Part shown: piece after piece, positions 1 to 64,000 of the stretch
Layout of the letters: each line of letters starts with the position of its first letter
Numbering within the stretch: position 1 is the first letter of the stretch
Assembly: GCA_025774935.1 (NCBI GenBank)
Contig: JALGZK010000013.1
Span: 26,391 to 90,390 of the forward strand
Direction of reading: 5' to 3'
Source: a bacterium
GTDB lineage: Bacteria > Joyebacterota > Joyebacteria > Joyebacterales > Joyebacteraceae
Length of the DNA stretch: 64,000 bases
Position numbers and translations under genes: made by a program
Notes under the pieces: model-generated
What the model saw: the letters and a program-made list of their open reading frames with translations, nothing else
Database searches by the model: none
Told to the model about the DNA's origin: nothing

Positions 1-287
1 CCGAACATGAGGATCCGGCAATCGAGGCAGGGGTTCATCCCGCTCCCGTGGCCGTGCTTCGGGTTCTCGACGATGGGGAGGTACTCCTCGGTGGCGTTCA
101 CGACCTTGAGGTCGATGCCGAGCTGGCGGACGGCCGTCCGCGCGGCCGAGCAGGAGGCGTCCCTGGGCGTGCAGTTGCAGAAGGCGGTCACCATGTTGAA
201 GGCCACCACCTCGATGCCCTGCTCGAGCACGAGCTTGAGTGCGAGCGTGCTGTCCAGTCCTCCGGAGAGGAGCCCGACTGCCTTCAC
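1..287 (-). CDS. PP-loop ATPase, tRNA thiolation-like (partial, N-terminal part)
   Basis: Only the first 95 codons lie in the window; the gene runs off the left edge. The product opens with VKAVGLLSGGLDSTLALK, whose SGGLDS is the pyrophosphate-binding PP-loop of ATP-pyrophosphatases such as MnmA, ThiI and related tRNA thiolation enzymes. Cysteines follow in CNCTPRDASC and in PCLDCR near the edge, as expected of enzymes that handle sulfur or a metal. The start is GTG at 287, with AGGGAG about nine bases upstream. A role in tRNA 2- or 4-thiolation is inferred from the family; a QueC-like or other PP-loop activity cannot be excluded from this fragment. Confidence 0.7.
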   Translation of the reverse strand, partial: MKAVGLLSGGLDSTLALKLVLEQGIEVVAFNMVTAFCNCTPRDASCSAARTAVRQLGIDLKVVNATEEYLPIVENPKHGHGSGMNPCLDCRILMF

Positions 288-404
288 GGTGGTGTCTCCC
301 TGCCCTCGCCCCTGTCTCCGCCGGGGCGTCCTTCGGTCGGCGCGTCCTCCGTTATGATGCTGCAGTACGTGAGTGGTCGCCACGGGCGACTTCCCCACAC
401 AGAG

Positions 405-432
405 AGTATAGCGCGTTGCCGGCGGCTTCGAA
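405..432 (-). promoter_or_regulatory. Possible sigma-70 promoter for the PP-loop gene
   Basis: On the minus strand a good -10 box TATACT (405-410) follows a poor -35 candidate TTCGAA (427-432) at 16 bp. It would give a leader of about 110 bases before the GTG at 287. Only the -10 is convincing. Confidence 0.3.
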
Positions 433-832
433 GCGACGAATCCGCCCCCCTCTAATGGAGGGGCGGCTCGCGGCCCGCGGGGCCCGCACCCCCGAGAGCG
501 AATCTCCAGTCAACTTCCTCCGCCCGGTATCGCTCTAAGGGTATGAAGGGCCACGATGCGCGGCACGGCCCGAATCGAGATCTCCTGTCAGGAACTCCTC
601 GAGTACGACGCAGGGCTCAGCAGTACCGAACCCGCACACGGGAGGCGGGCCTCGACGGAGCCCCTGCAGGAGGTCTCGACGAGGACCCGCACCGCACCGG
701 GCGCCTCGCCAGGATCGAGAAGAAAAACCCGGACCCAGTCTGAATACACCGAGGGCAGCGGCGTCGAAGATGTTGTCTACCTGAGCGAGGATGCTTCGAG
801 CTCCTCGACAGGGCCCCGGAAGAGAGGAAACA

Positions 833-868
833 CCGTCCTGGGCGAGAGGACGGTCTTCCGACCGGAAG
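833..868. other. Two adjacent hairpins in non-coding DNA
   Basis: CCGTCCT (833-839) pairs perfectly with AGGACGG (847-853) around a 7-base loop. Directly after it, CTTCC (855-859) pairs with GGAAG (864-868) around GACC. There is no T-run behind them, so they are not obvious terminators. They could belong to a structured RNA or be chance. Confidence 0.3.
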
Positions 869-1067
869 GGAGCACGACCGGGTGACTTCACCGAACTAGG
901 CAGGAGACACCCACACTTCAGGATAGACGCCTGGGATGAGCGCTGCCCACTCTGCGGCAGCGTTCGTCTTTGTGGGAGCGAAGGTGCCGGCGCCCGTACC
1001 CGGTTCACCGAGCCGGGCCTCCCATCAGCGGGTGCCGGCCCGAGCTCCCAATGCCATTCTGTTACAT

Positions 1068-1097
1068 TCGGGGGCGGCCGATCGCGGTCGCCCCCGA
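1068..1097. other. Long stable hairpin in non-coding DNA
   Basis: A 13-bp stem (1068-1080 with 1085-1097) closes on the tetraloop ATCG, with one G-T (G-U in RNA) pair. No T-run follows, so intrinsic termination would be weak. It stands about 200 bases before the lipoprotein gene. Confidence 0.4.
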
Positions 1098-1302
1098 TTC
1101 GCTTCATCCCCGGAAGGCCCATTACCGACGCAAGAGACCCCGATTCCCACCGCTCGTCGAGCCCCGCGGGCGCCCAGCCGGACGCTCCCGAGCATTCCTT
1201 GACACGGGCATGATTCCTGCATCCTCGGGATGAGTTCGCAGACACCGAGGCGTACACCAGGACAGGTATCAGGAAGACAGAAGGCCCGACAAGGAGGCTT
1301 CG

Positions 1303-3621
1303 ATGAGGCGTCTCTCTGTTCTCTTCACGGCCCTTGCTGCCGTTGCGCTCGTGCTCGCGTCATGTTCGTCGTCGACCGGCCCGTCGGACGGCGGCGGAGA
1401 CGATGGCGGCGGGAGCGGCGCGCTCCCCACAAGGACGATCTCAGGAACGGTCGACGTCGCGACCGGCTCGACCCTCGATGCAGGGGACCTGAGGGTCATG
1501 ACATTCGCTGGCTGGTCCGACGTCGGCTCGAACGGCTCGTTCACGGTCGACGCGATCGACTCCGACACCTACCAGTGGCTCGTCTTCACATCGAGGACGT
1601 CCGGCAATCCGGTCATGCTCGGCCTCTACGATCCGGGCGCGCGGAGCGTGATGGCGAACACCACGTCGACCGCGCTCGCGCTCACTATGTCCCTCCCCCA
1701 CCTCGTGTGGAGCGGGGACAGCGACCGACAGAGCTACGTCCAGCAGGTCCAGCTGGACGGGGGCTGGACCACGCTCGAGGCGGCGCTCGTCGCGGCGTGG
1801 GAGACCGACGCCGAGACGGCGCTCGACTACGAGACGAACCCCGTCATCTACCAGCAGGTCGTCGAGATCGCCCGCAACGCGATGGAGACCCTGGGCTCCG
1901 GAGGCCGCGACGGCGTCGATCCGCCGCACCTCGAGTACAACGGTGGCGTGGGCGAGATCGACATCGTGAACCCTCGACACATCTGGTACACCCTTCAGCA
2001 GTTCGAGTGGGACTGGACCCCGAGCGGCACCTGGGTCGCCGACCGCGACGACGAGCCCGACTTCGAGTGGGGCTGGCCGACGGTCGTGACGGCGGCACCG
2101 CGGACCATTCACTTGAACGTCAACGACGGCACCTACTTCTACTGCTTCGAGAAGGGCGACGACTTCACGATGATCGACCAGTGGAGCGACGCGGTCGGCC
2201 GGGCGACGGCCCTCAACACGACCGACTCCGCCGACCACCTCCTCGAGCTGGTGACAGGTTACAGGTGCTCGCCGAACCCGATGTTCCTCGGCGACCACGT
2301 CAACATCCCGTCGATCTACGCCAACGAACTGTCCCAGGCGCTCGTGCAGCGGCAGCCCGAACGGTTCGTCTCGTCGTTCTGGCACCTGATGGCGCAGTAC
2401 TCCGACGACTGGTCCGACTGGATGTGGGACGGTGACGCGCCCGGCGCCGCCGAGGACTACCTCGAGGCGGTCGGCTGGATCGCGGGCGACGTCTGCTTCG
2501 CCATCGACCTCCTCTCGTACAACACGGACTCCGGGCCGTTCTGGTGGGACTGGTGTCTCGTCGACGAGAGCCCCTGCTACGAGGTCGAGATCGTCGATGG
2601 CATCGTCTCGTCTATGGGCACCTTCTACGGGCCCGATGCCGAGTTCACGATCGCCCCGCCGGCCGGGGTGGTCGGGACCGAGTTCGAGTTCGACGCGACG
2701 CTGACGGTCGACGACGAGGACCCGATCGGGAGCCTCCAGTTCCGCTGGGACTGGGAGAGCGACGGCACGTGGGACGCCGACTGGTCGAGCAGCCAGCAGA
2801 GGACGCACACCTACACGCAGGGTGGCGCGTACACGGTGACCATGCAGGCGAAGGACACGGACGACCTCATCGGCACCGTCACGCACAACGTGAACGTCGG
2901 CGGCGGCGCCGGTTCGGCGAACCACGTGAAGCTCTTCCTCGACATGTACCCGTGGTACAGCACGGCGACCCTCACGGTGCTCGAGAGTCTCGGGTTCACC
3001 GAGGGCACGGGTCCCGACACGTACGAGGTCCTGAGCTCGACGTCGATGTCCTGGGCCGAGCTCGTGCCGGGCGAGGACCTGGTCATCATCTGCAACGACC
3101 AGCCTCAGGGCTTCTACGACAGCTACGCGGCGAACCAGATCCGGTTCAACAACTTCGTCCACCAGGGCGGGTCGCTCTTGTGGGAGGCGTGCGACCAGGG
3201 CTGGAACCTGGGGTCGATGGCCAACGCCGGCGTGGTGCTGCCTGGCGACGTCGGTCTCATCTTCGACTACGACTGGCTGAACTACGTCGACGACCCGGTG
3301 CTCCCGCTCGTCTCGGGGCTCCCGGAGACGCTCGACCACAACTACGCGAGCCACGAGAGCTTCACGGACCTGCCGGACGGCGCGACCGTCTACTGCAGGG
3401 ACGAGAGCTGGAACCCGACGCTCGTGGAGTACAGCGTGGGCGGAGGCTGGGTCGTCATGTCCGGCCAGCCGCTCGAGCATCAGTTCGACTACGTCTACGG
3501 GAAGCCCGACATGGACGAGCTCCTGCCCAGGATCATCTCCTACTTCACCGGGCGCGCCATCCGGAAGGAGATCCCCGGGTACGAGCCGTCGCTCTCGAAC
3601 GAGCGTCCCAGCAAGGAGTAG
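1303..3621 (+). CDS. Secreted lipoprotein with PKD and ThuA-like domains
   Basis: The 772-residue product starts with a lipoprotein signal peptide ending LVLASC, which puts the lipidated cysteine at residue 21. A Gly/Asp/Ser-rich spacer follows. Residues about 45-110 look like a small beta domain of the carboxypeptidase-regulatory kind; about 110-430 are unrecognised and rich in Trp and Asp. A PKD domain lies at about 450-545, and a flavodoxin-like ThuA or amidotransferase-type domain at about 550-745 (blocks VKLFLDMYPWYS and FVHQGGSLLWEA). The start is set by AAGGAGG eight bases before ATG 1303. It stands alone between non-coding DNA and a strong terminator. Expected location is the outer membrane or cell surface. 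No catalytic site was recognised; binding of polysaccharide or protein is a guess. Confidence 0.75.
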   Translation: MRRLSVLFTALAAVALVLASCSSSTGPSDGGGDDGGGSGALPTRTISGTVDVATGSTLDAGDLRVMTFAGWSDVGSNGSFTVDAIDSDTYQWLVFTSRTSGNPVMLGLYDPGARSVMANTTSTALALTMSLPHLVWSGDSDRQSYVQQVQLDGGWTTLEAALVAAWETDAETALDYETNPVIYQQVVEIARNAMETLGSGGRDGVDPPHLEYNGGVGEIDIVNPRHIWYTLQQFEWDWTPSGTWVADRDDEPDFEWGWPTVVTAAPRTIHLNVNDGTYFYCFEKGDDFTMIDQWSDAVGRATALNTTDSADHLLELVTGYRCSPNPMFLGDHVNIPSIYANELSQALVQRQPERFVSSFWHLMAQYSDDWSDWMWDGDAPGAAEDYLEAVGWIAGDVCFAIDLLSYNTDSGPFWWDWCLVDESPCYEVEIVDGIVSSMGTFYGPDAEFTIAPPAGVVGTEFEFDATLTVDDEDPIGSLQFRWDWESDGTWDADWSSSQQRTHTYTQGGAYTVTMQAKDTDDLIGTVTHNVNVGGGAGSANHVKLFLDMYPWYSTATLTVLESLGFTEGTGPDTYEVLSSTSMSWAELVPGEDLVIICNDQPQGFYDSYAANQIRFNNFVHQGGSLLWEACDQGWNLGSMANAGVVLPGDVGLIFDYDWLNYVDDPVLPLVSGLPETLDHNYASHESFTDLPDGATVYCRDESWNPTLVEYSVGGGWVVMSGQPLEHQFDYVYGKPDMDELLPRIISYFTGRAIRKEIPGYEPSLSNERPSKE

Positions 3622-3681
3622 TCGGAGGGCAGTACACAAAGGAGTGTTTCCGCGCATCGCTCGCACCGCGATGCTGGAGAA

Positions 3682-3711
3682 GGAGGCCGCGGGTCCGTGC
3701 CCGCGGCCTCC
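3682..3711 (+). terminator. Strong hairpin after the lipoprotein gene
   Basis: A perfect 12-bp G+C-rich stem (3682-3693 with 3700-3711, loop TCCGTG) is followed by GTACGTTTGG. The T-run is short, but the position 60 bases past the stop fits a terminator. Confidence 0.7.
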
Positions 3712-3823
3712 GTACGTTTGGGCTCCTCAGGCGAGTTGAATGGCGGCGTGACCCGCGAATATCCCCGCATCACGGACGAACCCGGAGCCCCACCGTGCCG
3801 GCGGATTCTGGGAGGCAAACGAT

Positions 3824-3848
3824 GAGCGCCGGCAGGACGCCGGCGCTC
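3824..3848 (-). terminator. Hairpin after the PAS-GGDEF gene
   Basis: A perfect 10-bp stem GAGCGCCGGC/GCCGGCGCTC (3824-3833 with 3839-3848) has a 5-base loop. It lies 58 bases beyond the stop of the leftward gene. Read on the minus strand it is followed by ATCGTTTGCC. Confidence 0.5.
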
Positions 3849-3906
3849 TCGATGCGATCGCGATCTGTCGTTCGAACTCCCGCGCCCTCACTCCCCCGGC
3901 GGATCC

Positions 3907-4818
3907 CTACCTTCCCTCGATCCTCACGCGGTTCGTTCCGCCCGCGTGGCACTCGGAGAGCATACGGTCCGCCCTCTGGAGGAGCGACTCGACGGTGTCG
4001 CCGCGCCGGGCGACCGCTCCGCCGATCGACGCGCCGATCTTGATCGTCGTACCCTGTCCGGAGAGCTCAGTCTTCTTCACGAGGATGCGGAGCCGCTCGG
4101 CCGCCTTCTTGAGCCCCGACCGCCCCACGTTCCTCACGATCCCGAAGAGCTCGGTCGAGCTCCACCGCCCGAGCGCGTCCATAGGACGCGAACTGTGGAC
4201 GATCGTCCCGGCCACGGCCCGGACGATCTCGTCGCCGACCTCGGCGCCGTGCTCCGTCCTCACCCGCTTGAGACCGTCCAGCCCCAGGAAGAGGACGCCG
4301 AACGGACGACCGAACTTGTCGAACTCGGCGAGCCGCACCGACAGCTCGTCCTCGAGATACCGCCTGTTCGGGAGACACGTCACGGGATCGAGGAGCATGG
4401 AGTCGCCCGCTGCGTCGAAGCGGTCGCCGATCGCGGCGCGCCTCGAGTTCTCGGTGAACGTCTGGATGACGCCGGTGATGTCACCGCCGTTCGAGCCGTC
4501 GCGGACGGCCGCCACGTGGATCATGACGGGGACGCGGTGTCCGTCCTTGCAGCGGACGAACGTCGTCGCCTCGCGGGAGCGCCCGTCCTCGAGCGTCGCC
4601 ATGAGCGGGCAGTCGCCCTCGCAGAGGCTCTCGTCTTCGCGGCCCGTGCACGCGAGGAGGTTATCGGCGCACCGACGGCCGACCACGTCCGCTCTCGCGA
4701 ACCCGGTGAGCTGCTCGGCGGTCCGATTCCAGTAGCTGATCGTCAGGTCCCGGCCGATGTAGCAGACGCCTTCCGGAAGCTGATCGAGCACGGTCTGGCA
4801 GATGTCAGTCTTCGCCAT
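3907..4818 (-). CDS. PAS domain protein with degenerate GGDEF domain
   Basis: The 303-residue product has an N-terminal PAS domain (about 5-120) with a Cys-rich insert, CTGREDESLCEGDCP. A GGDEF-fold domain (about 135-303) is marked by LDPVTCLPNRRYLEDEL and, further on, LGLDGLKRVRTEHG. The active-site loop, normally GG(D/E)EF, reads S220-S221-T222-E223-L224 in the context RWSSTELFGIV. The substrate-binding glycines and the acidic residue are therefore gone, although the first metal-binding Asp remains. From family knowledge this should abolish diguanylate cyclase activity, so the protein is more likely a sensor, GTP or c-di-GMP binder, or scaffold (inference). The start is ATG 4818 with AGGGAG about ten bases upstream; upstream in-frame residues look untranslated. 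It is divergent from the small secreted protein gene at 5155. Confidence 0.8.
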   Translation of the reverse strand: MAKTDICQTVLDQLPEGVCYIGRDLTISYWNRTAEQLTGFARADVVGRRCADNLLACTGREDESLCEGDCPLMATLEDGRSREATTFVRCKDGHRVPVMIHVAAVRDGSNGGDITGVIQTFTENSRRAAIGDRFDAAGDSMLLDPVTCLPNRRYLEDELSVRLAEFDKFGRPFGVLFLGLDGLKRVRTEHGAEVGDEIVRAVAGTIVHSSRPMDALGRWSSTELFGIVRNVGRSGLKKAAERLRILVKKTELSGQGTTIKIGASIGGAVARRGDTVESLLQRADRMLSECHAGGTNRVRIEGR

Positions 4819-4911
4819 GGTCGCACACTCCCTGTCGCACGCTCCGTGTCGGGGCGGCGCACACCGTCGTGGCTGCGAGCCCTCGCGGGTTTCCAGTCTG
4901 GCGACCATAAT

Positions 4912-4924
4912 GCATGAATCATGC
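4912..4924. promoter_or_regulatory. 13-bp perfect palindrome, operator-like
   Basis: GCATGA-A-TCATGC is a perfect inverted repeat about 90 bases upstream of the PAS-GGDEF start codon. A one-mismatch copy (GCATGATTCCTGC) stands at 1208-1220 before the lipoprotein gene. The shape suits a dimeric DNA-binding protein; no regulator is identified. Confidence 0.35.
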
Positions 4925-5048
4925 CATTCGTTGGGACTTGCGTCTGGCGCTCCCGGGCGCAACTGCGCCCCCGCCCGGGCGACATCGAACCGCCCGGCAC
5001 TCCAATCACCGATCGTTGCTCGCCGCCCGCAGGTTGGCGAGAAATCCC

Positions 5049-5077
5049 TTGACTGAGTGAGCACCAGCCTGTATACG
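5049..5077 (+). promoter_or_regulatory. Sigma-70 promoter for the Cys-rich secreted protein
   Basis: TTGACT (5049-5054), a 17-bp spacer and TATACG (5072-5077). Transcription would start near 5084, leaving a leader of about 70 bases before ATG 5155. Confidence 0.65.
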
Positions 5078-5154
5078 TGCCCCGACCCTACCGACATTCC
5101 AGAACGGGGCAGGTATGCCCATTCGCGCAACACCCGTCAAAGGAGGTGCAAGCG

Positions 5155-5763
5155 ATGACGCGTCCAAGAACGCTGAGGTGTGTGCTTCTTCTCACCGCCG
5201 TCCTTGTGCTCGGGTCCTCCCCCGCGGCTCACGGTGACTACGTCTGGGGGACCAGCACGGCCGAGCCGGCGACCGACCCCGCGTTCGAAGGGTACTGGCA
5301 GTACTGCTTCGAGATCGGCTGGGACGTCTCCGAATTCGGACACGCGATGAGTAATGTCTTCATGGTGCTCGGACTCGAGGACTGCTTCTGCGCCTGCGAC
5401 GAGGAGTACTTCGCTGCCGAAGAGCCGGCAGGAAGCAGCCAGGGCGTCGGAGGGTGCACCGTCTACTACTCCTGCGAGTTCAACTGCCAGGGCGATCCCC
5501 ACTACCCGGGGGACGGCCCGACGATGAAGTTCGAGCCGATGGACGATGACTGCGAGCTCGACGTCACGGGGACCATGACCGGGTGCTTCTACTCGCTCTT
5601 CCCGCCGACCGGCGTCATGCTGGTCCCCGACGTCCTCTGCATCAAGTTCGCGACGAACGTCGTGACCGGCGACCTGGTGGGCGTACTCCCCTTCTGCGAG
5701 TGCGGCGCCACCCCCGTCGAGACCGCGACCTGGGGGGCGGTCAAGTCGCTGTACAGACCGTAG
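5155..5763 (+). CDS. Small Cys-rich secreted protein of unknown function
   Basis: The product has 202 residues. A signal peptide of about 27 residues (MTRPRTLRCVLLLTAVLVLG then a small-residue cleavage region) is followed by a mature part with more than ten cysteines, several clustered (CFCACDEEY, CEFNCQGD, FCECG). This suggests disulfide bonding outside the cytoplasm. I do not recognise the family. AAAGGAGG eight bases ahead fixes the start at ATG 5155; a longer frame upstream lacks a binding site. It is a single-gene unit with its own promoter and a strong terminator shared with groEL. Export to periplasm or exterior is likely. Confidence 0.7.
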   Translation: MTRPRTLRCVLLLTAVLVLGSSPAAHGDYVWGTSTAEPATDPAFEGYWQYCFEIGWDVSEFGHAMSNVFMVLGLEDCFCACDEEYFAAEEPAGSSQGVGGCTVYYSCEFNCQGDPHYPGDGPTMKFEPMDDDCELDVTGTMTGCFYSLFPPTGVMLVPDVLCIKFATNVVTGDLVGVLPFCECGATPVETATWGAVKSLYRP

Positions 5764-5816
5764 CCGTCGCCCCCGGCTCGCGGCACTTCGCTCCGAGCGA
5801 GCCGCCTGCAACGACA

Positions 5817-5848
5817 CCGGGCCGCTTCCCCGTAAGGAAGCGGCCCGG
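5817..5848. terminator. Bidirectional hairpin between secreted protein gene and groEL
   Basis: A perfect 13-bp stem (5817-5829 with 5836-5848, loop CCGTAA) lies 53 bases after the rightward stop and 51 bases after the groEL stop. It has no long T-run but is placed to end both convergent transcripts. Confidence 0.7.
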
Positions 5849-5899
5849 TTCGCACTTCTCGGCTGGGCAGCCGGCCGGAGCCGGCGGTCCTTCCGTTCG

Positions 5900-7549
<1,650 letters not shown>

Positions 7550-7852
7550 CTAGAGGACCGCCAGGACGTCCTCGTCCTTCATGAAGAGGTACTCCTCGCC
7601 GTCGATCGTGATCTCGCTGCCGGACCACTTTCCGAAGAGGATCTCGTCCCCCACGCTGACCTCGACGTCGACCCTCTTGCCTTCCTCGTTCATCCTGCCC
7701 GGACCGGTCGCCATGACCTTCCCGCGCTGGGGCTTCTCCTTGGCCGTGTCGGGAACGATGATCCCGCCCGCGGTCTTCTGGAGATCTTCTTCGAGCCTCT
7801 TCACGAGAATCCGGTTCGACAGGGGCTTGATGTTGAGCTTCTTCGCGGCCAT
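7550..7852 (-). CDS. groES: Co-chaperonin GroES (10 kDa)
   Basis: The 100-residue product matches GroES along its length: LSNRILVKR at the start, the mobile loop around TAGGIIVPDTA, and GDEILFGKWSG before the C-terminal EYLFMKDEDVLAVL. It forms the heptameric lid of GroEL. Two ATGs lie close together (7858 and 7852). The run GAGGAGGAGG ends one base before the first but seven before the second, so 7852 is chosen. It is the first gene of the groES-groEL operon. Confidence 0.95.
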   Translation of the reverse strand: MAAKKLNIKPLSNRILVKRLEEDLQKTAGGIIVPDTAKEKPQRGKVMATGPGRMNEEGKRVDVEVSVGDEILFGKWSGSEITIDGEEYLFMKDEDVLAVL

Positions 7853-7891
7853 CGGCATACCTCCTCCTCGTTGACAGCCAACTGAACGTGT

Positions 7892-7918
7892 CTAGCACTC
7901 TAATCTTCAGACTGCTAA
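7892..7918. promoter_or_regulatory. CIRCE operator (HrcA site) of groESL
   Basis: CTAGCACTC (7892-7900), a 9-bp spacer and GACTGCTAA (7910-7918). The consensus CIRCE is TTAGCACTC-N9-GAGTGCTAA, so each arm carries one mismatch. It overlaps the -10 and the start region of the groESL promoter, as expected for repression by HrcA with heat-shock relief. The hrcA gene is not in this window. Confidence 0.85.
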
Positions 7919-7945
7919 TGTAGGCGAAAGGGCCCTGGGGCGCAA
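7917..7945 (-). promoter_or_regulatory. groESL promoter
   Basis: On the minus strand TTGCGC (7940-7945), a 17-bp spacer and TACATT (7917-7922). The start point would fall inside the CIRCE element, about 60 bases before the groES start. Confidence 0.7.
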
Positions 7946-8012
7946 GGGGTTTTTCGGCGCTCTATGGGGTAGGATGCGGGGCCCAGGGGAGGGTCGCCCG
8001 GAGGTGCGCCGG

Positions 8013-8783
8013 CTACTCGCTCGCGGCCTTCTCGTGGATGAGCGCGAGCCCCAGAAGCGTGAGGTCCGGCTCCACGATGTTGATCGCCTTCGTGAAGATC
8101 GAGAGCTTCTCCGCAAGTCCTCCCGTCGCGACGACGGTCGGCTTCTCCCCCCACTCGTCTGCGAGCCTCCGGACGATCTCGTCGACCTGTCCGACCACCC
8201 CGAAGATGATCCCGGACCGGAGCGACTCCTCGGTCGACTTCCCGATCACGGTCGCAGGCGGGTCGAACGGCACGCCGTGGAGGAGCGCCGCGCGCCGGAA
8301 GAGGTTCTCGGCGGAAGTCACCACGCCGGGCGCGATCGCGCCGCCCAGGTAGTGCCCGTCCGCGGTCACGACGTCGAAGGTCGTCGCCGTCCCGAAGTCG
8401 ACGACGATGGCCGGGCCGTTCACGAGCTCCCGGACCCCGACCGCGTTCGCGAGCCTGTCGGGCCCGACCTCGCGCGGATCCCGGTAGTCGATCGTGATCC
8501 CGAGGTCGATGTCGGGACCCACGACCACGGGCCGGACCTTCAGCACCTCCTCACACATCCTGACGAACGCCTCGGTGAGCGCCGGCACTACGGAGCAGAC
8601 CGCCACGCCGGAGATCTCCCTGAGGTCGACGCTGCACTGCCCGCAGAGCTCCTTCACGAGGATCCCGAACTCGTCGGACGTGCGCCGCGGGTCGCTCGTC
8701 ACGCGCCAGCGGAAGAGGAGTTCCTTCTTCTCGAGAAGCCCTATGACGATGTTCGTGTTGCCGATGTCGACTGCGAGAAGCAT
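8013..8783 (-). CDS. coaX: Type III pantothenate kinase CoaX
   Basis: The 256-residue product phosphorylates pantothenate in the first step of coenzyme A synthesis. The ASKHA-fold motifs are all visible: phosphate-1 block LLAVDIGNTNIVIGL at the N-terminus, the pantothenate-binding GPDRLANAVG at about 110, and VVDFGTATTFDVV at about 130. Length is normal for the family. AGGAG six bases before ATG 8783 supports the start. It lies 30 bases after the DUF3307 membrane protein gene and appears to be the last gene of the long leftward run. Confidence 0.95.
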   Translation of the reverse strand: MLLAVDIGNTNIVIGLLEKKELLFRWRVTSDPRRTSDEFGILVKELCGQCSVDLREISGVAVCSVVPALTEAFVRMCEEVLKVRPVVVGPDIDLGITIDYRDPREVGPDRLANAVGVRELVNGPAIVVDFGTATTFDVVTADGHYLGGAIAPGVVTSAENLFRRAALLHGVPFDPPATVIGKSTEESLRSGIIFGVVGQVDEIVRRLADEWGEKPTVVATGGLAEKLSIFTKAINIVEPDLTLLGLALIHEKAASE

Positions 8784-8813
8784 CGGAGGCTCCTCCCGCG
8801 CCGTCCGGCGCGG

Positions 8814-9587
8814 CTAGAAGATGACTGACCTGACGAGAATTCCGGTCGCAATCGCGACCAGGATGCTCGCGAGTGTACCGATGATGCGGTAGCAGTTCAC
8901 GGTCTCCTTCTCGGAGCCCGTGCCGAGTCTCAGACCCCTCACGGCGACCACGATCCCGAGCGCTATCCACTGGTTGAGGATGACGAGCGTGAACATGAGG
9001 AAGCGCTCGAGGTAGCCGATCACGCGCTCCATCTCGTACGTGTCCGGCTCCCCGGCCTTCCGCTCGGGAACGACGCCGGGGAAGCGCTGCTGCAGTTTCA
9101 GAACGACCATTGAGCCGCCCCGCGCGTTCAGGACGTAGCCCGCGAAGAGCACGGCGCCGGTCCGGAGCCACCCGAGCCAGACGCCCGGATACGGGATCAG
9201 TATGCCTCTCTGCGCGCCGTGCCCTCGGAGGATCACGAACGCGGCCAGGACCGTCGCCACGTGAAGTCCCTGATCGAGGAAGAAGGCGGCGAGCGACTTG
9301 CCCCACTCGCCCCCGAGATGGATCCTCACCGCATCGACAGCAGTGTGGATCAACGCGATCGCGGCGACGGCCGCCGCGATGGTCCAGCTCATGAAGGGAG
9401 CAAGCACCGCCAGGTGAGTGGCGAACGTCCAGAACCCGTGCTCGAGGAGAGCCCCGGCGCTCGTCTCCTTACGCTTGGCGACGCCCTGCGTCTGCACGAG
9501 GAAGTCCGCGAGAACGTGTCCGACCACGAGGAGGATGAGGAGCGTCTCGGACCTGTCTCCGAGCGCGAAGCCCAATCGGTACGTCAT
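8814..9587 (-). CDS. DUF3307 integral membrane protein
   Basis: The 257-residue product is mostly hydrophobic, with about six or seven predicted membrane segments. Residues about 20-35, VGHVLADFLVQTQ, carry the signature of DUF3307 proteins, with polar residues inside the first segment. A cytoplasmic loop (about 165-185) contains many charged residues and EMERVIGYLERF. The biochemical role of the family is unknown. GGGAG four bases before ATG 9587 marks the start. It sits between birA (64-base gap) and coaX (30-base gap) in the same orientation, so it is probably co-transcribed. Confidence 0.75.
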   Translation of the reverse strand: MTYRLGFALGDRSETLLILLVVGHVLADFLVQTQGVAKRKETSAGALLEHGFWTFATHLAVLAPFMSWTIAAAVAAIALIHTAVDAVRIHLGGEWGKSLAAFFLDQGLHVATVLAAFVILRGHGAQRGILIPYPGVWLGWLRTGAVLFAGYVLNARGGSMVVLKLQQRFPGVVPERKAGEPDTYEMERVIGYLERFLMFTLVILNQWIALGIVVAVRGLRLGTGSEKETVNCYRIIGTLASILVAIATGILVRSVIF

Positions 9588-9651
9588 TCGTCTCCCCTCT
9601 CCCCGTCTGCTCCGGGCGGCGCCTCGCCGCGCACCAGACGACTCCCCGATG

Positions 9652-10431
9652 TTACGACGAGATCACCGTCAGCGTCACGTCCCCGATCGGGAGTACCTTC
9701 TCCTGAGCCCCGGCGGGAAGCCTCACGATGATCCCGCCGTCGTCGTCGAGCGCGTGCACCGTCCCCTCGAGGATCTTCCCCCTGGCCGTCACACGCACCT
9801 GCTGCCCGAAGACGACCGAGAGCTCCCGCCACTCCTCCACGAGCTCGTGGTGGTCCGGGCTCTTATATAGGAAGTACCGCGTCTCGAACTCGCGCGCGAT
9901 CCGCGCGAGGAGCGCTCCACGCACGAACGTACGCCCGGTCTCCCGGAGGAGGGAGGTCGCCTCGTACCACTCGAGGTCCGGCAGGTCCTCGGGCGCGACG
10001 TTCACGTTCAGCCCGACGCCCACGACGAGCGCCCCGTTCCCTCCCGTCTCGACCATGATGCCCGCGAGCTTCCTGCCGTCGACGACGACGTCGTTCGGCC
10101 ACTTGATGCTCGTGGCGATCCCGGCCGCGTCGCCGGCGGCCCGCGCCACCGCGAGCGCGCCCACGATCGAGAGACCACCCGCCCGCTCCGCAGTGAGGTG
10201 GGGCCTCAGCACGACGGAGAACCAGAGACCGCCCTCGGGAGAGTGCCACGCGCTCCCGCGCCTCCCCCGCCCGGACGCCTGGGTCTCCGCCAGGACGATC
10301 GTTCCCTCCGGCGCGCCGCCCTGCGCGATGCGCCTGGCGACGTCGTTCGTCGAACCGACCTTCCCGAACGAGTGGATCCGCCAGGCGATCCGCCGGCTGC
10401 GGCCTTCTTCCTGATCGCTTCCGTTCGTCAC
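9652..10431 (-). CDS. birA: Biotin--[acetyl-CoA carboxylase] ligase, catalytic type
   Basis: The 259-residue product joins biotin to the carrier domain of acetyl-CoA carboxylase. It shows the ATP/biotin loop GRGRRGSAWHSPEGG, then WPNDVVVDGRKLAGIMVE and GVGLNVNV, and ends in the small SH3-like domain. The N-terminal winged-helix repressor domain of E. coli BirA is absent, so this form should not regulate transcription directly. The start is GTG 10431, overlapping the nadC stop as GTGA with AGAGGA upstream, which implies coupled translation. A longer frame extends upstream but only across nadC in another frame. Confidence 0.93.
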   Translation of the reverse strand: MTNGSDQEEGRSRRIAWRIHSFGKVGSTNDVARRIAQGGAPEGTIVLAETQASGRGRRGSAWHSPEGGLWFSVVLRPHLTAERAGGLSIVGALAVARAAGDAAGIATSIKWPNDVVVDGRKLAGIMVETGGNGALVVGVGLNVNVAPEDLPDLEWYEATSLLRETGRTFVRGALLARIAREFETRYFLYKSPDHHELVEEWRELSVVFGQQVRVTARGKILEGTVHALDDDGGIIVRLPAGAQEKVLPIGDVTLTVISS

Positions 10432-11276
10432 GACCGTTCCTCTAGATCGAGCGAGAGATCGAGCGCGGGGGCCGAGTGGGTGAGAGCGCCCACGGAGATG
10501 AAGTCGGGGCCGAGCTCCGCGATCGCGCGGAGTCCTTCGAGCGTGACGCCGCCCGAGACTTCCACCTCCGGCGCCGGGTCGTGCGCGCGCGCCGCCGCGA
10601 TCGCCTCGCGCATCCCGTCGAGCGTCATGTTGTCGAGCATGATGCGGTCGGCGCCGGCCTCGATCGCCTCCTCGAGACCCGCGAGATCGGTAACCTCGAC
10701 CTCTACCTTGAGAGCGGGCTCCGCGGCCCGGACCCCCTCGACCGCCGGACGGATGCCTCCCGCCGCGACGATGTGGTTGTCCTTGATGAGGGCCATGTCC
10801 CAGAGCCCCATGCGGTGGTTCGCACCGCCCCCGACGGCGACCGCGTACTTCTCGAGGTGCCGCATGCCGGGGGTCGTCTTCCTCGTGTCCGTGACCGTGG
10901 CGCCGGTCCCTTCGATCTCGGCCGCGTAGCGGGACGCCGCGGTCGCGACGCCGGAGAGGCGCTGGAGGAAGTTCAACGCCGTCCGCTCGCCGGTCAGGAT
11001 CGTGCGCGTTGGACCCTCGACCGTCGCGACGACGAGCCCCGGCGTGACGGGTGAGCCCTCCTCGATGAGGGGCGTCACCTCGACGGCGGGCCCGAGCGCG
11101 CTCAGGACCACCTCGACGACCGGCATGCCCGCGAGGACGCCTTCCTCCTTCGCGACGATCCTCCCGAAGGACACGTGCTCCTCGGGGATCGTGGCGACCG
11201 TCGTGACGTCGCCCGTCCCGATGTCCTCCTCGAGCGCCAGCCTGACGATAATGCTCACGGCCTCCTCGAACGTCAT
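10428..11276 (-). CDS. nadC: Nicotinate-nucleotide pyrophosphorylase (quinolinate PRTase)
   Basis: The 282-residue product converts quinolinate and PRPP to nicotinate mononucleotide in NAD synthesis. It has the family's N-terminal alpha/beta sandwich ([12 protein letters not shown]), the quinolinate-binding blocks TRKTTPGMR and [10 protein letters not shown], the lysine and Asp of ALIKDNHI, and the barrel end block [12 protein letters not shown]. Its ATG overlaps the uvrB stop as ATGA and its own stop overlaps birA, so uvrB-nadC-birA is a tightly coupled set. nadA and nadB are not in the window. Confidence 0.96.
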
Positions 11277-13459
11277 CGCTTCTTCCCCCGCTTCCGGTCA
11301 GGGCTGTCTGGCCCGTGCAGGACCCCGTCGTGCTTCTTCTTCGGCTTCTGCGCGCCATTCGAGCGTCGCGACCTCGGGAGCGTCTGCGGCCGGCCCTGGC
11401 CGCCGCCCCATCGCTTCCCGTCCGGGCCGGACTCTGGGGCGCTCGCCCCCGTCGCCTTCGACGTCCGGGCGTCGAGCTCGCCCGCCATCCTGAGCTCGTC
11501 GATCCTGTCCCGGAGGGAAGCGGCCTTCTCGAACTCGAGCCGGGCCGCGGCTCCGATCATCTGCTCCTCGAGGATAGCCATCATCTGTTCGCGGTCGAGA
11601 GCCGGGTCGAGCTCCAGCATCTCCGCGTCGTGCTCGTAGTCCGCCTTGGCGTCCGCGACCGCCGTCGCGCGCATGATCTCGTCGACCGACTTGACGATGC
11701 TCCTGGGCTCGATCCCGTGCTTCTCGTTGTACGCCATCTGCAGGTTGCGCCGGCGCGACATCTCCGTGAGCGCGCGCTCCATCGATCCTGTCACCCTGTC
11801 GGCGTAGAGGATGACCTTCCCGCCCAGATTCCGCGCGGCGCGCCCGGACGTCTGGATGAGCGACGTGTCGGATCGGAGGAACCCCTCCTTGTCGGCGTCG
11901 AGCACGGCGACGAGCGAGACCTCGGGGAGATCGAGCCCCTCCCGGAGGAGGTTGATCCCGACGAGCACGTCGAACTCGCCGAGCCGGAGCCCCCGGATGA
12001 TCTCCACCCGCTCGAGCGCGTCGATGTCAGAGTGGAGGTACCGGACGCGGACCCCGAACCCGTGCAGGTAGTCGGTCAGGTCCTCCGACATCCGCTTCGT
12101 GAGCGTCGTCACGAGCACGCGCCCTCCGCCCTCCACCTGTCCGCGGATCTCCTCGAGCAGGTCGTCGACCTGGCCCTCGACGGGCCGGACGACGATCTCG
12201 GGGTCCACCAGACCCGTCGGGCGGATGATCTGCTCCACCACGACGCCCTCGCTCTTTTCGAGCTCATAGGGGCCGGGCGTCGCCGAGACGAACACGACCT
12301 GGTGCATGAATCCCTCGAACTCCTCGAAGACGAGCGGGCGGTTGTCGAGCGCCGACGGCAGCCGGAACCCGTACTTGACGAGCGTCTCCTTCCGCGACCG
12401 GTCGCCGCGGAACATCCCGCGGAGCTGCGGCACGGCGACGTGAGACTCGTCGATGAACAGGAGGAAGTCGTCCGGGAAGTAGTCCAGGAGAACCGCCGGC
12501 CGCTCCCCCGGGGCGCGTCCGGAGAGGTGGCGGGAGTAGTTCTCGATCCCGGAGCAGTAGCCCATCTCGCGCATCATCTCGATGTCGAACCGCGTGCGCT
12601 GCTCGATCCGCTGCGCCTCGAGGAGCTTGCCCTCCGCCTTGAACTTCCCGAGCTGCTCCGTAAGCTCAGCCTCGATTCCCTTGATGGCGAACTCGACGTT
12701 CTCCGGGGTCGTCACCCAGTGCTTCGCCGGGTAGATGGAGATCCTCTCGAGATCCTCCACCGGCTTCCTCGTCACGAGGTCGACGATCGAGATCTTCTCG
12801 ACCTCGTCGCCGAAGAACTCGATCCGGATCGCCCGCTCCTCGTACGACGGCCGGACCTCGATAACGTCGCCGCGGACGCGGAAGGTACCCCGCGCGAACT
12901 CGACGTCGTTCCGGTCGTACTGCATGTCGACGAGCTCCCGGAGCATCGCGTCGCGATCGCGGTGCTGGCCGACCTCGAGCGCCAGGAGGAGCTCACGGTA
13001 GACCTCGGGCGAACCGAGCCCGTAGATGCACGAGACGGACGCCACGATGATCACGTCGCGCCGCTCGAGGAGCGACGCCGTCGCCCGGAGCCGAAGCCGG
13101 TCGATCTCGTCGTTGATGTCGGCGTCCTTCTCGATGTAGGTGTCGGTGACCGGGACGTAGGCCTCGGGCTGGTAGTAGTCGTAGTAGCTCACGAAGTACT
13201 CGACCGCGTTCTCCGGGAAGAACGACCGGAACTCCGCGAAGAGCTGGGCGGCAAGCGTCTTGTTGTGAGAGATGATGAGAGCGGGACGGTTGAACGTCGC
13301 GATCACGTTCGCGATCGTGAACGTCTTCCCCGACCCCGTCACGCCGAGGAGCGTCTGGTGGTGGTCGGCGCGCTCGATCCCCTGGACGAGCTCCTTGATC
13401 GCGTTCCCCTGGTCGCCCTGGGGCTCGAATCCCGACACGAGTTCGAACTGCTTCTCCAC
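11273..13459 (-). CDS. uvrB: Excinuclease ABC subunit B
   Basis: The 728-residue product is the damage-verifying helicase-like subunit of nucleotide excision repair. Visible are Walker A GVTGSGKT (39-46), the beta-hairpin block [12 protein letters not shown] that grips the damaged strand, [13 protein letters not shown], helicase motifs around [13 protein letters not shown] and TSGRAARN, and a C-terminal UVR motif ([14 protein letters not shown]) for UvrA/UvrC contact. A further 60-residue basic, Pro/Gly/Lys-rich tail follows the UVR motif; it is probably disordered. The start is GTG 13459 with GGAG about 11 bases upstream. It lies 195 bases after the rodZ-like stop. Confidence 0.96.
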
Positions 13460-13486
13460 GCGCTCACCCGCTCCGTTCTCTGCGTC

Positions 13487-13512
13487 CGTTCGTCGCTTCC
13501 GTTCGTCGCTTC
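13487..13512. repeat. Tandem 13-bp direct repeat
   Basis: Two exact head-to-tail copies of CGTTCGTCGCTTC (13487-13499 and 13500-13512) lie just upstream of uvrB in the gap after the rodZ-like gene. Two copies may be polymerase slippage or a binding site. Confidence 0.6.
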
Positions 13513-13654
13513 CGCCCGGCGCTCCCGGCAGCCCCTCACTCCGTCCGGCCGCACCCGGCCCGTCCCCCGAGAACGAGGCGTCCCGGGCCAGGCCGCGGGA
13601 CGCCGTGTTCTGGACGGGGCCACGACCGCTCCCCCGCCTGTTCCTGAGTCGAGT

Positions 13655-14464
13655 CTACTCCCTGATGCCGTCTTCTGTCACCACCAGGCCCTCGACGAGC
13701 CGCCGGTCCGAGCCCGCGGTTCCGAGCGGCTCTCCGTTCAGGAAGAGATCGAGCCCGCCGCCGTTCCCGACGTCGAGCGTGAACTCCTCCTCCGCCTCCC
13801 AGAGGCGCCGCTGGCCGGGGAGCATCGTGATGTCGGTGACGACCTCGCCGTCGACCGCGACCTTCACCCACGTGCGCTCGCGCGCGACCGCCATGAGCTC
13901 GAGCTTGTTCCAGACGATCATCGTGTCCTCGGGCGCCGCTTCGTTCTGCCCTTCCACGACGATCGGGGCCTCGAGGACCTGCTCCTGACCCTCAGGATCT
14001 TCGGCGTCCCCTGAGTTGCCCGCGTTCCCGGCTTCCGTCTGACCGGCGGCGGCGGGGTCGTACTCGAGGGGCGGCGCAGGCTGTGACACCCACTTCACGA
14101 CGAGGACGATCACCACGATCGCGACGACGACACCGGCCGCGATCAGCGCCCAGCGCCGCTCGAAGCTCTTCCGCCGCTCGTGGATCTCGACCTCCACCGC
14201 GTCCCACTCGTCCAGCTCGTCGGACTCCTGCTGCTGCGTGAACCGGAGGTACATCTGGACAACGTCTTCCTCGTCGAGCCCGAGGAAGTGCGCGTAAGTG
14301 CGGAGGTGTCCCTTGACGTAGACGGCCGCCGGGAGCGCGCTGAAGCGATCGTCTTCGAGCGACTCGACGATCGAGCGGCTCATCCGCGTGGCCTTCACCA
14401 CGTCGTCTACCGTCCGGCCCTGGGACTCGCGTGTCGTTCTGAGGAGCTCGCCCACGGACTCCAT
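13655..14464 (-). CDS. RodZ-like helix-turn-helix membrane protein
   Basis: The 269-residue product has the RodZ layout. A cytoplasmic Xre-type helix-turn-helix (about 1-70, with RTVDDVVKATRMSRSIVESL) is followed by a charged linker and one membrane segment (about 105-127, VVVAIVVIVLVVKWV). An acidic low-complexity stretch leads to a C-terminal DUF4115-like beta domain (about 180-269). RodZ couples MreB filaments to the cell-wall elongation machinery; that role is inferred because no mreB is present here. GGGAGG five bases before ATG 14464 fixes the start. It lies 48 bases after the DUF4139 gene and near uppP, which fits an envelope operon. Confidence 0.8.
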   Translation of the reverse strand: MESVGELLRTTRESQGRTVDDVVKATRMSRSIVESLEDDRFSALPAAVYVKGHLRTYAHFLGLDEEDVVQMYLRFTQQQESDELDEWDAVEVEIHERRKSFERRWALIAAGVVVAIVVIVLVVKWVSQPAPPLEYDPAAAGQTEAGNAGNSGDAEDPEGQEQVLEAPIVVEGQNEAAPEDTMIVWNKLELMAVARERTWVKVAVDGEVVTDITMLPGQRRLWEAEEEFTLDVGNGGGLDLFLNGEPLGTAGSDRRLVEGLVVTEDGIRE

Positions 14465-14512
14465 GGCTGCCTCCCGGGCACGGCCCCGCGCCGCCGCGCC
14501 TGGCAACTGACC

Positions 14513-15883
14513 CTAGTACTCGTATCGAACGGTGTACTGGACTATCGTCTCGCCGTCGGCCTCGACGGGCACCTGGAACTCGATCGTGTGCGCCTCGACC
14601 TTCTCGTACTCGAGCGACGTCTCCGTGACCGTCCAGAACCCGTGCGGGTGCTCGACGACCCTGACGACCACGTCCTCTTCCTTGTGGTTCCGGACGCTGA
14701 TCTCGTAGTCCTCCTCGTGGACGCGGTTCGTGATCTTCCGCGAGGCCAGCACCGTCCTCTCGGCCTTCACGTCGAACGCGTTCCCCATGAGGAGCGCGAC
14801 GTCCTCGTCCTTCGGCGTGTGGTCGAGCCTGTCCTCGCCGATGAACTGGAGGTCGCCGATCGAGTCCTCCTTGTACATCCGGACCTTGCCCGCGGGAAGC
14901 GCGCGGCCGAGCCCCGCCTCCTCCGAGTTCACGAACTCGAGGAGCACCCTGACGTCGCTGCCGCGGTACGAGTCGAACTCGAGCACCTTGTCGACCACCA
15001 CGCCTGTGCTTGGGAAGAACGAGAGCTGCTTGATCTCGCGGTCGGCTACGGTGGCCGGGGTATCGAGCTTGTAGAGGTAGTACTCGAAGAGCTGCTCCTC
15101 GGCAAACGCAGGGGCCTCGGCCATCATCTCGAGAGCCACGTCGGCCTTGAGCCCGCGCGCCATCGGCATCGGCTCGCGCACGCGGTGCACGTCGCCGGCC
15201 ACGAGGTCGAGCCGCGCGTCCTTGTAGCTCGCTCCCGAGCGGTTGTCGATCGACACCCACGCGGCGAGATCGATCTCCGTGTCGTCGTCGTTGATGACAC
15301 CGACGTACTCGGCGTGCCAGTTGATGCTCGAGGTCATGTAGGTGACCTCGACCAGCCGGTCGCCGGCCTTCTCGGCGCCGATCTTCCACACGAGGGTCGG
15401 CTTCGAGATGAGCCCCTCGGGGAGCATCGGGAACCTGATGTACATGACCTTCTCGCGGCTGATCACCGCCACCGGACCCGCACCCCTCCCCTGGTCGAGG
15501 ACGATCGCCGCGGAGTCGACGGAGACGAGCCTCCCGCTGAAGAGGTCGGCGTCCTCCGTCACGACGTCGATGTCCTTCTCGAGGTAGCGCTCGAGGATCT
15601 TCGACGAGCTGGCGAGGTCGAACCTGTAGTTCTGTTCCCAGACCGACGCGTCGTCCCCGTCGAGCACCTTGAAGTGGACGCTCGTCGGGTCGATGCGCTG
15701 CGCGACGTTCCGGAACGGGACCTCGCTCACGCCTTCCGGGATCTCGATCGACCGGACGTCCTTCACGAGCGCGAGGTCGGTGTTGTAGACCGTGATCGCC
15801 ACCCCCGGCCCTGGCTCGGGCGCCTGCGCGGCTGCCGAGACGGCGACGAGGATGGGCAGGATGATGAACAGACACCTTCTCAT
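14513..15883 (-). CDS. Secreted DUF4139 domain protein
   Basis: The 456-residue product starts with a signal peptide (MRRCLFIILPILVAVSAAAQ) and is otherwise beta-rich with no membrane segment. The middle and C-terminal parts match DUF4139 proteins, with blocks such as SSINWHAEYVGVI, WVSIDNRSGASYKDARLDLV and ITNRVHEEDYEISVRNHK. The molecular role of the family is not established. GGGGGGA six bases before ATG 15883 supports the start. Gaps of 28 and 48 bases to uppP and the rodZ-like gene place it in the same transcript. Likely periplasmic or exported. Confidence 0.8.
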   Translation of the reverse strand: MRRCLFIILPILVAVSAAAQAPEPGPGVAITVYNTDLALVKDVRSIEIPEGVSEVPFRNVAQRIDPTSVHFKVLDGDDASVWEQNYRFDLASSSKILERYLEKDIDVVTEDADLFSGRLVSVDSAAIVLDQGRGAGPVAVISREKVMYIRFPMLPEGLISKPTLVWKIGAEKAGDRLVEVTYMTSSINWHAEYVGVINDDDTEIDLAAWVSIDNRSGASYKDARLDLVAGDVHRVREPMPMARGLKADVALEMMAEAPAFAEEQLFEYYLYKLDTPATVADREIKQLSFFPSTGVVVDKVLEFDSYRGSDVRVLLEFVNSEEAGLGRALPAGKVRMYKEDSIGDLQFIGEDRLDHTPKDEDVALLMGNAFDVKAERTVLASRKITNRVHEEDYEISVRNHKEEDVVVRVVEHPHGFWTVTETSLEYEKVEAHTIEFQVPVEADGETIVQYTVRYEY

Positions 15884-15911
15884 GGGTTTCCCCCCTTTCG
15901 AAAGCGGCCAG

Positions 15912-16712
15912 CTAGCTTCTCACAAAACTGAGGATCAGTCCAATGATCCCGACGGCCCAGCAGTACCAGGCGAACCGGGAGAACTTGCCGGCCGTGACGG
16001 CCCGGAGGAGGATCATGATGGCCGGAATGGCCGACAGGAACGCCGCGACGGTCCCCGCGGCGATGGCGGCCCCGTGCGCCGCCCCCGCGTCGAGGGCGTC
16101 CCCGAGGCTCGCGGCGGTGGCCCCCAGGATGACCGGGATCGAGAGGAGGAACGCGAACTCGGCCGCGGCCCGCCTCTCGAGCCCCGCCCCGAAGCCCGCG
16201 GCGATCGTCGACCCCGACCGGGAGATCCCGGGCAGTATCGCGAGCGCCTGGGCGCACCCGATCACGATCGCGTCCTTCCGGGTCGTCGCGGTCTTCGTCC
16301 CCTCGGGGAACCTCCGCGTCGCCATCAGAATCACCCCCGTCGCGATCAGGAGGACCGACACGAGTGCCGGGCTCCCGAAGGCGGCTTCGACGCGGTCCTC
16401 GAGGAGGAACCCCACGACGCCCGCGGGGATCGTGCCGAGGAGGAGGTGGAATCCGAGCCGCGCGTTGTCCGCCTCGTGCGGGAGGCGGAAGACCCACCGG
16501 ACGACCGACGCGACGACCGCGATGACACGCTTCCAGAAGAAGATGACCACCGCGAGCGCCGTCCCGAAGTGGACGAACACCTCGAACGTGACGCCCGGGC
16601 TCTCGACGCCGAAGAACGACTCGGCGAGCGCGAGATGCCCCGAGCTCGAGACGGGCAGGAACTCGGTGAGCCCCTGGAGCACGCCGAGCAGGATCGCCTG
16701 GAGGATCGTCAT
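15912..16712 (-). CDS. uppP: Undecaprenyl-diphosphatase UppP (BacA)
   Basis: The 266-residue polytopic membrane protein dephosphorylates undecaprenyl diphosphate, returning the lipid carrier for peptidoglycan and O-antigen synthesis. The two family signatures are present: LQGLTEFLPVSSSGHLAL near the N-terminus, and LPGISRSGSTIAAG in the middle (about 165-180), the latter with the catalytic Ser/Arg region. About eight hydrophobic segments are visible. Loss of its activity classically raises bacitracin sensitivity. It lies 52 bases after the UbiA prenyltransferase gene. Confidence 0.96.
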   Translation of the reverse strand: MTILQAILLGVLQGLTEFLPVSSSGHLALAESFFGVESPGVTFEVFVHFGTALAVVIFFWKRVIAVVASVVRWVFRLPHEADNARLGFHLLLGTIPAGVVGFLLEDRVEAAFGSPALVSVLLIATGVILMATRRFPEGTKTATTRKDAIVIGCAQALAILPGISRSGSTIAAGFGAGLERRAAAEFAFLLSIPVILGATAASLGDALDAGAAHGAAIAAGTVAAFLSAIPAIMILLRAVTAGKFSRFAWYCWAVGIIGLILSFVRS

Positions 16713-16764
16713 GTGGATGAACTCCCCGGTTGGTCCGCGAGTGACGGCAGAAGCAGCGCCGGGA

Positions 16765-17649
16765 TCAGAACACTCCCGCGACGAACGCCACGAGCCCGAG
16801 CACCATCACGATCTTGAGCGCCCGCGAGAGCGCGCGAAACGTCTCGCGCGACGGCTCGGGCCGCGAGAGCACGAAGCGCCACCCGAGGATGCCCTCGAGG
16901 AGCACGACCACAGCGAGGTACCCCGGGCCGAAGTTCCCGAGAGCGTACGGGACGATCGCGAGCGCCATCGCCACGATCGCGACGAGCCTGGCCGCAGCGA
17001 GCGAGGCCGCGGGACCGGCCGCCACCGCGAGCGTGCGGACGTCCGTCGCCCGGTCGCCCTCGACGTCCTCCCCGTCCTTCACGATCTCCCGCGTGAGGTG
17101 GATCAGAAACGCGAGCCAGAACGGGAGGAAGGTCGCACCGACGTTCCGCTGCGTGATCCCTCCCATGAGGAGGGGCGACGCCGCGACCGCGGCCACGACG
17201 ACGTTCCCGGCTACCGGCGCGCCCTTGGCCGCGCTCGAGTAGAGGATCGTGAGGGCGACCCACGCAGCGACGAGCGTGAACGCCTGAATCCCCGGGCCGC
17301 CGGGGCGCGACAGCACGACCGCACACGCGAGCGCGGCGGCGTACCCGCCGAGACCGATCTCGCGGGCTCTCTGTGGTCTGATCCGGCCGGCCGCCACGGG
17401 CCGCTCAGGACGGTTCACGCGGTCGGTCGCGAGATCGGACACGTCGTTCAGCGCGTTCGCGCCCGACGTGGCGAAGAACGCGGCCGCGGCCCCGAGCGCC
17501 GCCGGCCCCCACGCGGTGGGCCGCGCCGCCACGAACGCCCCCACGAACACGGCCGCCGCGGCGATCGCGCCGTTCAGCGGCCGGACGAGCGACACGACTG
17601 CCGCGCCGTCAAATGCGGACCTGGACCCCTGCCCAGAGCTCCCAGCCAT
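16765..17649 (-). CDS. UbiA-family prenyltransferase
   Basis: The 294-residue membrane protein has about eight to nine hydrophobic segments and both Asp-rich motifs of UbiA enzymes: NALNDVSDLATDRVNRPERP (about 67-85) and REIVKDGEDVEGDRATD (about 185). These bind Mg-prenyl diphosphate. The form resembles geranylgeranylglycerol-phosphate or homogentisate-type prenyltransferases more than ubiquinone UbiA; the acceptor cannot be told from sequence alone. ATG 17649 has GGCGAGG upstream and overlaps the end of the Wzi-like gene by 41 bases; a later GTG near 17596 would avoid the overlap but lacks a binding site. Confidence 0.85.
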   Translation of the reverse strand: MAGSSGQGSRSAFDGAAVVSLVRPLNGAIAAAAVFVGAFVAARPTAWGPAALGAAAAFFATSGANALNDVSDLATDRVNRPERPVAAGRIRPQRAREIGLGGYAAALACAVVLSRPGGPGIQAFTLVAAWVALTILYSSAAKGAPVAGNVVVAAVAASPLLMGGITQRNVGATFLPFWLAFLIHLTREIVKDGEDVEGDRATDVRTLAVAAGPAASLAAARLVAIVAMALAIVPYALGNFGPGYLAVVVLLEGILGWRFVLSRPEPSRETFRALSRALKIVMVLGLVAFVAGVF

Positions 17650-19378
17650 CGCGGTCCTCGCCGAGTACGTTCTCCCGGTTCTCCACGCTCTGCCAGGCTA
17701 ACCCGAACCCCGCGAAGACTCCCCGGAGGTCCTCGTACCCGACCTCGAGCGACAGACGGTCGGTCGTCCACACGACCCCCGACGGAAACGAAGGTGCAGG
17801 GTCCATGCCGGCGACGAACCGGTCGGTGACCCGCCCCTCGCCCTTCCGCGAATGTCGGTACGTGACGCCCGCCGACCACTCGTGCGTCGCGTGCCAGACG
17901 CCCTCGAGCGTCAGGAGATCGGAGTCGGGACCGAGCGCGAACCCTGTCGGCATCCCGGCGTGCTCGAACCGGTACCCGAGACGGGTGGCGGTGTAGGTGT
18001 ACTTCCGAACGCTCGTGTACTCGGCCGTGAGCGCGTAGTCCCTGCCCGCGGCCTCGCCGAACCAGGCGGCACCGAGCGTGACGCCGTACTTGTCGGGGTG
18101 GTCGGTGTTCCTGTCGTACTGGAGATCGTCGATGAGGAACTCGCCGTAGAGGTCGAGCCCCCGCACGGGTCGGTAGAGGAGGTCGAGCGACCACAGGATG
18201 TTGTCGTTCTCGCGCTCGTTGTGCTGCATGAGGTAGTAGGGGAAGATCGGAATCACGTAGACGGGGTCCGGCGTCGTCCCGGAGTAGATGACGGTCTCCG
18301 AGAACCCGACGCTCCCCCACGCGCCGTCGAACGACAGCCGGTGCGCCGCGAGGTACATCTGCTCCCACTCGGGGAAGTCCTCCCCCGGGAGCGCGTCGTA
18401 CTCGACGAACGCGTGCAGCGCGTGGAACGAGAGCGCCCCGACGAGGAACCGGCCGTCGATCTGGTCGAACGTGGGCGCCGCGCCGGAGATCGCGAGCCTC
18501 CCCCACCTGGCGCGTCCCCAGGCCGGGTCGCGCCGTCCCGCGGCCACGGCGAACCACGGCCGCTCGAGGATGAAGTACGCCCGCTCGACGCTCGTGGCCA
18601 CGCCCCGCCACGTCCGGACCCTCGGCGTGAGGCGGACCGTCCTCGCGCCCTCCTGGCCGCCGAAGAGGAACCACGCGTCGGAGTAGAACCCGACGAGGTC
18701 GCGCACGCCTCCCCAGAGGTCGTACCGGACCTCGACCGCCACGTCGAGCGTCTCGTCGTCCTCGTCGCCACGTCCGTCCTCGTCCCCATCCCCGTGTCCC
18801 TCGCCATCGTCGCCGTCCCGCATCGACGTCGGGCCTCCGGGGATCGTGCCGGGCCAGAGATCGAAGACCTCGACTTCGGGGCCGTACCGGAGCTGGCTCA
18901 TGGCCTGGAACCCGAGCCCGACCATCGCTTCGTCGCTCTCGGCGAAGAGCGCCGGCACGTCGACCTCCCCGTGGAGGAACTCGGCGACCAGGCGCTTGAA
19001 CGTCCAGACCTCTCGTTCGCTCATTCCGTCGGTCACGGACGCGCTCGGCTTCTTCTTCCCCATGGCGTCGACGAGCGCCTGCGCCACCGCCGCGCGCGAG
19101 ACCGGCAGGGTCGAGAGGTCGACGTAGATCGCGCCGCGGGCGACGAGCCTCGCGAGGAGCGGGTACGACCAGTGCCCGACCGGCACGTCCTGCGGCGTCC
19201 TCGGGTTCGTCCACTCGGCCGAGCGCGCGTCGTCCTCGCGCGCCGCGGCGGTGGTCGGGGCGTCGGCCGCACCGGCGTCGGCCGCGGCGAGGCCCGGGCA
19301 CGCAAGGGCGAACGCGAGACAGAGCGCCGCCGCGCACGCGGCGAGGGTCGGGAGACGTGTGAGCTTCGTATCGTCCAT
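17609..19378 (-). CDS. Outer-membrane beta-barrel protein, Wzi/capsule-assembly-like
   Basis: The 589-residue product has a signal peptide (about 1-33). A soluble part with VGHWSYPLLARLVARGAIYVD and a run of alternating aromatic/polar strands typical of an outer-membrane barrel follow. Blocks such as AVAAGRRDPAWGRARWGRL, FVEYDALPGEDFPEWEQMY and LLYRPVRGLDLYGEFLIDD resemble Wzi-type capsule assembly proteins, which anchor polysaccharide at the surface. An insert of almost pure Asp/Gly/Glu (about 185-210) interrupts the N-terminal part. No strong ribosome-binding site precedes ATG 19378, so the start is less certain. It lies between the TPR gene and the prenyltransferase gene. Confidence 0.7.
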   Translation of the reverse strand: MDDTKLTRLPTLAACAAALCLAFALACPGLAAADAGAADAPTTAAAREDDARSAEWTNPRTPQDVPVGHWSYPLLARLVARGAIYVDLSTLPVSRAAVAQALVDAMGKKKPSASVTDGMSEREVWTFKRLVAEFLHGEVDVPALFAESDEAMVGLGFQAMSQLRYGPEVEVFDLWPGTIPGGPTSMRDGDDGEGHGDGDEDGRGDEDDETLDVAVEVRYDLWGGVRDLVGFYSDAWFLFGGQEGARTVRLTPRVRTWRGVATSVERAYFILERPWFAVAAGRRDPAWGRARWGRLAISGAAPTFDQIDGRFLVGALSFHALHAFVEYDALPGEDFPEWEQMYLAAHRLSFDGAWGSVGFSETVIYSGTTPDPVYVIPIFPYYLMQHNERENDNILWSLDLLYRPVRGLDLYGEFLIDDLQYDRNTDHPDKYGVTLGAAWFGEAAGRDYALTAEYTSVRKYTYTATRLGYRFEHAGMPTGFALGPDSDLLTLEGVWHATHEWSAGVTYRHSRKGEGRVTDRFVAGMDPAPSFPSGVVWTTDRLSLEVGYEDLRGVFAGFGLAWQSVENRENVLGEDRDGWELWAGVQVRI

Positions 19379-19433
19379 GGATGTCCGTGGAGTGGAGAGC
19401 GAGACGGGATCCCGGGACGACGGCGGCGCGGTT

Positions 19434-20528
19434 CTACGGGCGGCCGTGCAGCTCGTCCGCGCGACGGTACGCCTCGACGGCGTCGACGCTGCGTCCCATG
19501 CGGTCCATCAGGACCCCGATCTGGTAGTGGATCTTCGGGTCTTCCGGCTCGGCCGCGGCGGCCTTCCGGAGGTACGTCTCCGCGTCGTCGAGCCGGTCCT
19601 GCGCGGCGAGCGCGAGGGCCAGGTGGTAGCACGTCTCGGACGTCTCGCCCTCGAGCGCCACGACGCGCTGGAGCTCCGCGACGGCCCGCCCGAACTTCCC
19701 CTTCCGCGCGTAGACGAGTCCGAGCTGGAAGTGGGCTACGGGGTTGTCGATCGAGTACCGGACCGCGAACTCCAGCTCGGCCTGCGCCTCGTCCTCCCGT
19801 TCGGCGCCGAGGAGCGCCGCCCCGAGGTTGAAGTGCGCCTCCGCGCTCCCGGGCTCGATCTCGACTGCCTTCCGGAACTCGTCGATCGCGTCCTCGAGCA
19901 TCCCCTTCTCACCGTAGATCGCGCCGAGGTTCAGGTGCCGCTCGGCGTTGTCGGGGTCGATCTCGATCGCGCGCTTGAACGCGAGGATGGCCTCGTCGGT
20001 CCTGCCCATGCGGTCGAGGGCGTAGCCGAGGTTGGTGTGGGCCTTCGCGCAGGCGTAGTCGGCCTCGATGGCGGACTGGTACCAGCGTTCGGCCTCCTCG
20101 AACTCGCTCCGGCGCGCGTACGTGACGCCCAGGCGGTAGTACGGCTCGGGATCGTCGGGCGCGAGGTCGATCGCGGCCGAGTGCTGCTCGATGGCGGCGT
20201 CGTGCCGACCCAGCAGGTCGTAGACGCGTCCCAGGTTGTACCGCGCCGCCGCGCTCGTCGGCGAGGCCTTCGCGGCCCGCTCGAACTCGGTCACCGCGGG
20301 CTCGAGGAGCCCGAGCTTCCGGTAGCAGGTCCCGCATGCGAGCATCGCGTTGACGTCGGTCGGCCGCCTCCCGAGAAGCTGCTGAAGGACGACGACCGCG
20401 TCCGCGTACCGCGAGGACCCCATGTAGGTCGACGCCAGGTCCCACAGCGTCCCGACCTCATCCGGCGCCGACTTGAGCTTCCTCCTGAAGTCGAGGAGCT
20501 CGTTCTGCATCACGGTTCTTCTGGCCAT
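19434..20528 (-). CDS. TPR-repeat protein
   Basis: The 364-residue product consists almost wholly of tetratricopeptide repeats, about ten, as seen in repeated blocks such as AAARYNLGRVYDLLGRHDAA and AHTNLGYALDRMGRTDEAI. It has no signal peptide or membrane segment, so it is probably cytoplasmic. TPR proteins act as scaffolds; the partner is unknown. CGGAG two bases before ATG 20528 is close, so the second Met (codon 7) is a possible start. It sits 36 bases after the CheY-like gene and 55 before the Wzi-like barrel gene in the same transcript. Confidence 0.85.
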   Translation of the reverse strand: MARRTVMQNELLDFRRKLKSAPDEVGTLWDLASTYMGSSRYADAVVVLQQLLGRRPTDVNAMLACGTCYRKLGLLEPAVTEFERAAKASPTSAAARYNLGRVYDLLGRHDAAIEQHSAAIDLAPDDPEPYYRLGVTYARRSEFEEAERWYQSAIEADYACAKAHTNLGYALDRMGRTDEAILAFKRAIEIDPDNAERHLNLGAIYGEKGMLEDAIDEFRKAVEIEPGSAEAHFNLGAALLGAEREDEAQAELEFAVRYSIDNPVAHFQLGLVYARKGKFGRAVAELQRVVALEGETSETCYHLALALAAQDRLDDAETYLRKAAAAEPEDPKIHYQIGVLMDRMGRSVDAVEAYRRADELHGRP

Positions 20529-20564
20529 GGCTCCGCTCGAGTGCCCCCCTGAGCCCTTCCGGAC

Positions 20565-20930
20565 CTAGACCTTGCCGCGTGCCGAGAGGACCTCCTTGAT
20601 CTTGTCCTTGAGCTCCGTGAGATCGGCGGACTTCACGACGTACGCGTCCGCCATCCACGAGGCGAAGTCCTGCTTGTATGTCGAGTAGGCCGAGTTGAGG
20701 ATGACCGGCAGATCCCGCCGCTTCGCCATGATCGTCCTCAGGCAGTCGATCCCGTCCATCCCGTCCAGCCGGATGTCGAGCACCACGAGATCCGGCGGGT
20801 CCTCCGCGATCTGCTCCAGGGCCTCCTCCGCGCTCTCCGCACTCGCCACGTCGTAGCCCTCGCGCTGGAGTTCCGTCTCGTACAGCTTCCGGACGTTCTT
20901 CTCGTCGTCCACCACCAGGAGCTTCGTCAT
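20565..20930 (-). CDS. Single-domain CheY-like response regulator
   Basis: The 121-residue product is a receiver domain with no output domain. The acidic pocket D8-D9, phospho-acceptor D52 (in VVLDIRL), S80 and K100 are all present, so it should be phosphorylated. Its ATG overlaps the stop of the histidine kinase gene as ATGA, which makes that kinase its likely donor. Without a DNA-binding domain it must act through protein contact or pass phosphate on. The C-terminal half (AYSTYKQDFASWMADAY) is typical of stand-alone receivers in phyla rich in PAS kinases. Confidence 0.92.
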   Translation of the reverse strand: MTKLLVVDDEKNVRKLYETELQREGYDVASAESAEEALEQIAEDPPDLVVLDIRLDGMDGIDCLRTIMAKRRDLPVILNSAYSTYKQDFASWMADAYVVKSADLTELKDKIKEVLSARGKV

Positions 20931-22198
20931 GATGCGCCTCCGGTTCCTTCGCTCGTGTTCTGTGAGGTTCCCGCCTCGGCCGCGCCGAAGCGCTTCTCGT
21001 GCTCGATCTCTCCTGAGGTCCGCACGATTGGAATCGATATCTCGAACGTCGTCCCCACGCCGACCTCGCTCATCACCTCGATCTCGCCGCCGTGGTTCTC
21101 GATGATCCTCCTCGTCACGGCGAGGCCGAGCCCCGAGCCGGCCTTCCGGGTCGTGAAGAACGGCATGAACAGCTTCCCCATCACTTCGCTCGCGATGCCG
21201 GGCCCGGTGTCATCGACACGGACGATGATGTCCTGTCCGCGCTGACCCGTCGCGATGCGAAGCTCGCCTCCGTCTGGCATCGACTGGATGGCGTTCGTCA
21301 TGATGTTGAGGAACGCCTGCTTGAGCTGGTTGGCGTCCCCCATCGTCACGGGAAGCCCGTCCGCCAGGTTGCCAGTGAGCCTGATGCGCGACGAAAGGAT
21401 GCCGTGCGACAGGAGCTTCCTCACGTCCTTCACGATCTCGTTGACCTCGACTGGCCGGAGGTTCGGCTGAAGGTGCCGCTCGAGCGTGAGCTGCTCGCGG
21501 AGGATCTGTTCGAGTCTCGTCACCTCTTCGAGGATGATGCCGGTGTACTCACGGCGGGGGTCCTCCGCTTCGAGCGCCTCGTGGAGCTGCCGCGCGAAGC
21601 CGCCGACCGCGATCAGCGGGTTCCGGATCTCGTGCGCGACGTTCGCCGCCATCCGCCCGATGCCGGTGAGCTGCTCGACCTCCTGAAGCTGCTTCTGGAG
21701 CTTCACCCGGTCCGTGACGTCCTTGATGTACTGGATCGCCTGGACCGTCTCGCCCTGGTCGTCCCTGACCGGGAAGGTATAGACGTCGACTCCCCTGCGG
21801 TGGTAGCCGGACGTCGTCTCGAGCCGCGTGATGAGGGTCGGCTTGCCCGTGGCGAAGGTGTTGTGCGCGGGGCAGGCCTCGCAGGCGTGGTCGCCCCGGC
21901 AGTACACCTCGTAGCAGTCCCGGCCGACCACTTCCTGGGGCTTCTTCCCCAGAAACGCGGCCTCGGCCTTGTTCACCGCGACGACCTTGAAGTCGCGGTC
22001 GACGATGATGAGGCCGTCGGTGATCCCGTCGAAGATGGCCTGGAGCTGTCGCTTGCTGCGGTAGATCTCGCTCTCTTCGCGGCGCACCCGTCTGAGCCTC
22101 GCGGCGCACACGAACGTGGCCACGACGGCCCCGGCGGCGGCGCCGACCACGAGCCAGAGGAGCGGGCCCAGCGTTCCGACCGGGCCTTCGGCGATCAT
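20927..22198 (-). CDS. Membrane-anchored PAS sensor histidine kinase
   Basis: The 423-residue product has one N-terminal membrane segment (about 12-33) and a PAS domain (about 55-170) with a Cys insert, CRGDHACEACPAH. A HisKA domain carries the H-box MAANVAHEIRNPL (His189), and an HATPase domain shows N-box AFLNIMTNAIQS, DDTGPGI and GSGLGLAV. All catalytic residues are present. The start is ATG 22198: the promoter at 22281-22309 excludes earlier starts because its start point lies downstream of them. GGGGGGA lies eight bases before the ATG. It is coupled to the CheY-like gene by an ATGA overlap and heads the 14-kb leftward gene run. Confidence 0.9.
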   Translation of the reverse strand: MIAEGPVGTLGPLLWLVVGAAAGAVVATFVCAARLRRVRREESEIYRSKRQLQAIFDGITDGLIIVDRDFKVVAVNKAEAAFLGKKPQEVVGRDCYEVYCRGDHACEACPAHNTFATGKPTLITRLETTSGYHRRGVDVYTFPVRDDQGETVQAIQYIKDVTDRVKLQKQLQEVEQLTGIGRMAANVAHEIRNPLIAVGGFARQLHEALEAEDPRREYTGIILEEVTRLEQILREQLTLERHLQPNLRPVEVNEIVKDVRKLLSHGILSSRIRLTGNLADGLPVTMGDANQLKQAFLNIMTNAIQSMPDGGELRIATGQRGQDIIVRVDDTGPGIASEVMGKLFMPFFTTRKAGSGLGLAVTRRIIENHGGEIEVMSEVGVGTTFEISIPIVRTSGEIEHEKRFGAAEAGTSQNTSEGTGGAS

Positions 22199-22280
22199 CC
22201 CGCGAATCCCCCCGTTAGCGACGCACGTCTCCGGCCCGTCCGGCGGCGCCCAGGGCATCGGACCCCACCCGGACGCGGTC

Positions 22281-22309
22281 ATAGTATGGAGAAGACTGCC
22301 GGGTGTCAA
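22281..22309 (-). promoter_or_regulatory. Near-consensus sigma-70 promoter for the kinase-led run
   Basis: Minus strand: perfect TTGACA (22304-22309), 17-bp spacer, TACTAT (22281-22286). Transcription would start near 22274, about 75 bases before the kinase ATG. Confidence 0.85.
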
Positions 22310-22321
22310 GGTCAATTGACC
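22310..22321. promoter_or_regulatory. 12-bp perfect palindrome next to the kinase promoter
   Basis: GGTCAATTGACC directly abuts the -35 of the leftward promoter and lies about 55 bases upstream of the mscS promoter. The site could be bound by an activator or repressor of the kinase-led operon; no regulator is identified. Confidence 0.4.
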
Positions 22322-22375
22322 GTGAGAACTGCACTTCCGGCCGCGCGGCGAGTCTGCGCGCGACCCGAAACCCCC

Positions 22376-22405
22376 TTGACAACCGGAGCGCCGAGCGCCT
22401 AGATT
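22376..22405 (+). promoter_or_regulatory. Sigma-70 promoter for mscS-mscL
   Basis: Perfect TTGACA (22376-22381), 18-bp spacer, TAGATT (22400-22405). The leader before mscS would be about 100 bases. Confidence 0.75.
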
Positions 22406-22512
22406 CCGGGCATCCGAGACAACACGACCTCCCTCCGAGCGCGCTCCCCGCCGTGCGCTCCGGGCGTCCGGACTGCGGGTCCTGGCCGCAGCCACCACCG
22501 AAGGAGACGCGA

Positions 22513-23316
22513 ATGAACTGGGACTACGTCATCCCCTACGTCAACGTCACCGTCCTCCAGGTCGTCACGGCGCTGGTGGTGCTCGTCGCCGGCCTCTTCG
22601 CCGTCAGGATCGTCGTCGGGGTCTTCAAGAGGCAGATGCGCCGCACCAGGCTCCATGACGTCCTCGTGGAGTTCCTCGCGAGGTTCCTCTCGATCCTCCT
22701 CTACATCCTCGTCCTTCTCCTGGTGCTGGTCTCCCTGGGCGTGACGGTCGGCTCGCTCCTCGTGAGCATCTCGGCCGTGATCGGCCTCGTCCTCGGTTTC
22801 GGCATGCAGGACACGGTCAACAACATCGCGTCCGGGACCTGGATCGCCGCCCTCGGACCGATCGACATCGGAGAGGCCGTGGAGATCAACGGGAAGAGGG
22901 GAAAGGTGAGGGCCGTGGGCATCATGGCGACCGAGCTCCTGACACCGGACAACGTCCTCATCACGATCCCGAACGGCGAGGTATGGGGGACCTCGATCGT
23001 GAACTACTCGAGGGAGCCGATCAGAAGGGTAGACGTCGACGTCGGCATAGCCTACGGGGAGGACATCGGGAAGGCCGTCCAGGTCGCGACCGAGTTCATG
23101 AAGAACGACGGTCGGGTGCTCAGCGACCCGGAGCCGTCGGTCTTCGTCAAGGAGCTCGCGAACTCGTCGATCAACCTCTCGCTCAGGCCATGGTCAGCGG
23201 GGGACGATTACTGGGCCGTGAAGAACGACATGACGAAGGGGATCTACGAGGCCCTCGGGGCCGCGGGCATCGAGATCCCGTTCCCGCAGGTAGACGTTCA
23301 CATGAAGGGTCAGTAG
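22513..23316 (+). CDS. mscS: Small-conductance mechanosensitive channel MscS family
   Basis: The 267-residue product has three N-terminal membrane segments (about 10-35, 55-80, 85-110). The last, pore-lining one is Gly/Ala-rich ([20 protein letters not shown]), followed by the beta domain ([20 protein letters not shown]) and an alpha/beta C-terminal domain. Length matches E. coli MscS. It opens under membrane tension to release solutes. AAGGAGA six bases before ATG 22513 sets the start; an upstream frame crosses the promoter and is not translated. mscL follows after 46 bases, so both osmotic safety valves share one transcript. Confidence 0.93.
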
Positions 23317-23362
23317 GGCGCCGCGGCGACGGTTCCCGGGGCGGCCTCGAAAGGAGGCAGGG

Positions 23363-23824
23363 ATGTTCAAGGAGTTCAAAGAGTTCGTCATGCGCGGCAA
23401 CGTCATGGACATGGCGGTCGGCATCGTCATCGGCGCCGCGTTCGGGACGATTGTGAAGTCGCTCGTCGCCGACGTCATCATGCCACCGATCGGCCTCTTC
23501 CTCGGCAACATCGACTTCTCAAACATCTTCGTCACGCTCAAGCAGGGCACGCCCGCCGGGCCCTACGAGACGCTCGCGATGGCGCAGGAGGCAGGAGCCG
23601 TCACGATGAACTGGGGCGTCTTCATCATGACGATCATCTCGTTCCTCATCGTCGCGTTCGCGATCTTCATGATGATCAAGCAGGTCAACAGACTGAAGCG
23701 CGAAGAGGAGGCTCCGCCGGAAGAGCCGACGACGAAGGAGTGCCCGTTCTGCCTGAACGAGATCCCGATCAATGCCACGCGCTGCGGGTTCTGCACGTCG
23801 CAGCTCGACGCGGCGGCAGCGTAG
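23363..23824 (+). CDS. mscL: Large-conductance mechanosensitive channel MscL with zinc ribbon
   Basis: The 153-residue product begins [20 protein letters not shown] and has the two membrane helices of MscL (pore helix about 15-45, second helix about 80-100) with the usual amphipathic N-terminus. The C-terminus carries CPFC and CGFC pairs in a zinc-ribbon-like tail, found in several MscL homologues outside Proteobacteria. The channel gates at near-lytic tension. AAAGGAGG precedes ATG 23363. It is the second gene of the mscS operon and is followed by a terminator. Confidence 0.95.
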
Positions 23825-23876
23825 GGAACGACAGATGCACGGGGGGAGCGGCCGCCGGTCGCTCCTCCCCCGCTAC

Positions 23877-23897
23877 CGCCCACGTAGTGGGCGTTTT
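23877..23897 (+). terminator. Intrinsic terminator after mscL
   Basis: CGCCCAC (23877-23883), loop GTA, GTGGGCG (23887-23893), then TTTT. A weaker bulged hairpin lies just before it at about 23841-23872. Confidence 0.75.
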
Positions 23898-23946
23898 CAC
23901 GGGACACCGCCCTGCCGGGCGCCCGGTACACGGAACAGGAGACCCC

Positions 23947-24864
23947 ATGAAGGCACCCTGCATCGCGCTCCTCCTCGTTGGGCTGGTCGCGTCGGCCGTC
24001 TTCGCGGCGGACGACCCCGACGCCCCGGACACGCTCAGCGCCAGCGAGTGGTACATCGCCACGAACATCGGCTTCACCGTCAACCAGTCCAGCTACAGCG
24101 ATAACTGGGACGGGAGCGAGGTGAGCGCGTACAGCTGGGCGTTCGACTCGCGCTCGCTCGCCCAGAAGAGGATCACGCCGAACGTCGTCACGAACAAGAG
24201 CACCCTGCGGCTCGCCTTCGGCCAGACCCGAACGCAGGACAACGACACGCGCGAGTGGGAGGACGTGAAGATCTCGACCGACGTCATCGACCTCGAGTCA
24301 CTGTTCGGGTTCAACGTCGGGTGGCCGGTCGGTCCGTATGGAGCCGTCCGGATCGAGAGCGATTTCTACGACGACAGCGACCCGACGAAGACGCGTTACT
24401 TCAACCCGACGACGTTCACGGAATCAGCGGGGTTCTTCCGCGACTTCTTCGCGAACATCAAGACGAAGGAGTTCTCGATACGACTCGGCCTTGCATCCAG
24501 ACAGTACCTGAACGCCTCGGTCCTCGATACGATGACCGGCACGCGGAGCAACGACTGGATAAACGACGCCGGCGTCGAGTTCATCACGGAGCTCCGCTAC
24601 CCGTTCTCCGGCGACCTGCTCATCTACGGCACGAGGCTCTGGACGTACAAGGCCCTCCAGAACTCCGACGCCGACGAGTGGAAGGGGACTCCGGAAGAGG
24701 ACTACTGGGAGGCCGTCGAGGTCGACTGGGAACACAGCCTCGGTCTCAAGCTCTCTGAGCTCTTCGCGCTCAACTTCTACCTGCAGTTCAAGTACGACAA
24801 GAAGATCGTCGACGACTGGCGGGTCAAGCAGACGCTGGGGGTCGCGTTCACCTGGCGGGTCTAG
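23947..24864 (+). CDS. Exported DUF3078-like beta-barrel protein
   Basis: The 305-residue product has a signal peptide (MKAPCIALLLVGLVASAVFA) and a mature part of alternating beta strands ending VKQTLGVAFTWRV, an outer-membrane-type C-terminal strand with terminal hydrophobics. The block GFTVNQSSYSDNWDGSEVSA is the N-terminal feature of DUF3078 proteins. AGGAGA six bases before ATG 23947 sets the start; the open frame upstream is not supported. Function unknown; outer-membrane location is inferred. It follows the mscL terminator and may have its own promoter, which I could not locate. Confidence 0.75.
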   Translation: MKAPCIALLLVGLVASAVFAADDPDAPDTLSASEWYIATNIGFTVNQSSYSDNWDGSEVSAYSWAFDSRSLAQKRITPNVVTNKSTLRLAFGQTRTQDNDTREWEDVKISTDVIDLESLFGFNVGWPVGPYGAVRIESDFYDDSDPTKTRYFNPTTFTESAGFFRDFFANIKTKEFSIRLGLASRQYLNASVLDTMTGTRSNDWINDAGVEFITELRYPFSGDLLIYGTRLWTYKALQNSDADEWKGTPEEDYWEAVEVDWEHSLGLKLSELFALNFYLQFKYDKKIVDDWRVKQTLGVAFTWRV

Positions 24865-25044
24865 CCAGGCCACTGCGGGCACCGGCGACTCCCGCGCGCT
24901 GCTGGTCGCCGCCACTGCACCGCCGCTCGGGCCAGAGCGCGATTCCTGTGATTCGCGTTCCGACAAGCTCTCGGGGCTGACATTGCATAGCCAACTGGCC
25001 TTATCTTTGCATGTTGGCAAGCTGTCCGTAACGTCTTCCCCGGC

Positions 25045-25073
25045 TTGACAGCCCCGGGGGGGAACGGTATATT
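25045..25073 (+). promoter_or_regulatory. Near-consensus sigma-70 promoter for the M23 peptidase
   Basis: TTGACA (25045-25050), 17-bp spacer, TATATT (25068-25073). Transcription should start about 25080, only about six bases before the ATG at 25086. Confidence 0.85.
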
Positions 25074-25085
25074 CGCCCCTGACCT

Positions 25086-26339
25086 ATGGTAACCAGACAG
25101 CAGACAGAAACCTATCGAACGAGCACACTCCTCGCGCAGTTCGGCCGACTCCCGACAACTGCGCGGTTCTACTCCGTGCTCTCCGTTCTCGTGATCGTCC
25201 TCGGCGTGACGTCCGGGCTCACGCTTCACAAGGTCGTGAGCGGCGACCCGGTCGGCCTGAACCCGCGGACCCCCATCTTCGGCGGGCTCTCGCCGTGGGG
25301 CCGCGTGACGAACGAGGCCGCATCCGACTACTTGAAGTCCAGCTTCGACGTCCTCGGCGTCGTGACGCCCATCCCAGGCGACGCCCAGAGCTTCCAGTAC
25401 ACTGCTTCGGCCGGAGAAGGGCTCGAGTCGATCGCCGCCAGCCACGGGATCGACCTCGACCTTCTCGCGAGCGCCAACGGCGCGAGCTACGCACAGGTTC
25501 CGCGCAGGGAGAAAGAAGTACGGCTGCCGCTCCTCTACTCGAGGGACCGGTCCTGGGACCGCTCGCTCGAGTTCCTTTACCCGGTCTCGACGTACGCCCC
25601 TATCGGCGGCAACGGCAAGGCCAAGCGGGGCGCCCCCGTCATAGTCCGCCACGCGGTCGCGCGGGGCGAGTGTCTCTGGAACATCGCGAGGAAGTACCAC
25701 GTCAAGATGGAGACGATCGTCGCGATGAACGATCTCCCGAGCGCCCGCTATCTCAGGCCGGGACAGATCCTCGAGATTCCCGACACCGACGGGACGTACG
25801 TCAGCATCAAGAAGGGCGACACGATCGACGGCGTCTGCAAGAAGTACAGCCTCGAGGTCACGGAGCTCGTGAACGCGAATCCCGGCGTCGACGTCCACGC
25901 GCTCCACGTCGGGCAGAAGCTGTTCGTTCCGGGAACGGAAGCCCTCAGCGAGATCTTCAGGTTCGGCTGGCCGGTGCACGGCAGGATCTCGAGCCGGTAC
26001 GGGAACCGCTACCACCCCATCTTCCATCGGCGGATGATGCATACCGGCCTCGATATCGCGGCCCCTTCGGGGACCCCGATCCGCGCCGCACTCGCGGGAC
26101 GCGTCGTCTCCGCGGGATGGAAGGGAGGTCTCGGGCGGGCCGTCGTCATCGAGCACCCGAACGGGTACCAGACGACGTACGGGCACTGCTCGAAGATCCT
26201 CGTGAAGAAGGGGCAGACCGTGAAGAGGGGCGAGCAGATCGCGAAGGTCGGAACGACCGGCGTCTCCAACGGCCCCCATCTCCACTTCGAGGTGCGGCAG
26301 AGCCGGAAGCGCATCAACCCGGAGCGCGTGCTGTACTAG
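25086..26339 (+). CDS. LysM and M23 peptidoglycan metallopeptidase
   Basis: The 417-residue product has a short cytoplasmic N-terminus and one membrane anchor (about 28-48). Two or three LysM-type wall-binding repeats follow (about 100-150, 195-240 with ARGECLWNIARKYHVK, 240-285 with IKKGDTIDGVCKKYSLEV), then a C-terminal M23 domain. The zinc ligands are in HTGLDIA (His319, Asp323) and HLHF (His398, His400), all present, so an active DD- or LD-endopeptidase is expected. Homologues such as NlpD/EnvC can be inactive activators, but here the ligands are intact. No ribosome-binding site precedes ATG 25086, and the promoter start point is only about six bases away, which suggests a leaderless or nearly leaderless mRNA. 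Confidence 0.92.
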   Translation: MVTRQQTETYRTSTLLAQFGRLPTTARFYSVLSVLVIVLGVTSGLTLHKVVSGDPVGLNPRTPIFGGLSPWGRVTNEAASDYLKSSFDVLGVVTPIPGDAQSFQYTASAGEGLESIAASHGIDLDLLASANGASYAQVPRREKEVRLPLLYSRDRSWDRSLEFLYPVSTYAPIGGNGKAKRGAPVIVRHAVARGECLWNIARKYHVKMETIVAMNDLPSARYLRPGQILEIPDTDGTYVSIKKGDTIDGVCKKYSLEVTELVNANPGVDVHALHVGQKLFVPGTEALSEIFRFGWPVHGRISSRYGNRYHPIFHRRMMHTGLDIAAPSGTPIRAALAGRVVSAGWKGGLGRAVVIEHPNGYQTTYGHCSKILVKKGQTVKRGEQIAKVGTTGVSNGPHLHFEVRQSRKRINPERVLY

Positions 26340-26366
26340 CCTGCCCAGACACGAACGTGAACGCAC

Positions 26367-26392
26367 GAGCGCCCCGCAGTCGCGGGGCGCTC
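26367..26392 (+). terminator. Hairpin after the M23 peptidase gene
   Basis: A perfect 11-bp stem GAGCGCCCCGC/GCGGGGCGCTC with loop AGTC, followed by TTCAGTTG. It lies 28 bases past the stop and may also act on the facing HD-domain gene. Confidence 0.7.
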
Positions 26393-26452
26393 TTCAGTTG
26401 TGCCAAACCAGACGGTCCGTTCTCCCGCACCGGCGTCGGGCGGACGCTCGTG

Positions 26453-26998
26453 CTAGAGCCCGAGGTCGTCGCTGATCCCCTGCATCGACGCGAGCGCGAC
26501 CCCGATGAAGTCCTCGAGCGTGAGTCCCATCTCGCTGCACGCCTGGATCTGCTCGCGCGAAGCGCCGGCCGCGAACCGCTTCTCGCCGAACCGCCGCATC
26601 ACGAAGTCGACGTCGAGGCCCGCCAGCTTCTTGTCGGGGTGCATGAGCGCCGAGGCCACGATGAGGCCCGTAACCGGGTCGCTCGCGTAGAGCGCCCTGT
26701 CCATCTGGCTCTCCCGCGGGACGTGGTCGTTGTGCGCCTTCACCGCGTGGATGATCTCGTCCGAAAAGCCCATTCCGGCCAGCATTTCGGCCGAAAGGAG
26801 CCCGTGGCGGTCCGGCTCGTCGAAGGTCTCGTCGTAGTCCAGGTCGTGCATGAGCCCCGCCATCGCCCACGATTCCGTGTCCTCACCGAGCCTCTCCGCG
26901 AGCCCTGCCATGACGGCCTCGGTCGCCAGCATGTGCTTGAAGAGGTTCTTGTTCTTGCAGTTCTCCTTGAGGACCTTGATGTTCTCGTCTCTCGTCAT
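26453..26998 (-). CDS. HD-domain phosphohydrolase-like protein
   Basis: The 181-residue product shows the HD-domain metal motifs: His in FKHMLATEAVM, the HD pair in GLMHDLDYDETFDEPDRHG, then HNDHV and a later Asp in YASDPVTGLIVA. These are typical of HDIG-type hydrolases of unknown nucleotide or phosphate substrate. The start is ATG 26998 with GGGGGAGG four bases upstream; an upstream GTG overlaps that site. It follows recG by 61 bases and may be co-transcribed with it. The substrate is unknown. Confidence 0.82.
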   Translation of the reverse strand: MTRDENIKVLKENCKNKNLFKHMLATEAVMAGLAERLGEDTESWAMAGLMHDLDYDETFDEPDRHGLLSAEMLAGMGFSDEIIHAVKAHNDHVPRESQMDRALYASDPVTGLIVASALMHPDKKLAGLDVDFVMRRFGEKRFAAGASREQIQACSEMGLTLEDFIGVALASMQGISDDLGL

Positions 26999-27059
26999 GC
27001 GCCCTCCCCCCACTGCCGCCTGCCGCCGTCGGTCCGATCACCGAAGCGCCGGCCGCGTG

Positions 27060-29228
27060 CTACCCCACGTCGATGAACGTCTCCCTGTCCCTGAACCTCC
27101 GCTCGATCGCCGCCCTCACGAGCGCCGCCTCGGCCCCTTTCATCCCCGGATCGTCGTCGACGAACGCGAACGCGTCGTCGCGCGCGCGAACGAGGAGCCG
27201 CGAGTCGCGGGCGAGGTCGGCCACAGAGAACCGCGGGAGCCCGTGCTGCCTGACACCGAGGAACTCGCCCGGCCCCCTGATCTCGAGGTCGCGCTCGGCT
27301 ATCTCGAACCCGTCGTTCGTATCGGCGAGGACGCTGATCCTCTCCCTCGCCTCGTCGGACGCGCCGGGCCCGACCATGAGGACGCAGTACGACCTGTGCG
27401 CTCCTCTCCCGACCCTCCCGCGCAGCTGGTGGAGCTGCGCCAGTCCGAACCGCTCGGCGTGCTCGATGACCATCACGGTCGCGTTCGGCACGTCGACCCC
27501 TACCTCGACGACGGTCGTCGACACGAGGAGGTCGGTCGCGCCCTTCTTGAACCCGTCCATCACCGCGTCCTTCTCCTCCGGCTTCATCCGACCGTGGATG
27601 AGACCGACGGTCGCGTCCTCGAAGACCTTCCCCTTGAGTTCCTCATACATCTTCGTCGCGGCCGAGAGCTCCACCTTCTCTGACTCCTCGACGAGCGGGT
27701 AGACGACGAAGACCTGCCGCCCCTCCCCGATCTCCTTCCTCAGGAACTCGTAGACGCGGGTGCGCGCCGCCTCGTCGCGGACGGCGGTCGCGACCGGAGT
27801 CCTTCCCGGCGGCAGCTCGTCCAGGACGGACACGTCGAGGTCACCGTAGACGGTGAGTGCGAGCGTCCTCGGGATGGGGGTAGCCGTCATGACCAGGATG
27901 TCCGGCGTCTTCCCCTTCGCCCGGAGCGCCGCGCGTTGAACGACGCCGAACCGGTGCTGCTCGTCGACGACCGCGAGCGCGAGGTTCCCGAACTTAGTTC
28001 CCTCCTGGATGAGCGCGTGAGTCCCGACGACGACCTCCGCCTCGCCGCTCTCGATGAGACGGAGCGCCTCCTCCCGGTCGGCCGCCTTCATGCCTCCGCG
28101 GAGGAGCACGACCCTGTCGCCGAGCGGCTCCAGGAGCGCCGTGATGTTCTCGTAGTGCTGCTCCGCGAGGATCTCGGTCGGAGCCATGATCGCTGCCTGG
28201 TATCCGTCGGCGACCGCCTGGTGCATCGCCGCCGCCGCCACTACCGTCTTCCCGGAGCCGACGTCGCCCTGTAGGAGCCGGTTCATCGCCCGGGCGCCGG
28301 CCATGTCCCTGCGGATCTCGCCGATGACCCGCTCCTGCGCCCCGGTCAGCTCGAACGGCAGCGACGCGAGGAGCCGCCCGTGCTCCTCATCGCTCCAGTC
28401 GAACCGGACCGCCGGGCCGCCGGTCGCGCCGCGGAGTTTCCTGAGCGCGACGATGACCTGAAAGAGGAAGAACTCCTCGTACGCCAGACGCGACCGCGCC
28501 CGCTCCGCCCGCTCGAGCGACGGCGGGAAGTGGACGTCCCCCATCGCGTCGCGGAGTCCGGGCAGAGAATGCTTCCTCCGGACGCCGGCCGGTAGCGGAT
28601 CGACGAGCCCGTCGATAAACCGGTCGATGGCCGTCTTCATGATGCGGCGAATGCGCCTGCCGGAGAGCTCCCCGATCTGCGAGTACTCGGGGACGATCCT
28701 GCCGGCGTGGACGAGCTCCGCGGCCTCGTCCTCCCGGATGACCTCGAACGCGGGGTTCACGAACTCCGTCCGCCTCGCGTGCTTGTCGAAGCGCACCTCG
28801 CCGGACACGACCGCCTTCGTCCCCTTCTCGAGCACGTTCTGGAGGTAGGGCTGGTTGAACCACCGGGCGAAGATCGCTCCGGTGTCGTCCTCGAGGGCCG
28901 CCACGAACGTCGACCGCCGGCCGCGCCTTGCCACGTCGCACGAGAGCACGCGGACAACGACCGTCACGCGGTCCCCGACCTTGAGCGTGTCGACGTCGGC
29001 GATGCGGGACCAGTCGGTGTACGCGCGGGGCACGTAGTAGAGGAGGTCCTCGATGGTCTCGACGCCGCCCTTCTCGAAGAGCGCGGCCATCTTGGGGCCG
29101 ACGCCCTTCAGGTATCGGACGTCGGAGTGGAGAGTCGTCTCGGTGGCGATTCCGGTCCTCCGTTCTCGGGACGCGCCGGGACGTGCGGGGCGACCGCGGG
29201 CGGCCGGGCGTGGCCACCGTCGGGTCAC
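27060..29228 (-). CDS. recG: ATP-dependent DNA helicase RecG
   Basis: The product (about 720 residues) remodels stalled replication forks and branched DNA. Visible are the N-terminal helix-hairpin-like VRYLKGVGPKMAALF, an OB wedge domain (about 90-190), Walker A GDVGSGKT, Walker B DEQHRFG, TATPIPRTLALT, GRVGRGAH (motif VI) and the C-terminal block EIRGPGEFLGVRQHG. The start is unclear: the promoter at 29252-29280 places transcription start near 29245, so a TTG at 29249 is excluded. The first possible start in the transcript is GTG 29228, which has no ribosome-binding site. The only good site, GGAGG at 29157-29161, is six bases before an ATC codon (29150-29148), right where RecG homology begins. 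Confidence 0.93.
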   Translation of the reverse strand: MTRRWPRPAARGRPARPGASRERRTGIATETTLHSDVRYLKGVGPKMAALFEKGGVETIEDLLYYVPRAYTDWSRIADVDTLKVGDRVTVVVRVLSCDVARRGRRSTFVAALEDDTGAIFARWFNQPYLQNVLEKGTKAVVSGEVRFDKHARRTEFVNPAFEVIREDEAAELVHAGRIVPEYSQIGELSGRRIRRIMKTAIDRFIDGLVDPLPAGVRRKHSLPGLRDAMGDVHFPPSLERAERARSRLAYEEFFLFQVIVALRKLRGATGGPAVRFDWSDEEHGRLLASLPFELTGAQERVIGEIRRDMAGARAMNRLLQGDVGSGKTVVAAAAMHQAVADGYQAAIMAPTEILAEQHYENITALLEPLGDRVVLLRGGMKAADREEALRLIESGEAEVVVGTHALIQEGTKFGNLALAVVDEQHRFGVVQRAALRAKGKTPDILVMTATPIPRTLALTVYGDLDVSVLDELPPGRTPVATAVRDEAARTRVYEFLRKEIGEGRQVFVVYPLVEESEKVELSAATKMYEELKGKVFEDATVGLIHGRMKPEEKDAVMDGFKKGATDLLVSTTVVEVGVDVPNATVMVIEHAERFGLAQLHQLRGRVGRGAHRSYCVLMVGPGASDEARERISVLADTNDGFEIAERDLEIRGPGEFLGVRQHGLPRFSVADLARDSRLLVRARDDAFAFVDDDPGMKGAEAALVRAAIERRFRDRETFIDVG

Positions 29229-29251
29229 TCGTCGCGGCGGAGTCGCCAAGG

Positions 29252-29280
29252 ATTCTAGACCAGCGCCGAAACGGGGTCAA
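29252..29280 (-). promoter_or_regulatory. recG promoter
   Basis: Minus strand TTGACC (29275-29280), 17-bp spacer, TAGAAT (29252-29257). Confidence 0.8.
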
Positions 29281-29307
29281 GACGGCCGAGACGGCCCCCG
29301 AAAGACC

Positions 29308-29336
29308 TTGCAAGGCCGTGGGACCCGTGCTAGATT
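29308..29336 (+). promoter_or_regulatory. rpmB promoter
   Basis: TTGCAA (29308-29313), 17-bp spacer, TAGATT (29331-29336). It is divergent from the recG promoter, with 27 bp between the two -35 boxes. A short leader of about 25 bases precedes rpmB. Confidence 0.75.
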
Positions 29337-29368
29337 CATGAATTCGTGACCGAACTACGGAGGACACC

Positions 29369-29572
29369 ATGTCGAGACGCTGCGATATCTGCGGGAAACA
29401 CCCGCGCGTGGGACACAACGTCAGCCACGCTCACAACGTGACGAAGCGCCGGTGGTCGCCGAACCTCCAGCGCGTGCGCGTCGTCGTGAACGGCACGCCG
29501 AAGAAGATCCTCGTCTGCACGTCCTGCATCCGCTCGGGCGCGGTGGACAAGCTCAAGAAGACGGCATCGTAG
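29369..29572 (+). CDS. rpmB: Ribosomal protein bL28 (zinc-ribbon form)
   Basis: The 67-residue product matches L28: [19 protein letters not shown] at the start, [14 protein letters not shown] in the middle, and [15 protein letters not shown] at the end. The two CxxC pairs make this the zinc-binding form of the protein. GGAGG five bases before ATG 29369 supports the start. It is a single-gene unit with its own promoter and a clear terminator. Confidence 0.97.
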
Positions 29573-29598
29573 ACGGGGAAGCGGGTGTGGAAGAACGA

Positions 29599-29632
29599 GA
29601 GGGGCCCTCGGAAGAGGGCCCCTCGTCTCTTT
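29599..29632. terminator. Terminator between rpmB and the anti-sigma kinase gene
   Basis: A perfect 11-bp stem GAGGGGCCCTC/GAGGGCCCCTC (29599-29609, 29614-29624) with a GGAA tetraloop, followed by GTCTCTTT on the plus strand. It can also serve the converging minus-strand gene that stops at 29671. Confidence 0.85.
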
Positions 29633-29670
29633 GGTGGCGTCGCCGGACAGGGCGCGAGCGTCCCCGGGAG

Positions 29671-30126
29671 CTACACCTCTCCCCCGGTCCCGTCCCCCGC
29701 TCCCTTCGTGATCTTGCGCATCCTGACGGTCGTGCCCGTCTCCTCCGACATCTCGAATTCGACCTCGTCCATCGTCGCCCGCATGATGAAGACCCCCCGC
29801 CCCGAGCACTTCATGCAGTGCTCTTCGTCGGTCGGATCCCACACGCAGCTCTCGTCGAAGCCCTCGCCCTCGTCGTGAACGCTGATCCGGATCTCGTCAG
29901 GGTCCCACTCGCAGTTGACGGTCACCTTCTTGTCCTTGTCGAGCCGGTTGCCGTGGACTACGGCGTTCGTCACCGCCTCGATCATAGCCAGCGCCACTTC
30001 GTTCTGGGTCTTCCCGTCGAGTGTCTTGAAGTGCTCGCAGCCGAGGAGAATCTCGTCGACACGCTCAAGCGTCTCGTACTCGCTAGGAAGCACGAGTCTC
30101 TGGCTCCCAGACCCCGCATCAGACAT
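29671..30126 (-). CDS. Anti-sigma factor serine kinase, RsbW-like ATPase
   Basis: The 151-residue product is a stand-alone GHKL ATPase domain. It has the N-box AMIEAVTNAVVHGN, G1 box VHDEGEGFD and G2 box SGRGVFIMRATMDEVEF of the RsbW/SpoIIAB family. These bind a sigma factor or partner and phosphorylate a STAS-domain antagonist. A Cys pair (CVWDPTDEEHCMKC) in the ATP-lid region is a common variant in proteins of this kind. The start is taken as ATG 30126; upstream in-frame residues are basic and lie in the gap after the STAS gene. It follows the STAS gene by 22 bases, so they form a partner-switching pair. The target sigma factor is not in the window. Confidence 0.88.
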   Translation of the reverse strand: MSDAGSGSQRLVLPSEYETLERVDEILLGCEHFKTLDGKTQNEVALAMIEAVTNAVVHGNRLDKDKKVTVNCEWDPDEIRISVHDEGEGFDESCVWDPTDEEHCMKCSGRGVFIMRATMDEVEFEMSEETGTTVRMRKITKGAGDGTGGEV

Positions 30127-30148
30127 GGTCGCTCTCTCGGTCGGGTCG

Positions 30149-30484
30149 CTAGAAGCTCTCGATCGCTTCCTTCTCCGTTGCGTACGTGTCAAAGATCGTC
30201 AACAGCTTCGTGATCATGAACAGGCTCTGGATCCGGTCGGAGACGTGCGCGAGCTTGAGCGCGCCCTCGCCCCTCTGGACGCTCGTGTAGACGGCCATGA
30301 GCGCCCCGAGCCCCGTGCTGTTGATCCACGGCACGCCCTTGAGATTGACCACGAACTTCGTCGTGCCCTTGTCGAGGAGCTGCTTGATCTCGTTCCTCAG
30401 GTTCTCACTCTCGGGTCCTCCCATGAGCTTCCCCGAGACGTGAACGATGGCGACATCACCTTCCATCTGGGTCTTTACCTTCAA
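30149..30484 (-). CDS. STAS-domain anti-anti-sigma factor
   Basis: The 111-residue product is a single STAS domain of the RsbV/SpoIIAA kind. The regulatory serine is S56 in PWINSTGLGALM, intact, so it can be phosphorylated by the kinase encoded next. Unphosphorylated it would bind that kinase and free its target. The start codon is TTG 30484, with GGAGG six bases upstream (TGGATT spacer); no ATG is as well placed. A TTG start suggests translation is kept low compared with the kinase. Confidence 0.92.
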   Translation of the reverse strand: MKVKTQMEGDVAIVHVSGKLMGGPESENLRNEIKQLLDKGTTKFVVNLKGVPWINSTGLGALMAVYTSVQRGEGALKLAHVSDRIQSLFMITKLLTIFDTYATEKEAIESF

Positions 30485-31168
30485 AATCCACCTCCATCGT
30501 CTTGCGACTCGGTCGCCGGAACGGGCGAGGCGACCATGACATGCCCAACGCGGCCCCCGTGTACCACGGGGACCGGATACGATGGCGCGACTCTAACACA
30601 TGCGAGCCGGCGAATCAAAGCGGAAACGCGACGCCGGAGGCGGGACGGCGACCGGTCCTGCGCGGCAGCGACACCGTCCGCGAAGACGCCGCACCGCATC
30701 CTTGCGCCTGGGTCCGACCCGACCCCACCCGGCCCCCGAGCGTCCAAGAGGGTCGGAGGAACGCCCTCCGTAGCGGCCCGCCTCGGGACCTCGGGACCGG
30801 CTCGAACGCCCCACTTTCGGCCCGTTCCTGAGCCGATTCTGGCGTAGAACTTGCTTTTGACCCGCGTGCAGGGCTCTCCTGCGGTGGATCGACCGCGGGG
30901 GCCGTGCGGCCTGCCATGGGCGGCCGTGCGGCGCCCCGCCGACGGGGCCGTTCAGCCCCTGGAGACGACAGAAGGCCCCTCACCCACCTCCTCCTCCCGG
31001 GAGGGAGGGAGGCGTCGGGTCGCAAAACGCATTACCTGCCTGCGGCGGGGAGATCCTGCCGGGGCGAGCGCGCGCCCTCCGGGGGCCGGGAGCGCGGCCG
31101 GGTCCACGTGGGTAGGGACCCGATCACACCCGTTCCGCCACCGGTCGCCGGGGCGGATGGAGCGGACC
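30485..31168. other. Long intergenic region between the STAS gene and the tandem kinases
   Basis: About 680 bases separate the leftward STAS gene from the rightward kinase gene. I see the weak STAS promoter, no recognisable protein, no tRNA shape and no convincing rightward promoter; TAGAAC at 30845-30850 has no good -35. Frames open across it are high-G+C chance frames. The first kinase may have a long leader or an alternative-sigma promoter that I could not identify. Confidence 0.5.
30590..30618 (-). promoter_or_regulatory. Possible promoter for the STAS-kinase pair
   Basis: Minus strand TTGATT (30613-30618), 17-bp spacer, TAGAGT (30590-30595), about 100 bases before the TTG start. Both boxes deviate from consensus at two positions. 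Confidence 0.4.
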
Positions 31169-34100
31169 ATGAGCAGACTGCCAAAGACGGTATCCCTGAT
31201 CATCATTCTGGCTCTCTTCGCGATGACGGTCGACCCCATCCTGGGCCACGTCATCGGTCGGAGCGTCCCCTTCCTGAACATGAGGCTCGCCGGGGACCTC
31301 TTCCACGAGGTCATCTACCGCGCGGTCATCCTCCTGGTCGTCGCGGGAGTCTACCTCGCGCCCGGCATGTTCATGTCGCGCGTCAAGCTCGCCGAGGAAG
31401 AGGCGAAGCACCTGAACGGGAAGCTCGAGACGGTCCGGAGCATCATCGGGTTCACGATCCGCGAGACCGACGTCGAGCCGCTCGTCGCCGAAGCGTGCGA
31501 GCAGCTGATCTCGACGCGGAACTACGAGAAGGTGTGGATCGGTATCTTCGACGGGAACGGTGGCCTGGCGGCCGCCGCCGAGGCGGGATGGGGCGAGGAG
31601 TTCGACGCGCTGCGGGACGCTATGAGGAACGGGAAGCGACCGACGTGCGCGCGTTCCGCGATCACGCAGCCCGACCCGGTCGTGTTCCAGGACCCGGTCG
31701 CCGAGTGCGGCGACTGCCCGCTCAAGCCGAAGCACTACGGCCGCGGGAATCTCATCGTGCGCATCGCCGCCGGCGACAAGACGTACGGCGTCCTGTGCGT
31801 GTCCGCGCCGCCTCACACCGTGGGCGACGACGAGGAGAAGTCGCTCCTCCTGAAGGTGGCATGGGACCTCGGAATGACCCTCCGGGCGATCGAGCTCGAG
31901 AGGATGCGCTCGCGAACAGCGGACGAACTCGAGAGCGAGAGGAAGTCGGCGGAGGCGCTCGCCCGGCTGACCGACGCGGTCGTAGCGTGCGACGCCCCCG
32001 TCCACGAGATTGCCGAGAGCGTTCTCGCTCACGCCATGGCCACGACCGGTAGCAGCGAGGGTGTCGTCTGGATGTTGGACCCCAGGACCGGCGAGCCCAT
32101 CGTCCAGTCGTCAAATGGCCTCCCCTCGTCATCGAGCGCCGCGTTCGCGCAGTCCGGCAATGAGACCGGCGAGGCGGAGACCGGCGAGGCCGGGCCCCCG
32201 CCCGCTGACACGTCCCCCTCGGGGCGGTACCCCGGGCTCTGGACGTGCGTCCTCGAGACCTCAAAGACGCTCCGGACGAACGAGCCACAGCTGAGCGACG
32301 AGTGGGATGGCGTGACCGGCACGGCGTCCCCTATTTCGAGCTTCCTCGGTGTGCCCGCCGTCGCGGCGGGCCACCTCCTCGGCGTGATCGCCGTGGCGAA
32401 CTCGAGCCGCGGCTACACGCCGGAGGACGAGCAGGCGCTCGAGCGCCTCGCCGACATCTACGCCGCCGCGGCCCAGCGCCGGCTGGCGGAACAGGAGATC
32501 AGCGTGGCGGAGCGGGCCGTCGACAACTCGCTCGACCCCGCCGTGATCGCCGACGACACGGGCGCGGTCGTTCGCGTCAACGACGCCTTCCTGAAGACGT
32601 GGAACTACAGCGAAGTCCCACAGGTTCTGGGCGTCCCGGTCGGCCGCTTCCTCGTGAACCAGCAGGCCGTCTCGGAGATGCTCAACGAGCTCAAGGCCGA
32701 CGGCCGGTGGGCCGGCGACCTCGAGGCCAAGCACTCAGACGGTTCCTCGTTCCCCGTCTCAGCCTCCGCCACCGTCGCGACCGACCAGTCCGGGAAGACC
32801 CTCGCGCTGGCGTTCTCGTTCGTCGACGAGACAGAGCGCAGGACGTCTACGCTCGAGCGCGAGATCGTACGCGCCGTCTCGGCGAAGGCGGGTTCGAGCG
32901 AGGACATGCACGAGCTCTACCGGACGGTGCGACAGCAGCTCGGCAAGCTCATCGACACGCGGAACTTCTTCGTCGCTCTCTACGACGAGGAGACCGAGAG
33001 GATCGATCTTCCGCTCTTCCTCGACGAGAAGGACCAGAACCAGTTCGAGACGCTCCCACCGGGGAAGACCCTGACCGGCCACGTCGTGAGAACCCGTGCG
33101 CCGCTCCTGGCAACTGAGGAGGACGTGGCCCGCATGGTCACGACCGGCGAGATCGAGGTCGTGGGCACGCCGTGCAAGTCGTGGCTGGGCGTTCCCCTCC
33201 TCTCTCCCGAAGGAGCGATCGGTGCCATCGCGGTCCAGAGCTACACCGACGCGCGCGCATTCGGCGAGGACTCCGTGGATCTGATGTGCGACATCGCCGC
33301 GGTCGTAGCGACCGCGGTGTCCCGGAACGAGGCGGAGGGCGCCAAGAGGCACGGTGACGGGCGCTTCAACGCGATCGCGGAGACGTCGAACGACGCGCTG
33401 ATCAACGTCGACAGCCGCGGGAAGATCATCTTCTGGAACAAGTCGGCGGAGAACATGTTCGGGTACACGCCAGACGAAGCCGTCGGTCAGTCGTTCTCGC
33501 TCGTGGTGCCCGAGGGCTTCCTGCAGGCGCACGTCGACGGTCTCATGCGCGCGGTCTCGGCCGACGGTCAGGGCTACGTCCGGGCCAACGTCGAGGGCAT
33601 CGGTCTTCGCAAGGACGAGAGCGAGTTCCCGATGGAGCTCTCCATCGGCGCCTGGAAGTCGAACAACGACACCTTCTTCACGGCCGTCATCCGCGACATC
33701 ACCTCGAGGAAGCAGGCGGAGGAAGAGCTCCAGTTTTTGGGCTCGATCCCCCTCCAGGTGTCGGACGCGCTGATCGTGACCGACCTCAACTTCCGCGTGA
33801 CCTACGTCAACAAGGCCGCCGAGTATCTCTACGGGTATCCCGGCGGCGAGCTCGTCGGAAAGACGCTCGACGTCCTCTCCGCCGAGCCCTGGGGTGACGA
33901 CTTCCAGGACGAGATCCACCGGACGGTCTCGTCAGGGCGCGTGTGGAGCGGCGGGCGCATGAACCGACGGAAGGACGGAAGCACGTTCCTCGTCGAGTTC
34001 CGCGTCTCCCCTCTCAGGGACAGGCAGGGGCGTCTCTCCTCGTACATCTCGATCTTCCACGACATGACCGAGCGCAAGCGGGCGGAGCAGCTGCTCCAGA

Positions 34101-35803
34101 CGCTGAACGCCGCGGCCCTCGGCATGGAGCGCCACCTCACGGCCGATCAGATCCTCGAGGCGGTCGCCGACGAGCTCGAGAGAGTCGGGCTCTCGTGCGC
34201 GGTGCTCATGGCGTACCCAGGCAGGAGCGAGGTCACGCTGAGCTACGTGAGCAAGAGCGTCGTCTTCCCGGAGGCTGACGAGTACATCGACACGCTCGCC
34301 GTCGCGGGCGTTCCGGTCTCGGCGAACCCCGCGGACCCGATCCGGAGGGTCACGCGCGAGCGGCAGGCGATCTTCATCGAAGGTCAGCGGGGAGCCGTGG
34401 GCGGCAAGTCGGCGGCGTCCACGTGGGAGGAGGGCGACGGCCTCGCCGACATGCTCTACGCCGAACGCTCGATCCTCGCTCCGCTCATCGCCGGCGAGGA
34501 CGTCATCGGCGTTCTGGCCGTGCGCTCGGGTGAGCTCACGAGGAAGGACTCACCGGCCATCACGGCGTTCGCCAACCAGCTCGCTGCCGCGCTCCGCAAG
34601 GCGAACCTCATGCAGGAGCTCGAGAACAGCCTTCAGGAGCTCAAGAGAACGCAGGACATCCTCCTGCACGCGCAGAAGATGGAGGCGATCGGGAACCTCG
34701 CCGGAGGAGTCGCGCACGACTTCAACAACCTCCTGACCGCGATCACCGGCTACGCGGAGCTCGTGCTCCGCAGGGTCGAGGAGGGTGACCCGACGCACTC
34801 GGACGTGTCACAGATCAAGAAGGTCGGCGAGCAGGCGGCGGCCCTCACGGGTCAGCTCCTCGCGTTCAGCAGGAGGCAGCCCCTCCAGAAGAAGGTGCTC
34901 TGCCTGAACGACGTCATCTCGAACACCGACAAGATGCTCCGCAGGCTCATCGGCGAGGACGTCGAGCTCGTCGTCAACCTGGACGGAGCGCTCAGGGAGG
35001 TGAAGGCCGACTCGTCCCAGATCGAGCAGGTCATTATGAACCTCGCCATCAACAGCCGCGACGCGATGCCGGGCGGTGGAACGCTTACGATCCGCACCGA
35101 GAACGTCGCGCTCGGTGAGGAGGACTGCCAGGACGTCGGTGAGGCCACCCCGGGCGAGTACGCGCGGATCATCGTTCGGGACACGGGCGAGGGCATCGAC
35201 CAGGCGGTCGTCGACCGCATCTTCGAGCCGTTCTTCAGCACCAAGGAGGCCGGCAAGGGCACGGGGCTCGGCCTGTCGGTCGTCTACGGCATCGTCGCGC
35301 AGCACGGCGGCTGGATCGGGGTGTCGAGCGAGATCGGCGAGGGGACGACGTTCGAGGTGTACATGCCCGTCACGAACGACGTGACCGAGGAGGAACCGGT
35401 CGCGGAGGTCGCGATGGAGAAGATCCTCGGACACGGCGAGCGTATCCTGCTCGTCGAGGACGAGGACAACGTCCGTGACTTCGCCAGGAGAGCGCTCTGC
35501 GAGGGCGGCTACGAGGTCCTCGAGGCAACGAGCGCCGAGGAGGCGTTGGACATCTTCGAGAACGAGGAGAGGAAGGTCGACCTCATCTTCAGCGACGTCG
35601 TCCTGCCGGCCAAGAGCGGACTTCAGCTGGTCGAGGAGCTCCTATCGGTGAGCCCGGAGCTCCATGTTCTCCTCTCGAGCGGGTACACAGATCAGAAATC
35701 GCAGTGGTCCGTGATCGATGAAAGGGGACTCGCGTTCCTTCCGAAGCCCTACGACATCAGCGAGCTCCTCCGCACGATCCGGGAGACGATCGAACCCATC
35801 TAG
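31169..35803 (+). CDS. Hybrid sensor histidine kinase with multiple PAS/GAF domains (catalytically complete)
   Basis: The 1544-residue product has two N-terminal membrane helices (about 7-27 and 48-69). In order follow GAF (90-240), GAF (255-445), PAS (445-557), GAF (560-724), PAS (729-844), PAS (854-970), GAF (975-1145), HisKA (1157-1240), HATPase (1277-1407) and a receiver (1424-1544). Catalytic features are intact: H-box GGVAHDFNNLL with His1183, N-box MNLAINSRDAM, DTGEGID, GKGTGLGLS, and receiver Asp1476 in IFSDVVLP with a Lys in LPKPYD. It can therefore autophosphorylate and pass phosphate to its own receiver. The first GAF has a CxxCP motif (ECGDCPLKP). GGAG six bases before ATG 31169 favours this start over ATG 31157. 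A related, degenerate kinase follows downstream. Confidence 0.92.
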   Translation: MSRLPKTVSLIIILALFAMTVDPILGHVIGRSVPFLNMRLAGDLFHEVIYRAVILLVVAGVYLAPGMFMSRVKLAEEEAKHLNGKLETVRSIIGFTIRETDVEPLVAEACEQLISTRNYEKVWIGIFDGNGGLAAAAEAGWGEEFDALRDAMRNGKRPTCARSAITQPDPVVFQDPVAECGDCPLKPKHYGRGNLIVRIAAGDKTYGVLCVSAPPHTVGDDEEKSLLLKVAWDLGMTLRAIELERMRSRTADELESERKSAEALARLTDAVVACDAPVHEIAESVLAHAMATTGSSEGVVWMLDPRTGEPIVQSSNGLPSSSSAAFAQSGNETGEAETGEAGPPPADTSPSGRYPGLWTCVLETSKTLRTNEPQLSDEWDGVTGTASPISSFLGVPAVAAGHLLGVIAVANSSRGYTPEDEQALERLADIYAAAAQRRLAEQEISVAERAVDNSLDPAVIADDTGAVVRVNDAFLKTWNYSEVPQVLGVPVGRFLVNQQAVSEMLNELKADGRWAGDLEAKHSDGSSFPVSASATVATDQSGKTLALAFSFVDETERRTSTLEREIVRAVSAKAGSSEDMHELYRTVRQQLGKLIDTRNFFVALYDEETERIDLPLFLDEKDQNQFETLPPGKTLTGHVVRTRAPLLATEEDVARMVTTGEIEVVGTPCKSWLGVPLLSPEGAIGAIAVQSYTDARAFGEDSVDLMCDIAAVVATAVSRNEAEGAKRHGDGRFNAIAETSNDALINVDSRGKIIFWNKSAENMFGYTPDEAVGQSFSLVVPEGFLQAHVDGLMRAVSADGQGYVRANVEGIGLRKDESEFPMELSIGAWKSNNDTFFTAVIRDITSRKQAEEELQFLGSIPLQVSDALIVTDLNFRVTYVNKAAEYLYGYPGGELVGKTLDVLSAEPWGDDFQDEIHRTVSSGRVWSGGRMNRRKDGSTFLVEFRVSPLRDRQGRLSSYISIFHDMTERKRAEQLLQTLNAAALGMERHLTADQILEAVADELERVGLSCAVLMAYPGRSEVTLSYVSKSVVFPEADEYIDTLAVAGVPVSANPADPIRRVTRERQAIFIEGQRGAVGGKSAASTWEEGDGLADMLYAERSILAPLIAGEDVIGVLAVRSGELTRKDSPAITAFANQLAAALRKANLMQELENSLQELKRTQDILLHAQKMEAIGNLAGGVAHDFNNLLTAITGYAELVLRRVEEGDPTHSDVSQIKKVGEQAAALTGQLLAFSRRQPLQKKVLCLNDVISNTDKMLRRLIGEDVELVVNLDGALREVKADSSQIEQVIMNLAINSRDAMPGGGTLTIRTENVALGEEDCQDVGEATPGEYARIIVRDTGEGIDQAVVDRIFEPFFSTKEAGKGTGLGLSVVYGIVAQHGGWIGVSSEIGEGTTFEVYMPVTNDVTEEEPVAEVAMEKILGHGERILLVEDEDNVRDFARRALCEGGYEVLEATSAEEALDIFENEERKVDLIFSDVVLPAKSGLQLVEELLSVSPELHVLLSSGYTDQKSQWSVIDERGLAFLPKPYDISELLRTIRETIEPI

Positions 35804-35876
35804 GCGGGCCGGGCCTGGCCCCCCGCCGGCACGGACTGCCTCCCCCTCAGGGGGACGGCGTCCACTCGAGGTTACC

Positions 35877-36749
35877 GTGAAGCGAAAGATAACGACCATA
35901 AGCATCTCGCTCTGCGCGGGCGCCGCCTTCTGGGCGGCCGATGCGTACGTCGCCTCAAGAAGCGCGACGGGAGCCAGCTTCGTGGACCTCCTCTGGAGCG
36001 AGGCGCCGTTCCTGGCGCTGTTCGTGAGGTTCGGTGTCGTGGCCGGAATCCTCGGCGCCGGCATCATCGCCGTCTGGATCGGCGGGCGCATCGCCCGGTC
36101 GCGGAGGGCCGCGGTCGAGGTGGACGTTGCGCAGGATGGGGCTGAGGGCGAAAGACCTGCGGTCATGGCGTGGAACGCCGACGGAATCGCGAGCGCGGAC
36201 GGCGACTCCCCCGACGTCCCCGACAGGCAGGTCTGGGAGATCCACACGGACGGATTCCTCGACGGCCCCGAGCCGGATCAGGGACTCGAGACCGCGGAAG
36301 GGGCCGAGGACGAGACGTTCGCGTCCGAGGACGGGCCGATCGACGAGCCCGAGTTCGAGGAGATCGTCCACACTTCCGAGGACGAGGAATCGCGCATCGA
36401 GGAGATCGGGACCGACGAGACCCAGGCCGACGAGACGGAGGCCGACGGCTCGGAGGAGACTCACTACGCAGGTGATACCGACGGCGAGGCAGATACCGAC
36501 GTCGTGGCCGACACCGACGCCATGTCAGACGGCGACGACGTGGCCGACGGCGACGAGATGGCCGACGACGACGAGATGGCCGACGACGATCACCCGGCCG
36601 GGAACACCCCCGAGGAGATCCTGCAGAGCGCTGTCGACGAACTCGCGCAGGACAAAAGGTACCACACTGCGTGGGGCGCGTACATGGACGCCGGCGGACG
36701 GTACGCGGCGGCCCTCGGCAGCGGCCTCGCCGAGGACCCAGCCCCGTGA
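35877..36749 (+). CDS. Membrane module and half GAF domain, acidic; N-terminal part of the downstream pseudokinase
   Basis: The 290-residue product has two membrane helices (about 6-26 and 45-68) in the same arrangement as those of the preceding kinase. A very acidic low-complexity stretch (about 90-240) follows, with near-repeats such as VADGDEMADDDEMADDDH. The last 45 residues read like the first half of a GAF domain: DKRYHTAWGAYMDAGGR parallels TRNYEKVWIGIFDGNGG in the upstream kinase. The missing half opens the next gene, whose GTG overlaps this TGA as GTGA. Adding one C to the run 36742-36745 would fuse both frames. GTG 35877 has GAGGT six bases upstream. It is either a split gene, a frameshift or a sequencing error. 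Confidence 0.75.
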   Translation: MKRKITTISISLCAGAAFWAADAYVASRSATGASFVDLLWSEAPFLALFVRFGVVAGILGAGIIAVWIGGRIARSRRAAVEVDVAQDGAEGERPAVMAWNADGIASADGDSPDVPDRQVWEIHTDGFLDGPEPDQGLETAEGAEDETFASEDGPIDEPEFEEIVHTSEDEESRIEEIGTDETQADETEADGSEETHYAGDTDGEADTDVVADTDAMSDGDDVADGDEMADDDEMADDDHPAGNTPEEILQSAVDELAQDKRYHTAWGAYMDAGGRYAAALGSGLAEDPAP

Positions 36750-39700
36750 AGTGTGCCGACTGCCCGATCCGCGGCGCCTACCGCGGACGCTGGGCCATGA
36801 CCGCCCGACTTGAGAATGACGGGCAGCTTGTCGGTATGCTCTCCGTATCTATCTCCAAGAAGCGCGCCCGCGACTCGCGCGAGCACAGGCGCTTCCAGGA
36901 ATTCGCATCTTCGCTCGGCGCCGAGCTCGGCTGCTCGATCACCGACCAGCGCTGCGCTCCTGTCGACGACGCCCTGATGATACTCGCGAGCGCCGCGGCC
37001 ACTTCGCCGGGCGCCGGGTTCGTGACGGACCCGGGCGGGATCGTGAGACACGTTAACGCGTCCTGCCTGGAGCTCTGGGGGTACGAGGACCGGGAGGAGG
37101 TCGTCGGCCGGGCCGCTGCGACCCTCTGGGACTCGGAGGAGATCCACGCACTCGTCCAGAGCACGCTCGAGGAACAGGGCCGCTGGACGGGCACCCTCGC
37201 CGCGAAGCGAAAGGACCTCAGTCTGGTCGAGGTCGAGGCGTCGGCGCGGATAGTGACGAGCGAGGGCGGCGAGCCGCTCGGCGTCGCCTATTCATGCAGG
37301 CTCGTCGCGGGAGCCGGGTCGGACGACGAGTCCTCGGGCGAGAAGGCACTCGCGTCCGTGGGCGCATCGCCGGCATCGGACGACACCACATGGACGGCCA
37401 CGGAGGCCGCGGCCGGCGGGAAGGGCGAGACGGACGGAGTCGAGACGCAGTCCGGCGCCCCGATGGACGCGGACGGAGCGGGGGTCGGACCCGATGCCCC
37501 CGAAGGCGGGACGGGGCCGCCGGAACCGGGCGACCGTTCGTTGTCCGGCGGCAGAACACAGGATGCTCCGGAGACCACGCCCGGCGTCGCGGACGTCGTG
37601 CCTGACGCGGCACCGCCTACCGTGAGCGGCTGGGACGCGTCCTGGACGTTCCTGGAGGCCGCGGGAACGCCTGCCGTCTGTGTCGACGGTACCGGAGCCA
37701 TCGTCCGCGCGACCGCCGCGACCGAGGAGCTCCTCGGATATCGGCCGAGCGAGCTCGCCGACCACCCCCTGGACGCGCTCGTCAGGTGGGAGTCCGGCGG
37801 ACAGCAGCCGGAGTCCCTGACCGCCGCGCTCGCCGGCGAGTCGCCGAGGACCCGCGAGTTCCCGCTCAGCCGCGCCGACGGAACGACGCTCGACGCGTCG
37901 ATCAGGTTCGTCGACGCAGCGGCGGCCGGGCGCCCCGGCCAGACCGTCTGCATCATCGAAGACGCCAGCGGCCGGCGTGAGCTCGAGGAAGAGATCGCGC
38001 GCGAGCGCGAGAAGAGCGAGCAGCTGGCGGCCGCGCAGAAGAGAGCCGAGGAGGAGCTCGGTCGTGCCAGGGAGCGCTCGGAGGCAGAGCTCAGCCGCGA
38101 GCGTGAGAGAGCCGAGGCGGCTCTGGCCGAGCAGCGCAAGGCGATGGAGGAACTCGCAATCGAGCGCGTGACCGTCGAGCAGTACCTCGCAGAGCACGAC
38201 GACGCCTCGGACGAGCTCGACCGGACGAGGCAGGAGGCGGAAGACCTCCTCGCCTCTCAGATGGGTCTGCAGGAGACGCTCGACCTCGAGAGACTCAAGA
38301 CGGAGCGTACGCAGGCCGAGCTCGCGAAGCTGCAGGAGGAGCTCCGCGGCGAGCGCGAGAAGATCACCGAACTCAGGACGGAACAGGTTCGGGCCTCGGA
38401 AGAGGTCGCGAGAGAACGCAAGAAGGCCGAGCAGCTGGCCGAGGAACGGCAGAGGATCCGCGAGGAGCTCACCCGGGAGCGCGAGGAGTCGGCGAAGATC
38501 CGCGTGGCCTGGAGCGAGGCGGAGGAGGTTCTCTCCCACGAGAGGGCCCGGGCCGAGAAGCTCTTCCTCGGTCAGGAGAAGGCGCGCGAGGCGATCACGC
38601 GCGAGCGCGACCGGATGGCCGAGATGCAGGCGCACCTCGACGACGCGAGACAGAGCCTCTCCATCGAGACGAGCAGGACCGAGACCCTCGAGGCGGAGGC
38701 GAAGCGCATCGGGGAGCAGCTCGCCTGGCAGACCGAACGAACGGGCGAGCTCCAGGCGGAGCTCGAGAAGGCCAGGAAGGACGCGGCGCGCGCGGCCGAG
38801 GTGTCTCCCGGTGGCGCATCCAGGCGTCCCGACGTCGAGAAACGTCTCGAGGAGGAGCTCTCGAGGGCGCGGGAGGAGCGCGACTCGCACCGTGCGAATC
38901 TCGAGAGGATGGAGGACGCCCTTCTTGCGGAGAGGAAGAAGGCCGAAAGCTACCTGGCGGAGAGCCGGAGCATGCAGACCGAGCTCTCGAGAGACCGTGA
39001 CCGGACAAGGAGCTACCTCGACCTGGCGAGCGTGATCTTCATGACCCTCTCGGTCGACCAGACGGTTGTCGACATCAACGGGAGCGGGTGCGAGATCCTC
39101 GGGACCGGAAGGGACGGCGTCCTCGGAAGGAAGTGGAGCGATACGTTCGTGCCCGAGAGCGCGAGAGCCGAGGTGAAGTCCGAGTTCGACCGGCTCCTCT
39201 CCGGGAAGGCCAGGGAGATCAAGGAGTTCAGGAGCGTCGTTCTCGCGGCCGACGGCAGCGAGCGAAGCGTCGTCTGGAACTGCTCGCTCGTGACGGACGA
39301 AGAAGGACACCCGACCGCCGCGCTCTGCTCGGGCGCAGATGTCCCGAGCACGGAGCAGGAGGAAGCCGGGATGGCGCGCGGGCTGCCGGAGCAGATGCCC
39401 GATGCGATCCTCGTGACGGGGATCGACTTCGCGATCGCCGACGCGAACCCGGCGGCGGGAAGGCTCCACGGATGCGCGAGCGACGACCTCGTCGGGCAGA
39501 CCCCGAAGCTCGTCTCGAACGGCGACCGCGCCAGCGACATGCGGAACGAGATCCGGGACTCGATAGAGCAGGACGGGATCTGGTCCGGGACGCACTCGCT
39601 GACAGGCGCGGACGGAACGGTCGTGACGTGTCACACGCGCATCTCCCCGATCGTCGACGACTCGGGCGAGACGACGGGCTACCTGTTCGCGCAGCGCGAC

Positions 39701-41410
39701 GTCACCGCTCTCCGCCGCCGTGAGCGATTCGTGGCGGCCTCGAGCGACGCCGCTCTCGCGATGTCCCGCGCCCGGACGCCATCGGGAGTGCTCGACGCTG
39801 CGGAGCGCGAGCTCAGGAAGCTCGGCTTCTCATGCATCATGATGCTCGTGGACGAGGAGGAAGGCTCGATCGCGATCAAGCGCGCGACCGGTGACGGAGG
39901 CCCGTCGGCCGTCGACACCACCGTCGTCCGCGCCTCGATGGCCGAGACGCCGGAGCTCGCGGGAGCCTTCGAGGACCGCCAGACGGTCTTTTTGGAGGAC
40001 CCGGGAAGTCTGGCGATGCGCATGCTCAAGAAGGAGACCGTCGAGACCGCAGAACGAACCCAGAAGCTGTTCCAGGGCGGACGTGCCGCCCTCTCCCCTC
40101 TCGCCGTCGACGACGACGCGTTCGGCGTCGTGATCGTGCGGTCTCCGGAGTTCGCGGAGGAGCACGTCGCGTTCGCCACCTCGTTCGCGAACATCCTAGC
40201 GGCGGAGTGGAACAGGGCGACGCTTCTCGAGGAGCTCGAGAGCGCCCTCGCCGAGATGGAGGTGGCGCAGGCGCAGCTCGCTCACAACGGCGAGAAGGCC
40301 GACGTGATGGAGGTCGCGACCGGCGTCGTCCAGCAGATCGAGGGGAAGCTCGAGGCGATCGTCGGCTACGCCGACCTGCTCGCCAGCCGCCACGGTTCGG
40401 ACGACCCGACGCGCGAGGACATCGGCCAGATCAAGAAGGCCATCGAGGGCGCGAAGACGCTCATGACGCAGCTCGTGACCGTCAGCTCGGGCTCCGCACC
40501 TGAGGACACCGAGAGGCTCGACGCGAACGTCGTCATCAAGGCCATGGAGGAGACGCTCCGCCGCCTGGTCGGCAGCGAGGTGCAGGTCGTCACCGTCCTC
40601 CGCCCCAGGTTGGACAGCGCGATCATCGAGAAAGAGGAGCTCGAGCGCGTGATCGCGGACCTCGCCGTGAGCGCCCGTGACGCGATGGCGCACGGCGGCA
40701 CGCTCACCGTGAGGACGGAGAACCTCTCGCTCGACGCCAAGCAGCTCGCGGCCGGATCAGACGGGCGGCCCGGACGGTTCGTGCGCCTGTCGGTCGAGGA
40801 CACCGGTGAGGGCCTCGACGCAGAGTCCCTGGAGAGGATCTTCGATCCGTCGTTCAGCCCGAGGCGCCGTGACGGACGCAGCGCTCCCGGGCTGTCGGCG
40901 GTCCACGACATCGTGCAGAAGCGCGACGGGTGGATCGACGTGCAGACCGGTAGTGGCCGCGGCACGGTCTTCATGATCTACCTCCCGGCCGAAGAGCCGC
41001 TCGCCGAGGAGAAGTCGGGCAGGCGCATCGTGCGCGTGCCCGAGGAGCGGATCCTCGTCGTCGAGGACGAGATGGACGTCCGCCAGACGGCCGTCGAGGC
41101 CCTGGCCGACCAGGGCTACAGGGTCCTCGAGGCAGCGAGCGCGGAGGAGGCCCTCACGGTCTTCGCCGAGCAGGGCGGTCAGATCGACCTCGTCTTCAGC
41201 AACATCGTGCTTCCCGCCATGAGCGGGACGCAGCTCGCCGACGAGCTCAGAGCGAAGAGCCCGGAGATCCGGGTCCTCCTGAGCACCGGGAGGCTCGACG
41301 AGGACTACCAGGGGACTCTGGTCCGCGAGAAGGGCCTCCGTCTCCTGCAGAAGCCCTACGAGCCCTACGAGCTCGTGCGATCGATCCGGCTCGCGATGCG
41401 GGCGCACTAG
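36746..41410 (+). CDS. Giant degenerate hybrid histidine kinase (pseudokinase)
   Basis: The 1554-residue product begins with the second half of a GAF domain (VKCADCPIRGAYRGRW). Then come PAS (about 65-185), a Gly/Thr/Asp-rich linker (190-295), PAS (305-405), a coiled coil of about 345 residues (410-755), two PAS domains (758-868, 878-988), GAF (991-1155), a HisKA-like, an HATPase-like and a receiver-like domain. Against the upstream paralogue the key residues are lost: the H-box His is Gln1196 (TGVVQQIEGKLEAI), the N-box Asn residues are Asp and Ser (ADLAVSARDAM), the ATP-lid GTGLGLS reads SAPGLSA, and the receiver Asp is Asn1486 (LVFSNIVLP). The frame is intact throughout, so it is probably expressed as a non-catalytic sensor or partner. 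Start GTG 36746 overlaps the preceding stop. Confidence 0.88.
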   Translation: MKCADCPIRGAYRGRWAMTARLENDGQLVGMLSVSISKKRARDSREHRRFQEFASSLGAELGCSITDQRCAPVDDALMILASAAATSPGAGFVTDPGGIVRHVNASCLELWGYEDREEVVGRAAATLWDSEEIHALVQSTLEEQGRWTGTLAAKRKDLSLVEVEASARIVTSEGGEPLGVAYSCRLVAGAGSDDESSGEKALASVGASPASDDTTWTATEAAAGGKGETDGVETQSGAPMDADGAGVGPDAPEGGTGPPEPGDRSLSGGRTQDAPETTPGVADVVPDAAPPTVSGWDASWTFLEAAGTPAVCVDGTGAIVRATAATEELLGYRPSELADHPLDALVRWESGGQQPESLTAALAGESPRTREFPLSRADGTTLDASIRFVDAAAAGRPGQTVCIIEDASGRRELEEEIAREREKSEQLAAAQKRAEEELGRARERSEAELSRERERAEAALAEQRKAMEELAIERVTVEQYLAEHDDASDELDRTRQEAEDLLASQMGLQETLDLERLKTERTQAELAKLQEELRGEREKITELRTEQVRASEEVARERKKAEQLAEERQRIREELTREREESAKIRVAWSEAEEVLSHERARAEKLFLGQEKAREAITRERDRMAEMQAHLDDARQSLSIETSRTETLEAEAKRIGEQLAWQTERTGELQAELEKARKDAARAAEVSPGGASRRPDVEKRLEEELSRAREERDSHRANLERMEDALLAERKKAESYLAESRSMQTELSRDRDRTRSYLDLASVIFMTLSVDQTVVDINGSGCEILGTGRDGVLGRKWSDTFVPESARAEVKSEFDRLLSGKAREIKEFRSVVLAADGSERSVVWNCSLVTDEEGHPTAALCSGADVPSTEQEEAGMARGLPEQMPDAILVTGIDFAIADANPAAGRLHGCASDDLVGQTPKLVSNGDRASDMRNEIRDSIEQDGIWSGTHSLTGADGTVVTCHTRISPIVDDSGETTGYLFAQRDVTALRRRERFVAASSDAALAMSRARTPSGVLDAAERELRKLGFSCIMMLVDEEEGSIAIKRATGDGGPSAVDTTVVRASMAETPELAGAFEDRQTVFLEDPGSLAMRMLKKETVETAERTQKLFQGGRAALSPLAVDDDAFGVVIVRSPEFAEEHVAFATSFANILAAEWNRATLLEELESALAEMEVAQAQLAHNGEKADVMEVATGVVQQIEGKLEAIVGYADLLASRHGSDDPTREDIGQIKKAIEGAKTLMTQLVTVSSGSAPEDTERLDANVVIKAMEETLRRLVGSEVQVVTVLRPRLDSAIIEKEELERVIADLAVSARDAMAHGGTLTVRTENLSLDAKQLAAGSDGRPGRFVRLSVEDTGEGLDAESLERIFDPSFSPRRRDGRSAPGLSAVHDIVQKRDGWIDVQTGSGRGTVFMIYLPAEEPLAEEKSGRRIVRVPEERILVVEDEMDVRQTAVEALADQGYRVLEAASAEEALTVFAEQGGQIDLVFSNIVLPAMSGTQLADELRAKSPEIRVLLSTGRLDEDYQGTLVREKGLRLLQKPYEPYELVRSIRLAMRAH

Positions 41411-41471
41411 GCCGGAACTTGAGGGTGCCGCGCCCCGGACGACGCGGCACTCGAATGCCCCCCCAACGGAG

Positions 41472-41502
41472 ACGGCTCCCTCGGTGAGGGAGCCGTTCCG
41501 TA
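41472..41502. terminator. Terminator between the pseudokinase and the C25 protease
   Basis: A perfect 11-bp stem ACGGCTCCCTC/GAGGGAGCCGT (41472-41482, 41486-41496) with loop GGT, then TCCGTATTCTC. It lies between two converging genes and can serve both. Confidence 0.75.
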
Positions 41503-41548
41503 TTCTCAGCCCGTCCGGGCGCGCCCAGACGCACCCGCGCGGCGAGCG

Positions 41549-44500
41549 CTACTTGAGGAGGACCATGAGCCTCCGGTCGGTGAAGCTCCCGGCGCTCATG
41601 CGGCAGAAGTAGACGCCGCTCCCGACCTTCCCTCCCGCTTCGTTCCGCCCGTCCCACACGACCGAGCGCGAGCCCGCATCCTGCTCGCCGTCGACGAGCG
41701 TCCGCACGAGGGCGCCGGCCACGTTGTAGACCGAGATCGTCACGTGGGCCCGCTCGGGGAGAGCGTATCCGATGGTCGTCACCGGGTTGAACGGGTTCGG
41801 CGCGTTCTGGAAGAGCGCGAACTCGGAGGGCGTGGCGCCGACCTCGCCCTCGTCGATTCCGGCCGGCGAGCACGAGATGGCGAGGTCGTCGACGTACCAC
41901 CCTTCCTGCCCCGCGTAGCTGTCGGCCGCGAACCTGAACCGCACCAGATACCCGGTGCCGACGTAGGCGGACAGATCGAACGTGTCCTGCCTCCAGTCGA
42001 ACGAACCCGACCAGCAGGGCGTGCCCTCCGGCAGGGGGTTCGTGGGGTCGTCGTTCTTCAAGTGGCTGTACCCGCCGTCCGGCACGAGGAGGCTCCACGT
42101 CGCTCCGCCGTCCGACGAGATCTCGACGATCGCGCAGTCCTCGGCGGCGCCGGTGCCGTCCTCGAGCGCGTCCAGGCGGTGCCACATGATCATCTCGCAG
42201 CCGCTGCCGAGACACAGCTCAGGCGTCTCGACAGCCGCGTCCGCGTACGGCATGTAGTAGCCGCCGCCGGGACCCCCGTACTTCCACGAGTAGCTGCCCG
42301 AGTGCGAGCGGTAGTCCGAGACGTGCCACTGGTTCAGGGAACCGTCCGTGACGACGTAGTTGCCCCAGTCCTGGCCGGTCACCTCGAAGTCCTCGTCGAG
42401 GCCGCCCGCGACAGCGGCGGTGAGGGGAACGGTCCCCTCGTACCCGATGGCGGTCCCGACCGCGACCTCGTAGTTTACGAGGTGGAGCGGAGGCGTGTCG
42501 GGCGACAGGGTCACGGTGAACCCCGGGCCGAGCTCGCCTGTGCCGCCGGGCTCGATGACCGCGGCGCCCGCGCTCCCGCCGCCGACAACGACGTATGGAT
42601 CGACGCTCGAGAGGCCGGCCGTGATGTCGTACGCGGGCTCGCTCCCCACGTTCTCAAGCGTCACGATGAGGACGATCGTCTCGCCGGGGTTCGGGCAGCC
42701 GTCGCCGTCCCCGCCGGGCGGCGGGTCGTCGACCGACCAGTCCGCGAGGACGAGGTCCGGCGCGCCCACGCCGACGCTGAAGTAGCTCACCCACGTGCTG
42801 TCGCCGTCGGACGCGGTGACCTCGAACTGGGCCTCGTGTCCGTCGCCGCAGTTCCCGGCGACCGCGAAGTCATAGTCCTCGAGGCTCTGGGCCGTGCCGC
42901 CGGCGGGGATGGTCCCGAAGTCCTCGGTGTTGTCGGTGACGGTCACGTACGGGTCGTCGGTCGAGATCGTCGCCACCACACCCTCCCCGTCCACGAGCCC
43001 GACGTTCCGGAGCGTGAGGGTGAGCTCGACCGCCTCACCGGCGGCCACCTGCCCGTCACCGTTCCCGGAGCTTCCGCCGCTCCCATCATCGTCGATCGTG
43101 TAGCTGTCGTAGATGCAGAACGGAACGTCTGCGTTCGTCACGGCGGCCACGCCCTCGTAGGCGTAGCAGTCGTGCTTCGTGACTGTCACGTCGAGCGACC
43201 CCGTCAGCATGGGGACCGGGTCGAGGGAGATCATGGCCTGCCCGGCGGCGTCGGTCCGTCCCGTCACGTGAAGCCCCTCGTCGGCCTTGACGACGCTCAC
43301 GAGCGCATCCTCGACGGGGTCGCGGCTCTCCGACACGGAGACGCTCACGGTCGGGAGCCCGATCGGGATCGCCGCGGGGTGGCTCACGCTGAGCTCTGTC
43401 GGCGGCTCGGTCCAGAAGTCGACCGCCGGGTCGCCCAGGATGTTGTACATCTCGAAGTAGCGTCGGGTGCTTCCTCCAGGACCGTAGTGATCGAGGAGGT
43501 GGTACATGGCCCGGTGCGTGACGCCGCAGGCCCACGTGTAGCCCTCGCCGAAGAAGGCCTCGAAGGCCCCCTTCTCGAGGATGTCATCCTCGCCCCAGTA
43601 CGACGTCACAGAGGAGCCCCAGAACACGAGCGCGCCGCGGCCGGGCGCGTTGATCCAGTTCTCGCCGAAGCACGCGGCACTGTACCTCCCCGTGTCGCAC
43701 GCGTAGCTGTGAACGAGCGGGAGCTTGTCGGTGTTTTGGAGCGCGTTGACGTGCCCCCCGTTGTACGGCGGCCCGTCGGACCACGAGGTGACCGAACCGT
43801 GACCCGAGTAGATGCAGAGCGACCGTCCCTCGTTCAGGGCAGCGGAGACGTCGTTCGCCGTCGCCCCCTGCGTGCAGTAGAGCCGCTGCGAGTAGTAGCC
43901 GCGGGGGTCGAGGTACTCGTTGATGACGTACTCGTGAGTCCCCTCGGTGATGCTCGAGTTGTCACACGAGGCCATGAAGACGGCCTTCTTGACCCAGTCG
44001 GTCCCGCTCGCGAGATCGTACCGCTCGTAGTCGACCGTCTTGTTCACGAGGTTCGTGACCTGCGAGGCCGACGTGCAGGAGAACCGCCCGATCCAGATGT
44101 CCGGGTCCCAGTCGTCCGGTCCGTCCATGGTGACGTAGTAGAGGTCGGTCGCGGGGCTGTTGCTCCCGACGCCAACCCAGTAGTCGATGTACTGCGTGTC
44201 GCCAACGAGGAGCACGTACGTCGGCGGCGCGGGCCAGTTGTCGTAGGCGTCCTGGATGTAGGCCTTGATGTTCTGCTTCGTGTTTCCGCCGGGGATCTCG
44301 CTCGTCTTCACGACTGTGGTGTGGTGCCCCTTCAGGTGGCGCCAGTCGGCGAGCGGGAGGATCGCGTCATAGAAGTCGTCGTGAACGACGATGACGTACT
44401 CGATCGGGAGCGGGATGTCGTACCTGGTCGCGAACGCGTCGGCGTTCACGAAGAGGTCGCCCGCGAGCCGGTCGAACCGCGCGTTCGAGTACCGCTCCAT

Positions 44501-45151
44501 CGCGCGCCTCGTCGCCGCGTGGTCGGCGCGGTCGAACCCGATCTCGACGACGAGCTCCGTCGTCACTTCGACCGTGCCCTCCGAGGGGTTGTACCTGACC
44601 GGCGCGATCTCGAGCTGGACGTACCTGCGTTCGCGCAGCGTCCTCGCCCCCCCGACCGTCGCAATCTCGCGGGGCTGGAGCTGGTCACGGCCGTAGTACT
44701 CACCGGAGAGGACGAACGCCGCATCCTCGATCGCCCCCGGCAGCTTCTCGACCGGCGGCTGCACCGGGAGGAGCGGCCGAGCGACGCCCAGCGACCGGAG
44801 CGTCACCACGCGCGAGTCACGCGAGACCACCTGGAGGCGGGGAACGGCGCCCTCGGGGATCTGCACGAGCTCCCGGAGCATCGGGAGCCCCGCCTCGCCC
44901 GGAACGGTCGTGTGACCGTGCCCCGGGAGCGTGAGGCGCACGTACTCCCCACCCTTCGTCGTCACGTCCTCGGCAACGGCGCCCGGGATCGTGAACGCGA
45001 GAGTCACGCCGGACATGTCCGACGAGATGACGTCGACCTCGACCTCGCGGACGTGATCGGTCCCGAAGGACACCCAGCGCTCCGAGGCGGAAGCGGCGCC
45101 CGAGACGAGCACGAGCGCGCAGAGAGCGAGAACCAGCAAGCCGTTCCTCAT
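41549..45151 (-). CDS. Secreted C25 (gingipain-like) cysteine protease with FlgD-like sorting tail
   Basis: The 1200-residue product has a signal peptide (about 1-23) and a beta-rich propeptide region (about 25-230). A C25 catalytic domain (about 235-600) carries the His-Cys dyad in YSGHGS (His451) and HSYACDTGRY (Cys485). After it come Ig-like and CARDB-like domains (about 610-930) and a jelly-roll-like region with WYVDDLAI (about 930-1105). The final 85 residues are a FlgD-like or type IX-style tail with FQNAPNPFNPVTTIGYALPE and a closing strand RRLMVLLK. The dyad is intact, so a secreted endopeptidase is expected. Such tails direct cell-surface secretion in related phyla; no type IX secretion genes lie in the window. 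A strong promoter precedes it. Confidence 0.92.
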   Translation of the reverse strand: MRNGLLVLALCALVLVSGAASASERWVSFGTDHVREVEVDVISSDMSGVTLAFTIPGAVAEDVTTKGGEYVRLTLPGHGHTTVPGEAGLPMLRELVQIPEGAVPRLQVVSRDSRVVTLRSLGVARPLLPVQPPVEKLPGAIEDAAFVLSGEYYGRDQLQPREIATVGGARTLRERRYVQLEIAPVRYNPSEGTVEVTTELVVEIGFDRADHAATRRAMERYSNARFDRLAGDLFVNADAFATRYDIPLPIEYVIVVHDDFYDAILPLADWRHLKGHHTTVVKTSEIPGGNTKQNIKAYIQDAYDNWPAPPTYVLLVGDTQYIDYWVGVGSNSPATDLYYVTMDGPDDWDPDIWIGRFSCTSASQVTNLVNKTVDYERYDLASGTDWVKKAVFMASCDNSSITEGTHEYVINEYLDPRGYYSQRLYCTQGATANDVSAALNEGRSLCIYSGHGSVTSWSDGPPYNGGHVNALQNTDKLPLVHSYACDTGRYSAACFGENWINAPGRGALVFWGSSVTSYWGEDDILEKGAFEAFFGEGYTWACGVTHRAMYHLLDHYGPGGSTRRYFEMYNILGDPAVDFWTEPPTELSVSHPAAIPIGLPTVSVSVSESRDPVEDALVSVVKADEGLHVTGRTDAAGQAMISLDPVPMLTGSLDVTVTKHDCYAYEGVAAVTNADVPFCIYDSYTIDDDGSGGSSGNGDGQVAAGEAVELTLTLRNVGLVDGEGVVATISTDDPYVTVTDNTEDFGTIPAGGTAQSLEDYDFAVAGNCGDGHEAQFEVTASDGDSTWVSYFSVGVGAPDLVLADWSVDDPPPGGDGDGCPNPGETIVLIVTLENVGSEPAYDITAGLSSVDPYVVVGGGSAGAAVIEPGGTGELGPGFTVTLSPDTPPLHLVNYEVAVGTAIGYEGTVPLTAAVAGGLDEDFEVTGQDWGNYVVTDGSLNQWHVSDYRSHSGSYSWKYGGPGGGYYMPYADAAVETPELCLGSGCEMIMWHRLDALEDGTGAAEDCAIVEISSDGGATWSLLVPDGGYSHLKNDDPTNPLPEGTPCWSGSFDWRQDTFDLSAYVGTGYLVRFRFAADSYAGQEGWYVDDLAISCSPAGIDEGEVGATPSEFALFQNAPNPFNPVTTIGYALPERAHVTISVYNVAGALVRTLVDGEQDAGSRSVVWDGRNEAGGKVGSGVYFCRMSAGSFTDRRLMVLLK

Positions 45152-45194
45152 CGTTCCCCCCGTTCATTCAGAGTGACGACGGCGCGGAGCTCGC

Positions 45195-45223
45195 TTGCCC
45201 CGCGCGGATCACTATGATACTAT
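45195..45223 (+). promoter_or_regulatory. Promoter for the VOC-family gene
   Basis: TTGCCC (45195-45200), 17-bp spacer, TACTAT (45218-45223). Its -10 box occupies the same bases as the -10 of the opposite promoter at 45217-45245. Confidence 0.7.
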
Positions 45224-45245
45224 CACATAACTTCCTACGCGTCAA
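45217..45245 (-). promoter_or_regulatory. Promoter for the C25 protease
   Basis: Minus strand TTGACG (45240-45245), 17-bp spacer, TAGTAT (45217-45222). The start point would lie near 45210, about 58 bases before the protease ATG. Confidence 0.8.
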
Positions 45246-45390
45246 CAAGTTGCGTGAGGACACCCGGGGACGTCCGGCCACCGGGACGCGCGACGTGCAT
45301 CTTAGCCACCGCCAGGCGCGGCGGCAAGCGCCCCCGGCGGTGCCGACAACGTCCCGGGCCGGACGCCCGGACAGACGAAGGAGCGGGAAG

Positions 45391-45753
45391 ATGCTGAGAC
45401 CGGTGCACTTCGAGATCGCGGCCGACGAGCCGGAGCGGGCGGTCAAGTTCTACGACGACGTGTTCGGCTGGAAGACGAGCAAGTGGGACGGACCGGTCGA
45501 CTACTGGCTGGTCAAGACGGGCGAGGACGCCGAGGGCATCGACGGCGGCATCGCACGGCGCCGGCCCGGTTCGGTGACCATGTTCTCGATGGAGGTCCCC
45601 TCTGCCGACGAGTTCGCGGCCAAGGTCGTGGAGGCCGGCGGGAAGATCGTCCGCCCGAAGTCGGCCATCCCCGGCATCGGCTGGATCGTCTACTGCGAGG
45701 ACACCGAGGGCAACGCCTTCAGCATCATGCAGGACGACCCCGAAGCGAAGTAG
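45391..45753 (+). CDS. VOC-family (glyoxalase/dioxygenase-fold) protein
   Basis: The 120-residue product has the vicinal-oxygen-chelate fold. N-terminal HFEIAADEPERAVKFYDDVFGW and C-terminal IVYCEDTEGNAFSIMQDD give the metal-ligand positions of this superfamily (His6 and a later Glu or Asp region). Members of the short, single-module kind often have unknown substrates. AAGGAG seven bases before ATG 45391 sets the start; the frame open upstream crosses the promoter. The leader is about 160 bases. A single-gene unit with terminator downstream. Confidence 0.88.
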   Translation: MLRPVHFEIAADEPERAVKFYDDVFGWKTSKWDGPVDYWLVKTGEDAEGIDGGIARRRPGSVTMFSMEVPSADEFAAKVVEAGGKIVRPKSAIPGIGWIVYCEDTEGNAFSIMQDDPEAK

Positions 45754-45778
45754 CCCAGGTTCGAAGCGCGAACGAGGA

Positions 45779-45811
45779 GCGCCCCGTCCCGCGAGTCGCG
45801 AGGCGGGGCGC
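45779..45811. terminator. Hairpin between VOC and beta-helix genes
   Basis: GCGCCCCG (45779-45786) pairs with CGGGGCGC (45804-45811), with an inner CGCG/CGCG stem around AGT. It lies between converging genes; the plus-strand side is followed by GTCGGTTTGG. Confidence 0.55.
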
Positions 45812-45846
45812 GTCGGTTTGGAGTTCGAGCCGCTCGAGCGTGGAGC

Positions 45847-47136
45847 CTACCGGAAGCGCGCCTTGATTACCCCCCAGCTGATGAACTGCACGGGCGCCGC
45901 GTCGCATCCCACGTCCAGTGCGCCGATGAGCCCGCATGCACCGCTCTGCGCCGGCGCGCACGGGGAATCCCCGCGCAGCGCGAGGTCCCTCCCGGGCAGA
46001 TCGCAGAAGAGCGGGTCCTCCGAGAGGTTCCCGCTGCCGCCCGATTGGTCGGCGATGCAGCCGATCCAGTCCCCGCCCTCGTTGCCGTAGACGTCGCAGC
46101 ACGTGAGCGTGATCGAGCACCCGGCATCGGGGAAGCAGTGGGCCGCGTCCCCCGTTTCGCCGAAGGCGACGATGCAGTTCGAGAGCTGCGGGTGGGAGTC
46201 GGTCTGGCAGAAGATGCCGCTTCCGTGATTCGCCTTGTTTCCGACGATCGTCGTCCCCATGAGGAGCGGAGACGACCCGCCGTCCAACCTGATGGCTCCC
46301 CCGCGGGAGTCCGCGGTGTTGTTAAAGAACGTGCATCCGCTGATCTCGAAGAAGGGGCACCCTGCCGCGTACAGACCTCCCCCGTCGAAGCCGCGGTTCC
46401 CCGTGAACTCCACGTCGATGAGCGTGGGAGTTGCGTACTCCCCGCAGTACATGCCTCCACCGTCCTCCTGGTACGCCCAGTTGTCCACGAACCTGACCCG
46501 GATGAGCAAGGGGGATGAGGTCTCGCACCACATGCCCCCGCCGCTGTCCTGAACGAAGTTCCCTACGAAGTCCACGTCGGTCAACGTGGGCGACGAACCG
46601 GGAGAGCACTCCATCCCTCCTCCATAGCCCGCTCCAGGCGGTTCGTTGTTCTCCAGGAAGACACACCCGGCGATCTTGGGGCTCGAGCCCGAGTCGCACC
46701 GCATCCCGGCGCCTCTGCTCGCCTTGTTCCAGGCGAACACGCAGTTCTCGATCGAGAGATCGGAGTCGACGCAGTACATGCCGCCGCCGCCTAGGTTGTC
46801 GGCCTGAGGATCACCGTGGATCGCCGTGAACCCCGAGAGGCTGGTGGAGTCGTCGGCGCCTTCGCATCTGAAGACACGGTCGGCGTACTCGGCGTCGACC
46901 GTGACGCAGTCGGCTTCGCCCGTCTCGCTCATGAGGGCGACGCCCGACTTCAGGTTGATGGCGTGTTCGTAGTAGGTGCCGCAGGCAACGAGCACGGTGT
47001 CGCCGGCGGACGCCGCCTCGAGGCCGGACTCGATGGTGGGCTGATCGTCAGGAACGTGAATCGTGACCGCCTGAGCGGCAGGGACGAGCACGGCCAGAAC
47101 CACAGCCAGTGCCCCGGCGATCGCACTGACCCTCAT
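45847..47136 (-). CDS. Secreted right-handed parallel beta-helix protein
   Basis: The 429-residue product has a signal peptide (MRVSAIAGALAVVLAVLVPA), then TIHVPDDQPTIESGLEAAS, the standard entry of exported pectate-lyase-like helices. A series of about eight beta-helix coils follows, with repeats of the type GGGMYCGEYATPTLIDVEFTGN. Cysteines recur at the same place in many coils, which suggests ladder-like disulfides. No catalytic residues of a polysaccharide lyase were identified, and no FlgD-like sorting tail follows. GGAGG seven bases before ATG 47136 sets the start. It is 53 bases after the TPR gene and may be on the same transcript. Confidence 0.85.
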   Translation of the reverse strand: MRVSAIAGALAVVLAVLVPAAQAVTIHVPDDQPTIESGLEAASAGDTVLVACGTYYEHAINLKSGVALMSETGEADCVTVDAEYADRVFRCEGADDSTSLSGFTAIHGDPQADNLGGGGMYCVDSDLSIENCVFAWNKASRGAGMRCDSGSSPKIAGCVFLENNEPPGAGYGGGMECSPGSSPTLTDVDFVGNFVQDSGGGMWCETSSPLLIRVRFVDNWAYQEDGGGMYCGEYATPTLIDVEFTGNRGFDGGGLYAAGCPFFEISGCTFFNNTADSRGGAIRLDGGSSPLLMGTTIVGNKANHGSGIFCQTDSHPQLSNCIVAFGETGDAAHCFPDAGCSITLTCCDVYGNEGGDWIGCIADQSGGSGNLSEDPLFCDLPGRDLALRGDSPCAPAQSGACGLIGALDVGCDAAPVQFISWGVIKARFR

Positions 47137-47189
47137 CAGAGCACCTCCCTCCCGCGCTCTGGGCTTGCCGTCACCTCCTCATTTCACGA

Positions 47190-48851
47190 CTACATTCGCA
47201 TCTTCCTGAGCTCGCGGTGGCTCGGGGTCCAGTCGCTGAGCTGCGCCCGCGCGATGGGGTTCCTCGGGTCGAGGTCCAGAACGTCGCGGAACTGGCTGTC
47301 GGCCTCCTCGCTCCTGTCGACCCTCCTGTAGGTGAGACCGAGCGTCAGCCTCGCCTCGACATAGTTGGCATTGATCGCGACGGCCTTCTCGAGCTCGGTG
47401 ATCGCCTCGGTGTATCGCTCGCTCGCTATGTAGCGGTCGGCGAGCTCTCGATGAAGGTCGGCGTACCCGGGCTGCAGTGAGCGCGCCCTCTCCAGATGCG
47501 CGATCGCCTCCTCCTCCTTGTCCAGGAGCGCCTTGACGCGACCGAGACACGCGTGCGCCTCGGCGTACCCGTCGTTGATCCGGATCGCCTCCTCGAACGC
47601 CCGCTCCGCGTCCTCGAACTTGGACCGAGCGAGATACGCGACGCCGAGGCCGCAGTGCAGGTCGGCGTAGTCCGGGTTCATCGTGATCGCCGCCGAGTAC
47701 CGCTCGATCGCCGCGTCGTAGTCGCCGCTCTCGAGCAGGATGTCGGCCGACTCGCCCGGCATCTCCTTCCTGAACCTCGGGTCGTCGAACGCGACCTTGA
47801 ACGCCTGGATCGCCTCGTCCGTCTGCCCGGACGAGAGGCTCGTCATCCCGAGGTAGTAGTGCGCGAGCGAGTACCTGGGGCTCTCCTTCGTCACGCGGAG
47901 GAGCTCCTCGCGCGACTCGTCGAACATCCCCCGCTTGAAGTACCCGATCCCTAGATAGCACCTGAGGTCCCAGTAGTCGGGCCTGAGCTCGACCGCCCGC
48001 TTCAGGCCCTCGCAGGCCTCGCGGAACTTGGAGAGCTTCAGGCTGTAGACGCCCTTGAAGAAGAGCGCGTCGACGTAGCTCGGGTTCGTCTCGAGCGCCT
48101 CGTCGAGCTGGGCGATCGCCTCGTCGTACCTCCCGAGCTCGCCGAACGTGATCGCGAGGCGGCACCGGATGTCAGGATACTGGGGCCTGAGCTCGACCGC
48201 CTCCTCGAGCTTCGCGACCGCGTCCGTGCAGTTCCCGTCGTTGTAGGCCGTCACCGCCTCGTTGACGAGGGTCCGGAAGTCCTCCTTCGCGCTCATCGCC
48301 TCCCGGAGCTCCTCGTACGGCGGCTTCAGGAACTGCGCCGTGATGTCCCTGAGCGCCAGCTTCTCGGGCAGGGGTACGGCCAGCCCGTACTTCGTCGCCT
48401 TCTCGAACGCCAGGGCCGCCTGGTCCTGCTCGCCGGACTCCGCCAGTGCGATGGCCAGATAGCAGTAGGCCTCCATGTACTCGGGGTTGATCTCGATGGC
48501 CTTCCGGAACGACGCTACGGCGTTCGCGTGCTCGCCGCGTTTCTCGTAGATCACCCCGAGGTGGTAGTGGAGGTCGGGGTAACGCACGTTCTCCTCGACG
48601 GCCTTCTTGAACTGCTCCTCCGCCCGTTCCAGATCCCCCTGCTGGTAGAAGGCGAACCCGAGATGCGCGTGCGTCTCCGCGGCATAGAACATGCCCAGCT
48701 GGTAGTACGGGTCCGACTTGTTCGTGTTCGAGGAGATGGCCTCCTCGAACTCGACGACGGCCTTGTCGTACTCGCCGCGGTTGTAGTACTCGATCCCCCT
48801 GTTGTAGTGGTCGCTGTCTCCCAGACCGAACAGCTTCGTGAAAAGGGACAC
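47190..48851 (-). CDS. Large TPR protein following ftsZ
   Basis: The 553-residue product contains about 13-14 tetratricopeptide repeats in two blocks, separated by a non-repeat linker (about 155-205). Examples are DPYYQLGMFYAAETHAHLGF and AHYYLGMTSLSSGQTDEAI. No signal peptide is present; the N-terminus SLFTKLFGLGDSDHYNRG is amphipathic. Two GTGs lie close together: AAGGAGG overlaps the first (48857) and stands five bases before the second (48851), so the second is chosen. It follows ftsZ by 60 bases and continues the dcw transcript. Its position hints at a link to division or envelope assembly, but that is inference. Confidence 0.88.
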   Translation of the reverse strand: MSLFTKLFGLGDSDHYNRGIEYYNRGEYDKAVVEFEEAISSNTNKSDPYYQLGMFYAAETHAHLGFAFYQQGDLERAEEQFKKAVEENVRYPDLHYHLGVIYEKRGEHANAVASFRKAIEINPEYMEAYCYLAIALAESGEQDQAALAFEKATKYGLAVPLPEKLALRDITAQFLKPPYEELREAMSAKEDFRTLVNEAVTAYNDGNCTDAVAKLEEAVELRPQYPDIRCRLAITFGELGRYDEAIAQLDEALETNPSYVDALFFKGVYSLKLSKFREACEGLKRAVELRPDYWDLRCYLGIGYFKRGMFDESREELLRVTKESPRYSLAHYYLGMTSLSSGQTDEAIQAFKVAFDDPRFRKEMPGESADILLESGDYDAAIERYSAAITMNPDYADLHCGLGVAYLARSKFEDAERAFEEAIRINDGYAEAHACLGRVKALLDKEEEAIAHLERARSLQPGYADLHRELADRYIASERYTEAITELEKAVAINANYVEARLTLGLTYRRVDRSEEADSQFRDVLDLDPRNPIARAQLSDWTPSHRELRKMRM

Positions 48852-48911
48852 TGGCACCTCCTTCCGGACGGCGGATCATCTCCCGCGGGTCCTGCCGCGG
48901 ATCCGCGTCCG

Positions 48912-50138
48912 CTAGTCCATCTGCCTCCTCAGGAACGCGGGGATCTCGAGCTCGCGCCGCGAGTTCTTGCGCGACCCTTTCGATCCCGTGCGCTCGCGGA
49001 GCACGGCGCGCTCCCTGCGGCTCCCGGCGGTCCGGCTCTCCGCCGGCCGGCTCTCGGCCGCGACGAGCGGCTGGGCGGGGACCGCAGGCTCTGAGATCTG
49101 TCCGACGTTCCTCCGCGGCGTGAGCTTCACCGTGTCGGCCTTGCGCTCCGGTCGTGCCTCGGGCTTGGGCCTCTTCTTCTCGCCGTGGATCCCCGTCGCG
49201 ATGACCGTGATCATGATCTTGTCCTTGAGCGCGTCGTCGAGCACCGCGCCGAAGATCATGTTCGTCTCTACGCCGATGGCCTCGTTGATGATCATCGCCG
49301 CCTCGTTGATCTCGTGAAGCGTGAGGTCCGCCCCGCCCGTCACGTTCACGAGCACGCCGTCGGCTCCGGCGATGCTCGTGTCCTCGAGAAGCGGGCTCTG
49401 GATCGCCTGCTGCGCCGCCTCGACCGCCCGGTTCTTCCCCCCGGAGACGCCGGTACCCATGACGGCGTCGCCCATCTCGGTCATGACGGACTTCACGTCC
49501 GCGAAGTCGAGGTTCACGAGGCCGGGCACTGTGATGAGGTCGGACACGCCCCGCGTCGCCCTCAGGAGAACGTCGTCGGCGATGCGGAAGGCCTCTCTGA
49601 TCGGCGTGTTCTTGCTCGCGACCGCGAGGAGCCTCTGGTTCGGGATGACGATGGCGGTGTCGACCTCGTCCTTGAGCAGCTTGAGCCCCTCGACGGCCTG
49701 GCGCATGCGGTACTGCCCCTCGAACAGGAAGGGCTTCGTCACTACCGCAACGACGAGCGCGCCCATCTTCTTCGCGATCTTCGCGATGAGAGGACTCGCG
49801 CCCGTCCCGGTGCCGCCACCCATGCCCGCGGCGACGAAGACCATGTCGGCGCCCTTGAGGACGGCCTCGACCGCGGCGACGTCCTCCTCGGCCGCCTGCC
49901 GGCCGACGTCGGGGTTGCCGCCCGATCCCAGTCCGTGCGTCAGCTGTTTGCCGATCTGCACACGCTTCTGGGCGAGCGAGCAGTCGAGCGACTGCGCGTC
50001 GGTGTTGATCGCGACGAAGTCGACGCCGGTGAAGCCCGACTCGACCATCCTGTTGGCGGCGTTCCCGCCGGCGCCGCCTACCCCCACGACCTTGATCTTC
50101 GCACTCAGCTCCGGCTCGAACTCGAGCTTCAGCGTCAT
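48912..50138 (-). CDS. ftsZ: Cell division GTPase FtsZ
   Basis: The 408-residue product polymerises into the Z-ring. It has N-terminal KIKVVGVGGAGGNAANRM, the GTP-binding signature GMGGGTGTGASPLIA, the T7 loop block LDFADVKSVM with the catalytic acid, and the C-terminal peptide EIPAFLRRQMD that binds FtsA and other anchors. The start is taken at ATG 50138 (AGGAG six bases upstream), which gives a normal N-terminus. An in-frame ATG at 50246, 15 bases after the ftsA stop with GGAG close upstream, would add 36 residues rich in lysine (KKTKVKAKAKKKKS). The linker before the C-terminal peptide is basic and Arg/Ser-rich. Last core gene of the dcw cluster. Confidence 0.97.
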   Translation of the reverse strand: MTLKLEFEPELSAKIKVVGVGGAGGNAANRMVESGFTGVDFVAINTDAQSLDCSLAQKRVQIGKQLTHGLGSGGNPDVGRQAAEEDVAAVEAVLKGADMVFVAAGMGGGTGTGASPLIAKIAKKMGALVVAVVTKPFLFEGQYRMRQAVEGLKLLKDEVDTAIVIPNQRLLAVASKNTPIREAFRIADDVLLRATRGVSDLITVPGLVNLDFADVKSVMTEMGDAVMGTGVSGGKNRAVEAAQQAIQSPLLEDTSIAGADGVLVNVTGGADLTLHEINEAAMIINEAIGVETNMIFGAVLDDALKDKIMITVIATGIHGEKKRPKPEARPERKADTVKLTPRRNVGQISEPAVPAQPLVAAESRPAESRTAGSRRERAVLRERTGSKGSRKNSRRELEIPAFLRRQMD

Positions 50139-50260
50139 CCTTCTCTCCTCCTCGGTCCCCAGCGCCATCTGCCGGGAACGGGGTGTCCCTGCGTGACTCT
50201 TCTTCTTCTTCGCCTTCGCCTTGACCTTCGTCTTCTTCGCGCTCATGGTCTCCGCCCCCA

Positions 50261-51484
50261 TCACAGAAGGCTGTCCACCCACTGGCGGACCTTCTGCACC
50301 GTCTCCACGAGGGGCGTCTCGACCCTCGCGCGTCCCCCTGCCGCACTGTCCACCGATGAGAGGATCACGCCGACCGCGGCCGCGTGTCCCGGATCCGCGA
50401 TGGCGTCGAACCTGCCGGACACCCTCCCGGGCAGGCCGATCCTGGTCGGCACTCCGAAGACGTCCTCCGCGACCTCGGAGACCCCCTCGAGCCTCGCCCC
50501 GCCGCCCGTCAGTACGACGCCGGCGGGGATTCTCCCCCAGTAGTCGGTGCTTCTCACCTCGTTCATCACCAGTTCGAATATCTCTCGGATCCTGGGCTCG
50601 ATGATCGCCCCGAGCATGTGGCGCGACGTCTCCCGGGGCGGCCGGCCGCCGACGCTCGGGATCACTACGGGCGTGTCGTCGGTGGCGGCGGCCTTCGCGG
50701 ATCCGCTCTCGAGCTTGAGCTGCTCGGCCTTCGAGAGGGGGACCCTCAGTCCCACAGCGATGTCGCTCGTCACGCTCGCGGCGCCCCAGCCGATCGACCC
50801 GGTGTGCCTCACGGCGCCCGAGTGGTAGAGCGCAAGTCCCGTCGTCCCGCCTCCCACGTTCACGAGGAGCACTCCGAGCTCCCTCTCGTCCTCGGAGAGG
50901 GCCGCCCTCCCGGCGGCGAGCGCCTTGAACGCCACGCCGCTGACTCGGAGCCCGGCGCGCTTCACCGCCCTCTTCACGTTCTCGACTGCCTGCTGGGATG
51001 CCGTCACGATGTGGACGTTCGACCCGAGCCGCACGGCGCACATCCCGACCGGGTCGCGGACGCCGCGCTGGCCGTCGACGAAGAACTCCTGCGGAAAGAC
51101 GTCGATGATCGCCCTCCCGACCGGGAGCGCGAGCGTCTTCGCCGCGTCGAGGACCGTCGCGATCTCCGACCGCGTGATCTCTCCTCCCGAGCGCGAGACC
51201 GCGATCACGCCGCGGCTGTCGATCCCCTTGACGTGCTCGCCATCGAGTGAGACCGAGACACGCCCGATCTCCACGTCGGCGCCTTCCTCGGCGGCGGCGA
51301 CCGCCTCGCGGATCGAGTTCGAGGCCTTCTCCATGTTCACGACGACCCCGGCCTCGATCCCCTCGGAGGCGGACTCGCCGAGACCGAGGATCTCCGGAAG
51401 CTCCGGGTCCCTCACGTCGGCGACGACCGCCTTGATCCTGCTCGACCCGAGATCCAGACCGACCACGATCTCGTTCTTTCTCAC
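50261..51484 (-). CDS. ftsA: Cell division protein FtsA
   Basis: The 407-residue actin-like protein tethers FtsZ to the membrane. Visible are the phosphate-1 motif IVVGLDLGSSRIKAVVAD, the SHS2/1C domain (about 85-165), VLLVNVGGGTTGLALY (phosphate 2), and the adenosine motif VVLTGGGARLEGV. The C-terminus (VETVQKVRQWVDSLL) is a short amphipathic helix, as expected of the membrane-targeting sequence. Start is GTG 51484, overlapping the ftsQ stop as GTGA with AGGAGG upstream. The longer frame ahead of it runs through ftsQ in another frame. Confidence 0.96.
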   Translation of the reverse strand: MRKNEIVVGLDLGSSRIKAVVADVRDPELPEILGLGESASEGIEAGVVVNMEKASNSIREAVAAAEEGADVEIGRVSVSLDGEHVKGIDSRGVIAVSRSGGEITRSEIATVLDAAKTLALPVGRAIIDVFPQEFFVDGQRGVRDPVGMCAVRLGSNVHIVTASQQAVENVKRAVKRAGLRVSGVAFKALAAGRAALSEDERELGVLLVNVGGGTTGLALYHSGAVRHTGSIGWGAASVTSDIAVGLRVPLSKAEQLKLESGSAKAAATDDTPVVIPSVGGRPPRETSRHMLGAIIEPRIREIFELVMNEVRSTDYWGRIPAGVVLTGGGARLEGVSEVAEDVFGVPTRIGLPGRVSGRFDAIADPGHAAAVGVILSSVDSAAGGRARVETPLVETVQKVRQWVDSLL

Positions 51485-52404
51485 GTGGTGCCTCCTGCGA
51501 GGGCCCGACGGCCGCTTCCCGGACGGAGCCGGACGACGGCCTGATCTCTGTACCTGAGATCTATCGACTGGACCGCCTCGCCCCTCTCGCGAACGTCCCG
51601 GAGGACCATCCAGAGGCGATTCAGTCCCTGCGAATTCAGAGCGCCGGAGCCAACCCTGATCTCTGCCCCGTCGGCTACCGTATAGATGACCAGACCCGAC
51701 CCCGGCGCAATCCTGACCTCCGATATCTCCATCCAGAGGAGCGGCGAGATCTCCCTCGCCACCCTCAGGAGTTCGAGCACTTCCAGAACCTCTTCCGTCG
51801 CGCGCATCCCGGGGGCGTCCGTCGCCCCTTCGATCGCCGTCCCGTCCTCCGCGGTTCCCCCGCCAGCGGGCGCCATCTCCCCCACCGCGCCCGTGATGAG
51901 CGGTAGATCGATGAGCGTGCTCCGCTCGGCGGTGGGGAGGACGAGCCCCGCGTCGGTGACCTCGATACACTCCCCCGCCGCCGCGACCACGAACGCCGCG
52001 GGCGGCGTCTCGTCCAGGCGCACGACGATGCGGTCCGGCAGGAGCCGGAGCGCCTGCGCGCGCTCGACGCGCGGAGAGGACGCGACCGACTCCTCGACGT
52101 CGGAGATGCTCACGGAGAGTAGGTTCGAACCGACCTCCAGACCGGAGAGCGCCACGACCTCGCCCTCCGTCAGCACCTCGTTCCCGACGACCTCGACCTC
52201 GGAGAGGACGAACGGTTCCTCGCGGCGCCCCCACATCGAGGCCCTCGAGATCGCGTAGCCCATCCCGGCGACGAGCACGACGGCGGACGCGACGACGGCC
52301 GCGTGCCGCGTCGTCCACGCGCGGCGGCCGACGCGACGGTTCTTCCCCGGCTTCCGCCGGGCCCCGCGCTTCCGTCCCCGTGTCGTTCCGCGCCTCTTCC
52401 TCAC
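51481..52404 (-). CDS. ftsQ: Cell division protein FtsQ/DivIB
   Basis: The 307-residue product has a very basic cytoplasmic N-terminus (KRRGTTRGRKRGARRKPGKN), one membrane helix (about 38-58), and a POTRA domain (FVLSEVEVVGNEVLTEGEVV, about 70-140). The FtsQ beta domain follows and ends in a disordered Gly/Arg tail. A Gly/Ala/Glu-rich insert (about 180-205, GEMAPAGGGTAEDGTAIEG) lies within the beta domain. It recruits FtsL/FtsB and FtsW/FtsI to the septum. GTG 52404 with GGAGG four bases upstream is the start. Gap of 35 bases from murB; no ddl gene lies between them. Confidence 0.9.
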   Translation of the reverse strand: MRKRRGTTRGRKRGARRKPGKNRRVGRRAWTTRHAAVVASAVVLVAGMGYAISRASMWGRREEPFVLSEVEVVGNEVLTEGEVVALSGLEVGSNLLSVSISDVEESVASSPRVERAQALRLLPDRIVVRLDETPPAAFVVAAAGECIEVTDAGLVLPTAERSTLIDLPLITGAVGEMAPAGGGTAEDGTAIEGATDAPGMRATEEVLEVLELLRVAREISPLLWMEISEVRIAPGSGLVIYTVADGAEIRVGSGALNSQGLNRLWMVLRDVRERGEAVQSIDLRYRDQAVVRLRPGSGRRALAGGTT

Positions 52405-52439
52405 CGCTCCTCCTCCGGCGTCGTGCGTGTCGCAGCGCG

Positions 52440-53357
52440 TCAGTGCGCGCGTCTTCCCACGACCTCTATCTCGAGAACGAGCTCGATGCCCGTCTCCTCG
52501 AGCACCCGCGAGCGCACGATGGAGATCAGCTCCTCGACCTCGTCGGCGGTGCCCCCTCGGTCGTTCAGGATGAAACCTGCGTGAAGGTCCGAGACCACGG
52601 CCCCTCCGACCCTCGTTCCCTTGAGACCGAGCTCGTCGATCATCCTCCCCGCCGACCCTCCGGGCGGGTTCCTGAAGATGCAGCCGGCGCTCCTCATGCC
52701 GGTCGGCTGAGACCGCCACTTCTTCTCAAGCGTCTCCTGCCTGCGCCTCTCCACGTCCTCCGGCGGCGCCTCGTCGAGCCTGAGCCGCACCAGCGAGACC
52801 ACGGCGCCCTCGGGAAGGATCGTGCGCCGGTACTCGACCGGAATCTCCTCGGCGGGGATCACGACCGAGTTCTTCCCGGGCTGGAAGGTGACGACCTCGG
52901 CCAGCCGGTCGCCGATGGTGTCGCCGAAGCTCCCCGCGTTCGTCTTCACGGCCCCGCCGACGCTCCCGGGAATCCCGGCGAGCCCCTCGAGGCCGGTGAG
53001 ACCTTCCTCCGAGCAGAGCGTGAGGACCTTCGAGAGAGCGACTCCGCTCCCCGCCTCGAGTCCCTCCTCCGTGCGGGCGATCTCGGTGAACGCGTTCGTC
53101 GAGCACAGGACCGCGCCCTCCACTCCGCCGCTCCGGACGAGGACGTTCGTGCCCCTGCCGAGGATCATCGTCGGGACCCCCTCGTCGGCCAGGAACGCCG
53201 CCACGTCCCTGAACGCGCCCGCGTCCGCGGGCTCGACGAAGACGTCGACGGGTCCGCCGAGGCCGAAGGACGTGTGCTTCGCCATCGGCTCGTCTTCGCG
53301 GACCGCCTCGGGCGCCAGGCCCGACAGCTCGTCTATGATCCTCTGGTCGATCTGCAT
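52440..53357 (-). CDS. murB: UDP-N-acetylenolpyruvoylglucosamine reductase MurB
   Basis: The 305-residue flavoenzyme reduces the enolpyruvyl group to form UDP-MurNAc. FAD-binding blocks HTSFGLGGPVDVFVEP, MILGRGTNVLVRSGG and LAGIPGSVGGAVKTNAG are present, and the C-terminal GGAVVSDLHAGFILN completes the site. It is the type II form. In the catalytic loop the usual Gly-Ser reads Gly-Cys (AGCIFRNPPGG), so Cys replaces the proton-donating Ser. GGGAG four bases before ATG 53357 fixes the start. It lies 109 bases after murC. Confidence 0.96.
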   Translation of the reverse strand: MQIDQRIIDELSGLAPEAVREDEPMAKHTSFGLGGPVDVFVEPADAGAFRDVAAFLADEGVPTMILGRGTNVLVRSGGVEGAVLCSTNAFTEIARTEEGLEAGSGVALSKVLTLCSEEGLTGLEGLAGIPGSVGGAVKTNAGSFGDTIGDRLAEVVTFQPGKNSVVIPAEEIPVEYRRTILPEGAVVSLVRLRLDEAPPEDVERRRQETLEKKWRSQPTGMRSAGCIFRNPPGGSAGRMIDELGLKGTRVGGAVVSDLHAGFILNDRGGTADEVEELISIVRSRVLEETGIELVLEIEVVGRRAH

Positions 53358-53466
53358 CGAACTCCCCGTGGTTGACTCCGCCGGCTTCGGTCGCCCCGCC
53401 CGGTCCGTCCGGTCCGTCCTTCCGGAGCGGCCGGCGTCACGGCCCCGCCCGGGACCCCGCGGTCAC

Positions 53467-54864
53467 TCAGTCGCGGGCCGCGTCCTCACGGCGCTGGAGG
53501 CTCGCGAGGATCCTCTCGCCGACCTTGTAGATGTCGCCGGCGCCCAGGGTCAGCACGACGTCTCCGGGCTCGACGATGCCCATGGCTCGCTCGTACAGCG
53601 CGTCCATGTCCTCGACGTACTCGGCGTTCCTGTGTCCGTGCCGCCTCGCGGCTTCAACGATGTTGTCGCCGGTTACCCCTTCGATCGGCTCTTCGCTCGC
53701 CGCGTAGATGCCCGTGACGAGTAGGACGGTAGCGTCATAGAAACTCCGCCCGAACTCCTCGGCGAGCTTCTGAGTGCGCGTGTACCGGTGAGGCTGGAAC
53801 AGGACGACGAGACGCCTGTTCCAGCGCGCCGCCGCCGCGGAGAGCGTCGTTTTGATTTCGGCCGGGTGGTGTCCGTAGTCATCCAGAATAAGCACATCGT
53901 TGACCTCCCCCTTGATCTCGAACCGCCTCGCGATCCCCTCGAACTTCCACAGCGCGCCGGCGATCTCCTTGAAGCTGACGCCCAGCTCGAGGCCGACCGC
54001 GACCGCGGCAAGAGAGTTGTACACGTTGTGCAGGCCCGGCATCTTGATCTCCATGCCGCCGAGCTCGAACCCCGCCGCCTCCACGGTGAAGGCGGTCGTG
54101 TCGCCCCTCGACTCGATCCCGTGAGCCTGGACGTCGGCCTGACTCGCGAGGCCGTAGCTCACGACCCGCCGATCGATGTCGCCGATGATCGACTGGATGT
54201 TCCTCTGATCGAGACAGACGACCGAGCACCCGTAGAACGGGACGCTGTTCGCGAAGTGGACGAACGCACCCTTGATCTCGTCGAGGCCCGACCAGTAATC
54301 GAGGTGTTCCTCGTCCACGGTCGTCACGACCGCGATCGTCGGCGAGAGCTTCAGGAACGAACCGTCGCTCTCGTCCGCCTCGGCGACCATGTACTCGCTC
54401 GCGCCGAGGCGCGCCCCGGTGCCGAACGACTGGATCTTCCCGCCGACGACCACCGTGGGATCCAGCCCGCCCGCGGAGAGCACCGCCGAGATGAGCGACG
54501 TGGTTGTCGTCTTCCCGTGCGTGCCCCCGACCGCGACCGAGTACTTCATGCGCATGAGCTCCGCGAGCATCTCGACCCTCGGGATCACCGGGACCATGCG
54601 CTCCCGGGCCGCGACGACCTCGGGGTTGTCGGCCGAGACGGCCGTCGACACGACGACGACGTCGGCGCCCTCGATGTTCGCGGGATCGTGACCGTGCGCT
54701 ATCCGGCCTCCGAGCTGCTCCAGGCGCTCGGTTGTCTCGGACCGGCGAAGGTCCGAGCCGGAGATCACGAACCCGAGATTGACGAGGACCTCGGCGATCC
54801 CGCTCATGCCGGCGCCGCCGATCCCCACGAGGTGCACGTGCTTGACGCGTCCGAACATCGTCAC
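53467..54864 (-). CDS. murC: UDP-N-acetylmuramate--L-alanine ligase MurC
   Basis: The 465-residue Mur ligase adds L-Ala to UDP-MurNAc. It has the N-terminal Rossmann block HLVGIGGAGMSGIAEVL, the ATP loop VAVGGTHGKTTTTSLIS, central DESDGSFLKLSP and HLDYW, and the C-terminal LILDDYGHHPAEIKTTL, PHRYTRTQ and LGAGDIYK of MurC. The start GTG 54864 overlaps the murG stop as GTGA; an ATG six bases on is a possible alternative. Confidence 0.97.
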   Translation of the reverse strand: MTMFGRVKHVHLVGIGGAGMSGIAEVLVNLGFVISGSDLRRSETTERLEQLGGRIAHGHDPANIEGADVVVVSTAVSADNPEVVAARERMVPVIPRVEMLAELMRMKYSVAVGGTHGKTTTTSLISAVLSAGGLDPTVVVGGKIQSFGTGARLGASEYMVAEADESDGSFLKLSPTIAVVTTVDEEHLDYWSGLDEIKGAFVHFANSVPFYGCSVVCLDQRNIQSIIGDIDRRVVSYGLASQADVQAHGIESRGDTTAFTVEAAGFELGGMEIKMPGLHNVYNSLAAVAVGLELGVSFKEIAGALWKFEGIARRFEIKGEVNDVLILDDYGHHPAEIKTTLSAAAARWNRRLVVLFQPHRYTRTQKLAEEFGRSFYDATVLLVTGIYAASEEPIEGVTGDNIVEAARRHGHRNAEYVEDMDALYERAMGIVEPGDVVLTLGAGDIYKVGERILASLQRREDAARD

Positions 54865-56075
54865 GACGACCGTCCCTCCCTGGTCGACTCCCCCGCTCCG
54901 CCGGCGGTCCCGGTGCCATGGGGACCGCCCGCGGCTCCACCTTCCGTCGCGCCACCGCCCGTCGCGTGCCCGGCCGCCTGCCCCGCTGCGCCCGCGAGGA
55001 CCAGAACGGCCTGCGCGACCCGGTCAGCCGCATCGGGCCGCGCAAGCGTTCCGGCAGCGTCCGCCGCAGCCGCGAGCTGGTGACGGTTCGAAAGAAGTCC
55101 CTCTATGAGGCCGGCCAGCCTCTCCCCGGTGAGCTCACCGTCGGGGATGACGACCGCCGCCCCCGCGCGTTCCATCGCGCGCGCGTTCTTCATCTGATGG
55201 TCCTCCGTTGCGTACGGGTACGGGACGAGGATCGACGCCTTCCCGAGGAGCGTCAGCTCGGCGATCGTCGTCGCACCGGCGCGCGACACGACGAGGTCGC
55301 ACGCCGCGTAGGCCTGGCCCATGTCGTCGAAGAAGGCCTTCACGACGGCGCGGACCCCCGCGGCGTCGGCGGCGCTCTCCATGTCGGCGGCGCCCCCGCT
55401 CCCGGTCTGGAGGATGAACTCCGCGCCGAGTTCCCTGAGCCGCGGGAGCGCCGCCTTTATCGCCTCGTTGATCCTCACTGCTCCCTTGCTTCCCCCGAAC
55501 GCGAGGATGACCGGGGCCTCGGGTGAGAGCCCGAAGCTCTCCCGCGCCTCGGCGCGGTCGGTCAGGGCGAGCCCGCTTCTGACCGGGTTCCCCGAGACCT
55601 CGATCGCCCGCGCGTTCGGAAGGTGCTCACGAGTCTCCTCGAACGTCACGTGGACGGCACCTGCCCAGCGAGACAGGATCCGCGTCGCGAGCCCCGGGTA
55701 CGAGTTCTGCTCCTGGAGGAGCACCGGCACCCTGAGCGTCACGGCCGCCGCGATCGGCGGCACGCTGATGAACCCTCCGGTCCCGACCGCAGCGTCGGGC
55801 TTCCTTCGGGAGAGCACGGCGAGGGCCTTCGCGTAGCCTCCGGCGACGACGAACGGCATCGCCAGATTGCGCACGTCGGCCTTCCGCCTGAGACCCATCG
55901 ACGGAACCGCGAGGAAGGGCCGCCCGGTCCTTGAGACGACCCTCTCCTCGATCGAGCCTCTTCGCCCCGCGAAGAACACCTCGGTGTCGGGGCGTGAGCG
56001 CTCGAGCGCCTCTGCGATCGCGAGGCCTGGGAAGATGTGTCCACCGGTTCCACCGCCGGCAATCATGATTCTCAC
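54861..56075 (-). CDS. murG: Lipid II synthase MurG
   Basis: The 404-residue glycosyltransferase adds GlcNAc to lipid I at the inner face of the membrane. GGGTGGHIFPGLAIAEAL, GTGGFISVPPI, LQEQNSYPG and FGGSKGAVRINEA, with the UDP-GlcNAc site VSRAGATTIAELTLLGK, are all present. After the normal end (about 360) a tail of about 40 residues made almost wholly of Gly, Ala, Thr and His follows; it is probably disordered. Start GTG 56075 overlaps the ftsW stop as GTGA. Confidence 0.96.
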   Translation of the reverse strand: MRIMIAGGGTGGHIFPGLAIAEALERSRPDTEVFFAGRRGSIEERVVSRTGRPFLAVPSMGLRRKADVRNLAMPFVVAGGYAKALAVLSRRKPDAAVGTGGFISVPPIAAAVTLRVPVLLQEQNSYPGLATRILSRWAGAVHVTFEETREHLPNARAIEVSGNPVRSGLALTDRAEARESFGLSPEAPVILAFGGSKGAVRINEAIKAALPRLRELGAEFILQTGSGGAADMESAADAAGVRAVVKAFFDDMGQAYAACDLVVSRAGATTIAELTLLGKASILVPYPYATEDHQMKNARAMERAGAAVVIPDGELTGERLAGLIEGLLSNRHQLAAAADAAGTLARPDAADRVAQAVLVLAGAAGQAAGHATGGGATEGGAAGGPHGTGTAGGAGESTREGRSS

Positions 56076-57256
56076 GACCTCTTCCTTCTCGAGCCCGATC
56101 CGCGTCCGCCGGGGGTCCGTCCCCAGCGACGCGCGAGCTCCTCCGGACTCGACTTGGTGCCGTCGAGCACGGCTCGCTTCGACATATTCAGGAGGATGCC
56201 CATGGCTCCCATGTTGACGATGAGCGACGACCCCCCGTAGCTCACGAACGGGAGCGGAAGCCCCGTCGTCGGGATGGTCGCGGTCGCCACGGCGATGTTG
56301 ATGAACGCGTACGTCGTCACCATCGCCGTCAGTCCGGCCGCGAGGATCGTGCCGTAGAGGTCGTTCGCGCGCATCGCGATCCTGAGTCCCCGCACCATGA
56401 GGAACGCGAAGAGCGCGACGAGACCGATCGCCCCGAGGAACCCGAGCTCCTCCCCCCAGATCGAGAACGCGAAGTCGGTGTACGGGTCCGGGATGAACGA
56501 GCGCTGGAGGCTGCCGCCGATCCCGCGTCCCACGAGACCACCTGATCCGAGCGCGACGAGTGACTGGTAGATCTGGTAGGCCGCTCCGCGCGTGTCGAGG
56601 CCCTCGAGCGAGAGGTCGTACGCCGCGCGCCAGACCGCCCACCGCTCTGCGATGTGCGGGACCTTCTGGACGGCGAGCCACGCCGCGGGGGCCGCGATCG
56701 CCGCGAGTCCCGCGATGTGGTGGAGCCTCGCGCCCCCGAGGAAGAGCATCACGAACGAGAGCATCACGACCGCGAGCGCGTTGCCGAAGTCCGGCTGGAA
56801 GAGGATGAGGAGGACGACCGCCCCAACGAGCCCCAGCCTGGGCAGGAGCCCGCGCCGGAGGTCCCCCAGCTCGTCCTGCCTCCTCGCGAGCACGTCGGCC
56901 AGGTAAACCACGAGCGCGAGCTTCGCGATCTCCCCCGGCTGGATCATCATGAACGACGCCCTCATGCCCCGGTTGTCCTCGCCGAAGATGAGCGTGAGGA
57001 TGAGCAGCCCGATCGCGACAAGGATCGCCCTTTTCGCGTGCTTCCGGTAGGAGCGGTAGTCGATGAGGTAGCCGAACGCCATCGCGACGAGCCCGAGCGT
57101 GGCCCGCCACGCGGTCCGCTTGAGGAAAACCTGGCTCCCGCCGAACTGCCGGGCCGCAATGTCGGCGCTCGCCGTGTAGATTGTGACGAGCCCGACCAGC
57201 ACGAGCAGAAGCGTCGTCCAGATGAGCGCCCTGTCACACCGTACGACCTGCCTCAC
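56072..57256 (-). CDS. ftsW: Septal peptidoglycan polymerase FtsW
   Basis: The 394-residue SEDS-family membrane protein has about ten helices and polymerises lipid II with FtsI. The SEDS blocks FGEDNRGMRASFMMIQPGE, LLILFQPDFGNALAVVM (with the conserved Asp region), IGGSLQRSFIPDPYTDFAF and LPLPFVSYGGSSL are clear. The W-K-x motif at the N-terminus reads ALIWTTLLLVLVG. GTG 57256 has AGGAGG close upstream. The C-terminal tail is basic (RRKRS). RodA is the alternative, but the dcw position next to murG and murD argues for FtsW. Confidence 0.95.
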   Translation of the reverse strand: MRQVVRCDRALIWTTLLLVLVGLVTIYTASADIAARQFGGSQVFLKRTAWRATLGLVAMAFGYLIDYRSYRKHAKRAILVAIGLLILTLIFGEDNRGMRASFMMIQPGEIAKLALVVYLADVLARRQDELGDLRRGLLPRLGLVGAVVLLILFQPDFGNALAVVMLSFVMLFLGGARLHHIAGLAAIAAPAAWLAVQKVPHIAERWAVWRAAYDLSLEGLDTRGAAYQIYQSLVALGSGGLVGRGIGGSLQRSFIPDPYTDFAFSIWGEELGFLGAIGLVALFAFLMVRGLRIAMRANDLYGTILAAGLTAMVTTYAFINIAVATATIPTTGLPLPFVSYGGSSLIVNMGAMGILLNMSKRAVLDGTKSSPEELARRWGRTPGGRGSGSRRKRS

Positions 57257-57342
57257 GCTTCCTCCTGCGATCTCCAACGATGCCGGGGAGGCGCCGGGAA
57301 GACGGTGCGCAGTCCGCCCTCCCGGGAGCCGGTCCCCGTCCT

Positions 57343-58719
57343 TCAGGAGCGCGGACCGAGCCGCGCCACCTCCTCCTTGAACTTCCTTCCGCGGTCCTCG
57401 AAGTCGTCGAACATGTCGAAGCTGGCGCACGCGGGCGACAGGAGCACAACGTCCCCCGGCGCGGCCGCGTTCCTGGCCATGACCACCGCCTCGCGGAGCG
57501 AACCGGCCCGCGAGATCGGCGCGAGCCCCTCGAGCGCGCGCTCCATCTTGTCGGCCGCCTCGCCGATCAGGACGAGACGCCTTACGCGTTCCGCGACCGG
57601 CCCGGCGAGCGGGCTGAAGTCTGTGTCCTTCTCGCGTCCTCCCGCGACGAGCACGATCGGCGCGTCGTAGCTCCGGAGCGCGAACCCGACGGCGTCGACG
57701 TTCGTCGCCTTCGAGTCGTTGACGTAGAGGACGCCGTCCACCTCAGCCACCGGCTCGAGCCTGTGCTCGAGCGGCGCGAACGCTCTCAGTACCTCCGCCG
57801 CTTCCGGGGCTGCAACGCCGACCGCGGAAGCGGCCGCCACGGCCGCCAGAGCGTTCGCCAGGTTGTGCGGACCGGGAACGCCGAGATCCTTCGCCTCGAG
57901 GATCTCCTCTTCGACCCCGCCCACCCCGGACACGATCGTGCCGTCGCGCACGAAGACGCCATCTGGGACCTCCCGCTCGGTGCTCACCGGGATCACCCTC
58001 GCTCCGATCCCGTCGGCGAACGACGCGACCCTCGGGTCGTCGACGTTCAGGACCGCGTAGTCGTCCGCCGTCTGGTTCATGAAGATCCGCCGCTTGGATT
58101 CCGCGTAGTGGTCGAACGAGTCGTAGCGGTCGAGATGGTCCTCGGTGATGTTCAGAAGCACCGCCACGTGGGGCCGGAACTCGTCGGCCGTATCGAGCTG
58201 GAAGCTGCTGACCTCCGCCACGACGAGCCCGTCTTTAGGCACGTCGCGCACCTCGGAGCTCGCCGCGAGGCCGATGTTCCCCGTGACCGTGACCGGCCTC
58301 CCGGTCGCAGCCACGAGCTCGCCCAGGAGGGCCGTCGTCGTCGTCTTGCCGTTCGTTCCGGTCACCGCCAGCCACGTCCCTTCGGAGGCCCGGTACGCGA
58401 GTTCCAGCTCGCCGATCATCGGCACCCCGCGCTCCCTTGCCGCAGCGGGTATCGGGGTGTCGAGCGGCACGCCCGGCGAGAGGACGACGAGGTCGACGCC
58501 CTCGAGGATCGACGGGTGCTGCTCACCCAGCACGAGCTCCACTCCTCGCTGCCTGAGCGCGGCCGCTTCGGGACCGAGAGCGCTTTCGGCTCTGAGATCC
58601 GCGGCCACGACAGAAGCTCCAGAATCCAGAAGGAGCTCGATCGCCGCCAGCCCGCTTCTTGCGAGACCGACCACGAGAACCCTTCTTCCCCGTACTGATG
58701 TAACCGTCCTCGCCGTCAA
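57343..58719 (-). CDS. murD: UDP-N-acetylmuramoylalanine--D-glutamate ligase MurD
   Basis: The 458-residue Mur ligase adds D-Glu. N-terminal VLVVGLARSGLAAIELLL, ATP loop LAVTGTNGKTTTTALLGEL, VAEVSSFQLDTADEF, NITEDHLDRYDS, EHRLEPVAEVDGVLYVNDSK and LLSPACASFDMFDDFEDRG identify MurD and its substrate site. The start is a TTG at 58719; no strong ribosome-binding site precedes it, and no better start lies upstream of the Rossmann block. It follows mraY by 83 bases. Confidence 0.96.
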   Translation of the reverse strand: MTARTVTSVRGRRVLVVGLARSGLAAIELLLDSGASVVAADLRAESALGPEAAALRQRGVELVLGEQHPSILEGVDLVVLSPGVPLDTPIPAAARERGVPMIGELELAYRASEGTWLAVTGTNGKTTTTALLGELVAATGRPVTVTGNIGLAASSEVRDVPKDGLVVAEVSSFQLDTADEFRPHVAVLLNITEDHLDRYDSFDHYAESKRRIFMNQTADDYAVLNVDDPRVASFADGIGARVIPVSTEREVPDGVFVRDGTIVSGVGGVEEEILEAKDLGVPGPHNLANALAAVAAASAVGVAAPEAAEVLRAFAPLEHRLEPVAEVDGVLYVNDSKATNVDAVGFALRSYDAPIVLVAGGREKDTDFSPLAGPVAERVRRLVLIGEAADKMERALEGLAPISRAGSLREAVVMARNAAAPGDVVLLSPACASFDMFDDFEDRGRKFKEEVARLGPRS

Positions 58720-58802
58720 GGAGCTTCAGCCATCCTCTCCGTTTCGAGCGTCCTCTTCTGAACGACCTCTCGTCCGCCCAACCTGCCTTCATGGTGCGTC
58801 TC

Positions 58803-59885
58803 CTACTGCATCTTGAGCGTCGAGAGAGCGATGAGCGCGAAGAGCGCGCCCACGATCCAGAAGCGTACGACGACCTTGCTCTCCTCCCACCCCTTCTGTT
58901 GGAAGTGGTGGTGGAGAGGTGACATCAGGAACACGCGCCTCCCCCGGAGTTTCACCGAGGCGATCTGGATGATGACCGACGCGGCCACGACGACGAAGAC
59001 GCCGCCGGCGATCACGAGCCAGACCTCCTTCTTGATGAGCACCGCGAGCGTGCCGAGCGCTCCGCCGACGGCGAGAGCCCCGGTGTCGCCCATGAACATC
59101 TCCGCGGGATGCGCGTTGAACCACAGGAACCCGAGCCCGGCGCCTACGAGCGCCGAGCAGTACACGGTGAGCTCTCCCACCCCCGCGATGTAGGGGATGT
59201 TCAGGTAGTCCGAGAGCTTCACGTGCCCGACCATGTAGCTCATGGCGGCGAAGGCGATCCCGCAGAAGATCGTGAGCCCGATCGCGAGACCGTCGAGTCC
59301 GTCGGTCAGGTTCACGGCGTTCGAGCTGGCCGTGATGACGATCATAACGAACACGACGTACGCCGCCCCGAGCGAGAGGATCGCGTCCTTGAGGAACGGG
59401 ACCTCCACGTTGGTCGGGCTCGGGATGAGCTGCGTCAGGTAGATGAACAGGCCGATGAGAAGCCCGAGGGCCAGCTGCCCGGTGAGCTTGTACCGGGCGA
59501 CGAGCCCCTTCCGCCGCTTCTTCACGACCTTGAGGAAGTCGTCGGTGAACCCGACGAGCGCGAGCCAGACCGTCGCGATGATCATGATCCACACGAAATC
59601 GTTGTCCAGGCGGGCCCAGAGGAGCGTCGGCACGAGCGTCGCCACGACTATAAGGAGGCCGCCCATCGTGGGCGTGCCGGCCTTCACCGCGTGCGAGTCC
59701 GGCGCGAACTCCCTCACGCCGTTCGTGATCTGGCGCCTTCTGAGCATCCGCAGAAAGATGGGGCCGAGGAGGAAGCTTATGAGCAGGGCTGTTACCGCCG
59801 CGTACGCCGATCGGAAGGTGATATACCGGAAGACATTGAAGGCAGAAACGAGGTCCCTTAAGGGGTATAAGAGATGATACAACAT
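58803..59885 (-). CDS. mraY: Phospho-MurNAc-pentapeptide transferase MraY
   Basis: The 360-residue protein with ten membrane helices makes lipid I. Catalytic signatures are GTPTMGGLLIVVA, FTDDFLKVVKKRRKGL with the Asp pair, NAVNLTDGLDGLAIG, FNAHPAEMFMGDTGALAVGG, and SPLHHHFQQKGWEE with the His cluster. Length matches E. coli MraY. ATG 59885 is preceded by GGAAGGG at nine bases. It lies 59 bases after murF. Confidence 0.97.
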   Translation of the reverse strand: MLYHLLYPLRDLVSAFNVFRYITFRSAYAAVTALLISFLLGPIFLRMLRRRQITNGVREFAPDSHAVKAGTPTMGGLLIVVATLVPTLLWARLDNDFVWIMIIATVWLALVGFTDDFLKVVKKRRKGLVARYKLTGQLALGLLIGLFIYLTQLIPSPTNVEVPFLKDAILSLGAAYVVFVMIVITASSNAVNLTDGLDGLAIGLTIFCGIAFAAMSYMVGHVKLSDYLNIPYIAGVGELTVYCSALVGAGLGFLWFNAHPAEMFMGDTGALAVGGALGTLAVLIKKEVWLVIAGGVFVVVAASVIIQIASVKLRGRRVFLMSPLHHHFQQKGWEESKVVVRFWIVGALFALIALSTLKMQ

Positions 59886-59944
59886 GGTTAACAGCCCTTC
59901 CGAAGGGGAGAACGAGCTCCCGCCGACTCGGAGGCGGGCGCCTC

Positions 59945-61315
59945 CTACGTCAGCAACTCAACCACTTCCTCCATACGCATTCCGCGCGACCCCTTCACTA
60001 GAAGGACCGCGTCGTCACCGAGACGCTCTCCGAGCGCCCGTGCGAGCGCGGCCTTGTCTTCGAACACGCTGGCCCTCTCCGGGTCCATCCCGGCGTCGAG
60101 CGCGCCGTCGCGGAGCGCCTCGACCTCCCGGCCGAAGAGGAACAGGTAGTCCACGCCGAGCGATGCCGCCGCGGCTCCCACCTCGCGGTGCGCTGTCTCG
60201 CTCCGGCTTCCAAGCTCGAGCATGTCCCCGAGCGCCGCCGCCGTCGTCCGGCCCCGACCGATGTCGATCAGGGTCCGGAGCGCGGCGCCGAGCGATCCGG
60301 GATTGCAGTTGTATGCGTCGTTGAGAACGGTCCACGAGCCGACCGTGAGGACCTTCATCCTCATCGGCGAGGGCTCGAACGACGAGAGCCCGCGTGCGGC
60401 CTCCCCCACCGTCACGCCGAGCGCCCGGCCGACCGCGATCGCCGCGAGGGCGTTCGAGACGTTGTGCGCGCCGGGCACCGGGAGCTCGACCCGGACCGGC
60501 TTCCCGCCGGCCACGACGACCTCGAACCGCACCCGGCCGTCGGCCTCCTCGATGCCGGTCGCCCTCACGTCCGCCGACGCGGCGGTCCCGAACGTCACGA
60601 CCCTGAAGGGCGCCCGGTGCTCCTGCGACATCACCATCGTGTCGTCCGCGTTCAGGATGGCGACTCCGTCGGAGGGGAGGGCGTCGAGGATCTCGCCCTT
60701 CGCCTCGGCGATCGCCTCGAGGGTCCCCATCGTCTCCATGTGCGCCTCGGCGACGTTCGTGATGACCGCCGTCTGAGGCCTCGCGATCCCCGCGAGACGG
60801 GTGATCTCGCCGGGGTGGTTCATGCCGATCTCCACGACCGCCGCGCCGTGCTCGCGCGTGAGACGGAAGAGCGTCAGGGGAACCCCGATGTGGTTGTTGT
60901 AGTTCCCCGCGGTCTTCGCGGTCCGCATGCTCGTCTCGAGCACGGCGGCGGCCATGTCCTTCGTCGTGGTCTTCCCGTTCGTTCCCGTCACTCCGACTAC
61001 CTTGAGGTCGAACTGGCGCCGGTACCACCCGGCGAGCTCCTGGAAGGCGTCGAGCGTGTCGCCGACCTCCAGGAGCGCGCGGCCTCCAGCGTCGATCCTG
61101 GCGTCGCGGGCGACGAGCGCCGCGGCCGCACCCTGGAGGAACGCGTCGTCGACGTAGTCGTGGCCGTCGAAGCGCTCGCCCCGGATCGCTACGAAGAGCT
61201 CACCCGCCGCGATCGTTCGCGAGTCGGTCGAGACGCCGCCGATCGGATCGTCGGGCAGGTTGTCGCTGGGTATTCCGAGTGCCGCCGCCATTTCAGTGAT
61301 TCGAACCCTCTCCAT
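59945..61315 (-). CDS. murF: UDP-MurNAc-tripeptide--D-Ala-D-Ala ligase MurF
   Basis: The 456-residue Mur ligase adds D-Ala-D-Ala. It shows GGVSTDSRTIAAGELFVAI in the N-terminal domain, VGVTGTNGKTTTKDMAAAVL, TAGNYNNHIGVPLTLF, VVEIGMNHPGEI, NVAEAHMETMG and LNDAYNCNPGSLGAAL, all MurF-type. The gene overlaps the end of murE by 23 bases, which implies coupled translation. Confidence 0.97.
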   Translation of the reverse strand: MERVRITEMAAALGIPSDNLPDDPIGGVSTDSRTIAAGELFVAIRGERFDGHDYVDDAFLQGAAAALVARDARIDAGGRALLEVGDTLDAFQELAGWYRRQFDLKVVGVTGTNGKTTTKDMAAAVLETSMRTAKTAGNYNNHIGVPLTLFRLTREHGAAVVEIGMNHPGEITRLAGIARPQTAVITNVAEAHMETMGTLEAIAEAKGEILDALPSDGVAILNADDTMVMSQEHRAPFRVVTFGTAASADVRATGIEEADGRVRFEVVVAGGKPVRVELPVPGAHNVSNALAAIAVGRALGVTVGEAARGLSSFEPSPMRMKVLTVGSWTVLNDAYNCNPGSLGAALRTLIDIGRGRTTAAALGDMLELGSRSETAHREVGAAAASLGVDYLFLFGREVEALRDGALDAGMDPERASVFEDKAALARALGERLGDDAVLLVKGSRGMRMEEVVELLT

Positions 61316-62942
61316 TCGATCCCGCGTCCCCGCGGAGCGTCCTGACCGCCGCGCGGGCCTCCTCCCGGTCGTCGAAGTGGACCTTCGTCTCGCCCAGGAT
61401 CTGGTAGTCCTCGTGTCCCTTGCCGGCGACGAGGACGATGTCGCCCGCCCCCGCCAGCTCGATCGCTCTCTGTATCGCGGCCCGCCGGTCCTCGATGACC
61501 TCGAACCCTCCCCCGCCCTCGGCGATGCCGCGCTCCACTCCCGGCACGATCTCGTCGATGATCGCCCGCGGATCCTCGGTGCGCGGGTTGTCCGACGTCA
61601 CGACCGCCACGTCCGAGCTTCGGGCGACGACCTCGCCCATCATCGGCCGCTTCCCGCGGTCGCGGTCGCCGCCGCACCCGAAGACGGTGATGATCCGCGA
61701 AGGCCCGAGCTCCCGGAGAGCCGCGAGGACCTTCTCGAGCGCGTCCGGCGTGTGCGCGTAGTCGACGACGATGGTGAACTCCTGCCCGGCGTCGACCAGC
61801 TCGAGCCTCCCGTCCACGCGAGACACCCGCCCCAGGCCTGCCTGGATGACCTCGAGCGTGGCGCCCTGGGAGACCGCCACTGCGGTCGCCGCCAGGGCGT
61901 TCATCACGTTGAACGCGGAGATGAGCCTCAGGTTCGCGTCGAACGAGCCGCCGGGCGTCTCGAACCGCGCGATCGTGCCCGTCGGCGTGCTCACGACGTC
62001 GCTCGCCCTGACGTCCCCGTCCGTGCCGTACGTCACCAGATGCACGCGCGACGAGCCCCTAACCGACGCCGCCAGCTCCCTCCCGAACGGGTCGTCGACG
62101 TTCACGATCGCCGCGGCGCCCGGCTTCCACGCGTCGCCCTCGATGAGCTCGAAGAGCTTCCGTTTCGCGGCGCCGTACTCCTCGAAAGACCCGTGGAAGT
62201 CAAGGTGGTCGCGCGAGAGGTTCGTGAACGTCGCCGTGTCGAGCTTGAGCCCGATCGCGCGCCCGAGCGAGAGCGCGTGAGACGAGACCTCCATGGTCAC
62301 CGCCCGAACGCCGCCCTCGAGCATCGAGGAGAGAAGCCTCGCGAGGTCGAGCGACTCCGGACTCGTCATGTCGCCGGGCTGCAGGTGGTCGCCGACTCGG
62401 TATCCGAGCGTTCCGACGACCCCGGTCGTGAGCCCCGCCTCGCGCATGATCGCGTCGACGAGGTAGGAGGTCGTGGTCTTGCCGTTCGTTCCGGTGATCG
62501 CGTGCGTCTTGAGGTGCTCCGAGGGGCGGCCGTGGAGCTCGTGCGCGACGTGGCCGAGGATGGTCCTCGTGTTCTGGACGACGATCTCGCAGATGCCCGG
62601 CGTCCCCGTCGCCTCTTCCACGAGCGCGGCGGCCGCTCCCCGTTCAGCGGCTTCGGCGAGGTAGCGGTGCCCGTCGGTGACGAACCCGCGGACCGCGACG
62701 AAGAGGCTGCCCGGGCGGACGCGCCTCGAGTCGTACTCGACCGCGCGCACGACGATGCCGGCGGCATCGGCGTCGACGTCGATCCCGCAGCAGTGCTCGA
62801 GGAGGTCGCCGAGCGTGACCGGCGCCGGGTCGTGCGCCCCGGTCAGGGCGCTGCCCAGCCCGTCGCCCCGCGGATCGCTCCCGCCGGCATTGTCGCTGGA
62901 ACCTGTTCCGGTCCCGGACATCGTCCCCTCGATTCGGGTCAT
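61293..62942 (-). CDS. murE: UDP-MurNAc-L-Ala-D-Glu--meso-DAP ligase MurE
   Basis: The 549-residue Mur ligase adds the third residue of the stem peptide. ATP loop THAITGTNGKTTTSYLVDA, TMEVSSHALSLGRA, NLSRDHLDFHGS, VDYAHTPDALEKVL and SDNPRTEDPRAIID are present. The DNPR motif is the mark of the meso-diaminopimelate-adding form, so the wall is probably of the DAP type. The first 35 residues are a Gly/Ser/Asp-rich extension. Three starts compete: GTG 62954, ATG 62942 (overlapping the upstream stop as ATGA, chosen) and a later ATG with GAGGGG close upstream. Confidence 0.95.
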   Translation of the reverse strand: MTRIEGTMSGTGTGSSDNAGGSDPRGDGLGSALTGAHDPAPVTLGDLLEHCCGIDVDADAAGIVVRAVEYDSRRVRPGSLFVAVRGFVTDGHRYLAEAAERGAAAALVEEATGTPGICEIVVQNTRTILGHVAHELHGRPSEHLKTHAITGTNGKTTTSYLVDAIMREAGLTTGVVGTLGYRVGDHLQPGDMTSPESLDLARLLSSMLEGGVRAVTMEVSSHALSLGRAIGLKLDTATFTNLSRDHLDFHGSFEEYGAAKRKLFELIEGDAWKPGAAAIVNVDDPFGRELAASVRGSSRVHLVTYGTDGDVRASDVVSTPTGTIARFETPGGSFDANLRLISAFNVMNALAATAVAVSQGATLEVIQAGLGRVSRVDGRLELVDAGQEFTIVVDYAHTPDALEKVLAALRELGPSRIITVFGCGGDRDRGKRPMMGEVVARSSDVAVVTSDNPRTEDPRAIIDEIVPGVERGIAEGGGGFEVIEDRRAAIQRAIELAGAGDIVLVAGKGHEDYQILGETKVHFDDREEARAAVRTLRGDAGSNGEGSNH

Positions 62943-64000
62943 CTTATCGAACACGTCACGACCACCCTCTCCCCCGGTCGAACGCTGGCGCCCGCCCTCG
63001 GCGACTGGCGCTCGACGACGCCGCTTCCCTCGAGCGTGATTCTGAGCCCGAGCTTCGCGGCCGTCCTGCGCGCGAGCCTGGCGCTCATCCCGTCGAGGTC
63101 GGGCACTTCGACGACCTCGGTCTCAGGCTCGGGCGGAAGGAGGAGCTCGACCGGCACCCCGTCGGACCAGGACTCCCCGGAGACCGGGAAGGTCCCGCCG
63201 TCCGCGAGGAGCGCGGCCGCTCCGTCTTCCGCGCACTCGCTCGGAGCGATCTCCACGGAGCGCGCGGCTTCGACCTCGCTCGCGAAGACCACCTCCGTCG
63301 CGTCGAAGCCGCCGGCGCGTGTCGAGGCGAGCGCGACTCCGGGCCCGCCAGGTGCTATGCCGGTGGTCACGAAGTCGGTCCCGTGCCCGTCACCCGCCAT
63401 CACGTACTCGTGGCCCGGCCCGCGGACCACGCGCTCGACGATCCGGGAGAACGCGGGCGCGGCGACGTCCCCGCCGAGCCCCCTTCCCTTCGGCTCGTCG
63501 ATGACGACGAGACAGACGAACCGGGGGTCGTGCGCCGGGACCATTCCTGCGAACGACGAGACGTGCTTGCCCGGAGCGAACCCGCGGATGCCGGGCACGA
63601 CCTTCTGCGCCGTTCCGGTCTTGCCGCCGACGGCGACCTCGGCGACCTGCGCCTTCGTCCCCGTTCCGCGCTCGGCGGTCATCGCGAGGAGCTCGCGGAG
63701 CACGGCAGCCACGTCAGGATGGATCACCCGCCGCACCGCTGTCAGCCGGGGCTCGTCGACGATCCTGCCGTCCTCCGAGAGGACGGCCTTCACTATCTGC
63801 GGCTCCATCAGGTGCCCGCCGTTCGCGATGGCGCTGTAGGCGCCAACGAGCTGCAGGGCCGTGACGGCGATCTCCTGACCGATCCCGATCGTCTGGACCG
63901 ACCGCCTGCTCCAGGAGTCGGGCTCCCTGAGCGTCCCACGCGCCTCGCCCGGGAAGTCGATGCCCGTGGGGCTCCCGAAGCCGAAGTCGCGCGCGTATGA
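62939..64000 (-). CDS. ftsI: Penicillin-binding protein, FtsI/SpoVD-like with PASTA domain (partial)
   Basis: Only the C-terminal 353 codons lie in the window; the gene runs off the right edge. The visible part starts within the transpeptidase domain (YARDFGFGSPTGIDFPGEAR, IGIGQEIAVTALQLVGAYSA) and contains the KTG box GGKTGTAQKV; the SxxK and SxN motifs lie off the window. A linker and one PASTA domain (PDLDGMSARLARRTAAKLG up to the C-terminus) follow. It cross-links septal peptidoglycan with FtsW. The stop overlaps the murE ATG as ATGA. PASTA-bearing FtsI is seen in Gram-positives and in several FCB-type groups. Confidence 0.92.
   Translation of the reverse strand, partial: SYARDFGFGSPTGIDFPGEARGTLREPDSWSRRSVQTIGIGQEIAVTALQLVGAYSAIANGGHLMEPQIVKAVLSEDGRIVDEPRLTAVRRVIHPDVAAVLRELLAMTAERGTGTKAQVAEVAVGGKTGTAQKVVPGIRGFAPGKHVSSFAGMVPAHDPRFVCLVVIDEPKGRGLGGDVAAPAFSRIVERVVRGPGHEYVMAGDGHGTDFVTTGIAPGGPGVALASTRAGGFDATEVVFASEVEAARSVEIAPSECAEDGAAALLADGGTFPVSGESWSDGVPVELLLPPEPETEVVEVPDLDGMSARLARRTAAKLGLRITLEGSGVVERQSPRAGASVRPGERVVVTCSIR

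Follow-up and report, generated by a model that had tools for sequence, protein, structure and literature searches.

The 64,000-nucleotide stretch of a Joyebacterota genome analysed in the present study, hereafter the window, carries two neighbouring sensor kinase genes on the forward strand. The first, kinase A (31169..35803), encodes a hybrid histidine kinase of 1544 aa according to Pfam and alignment, and the second, B, is present as two overlapping reading frames, B1 (35877..36749) and B2 (36746..41410; 1554 codons with a GTG start). An initial annotation had described kinase A and the B2 product at these coordinates as two proteins with the same C-terminal domain order, which both Pfam and alignment bear out (PAS-PAS-GAF-DHp-HATPase-REC); HATPase_c and Response_reg are recognised by Pfam in both proteins, HisKA only in A, and an Hpt domain is absent from B. 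Kinase A and the front of B are separated by 73 bp in the window, a spacing by which the pair looks like a two-gene unit.

Orthologues were sought in 20 genomes of the phylum, all belonging to one family, and the MAGs of Joyebacterota, of which JALGVN01 is a genus, have likewise all been placed in a single family (PMC13271369). The chromosome is collinear around the locus, with recG followed by an RsbW-like HATPase_c_2 gene (29671-30192 on the reverse strand of the window), a kinase slot adjoining it, and a C25 protease gene on the opposite strand. Kinases A and B together fill the slot in four genomes of two genera, namely the window genome (G000), G001, G002 (record JALGVN010000007.1) and G008, and B always lies directly after A. 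In G009 and G019 the slot holds A and an active hybrid kinase, X, and in most other genomes a single active kinase; kinase A is therefore found without B in G009 and G019, and probably also in G012. In almost every genome of the phylum examined, the RsbW-like gene is next to this slot, and the kinases may be linked with an anti-sigma-type factor.

In the three relatives B is a single frame, with stop-to-stop lengths of 1899 (G002), 1971 (G001) and 1984 codons (G008), and ahead of the B2 equivalent it encodes a complete GAF1 domain, preceded by two predicted transmembrane (TM) helices and a long acidic stretch. In the window the same TM pair and acidic segment, together with the N-terminal half of GAF1, are encoded by B1 in another frame, as protein and DNA alignment showed, and the wider B1 frame is 60% identical to residues 29-322 of the G002 orthologue. 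The shift of frame stems from 91 bp that are missing by comparison with G002; the junction lies inside GAF1, at 36738/36739 on the forward strand, where the frame is open in G001, G002 and G008. The 1554 codons that had been taken for an intact frame are consequently only the C-terminal part of a gene of 1899-1984 codons split by this deletion, although they contain no other stop. Stop codons or frameshifts in orthologues had been named in the initial annotation as a sign against a maintained gene; the orthologues proved to be open, and the sole frame break in B is that of the window copy itself.

The 91-bp deletion is either a real lesion or an assembly error; G002 is a MAG and the window assembly consists of 40 contigs. 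Among 19 compared genes derived from G002, B shows the only clear window-side break, and G002 has breaks of its own, such as that in the homologue of window gene 59948-61597 (G002:C95), which is broken relative to the window gene. The few smaller breaks flagged against G001 and G008 look like overlapping-frame noise or gene-end differences. At 36746-36749 the sequence GTGA overlaps the B1 stop (TGA) with the B2 start (GTG), and GAGGA lies just upstream, an arrangement by which translational restart or coupling would be possible. If the deletion is real, B of the window strain may have its membrane and GAF1 front severed from its remainder.

Kinase A consists, in order, of two predicted TM helices, GAF1, GAF2, PAS1, GAF3, PAS2, PAS3, GAF4, DHp, HATPase and REC. 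Its HisKA-HATPase-REC core is canonical in alignment, with all catalytic residues present, including the phospho-acceptor His of the HDFNN motif (34715..34717, forward strand), and the closest solved structure to this core by sequence is that of CckA (5idj; E 1.7e-63), which identifies A by homology as a CckA-like hybrid histidine kinase. In CckA the c-di-GMP-binding residues of the CA domain are Tyr514, Lys518, Trp523 and Ile524 (PMC7288161). The kinase A core (34616-35800) keeps the Tyr, Trp and Ile at these positions, not the Lys, and on the strength of these three positions A might respond to c-di-GMP. The same type of sensing was rejected for the B core, which has His at position 514 in all four proteins and no Lys at 518, the Trp-Ile pair being kept. 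Regarding the signal route onward from the kinase A receiver, no match to the Pfam Hpt model was found anywhere in the window genome, despite the hybrid kinases encoded there. In the G002 copy of kinase A (L031, about 9993), 50 bp that the window has are missing; the deletion takes out the ATP-lid motif and breaks the frame, and is again either a lesion or an assembly error.

The domains of B are laid out along the forward strand as follows. The acidic segment of B1 (36111..36596; 38% Asp+Glu, 2% Lys+Arg) lies between the TM pair and GAF1 and is fast-evolving (omega about 0.36), and the orthologues have similar stretches. The C-terminal half of GAF1, including a CxxC motif, and PAS1 (36746..37315) are of the A type in profile searches. 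Three cysteines (C...CxxC) are common to the GAF1 of kinase A and of the complete B orthologues, and could possibly form a metal or redox site; the window deletion, at the B1/B2 junction (about 36740-36770), removes the first of them from B. A coiled coil of about 345 residues is predicted from heptad-like, E/R/L-rich sequence (37991..39025), followed by PAS3 (39026..39370), which by profile scores is of the type of the active slot kinases X and K and not of A, and by PAS4 and the last GAF domain (39371..40210; Pfam and profiles). The C-terminal core comprises a degenerate DHp (40211..40450), a degenerate HATPase (40451..41005) and a pseudo-receiver (41033..41407). An AlphaFold2 model of the B core as a monomer (mean pLDDT 77.8) is mostly confident in HATPase and REC and less so in DHp, and its low pTM of 0.45 leaves the domain arrangement uncertain. 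Foldseek searches with this model gave ZraS and CckA as best matches, with DivL (4q20) among the matches.

The catalytic positions of B were compared across the four orthologues, listed here in the order window/G002/G001/G008, and against 23 other kinases. At the H-box His the four proteins have Q/H/G/K (in the window codon 40331-40333, Gln1196, or 1221 in P0002), at the Asp following it Q/Q/Q/E, and at the H-box Asn, four positions on from the His, G/G/K/D, giving the motifs QQIEG/HQIEG/GQIEK/KEIAD. The first N-box Asn is replaced by D/D/D/G (window Asp at 40658-40660) and the second reads S/N/N/N, the Ser (40670-40672) being private to the window; in place of the GTGLG lid motif (40877-40891) stand RSAPG/RSAPG/RTTRN/RAGFG. 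The receiver Asp is N/N/N/N (codon 41201-41203, Asn1486, or 1511 in P0002) and is preceded by Ser in all four. The DTG.G block (DTGEG at 40799-40813 in the window), the receiver acid pair and the receiver Lys are kept in all four proteins. These results agree with the initial annotation in its residue numbering and in the residues listed as kept. Its statement that every key residue is lost stands for the window in the H-box Gln, the N-box Asp and Ser and the receiver Asn, but one of the three ATP-lid glycines is retained; moreover, the loss of the second N-box Asn is confined to the window and one relative has the H-box His. The G002 codon is CAC as against CAG, and a retained or a regained His would both fit.

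At 70 alignment columns at least 95% of the 23 other kinases share one residue, and in all four B proteins 28 of these are lost and 28 kept. The shared losses are not scattered, falling mostly within the H, N, F and G2 boxes and the receiver active site, and since they are common to the four proteins the catalytic loss is most simply read as ancestral to the B clade. The H-box residue drifts among the four while the receiver Asn is fixed. As judged by alignment, the B orthologues are without the residues on which autophosphorylation, phosphatase activity of the transmitter and phosphorylation of the receiver depend. With these losses, a fold that appears to be kept and a modelled core that matches histidine kinases, B falls under the general definition of a pseudo-histidine kinase, and its PF00072 domain, which lacks a phosphorylatable Asp in all four proteins, under that of a pseudo-receiver.

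Selection was estimated between the window and G002 by codon maximum likelihood (F3x4, own implementation). B2 has an omega of 0.065 (dN 0.081, dS 1.25), similar estimates being obtained for its GAF1 half with PAS1 (0.063) and the coiled coil (0.048), as well as for kinase A (0.047), with the reservation that a dS of about 1.2, being above 1, makes the exact omega values rough. Within the core, omega is 0.03-0.05 (HATPase 0.031, REC 0.041, DHp 0.052), and HATPase and REC are the best-conserved parts of B in within-genus comparisons. The acidic linker (0.40) and B1 (0.34; its half GAF 0.18) are less constrained. An omega of 1 was rejected strongly in every folded domain and weakly in the acidic linker. 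Private amino-acid changes, polarised with G001 as outgroup, number 38 in window B and 71 in G002 B, against 44 and 37, respectively, in A, counts that indicate no relaxation of B in the window lineage. The dead core of B is under strong purifying selection, and general decay is ruled out by dN/dS. Selection for a non-enzymatic role, as had been proposed from the window sequence, is thereby well supported, with B dead in four genomes of two genera and omega far from the value near 1 that would have spoken against it.

The four B proteins form one clade (support 100/100) with long branches. An origin of B by mere duplication of A in tandem inside these two genera was rejected, as the AU test gave p = 6e-6 for a clade of B with the four same-genome A kinases. 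Neither a grouping of B with all A (p 0.20) nor one with X (p 0.08) was rejected, and the best tree joins B with K on a branch without support; A, X and K are thus all candidate sources of the core. The initial annotation had held that relatives with a catalytic second kinase would argue against its reading; X is indeed such an active kinase in the slot of G009 and G019, but it belongs to another clade in the tree and is no demonstrated orthologue of B. Domain profiles give a composite picture: the GAF1 profile of B scores 60-75 bits with kinases of the A type and at most 4 with others, A is also the best match to PAS1, PAS3 matches X and K at 79-89 bits with no A among the best matches, PAS4 fits K and A, and the last GAF fits A and X. 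By these profiles B is a mosaic of an A-type GAF-PAS front and a PAS domain otherwise found only in active slot kinases of related genera.

Several characterised systems resemble this arrangement in part. DivL of Caulobacter acts in vivo without kinase activity, its dead core serving as a sensor that works on CckA (PMC4211667; PMC5189948); like B it is PAS-rich, and its partner is the closest solved relative of the kinase A core. In DivL, however, a Tyr replaces the His, a receiver is absent and the signal sensed is DivK~P, a phosphorylated single-domain regulator, whereas B has Q/H/G/K at the His, a Response_reg end, a coiled coil and a gene adjoining that of A. RetS of Pseudomonas is a hybrid kinase that cannot autophosphorylate, as is predicted for B, and restrains GacS in three ways (PMC5992135); its degenerate HATPase has no G-boxes, and that of B lacks the G2/ATP-lid motif but has G1 (DTGEG). 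Two of the three RetS mechanisms need the receiver Asp or the phosphatase Thr of HExxT, and as B is without equivalents of both, the one mechanism left to it would be for its core to inhibit autophosphorylation. In RcsD of the RcsCDB relay a dead kinase module works with an active hybrid kinase (PMC3762810), as is proposed for B, but RcsD also carries a functional HPt domain through which phosphate is relayed, whereas B has neither HPt nor phospho-site. In Corynebacterium glutamicum, where native ChrS and HrrS heterodimerise, a catalytically dead ChrS variant affects signalling by the paralogous kinase HrrS (PMC9491836); that variant is a frameshift from laboratory evolution and not a fixed natural gene, and its truncated form shows no clear heterodimer. 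In ShkA and CikA, as may be the case in B, a receiver-like domain regulates a kinase core without phosphorylation (PMC12632262), but these pseudo-receivers act on the catalytic core of their own chain, and the core of B is itself dead. B is a pseudo-histidine kinase, a kind already known, and is comparable with DivL and RetS in its most likely role.

We favour, with modest confidence, the reading that B is a catalytically dead, conserved protein whose most likely role is that of a non-catalytic allosteric partner of A. This role is suggested by gene order, shared front domains and precedent, and the constant position of B beside A together with its A-type front makes it the best single guess. 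Starting from a core that appears devoid of its phosphotransfer chemistry and is nevertheless under strong purifying selection, the proposed mechanism draws on the complete B of the relatives, in which an A-type GAF1-PAS1 front would follow two predicted TM helices, so that A and B are both probably membrane-seated and read related input. Contact with A would then be made by the DHp, the receiver or the coiled coil of B, whose sensors would switch A on or off as a kinase with no phosphotransfer involved. Speaking against a partner role, A occurs without B in two and probably three genomes, and B is known from four sequences, one of them split. The main rival, which we consider rather unlikely, dispenses with A: B would act on its own, as a homodimeric sensor or scaffold, and its conserved pseudo-HATPase and locked pseudo-receiver would bind another protein, such as a response regulator or the neighbouring RsbW-like factor. 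The concentration of constraint in the core could reflect any docking surface, the DivL core binds a response regulator (PMC4211667), the long coiled coil could drive self-assembly, and the RsbW-like gene adjoins the slot across the phylum; however, B is found only directly behind A and shares A-type front domains.

It is improbable that B keeps residual chemistry, whether by binding nucleotide through DTGEG or as the target of a modification in trans, for which the Ser adjoining the receiver Asn is one candidate site. The conservation of that Ser, of DTGEG and of the receiver acid pair and Lys in all four proteins is consistent with such activity, as are the second N-box Asn in three and the His in one, but the ATP-lid motif, the first N-box Asn, the H-box Asp and Asn and the receiver Asp are lost throughout, the H-box residue drifts, and a role in folding may explain why DTGEG and the acid pair persist. 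Decay of B, in the window lineage or altogether, appears less probable still: the frame break, the second N-box Asn lost in the window alone and the weaker constraint on the front (B1) would fit it, yet the frames of three relatives are open over their full lengths, omega is low, and the window lineage shows neither acceleration nor a further stop in B2. Returning to the partnership with A, its more specific form, in which B serves a sensor complex of two kinases as its dedicated allosteric subunit and works without phosphate, with an A-type GAF/PAS front, a slot-kinase-type back, and a dead ATPase and Asn-locked receiver as its most constrained functional parts, is put forward only tentatively.

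Loss of phosphorylation sites is uncommon, with 0.9% of HisKA domains lacking the His and 2.0% of receivers lacking the Asp (PMC12632262). B is without both sites, is fixed beside an active kinase and is most constrained in its dead core, and so provides a clean natural test case for the question of what use is made of a kinase fold that neither makes nor takes phosphate, with the active kinases that occupy this slot in related genera available for comparison.
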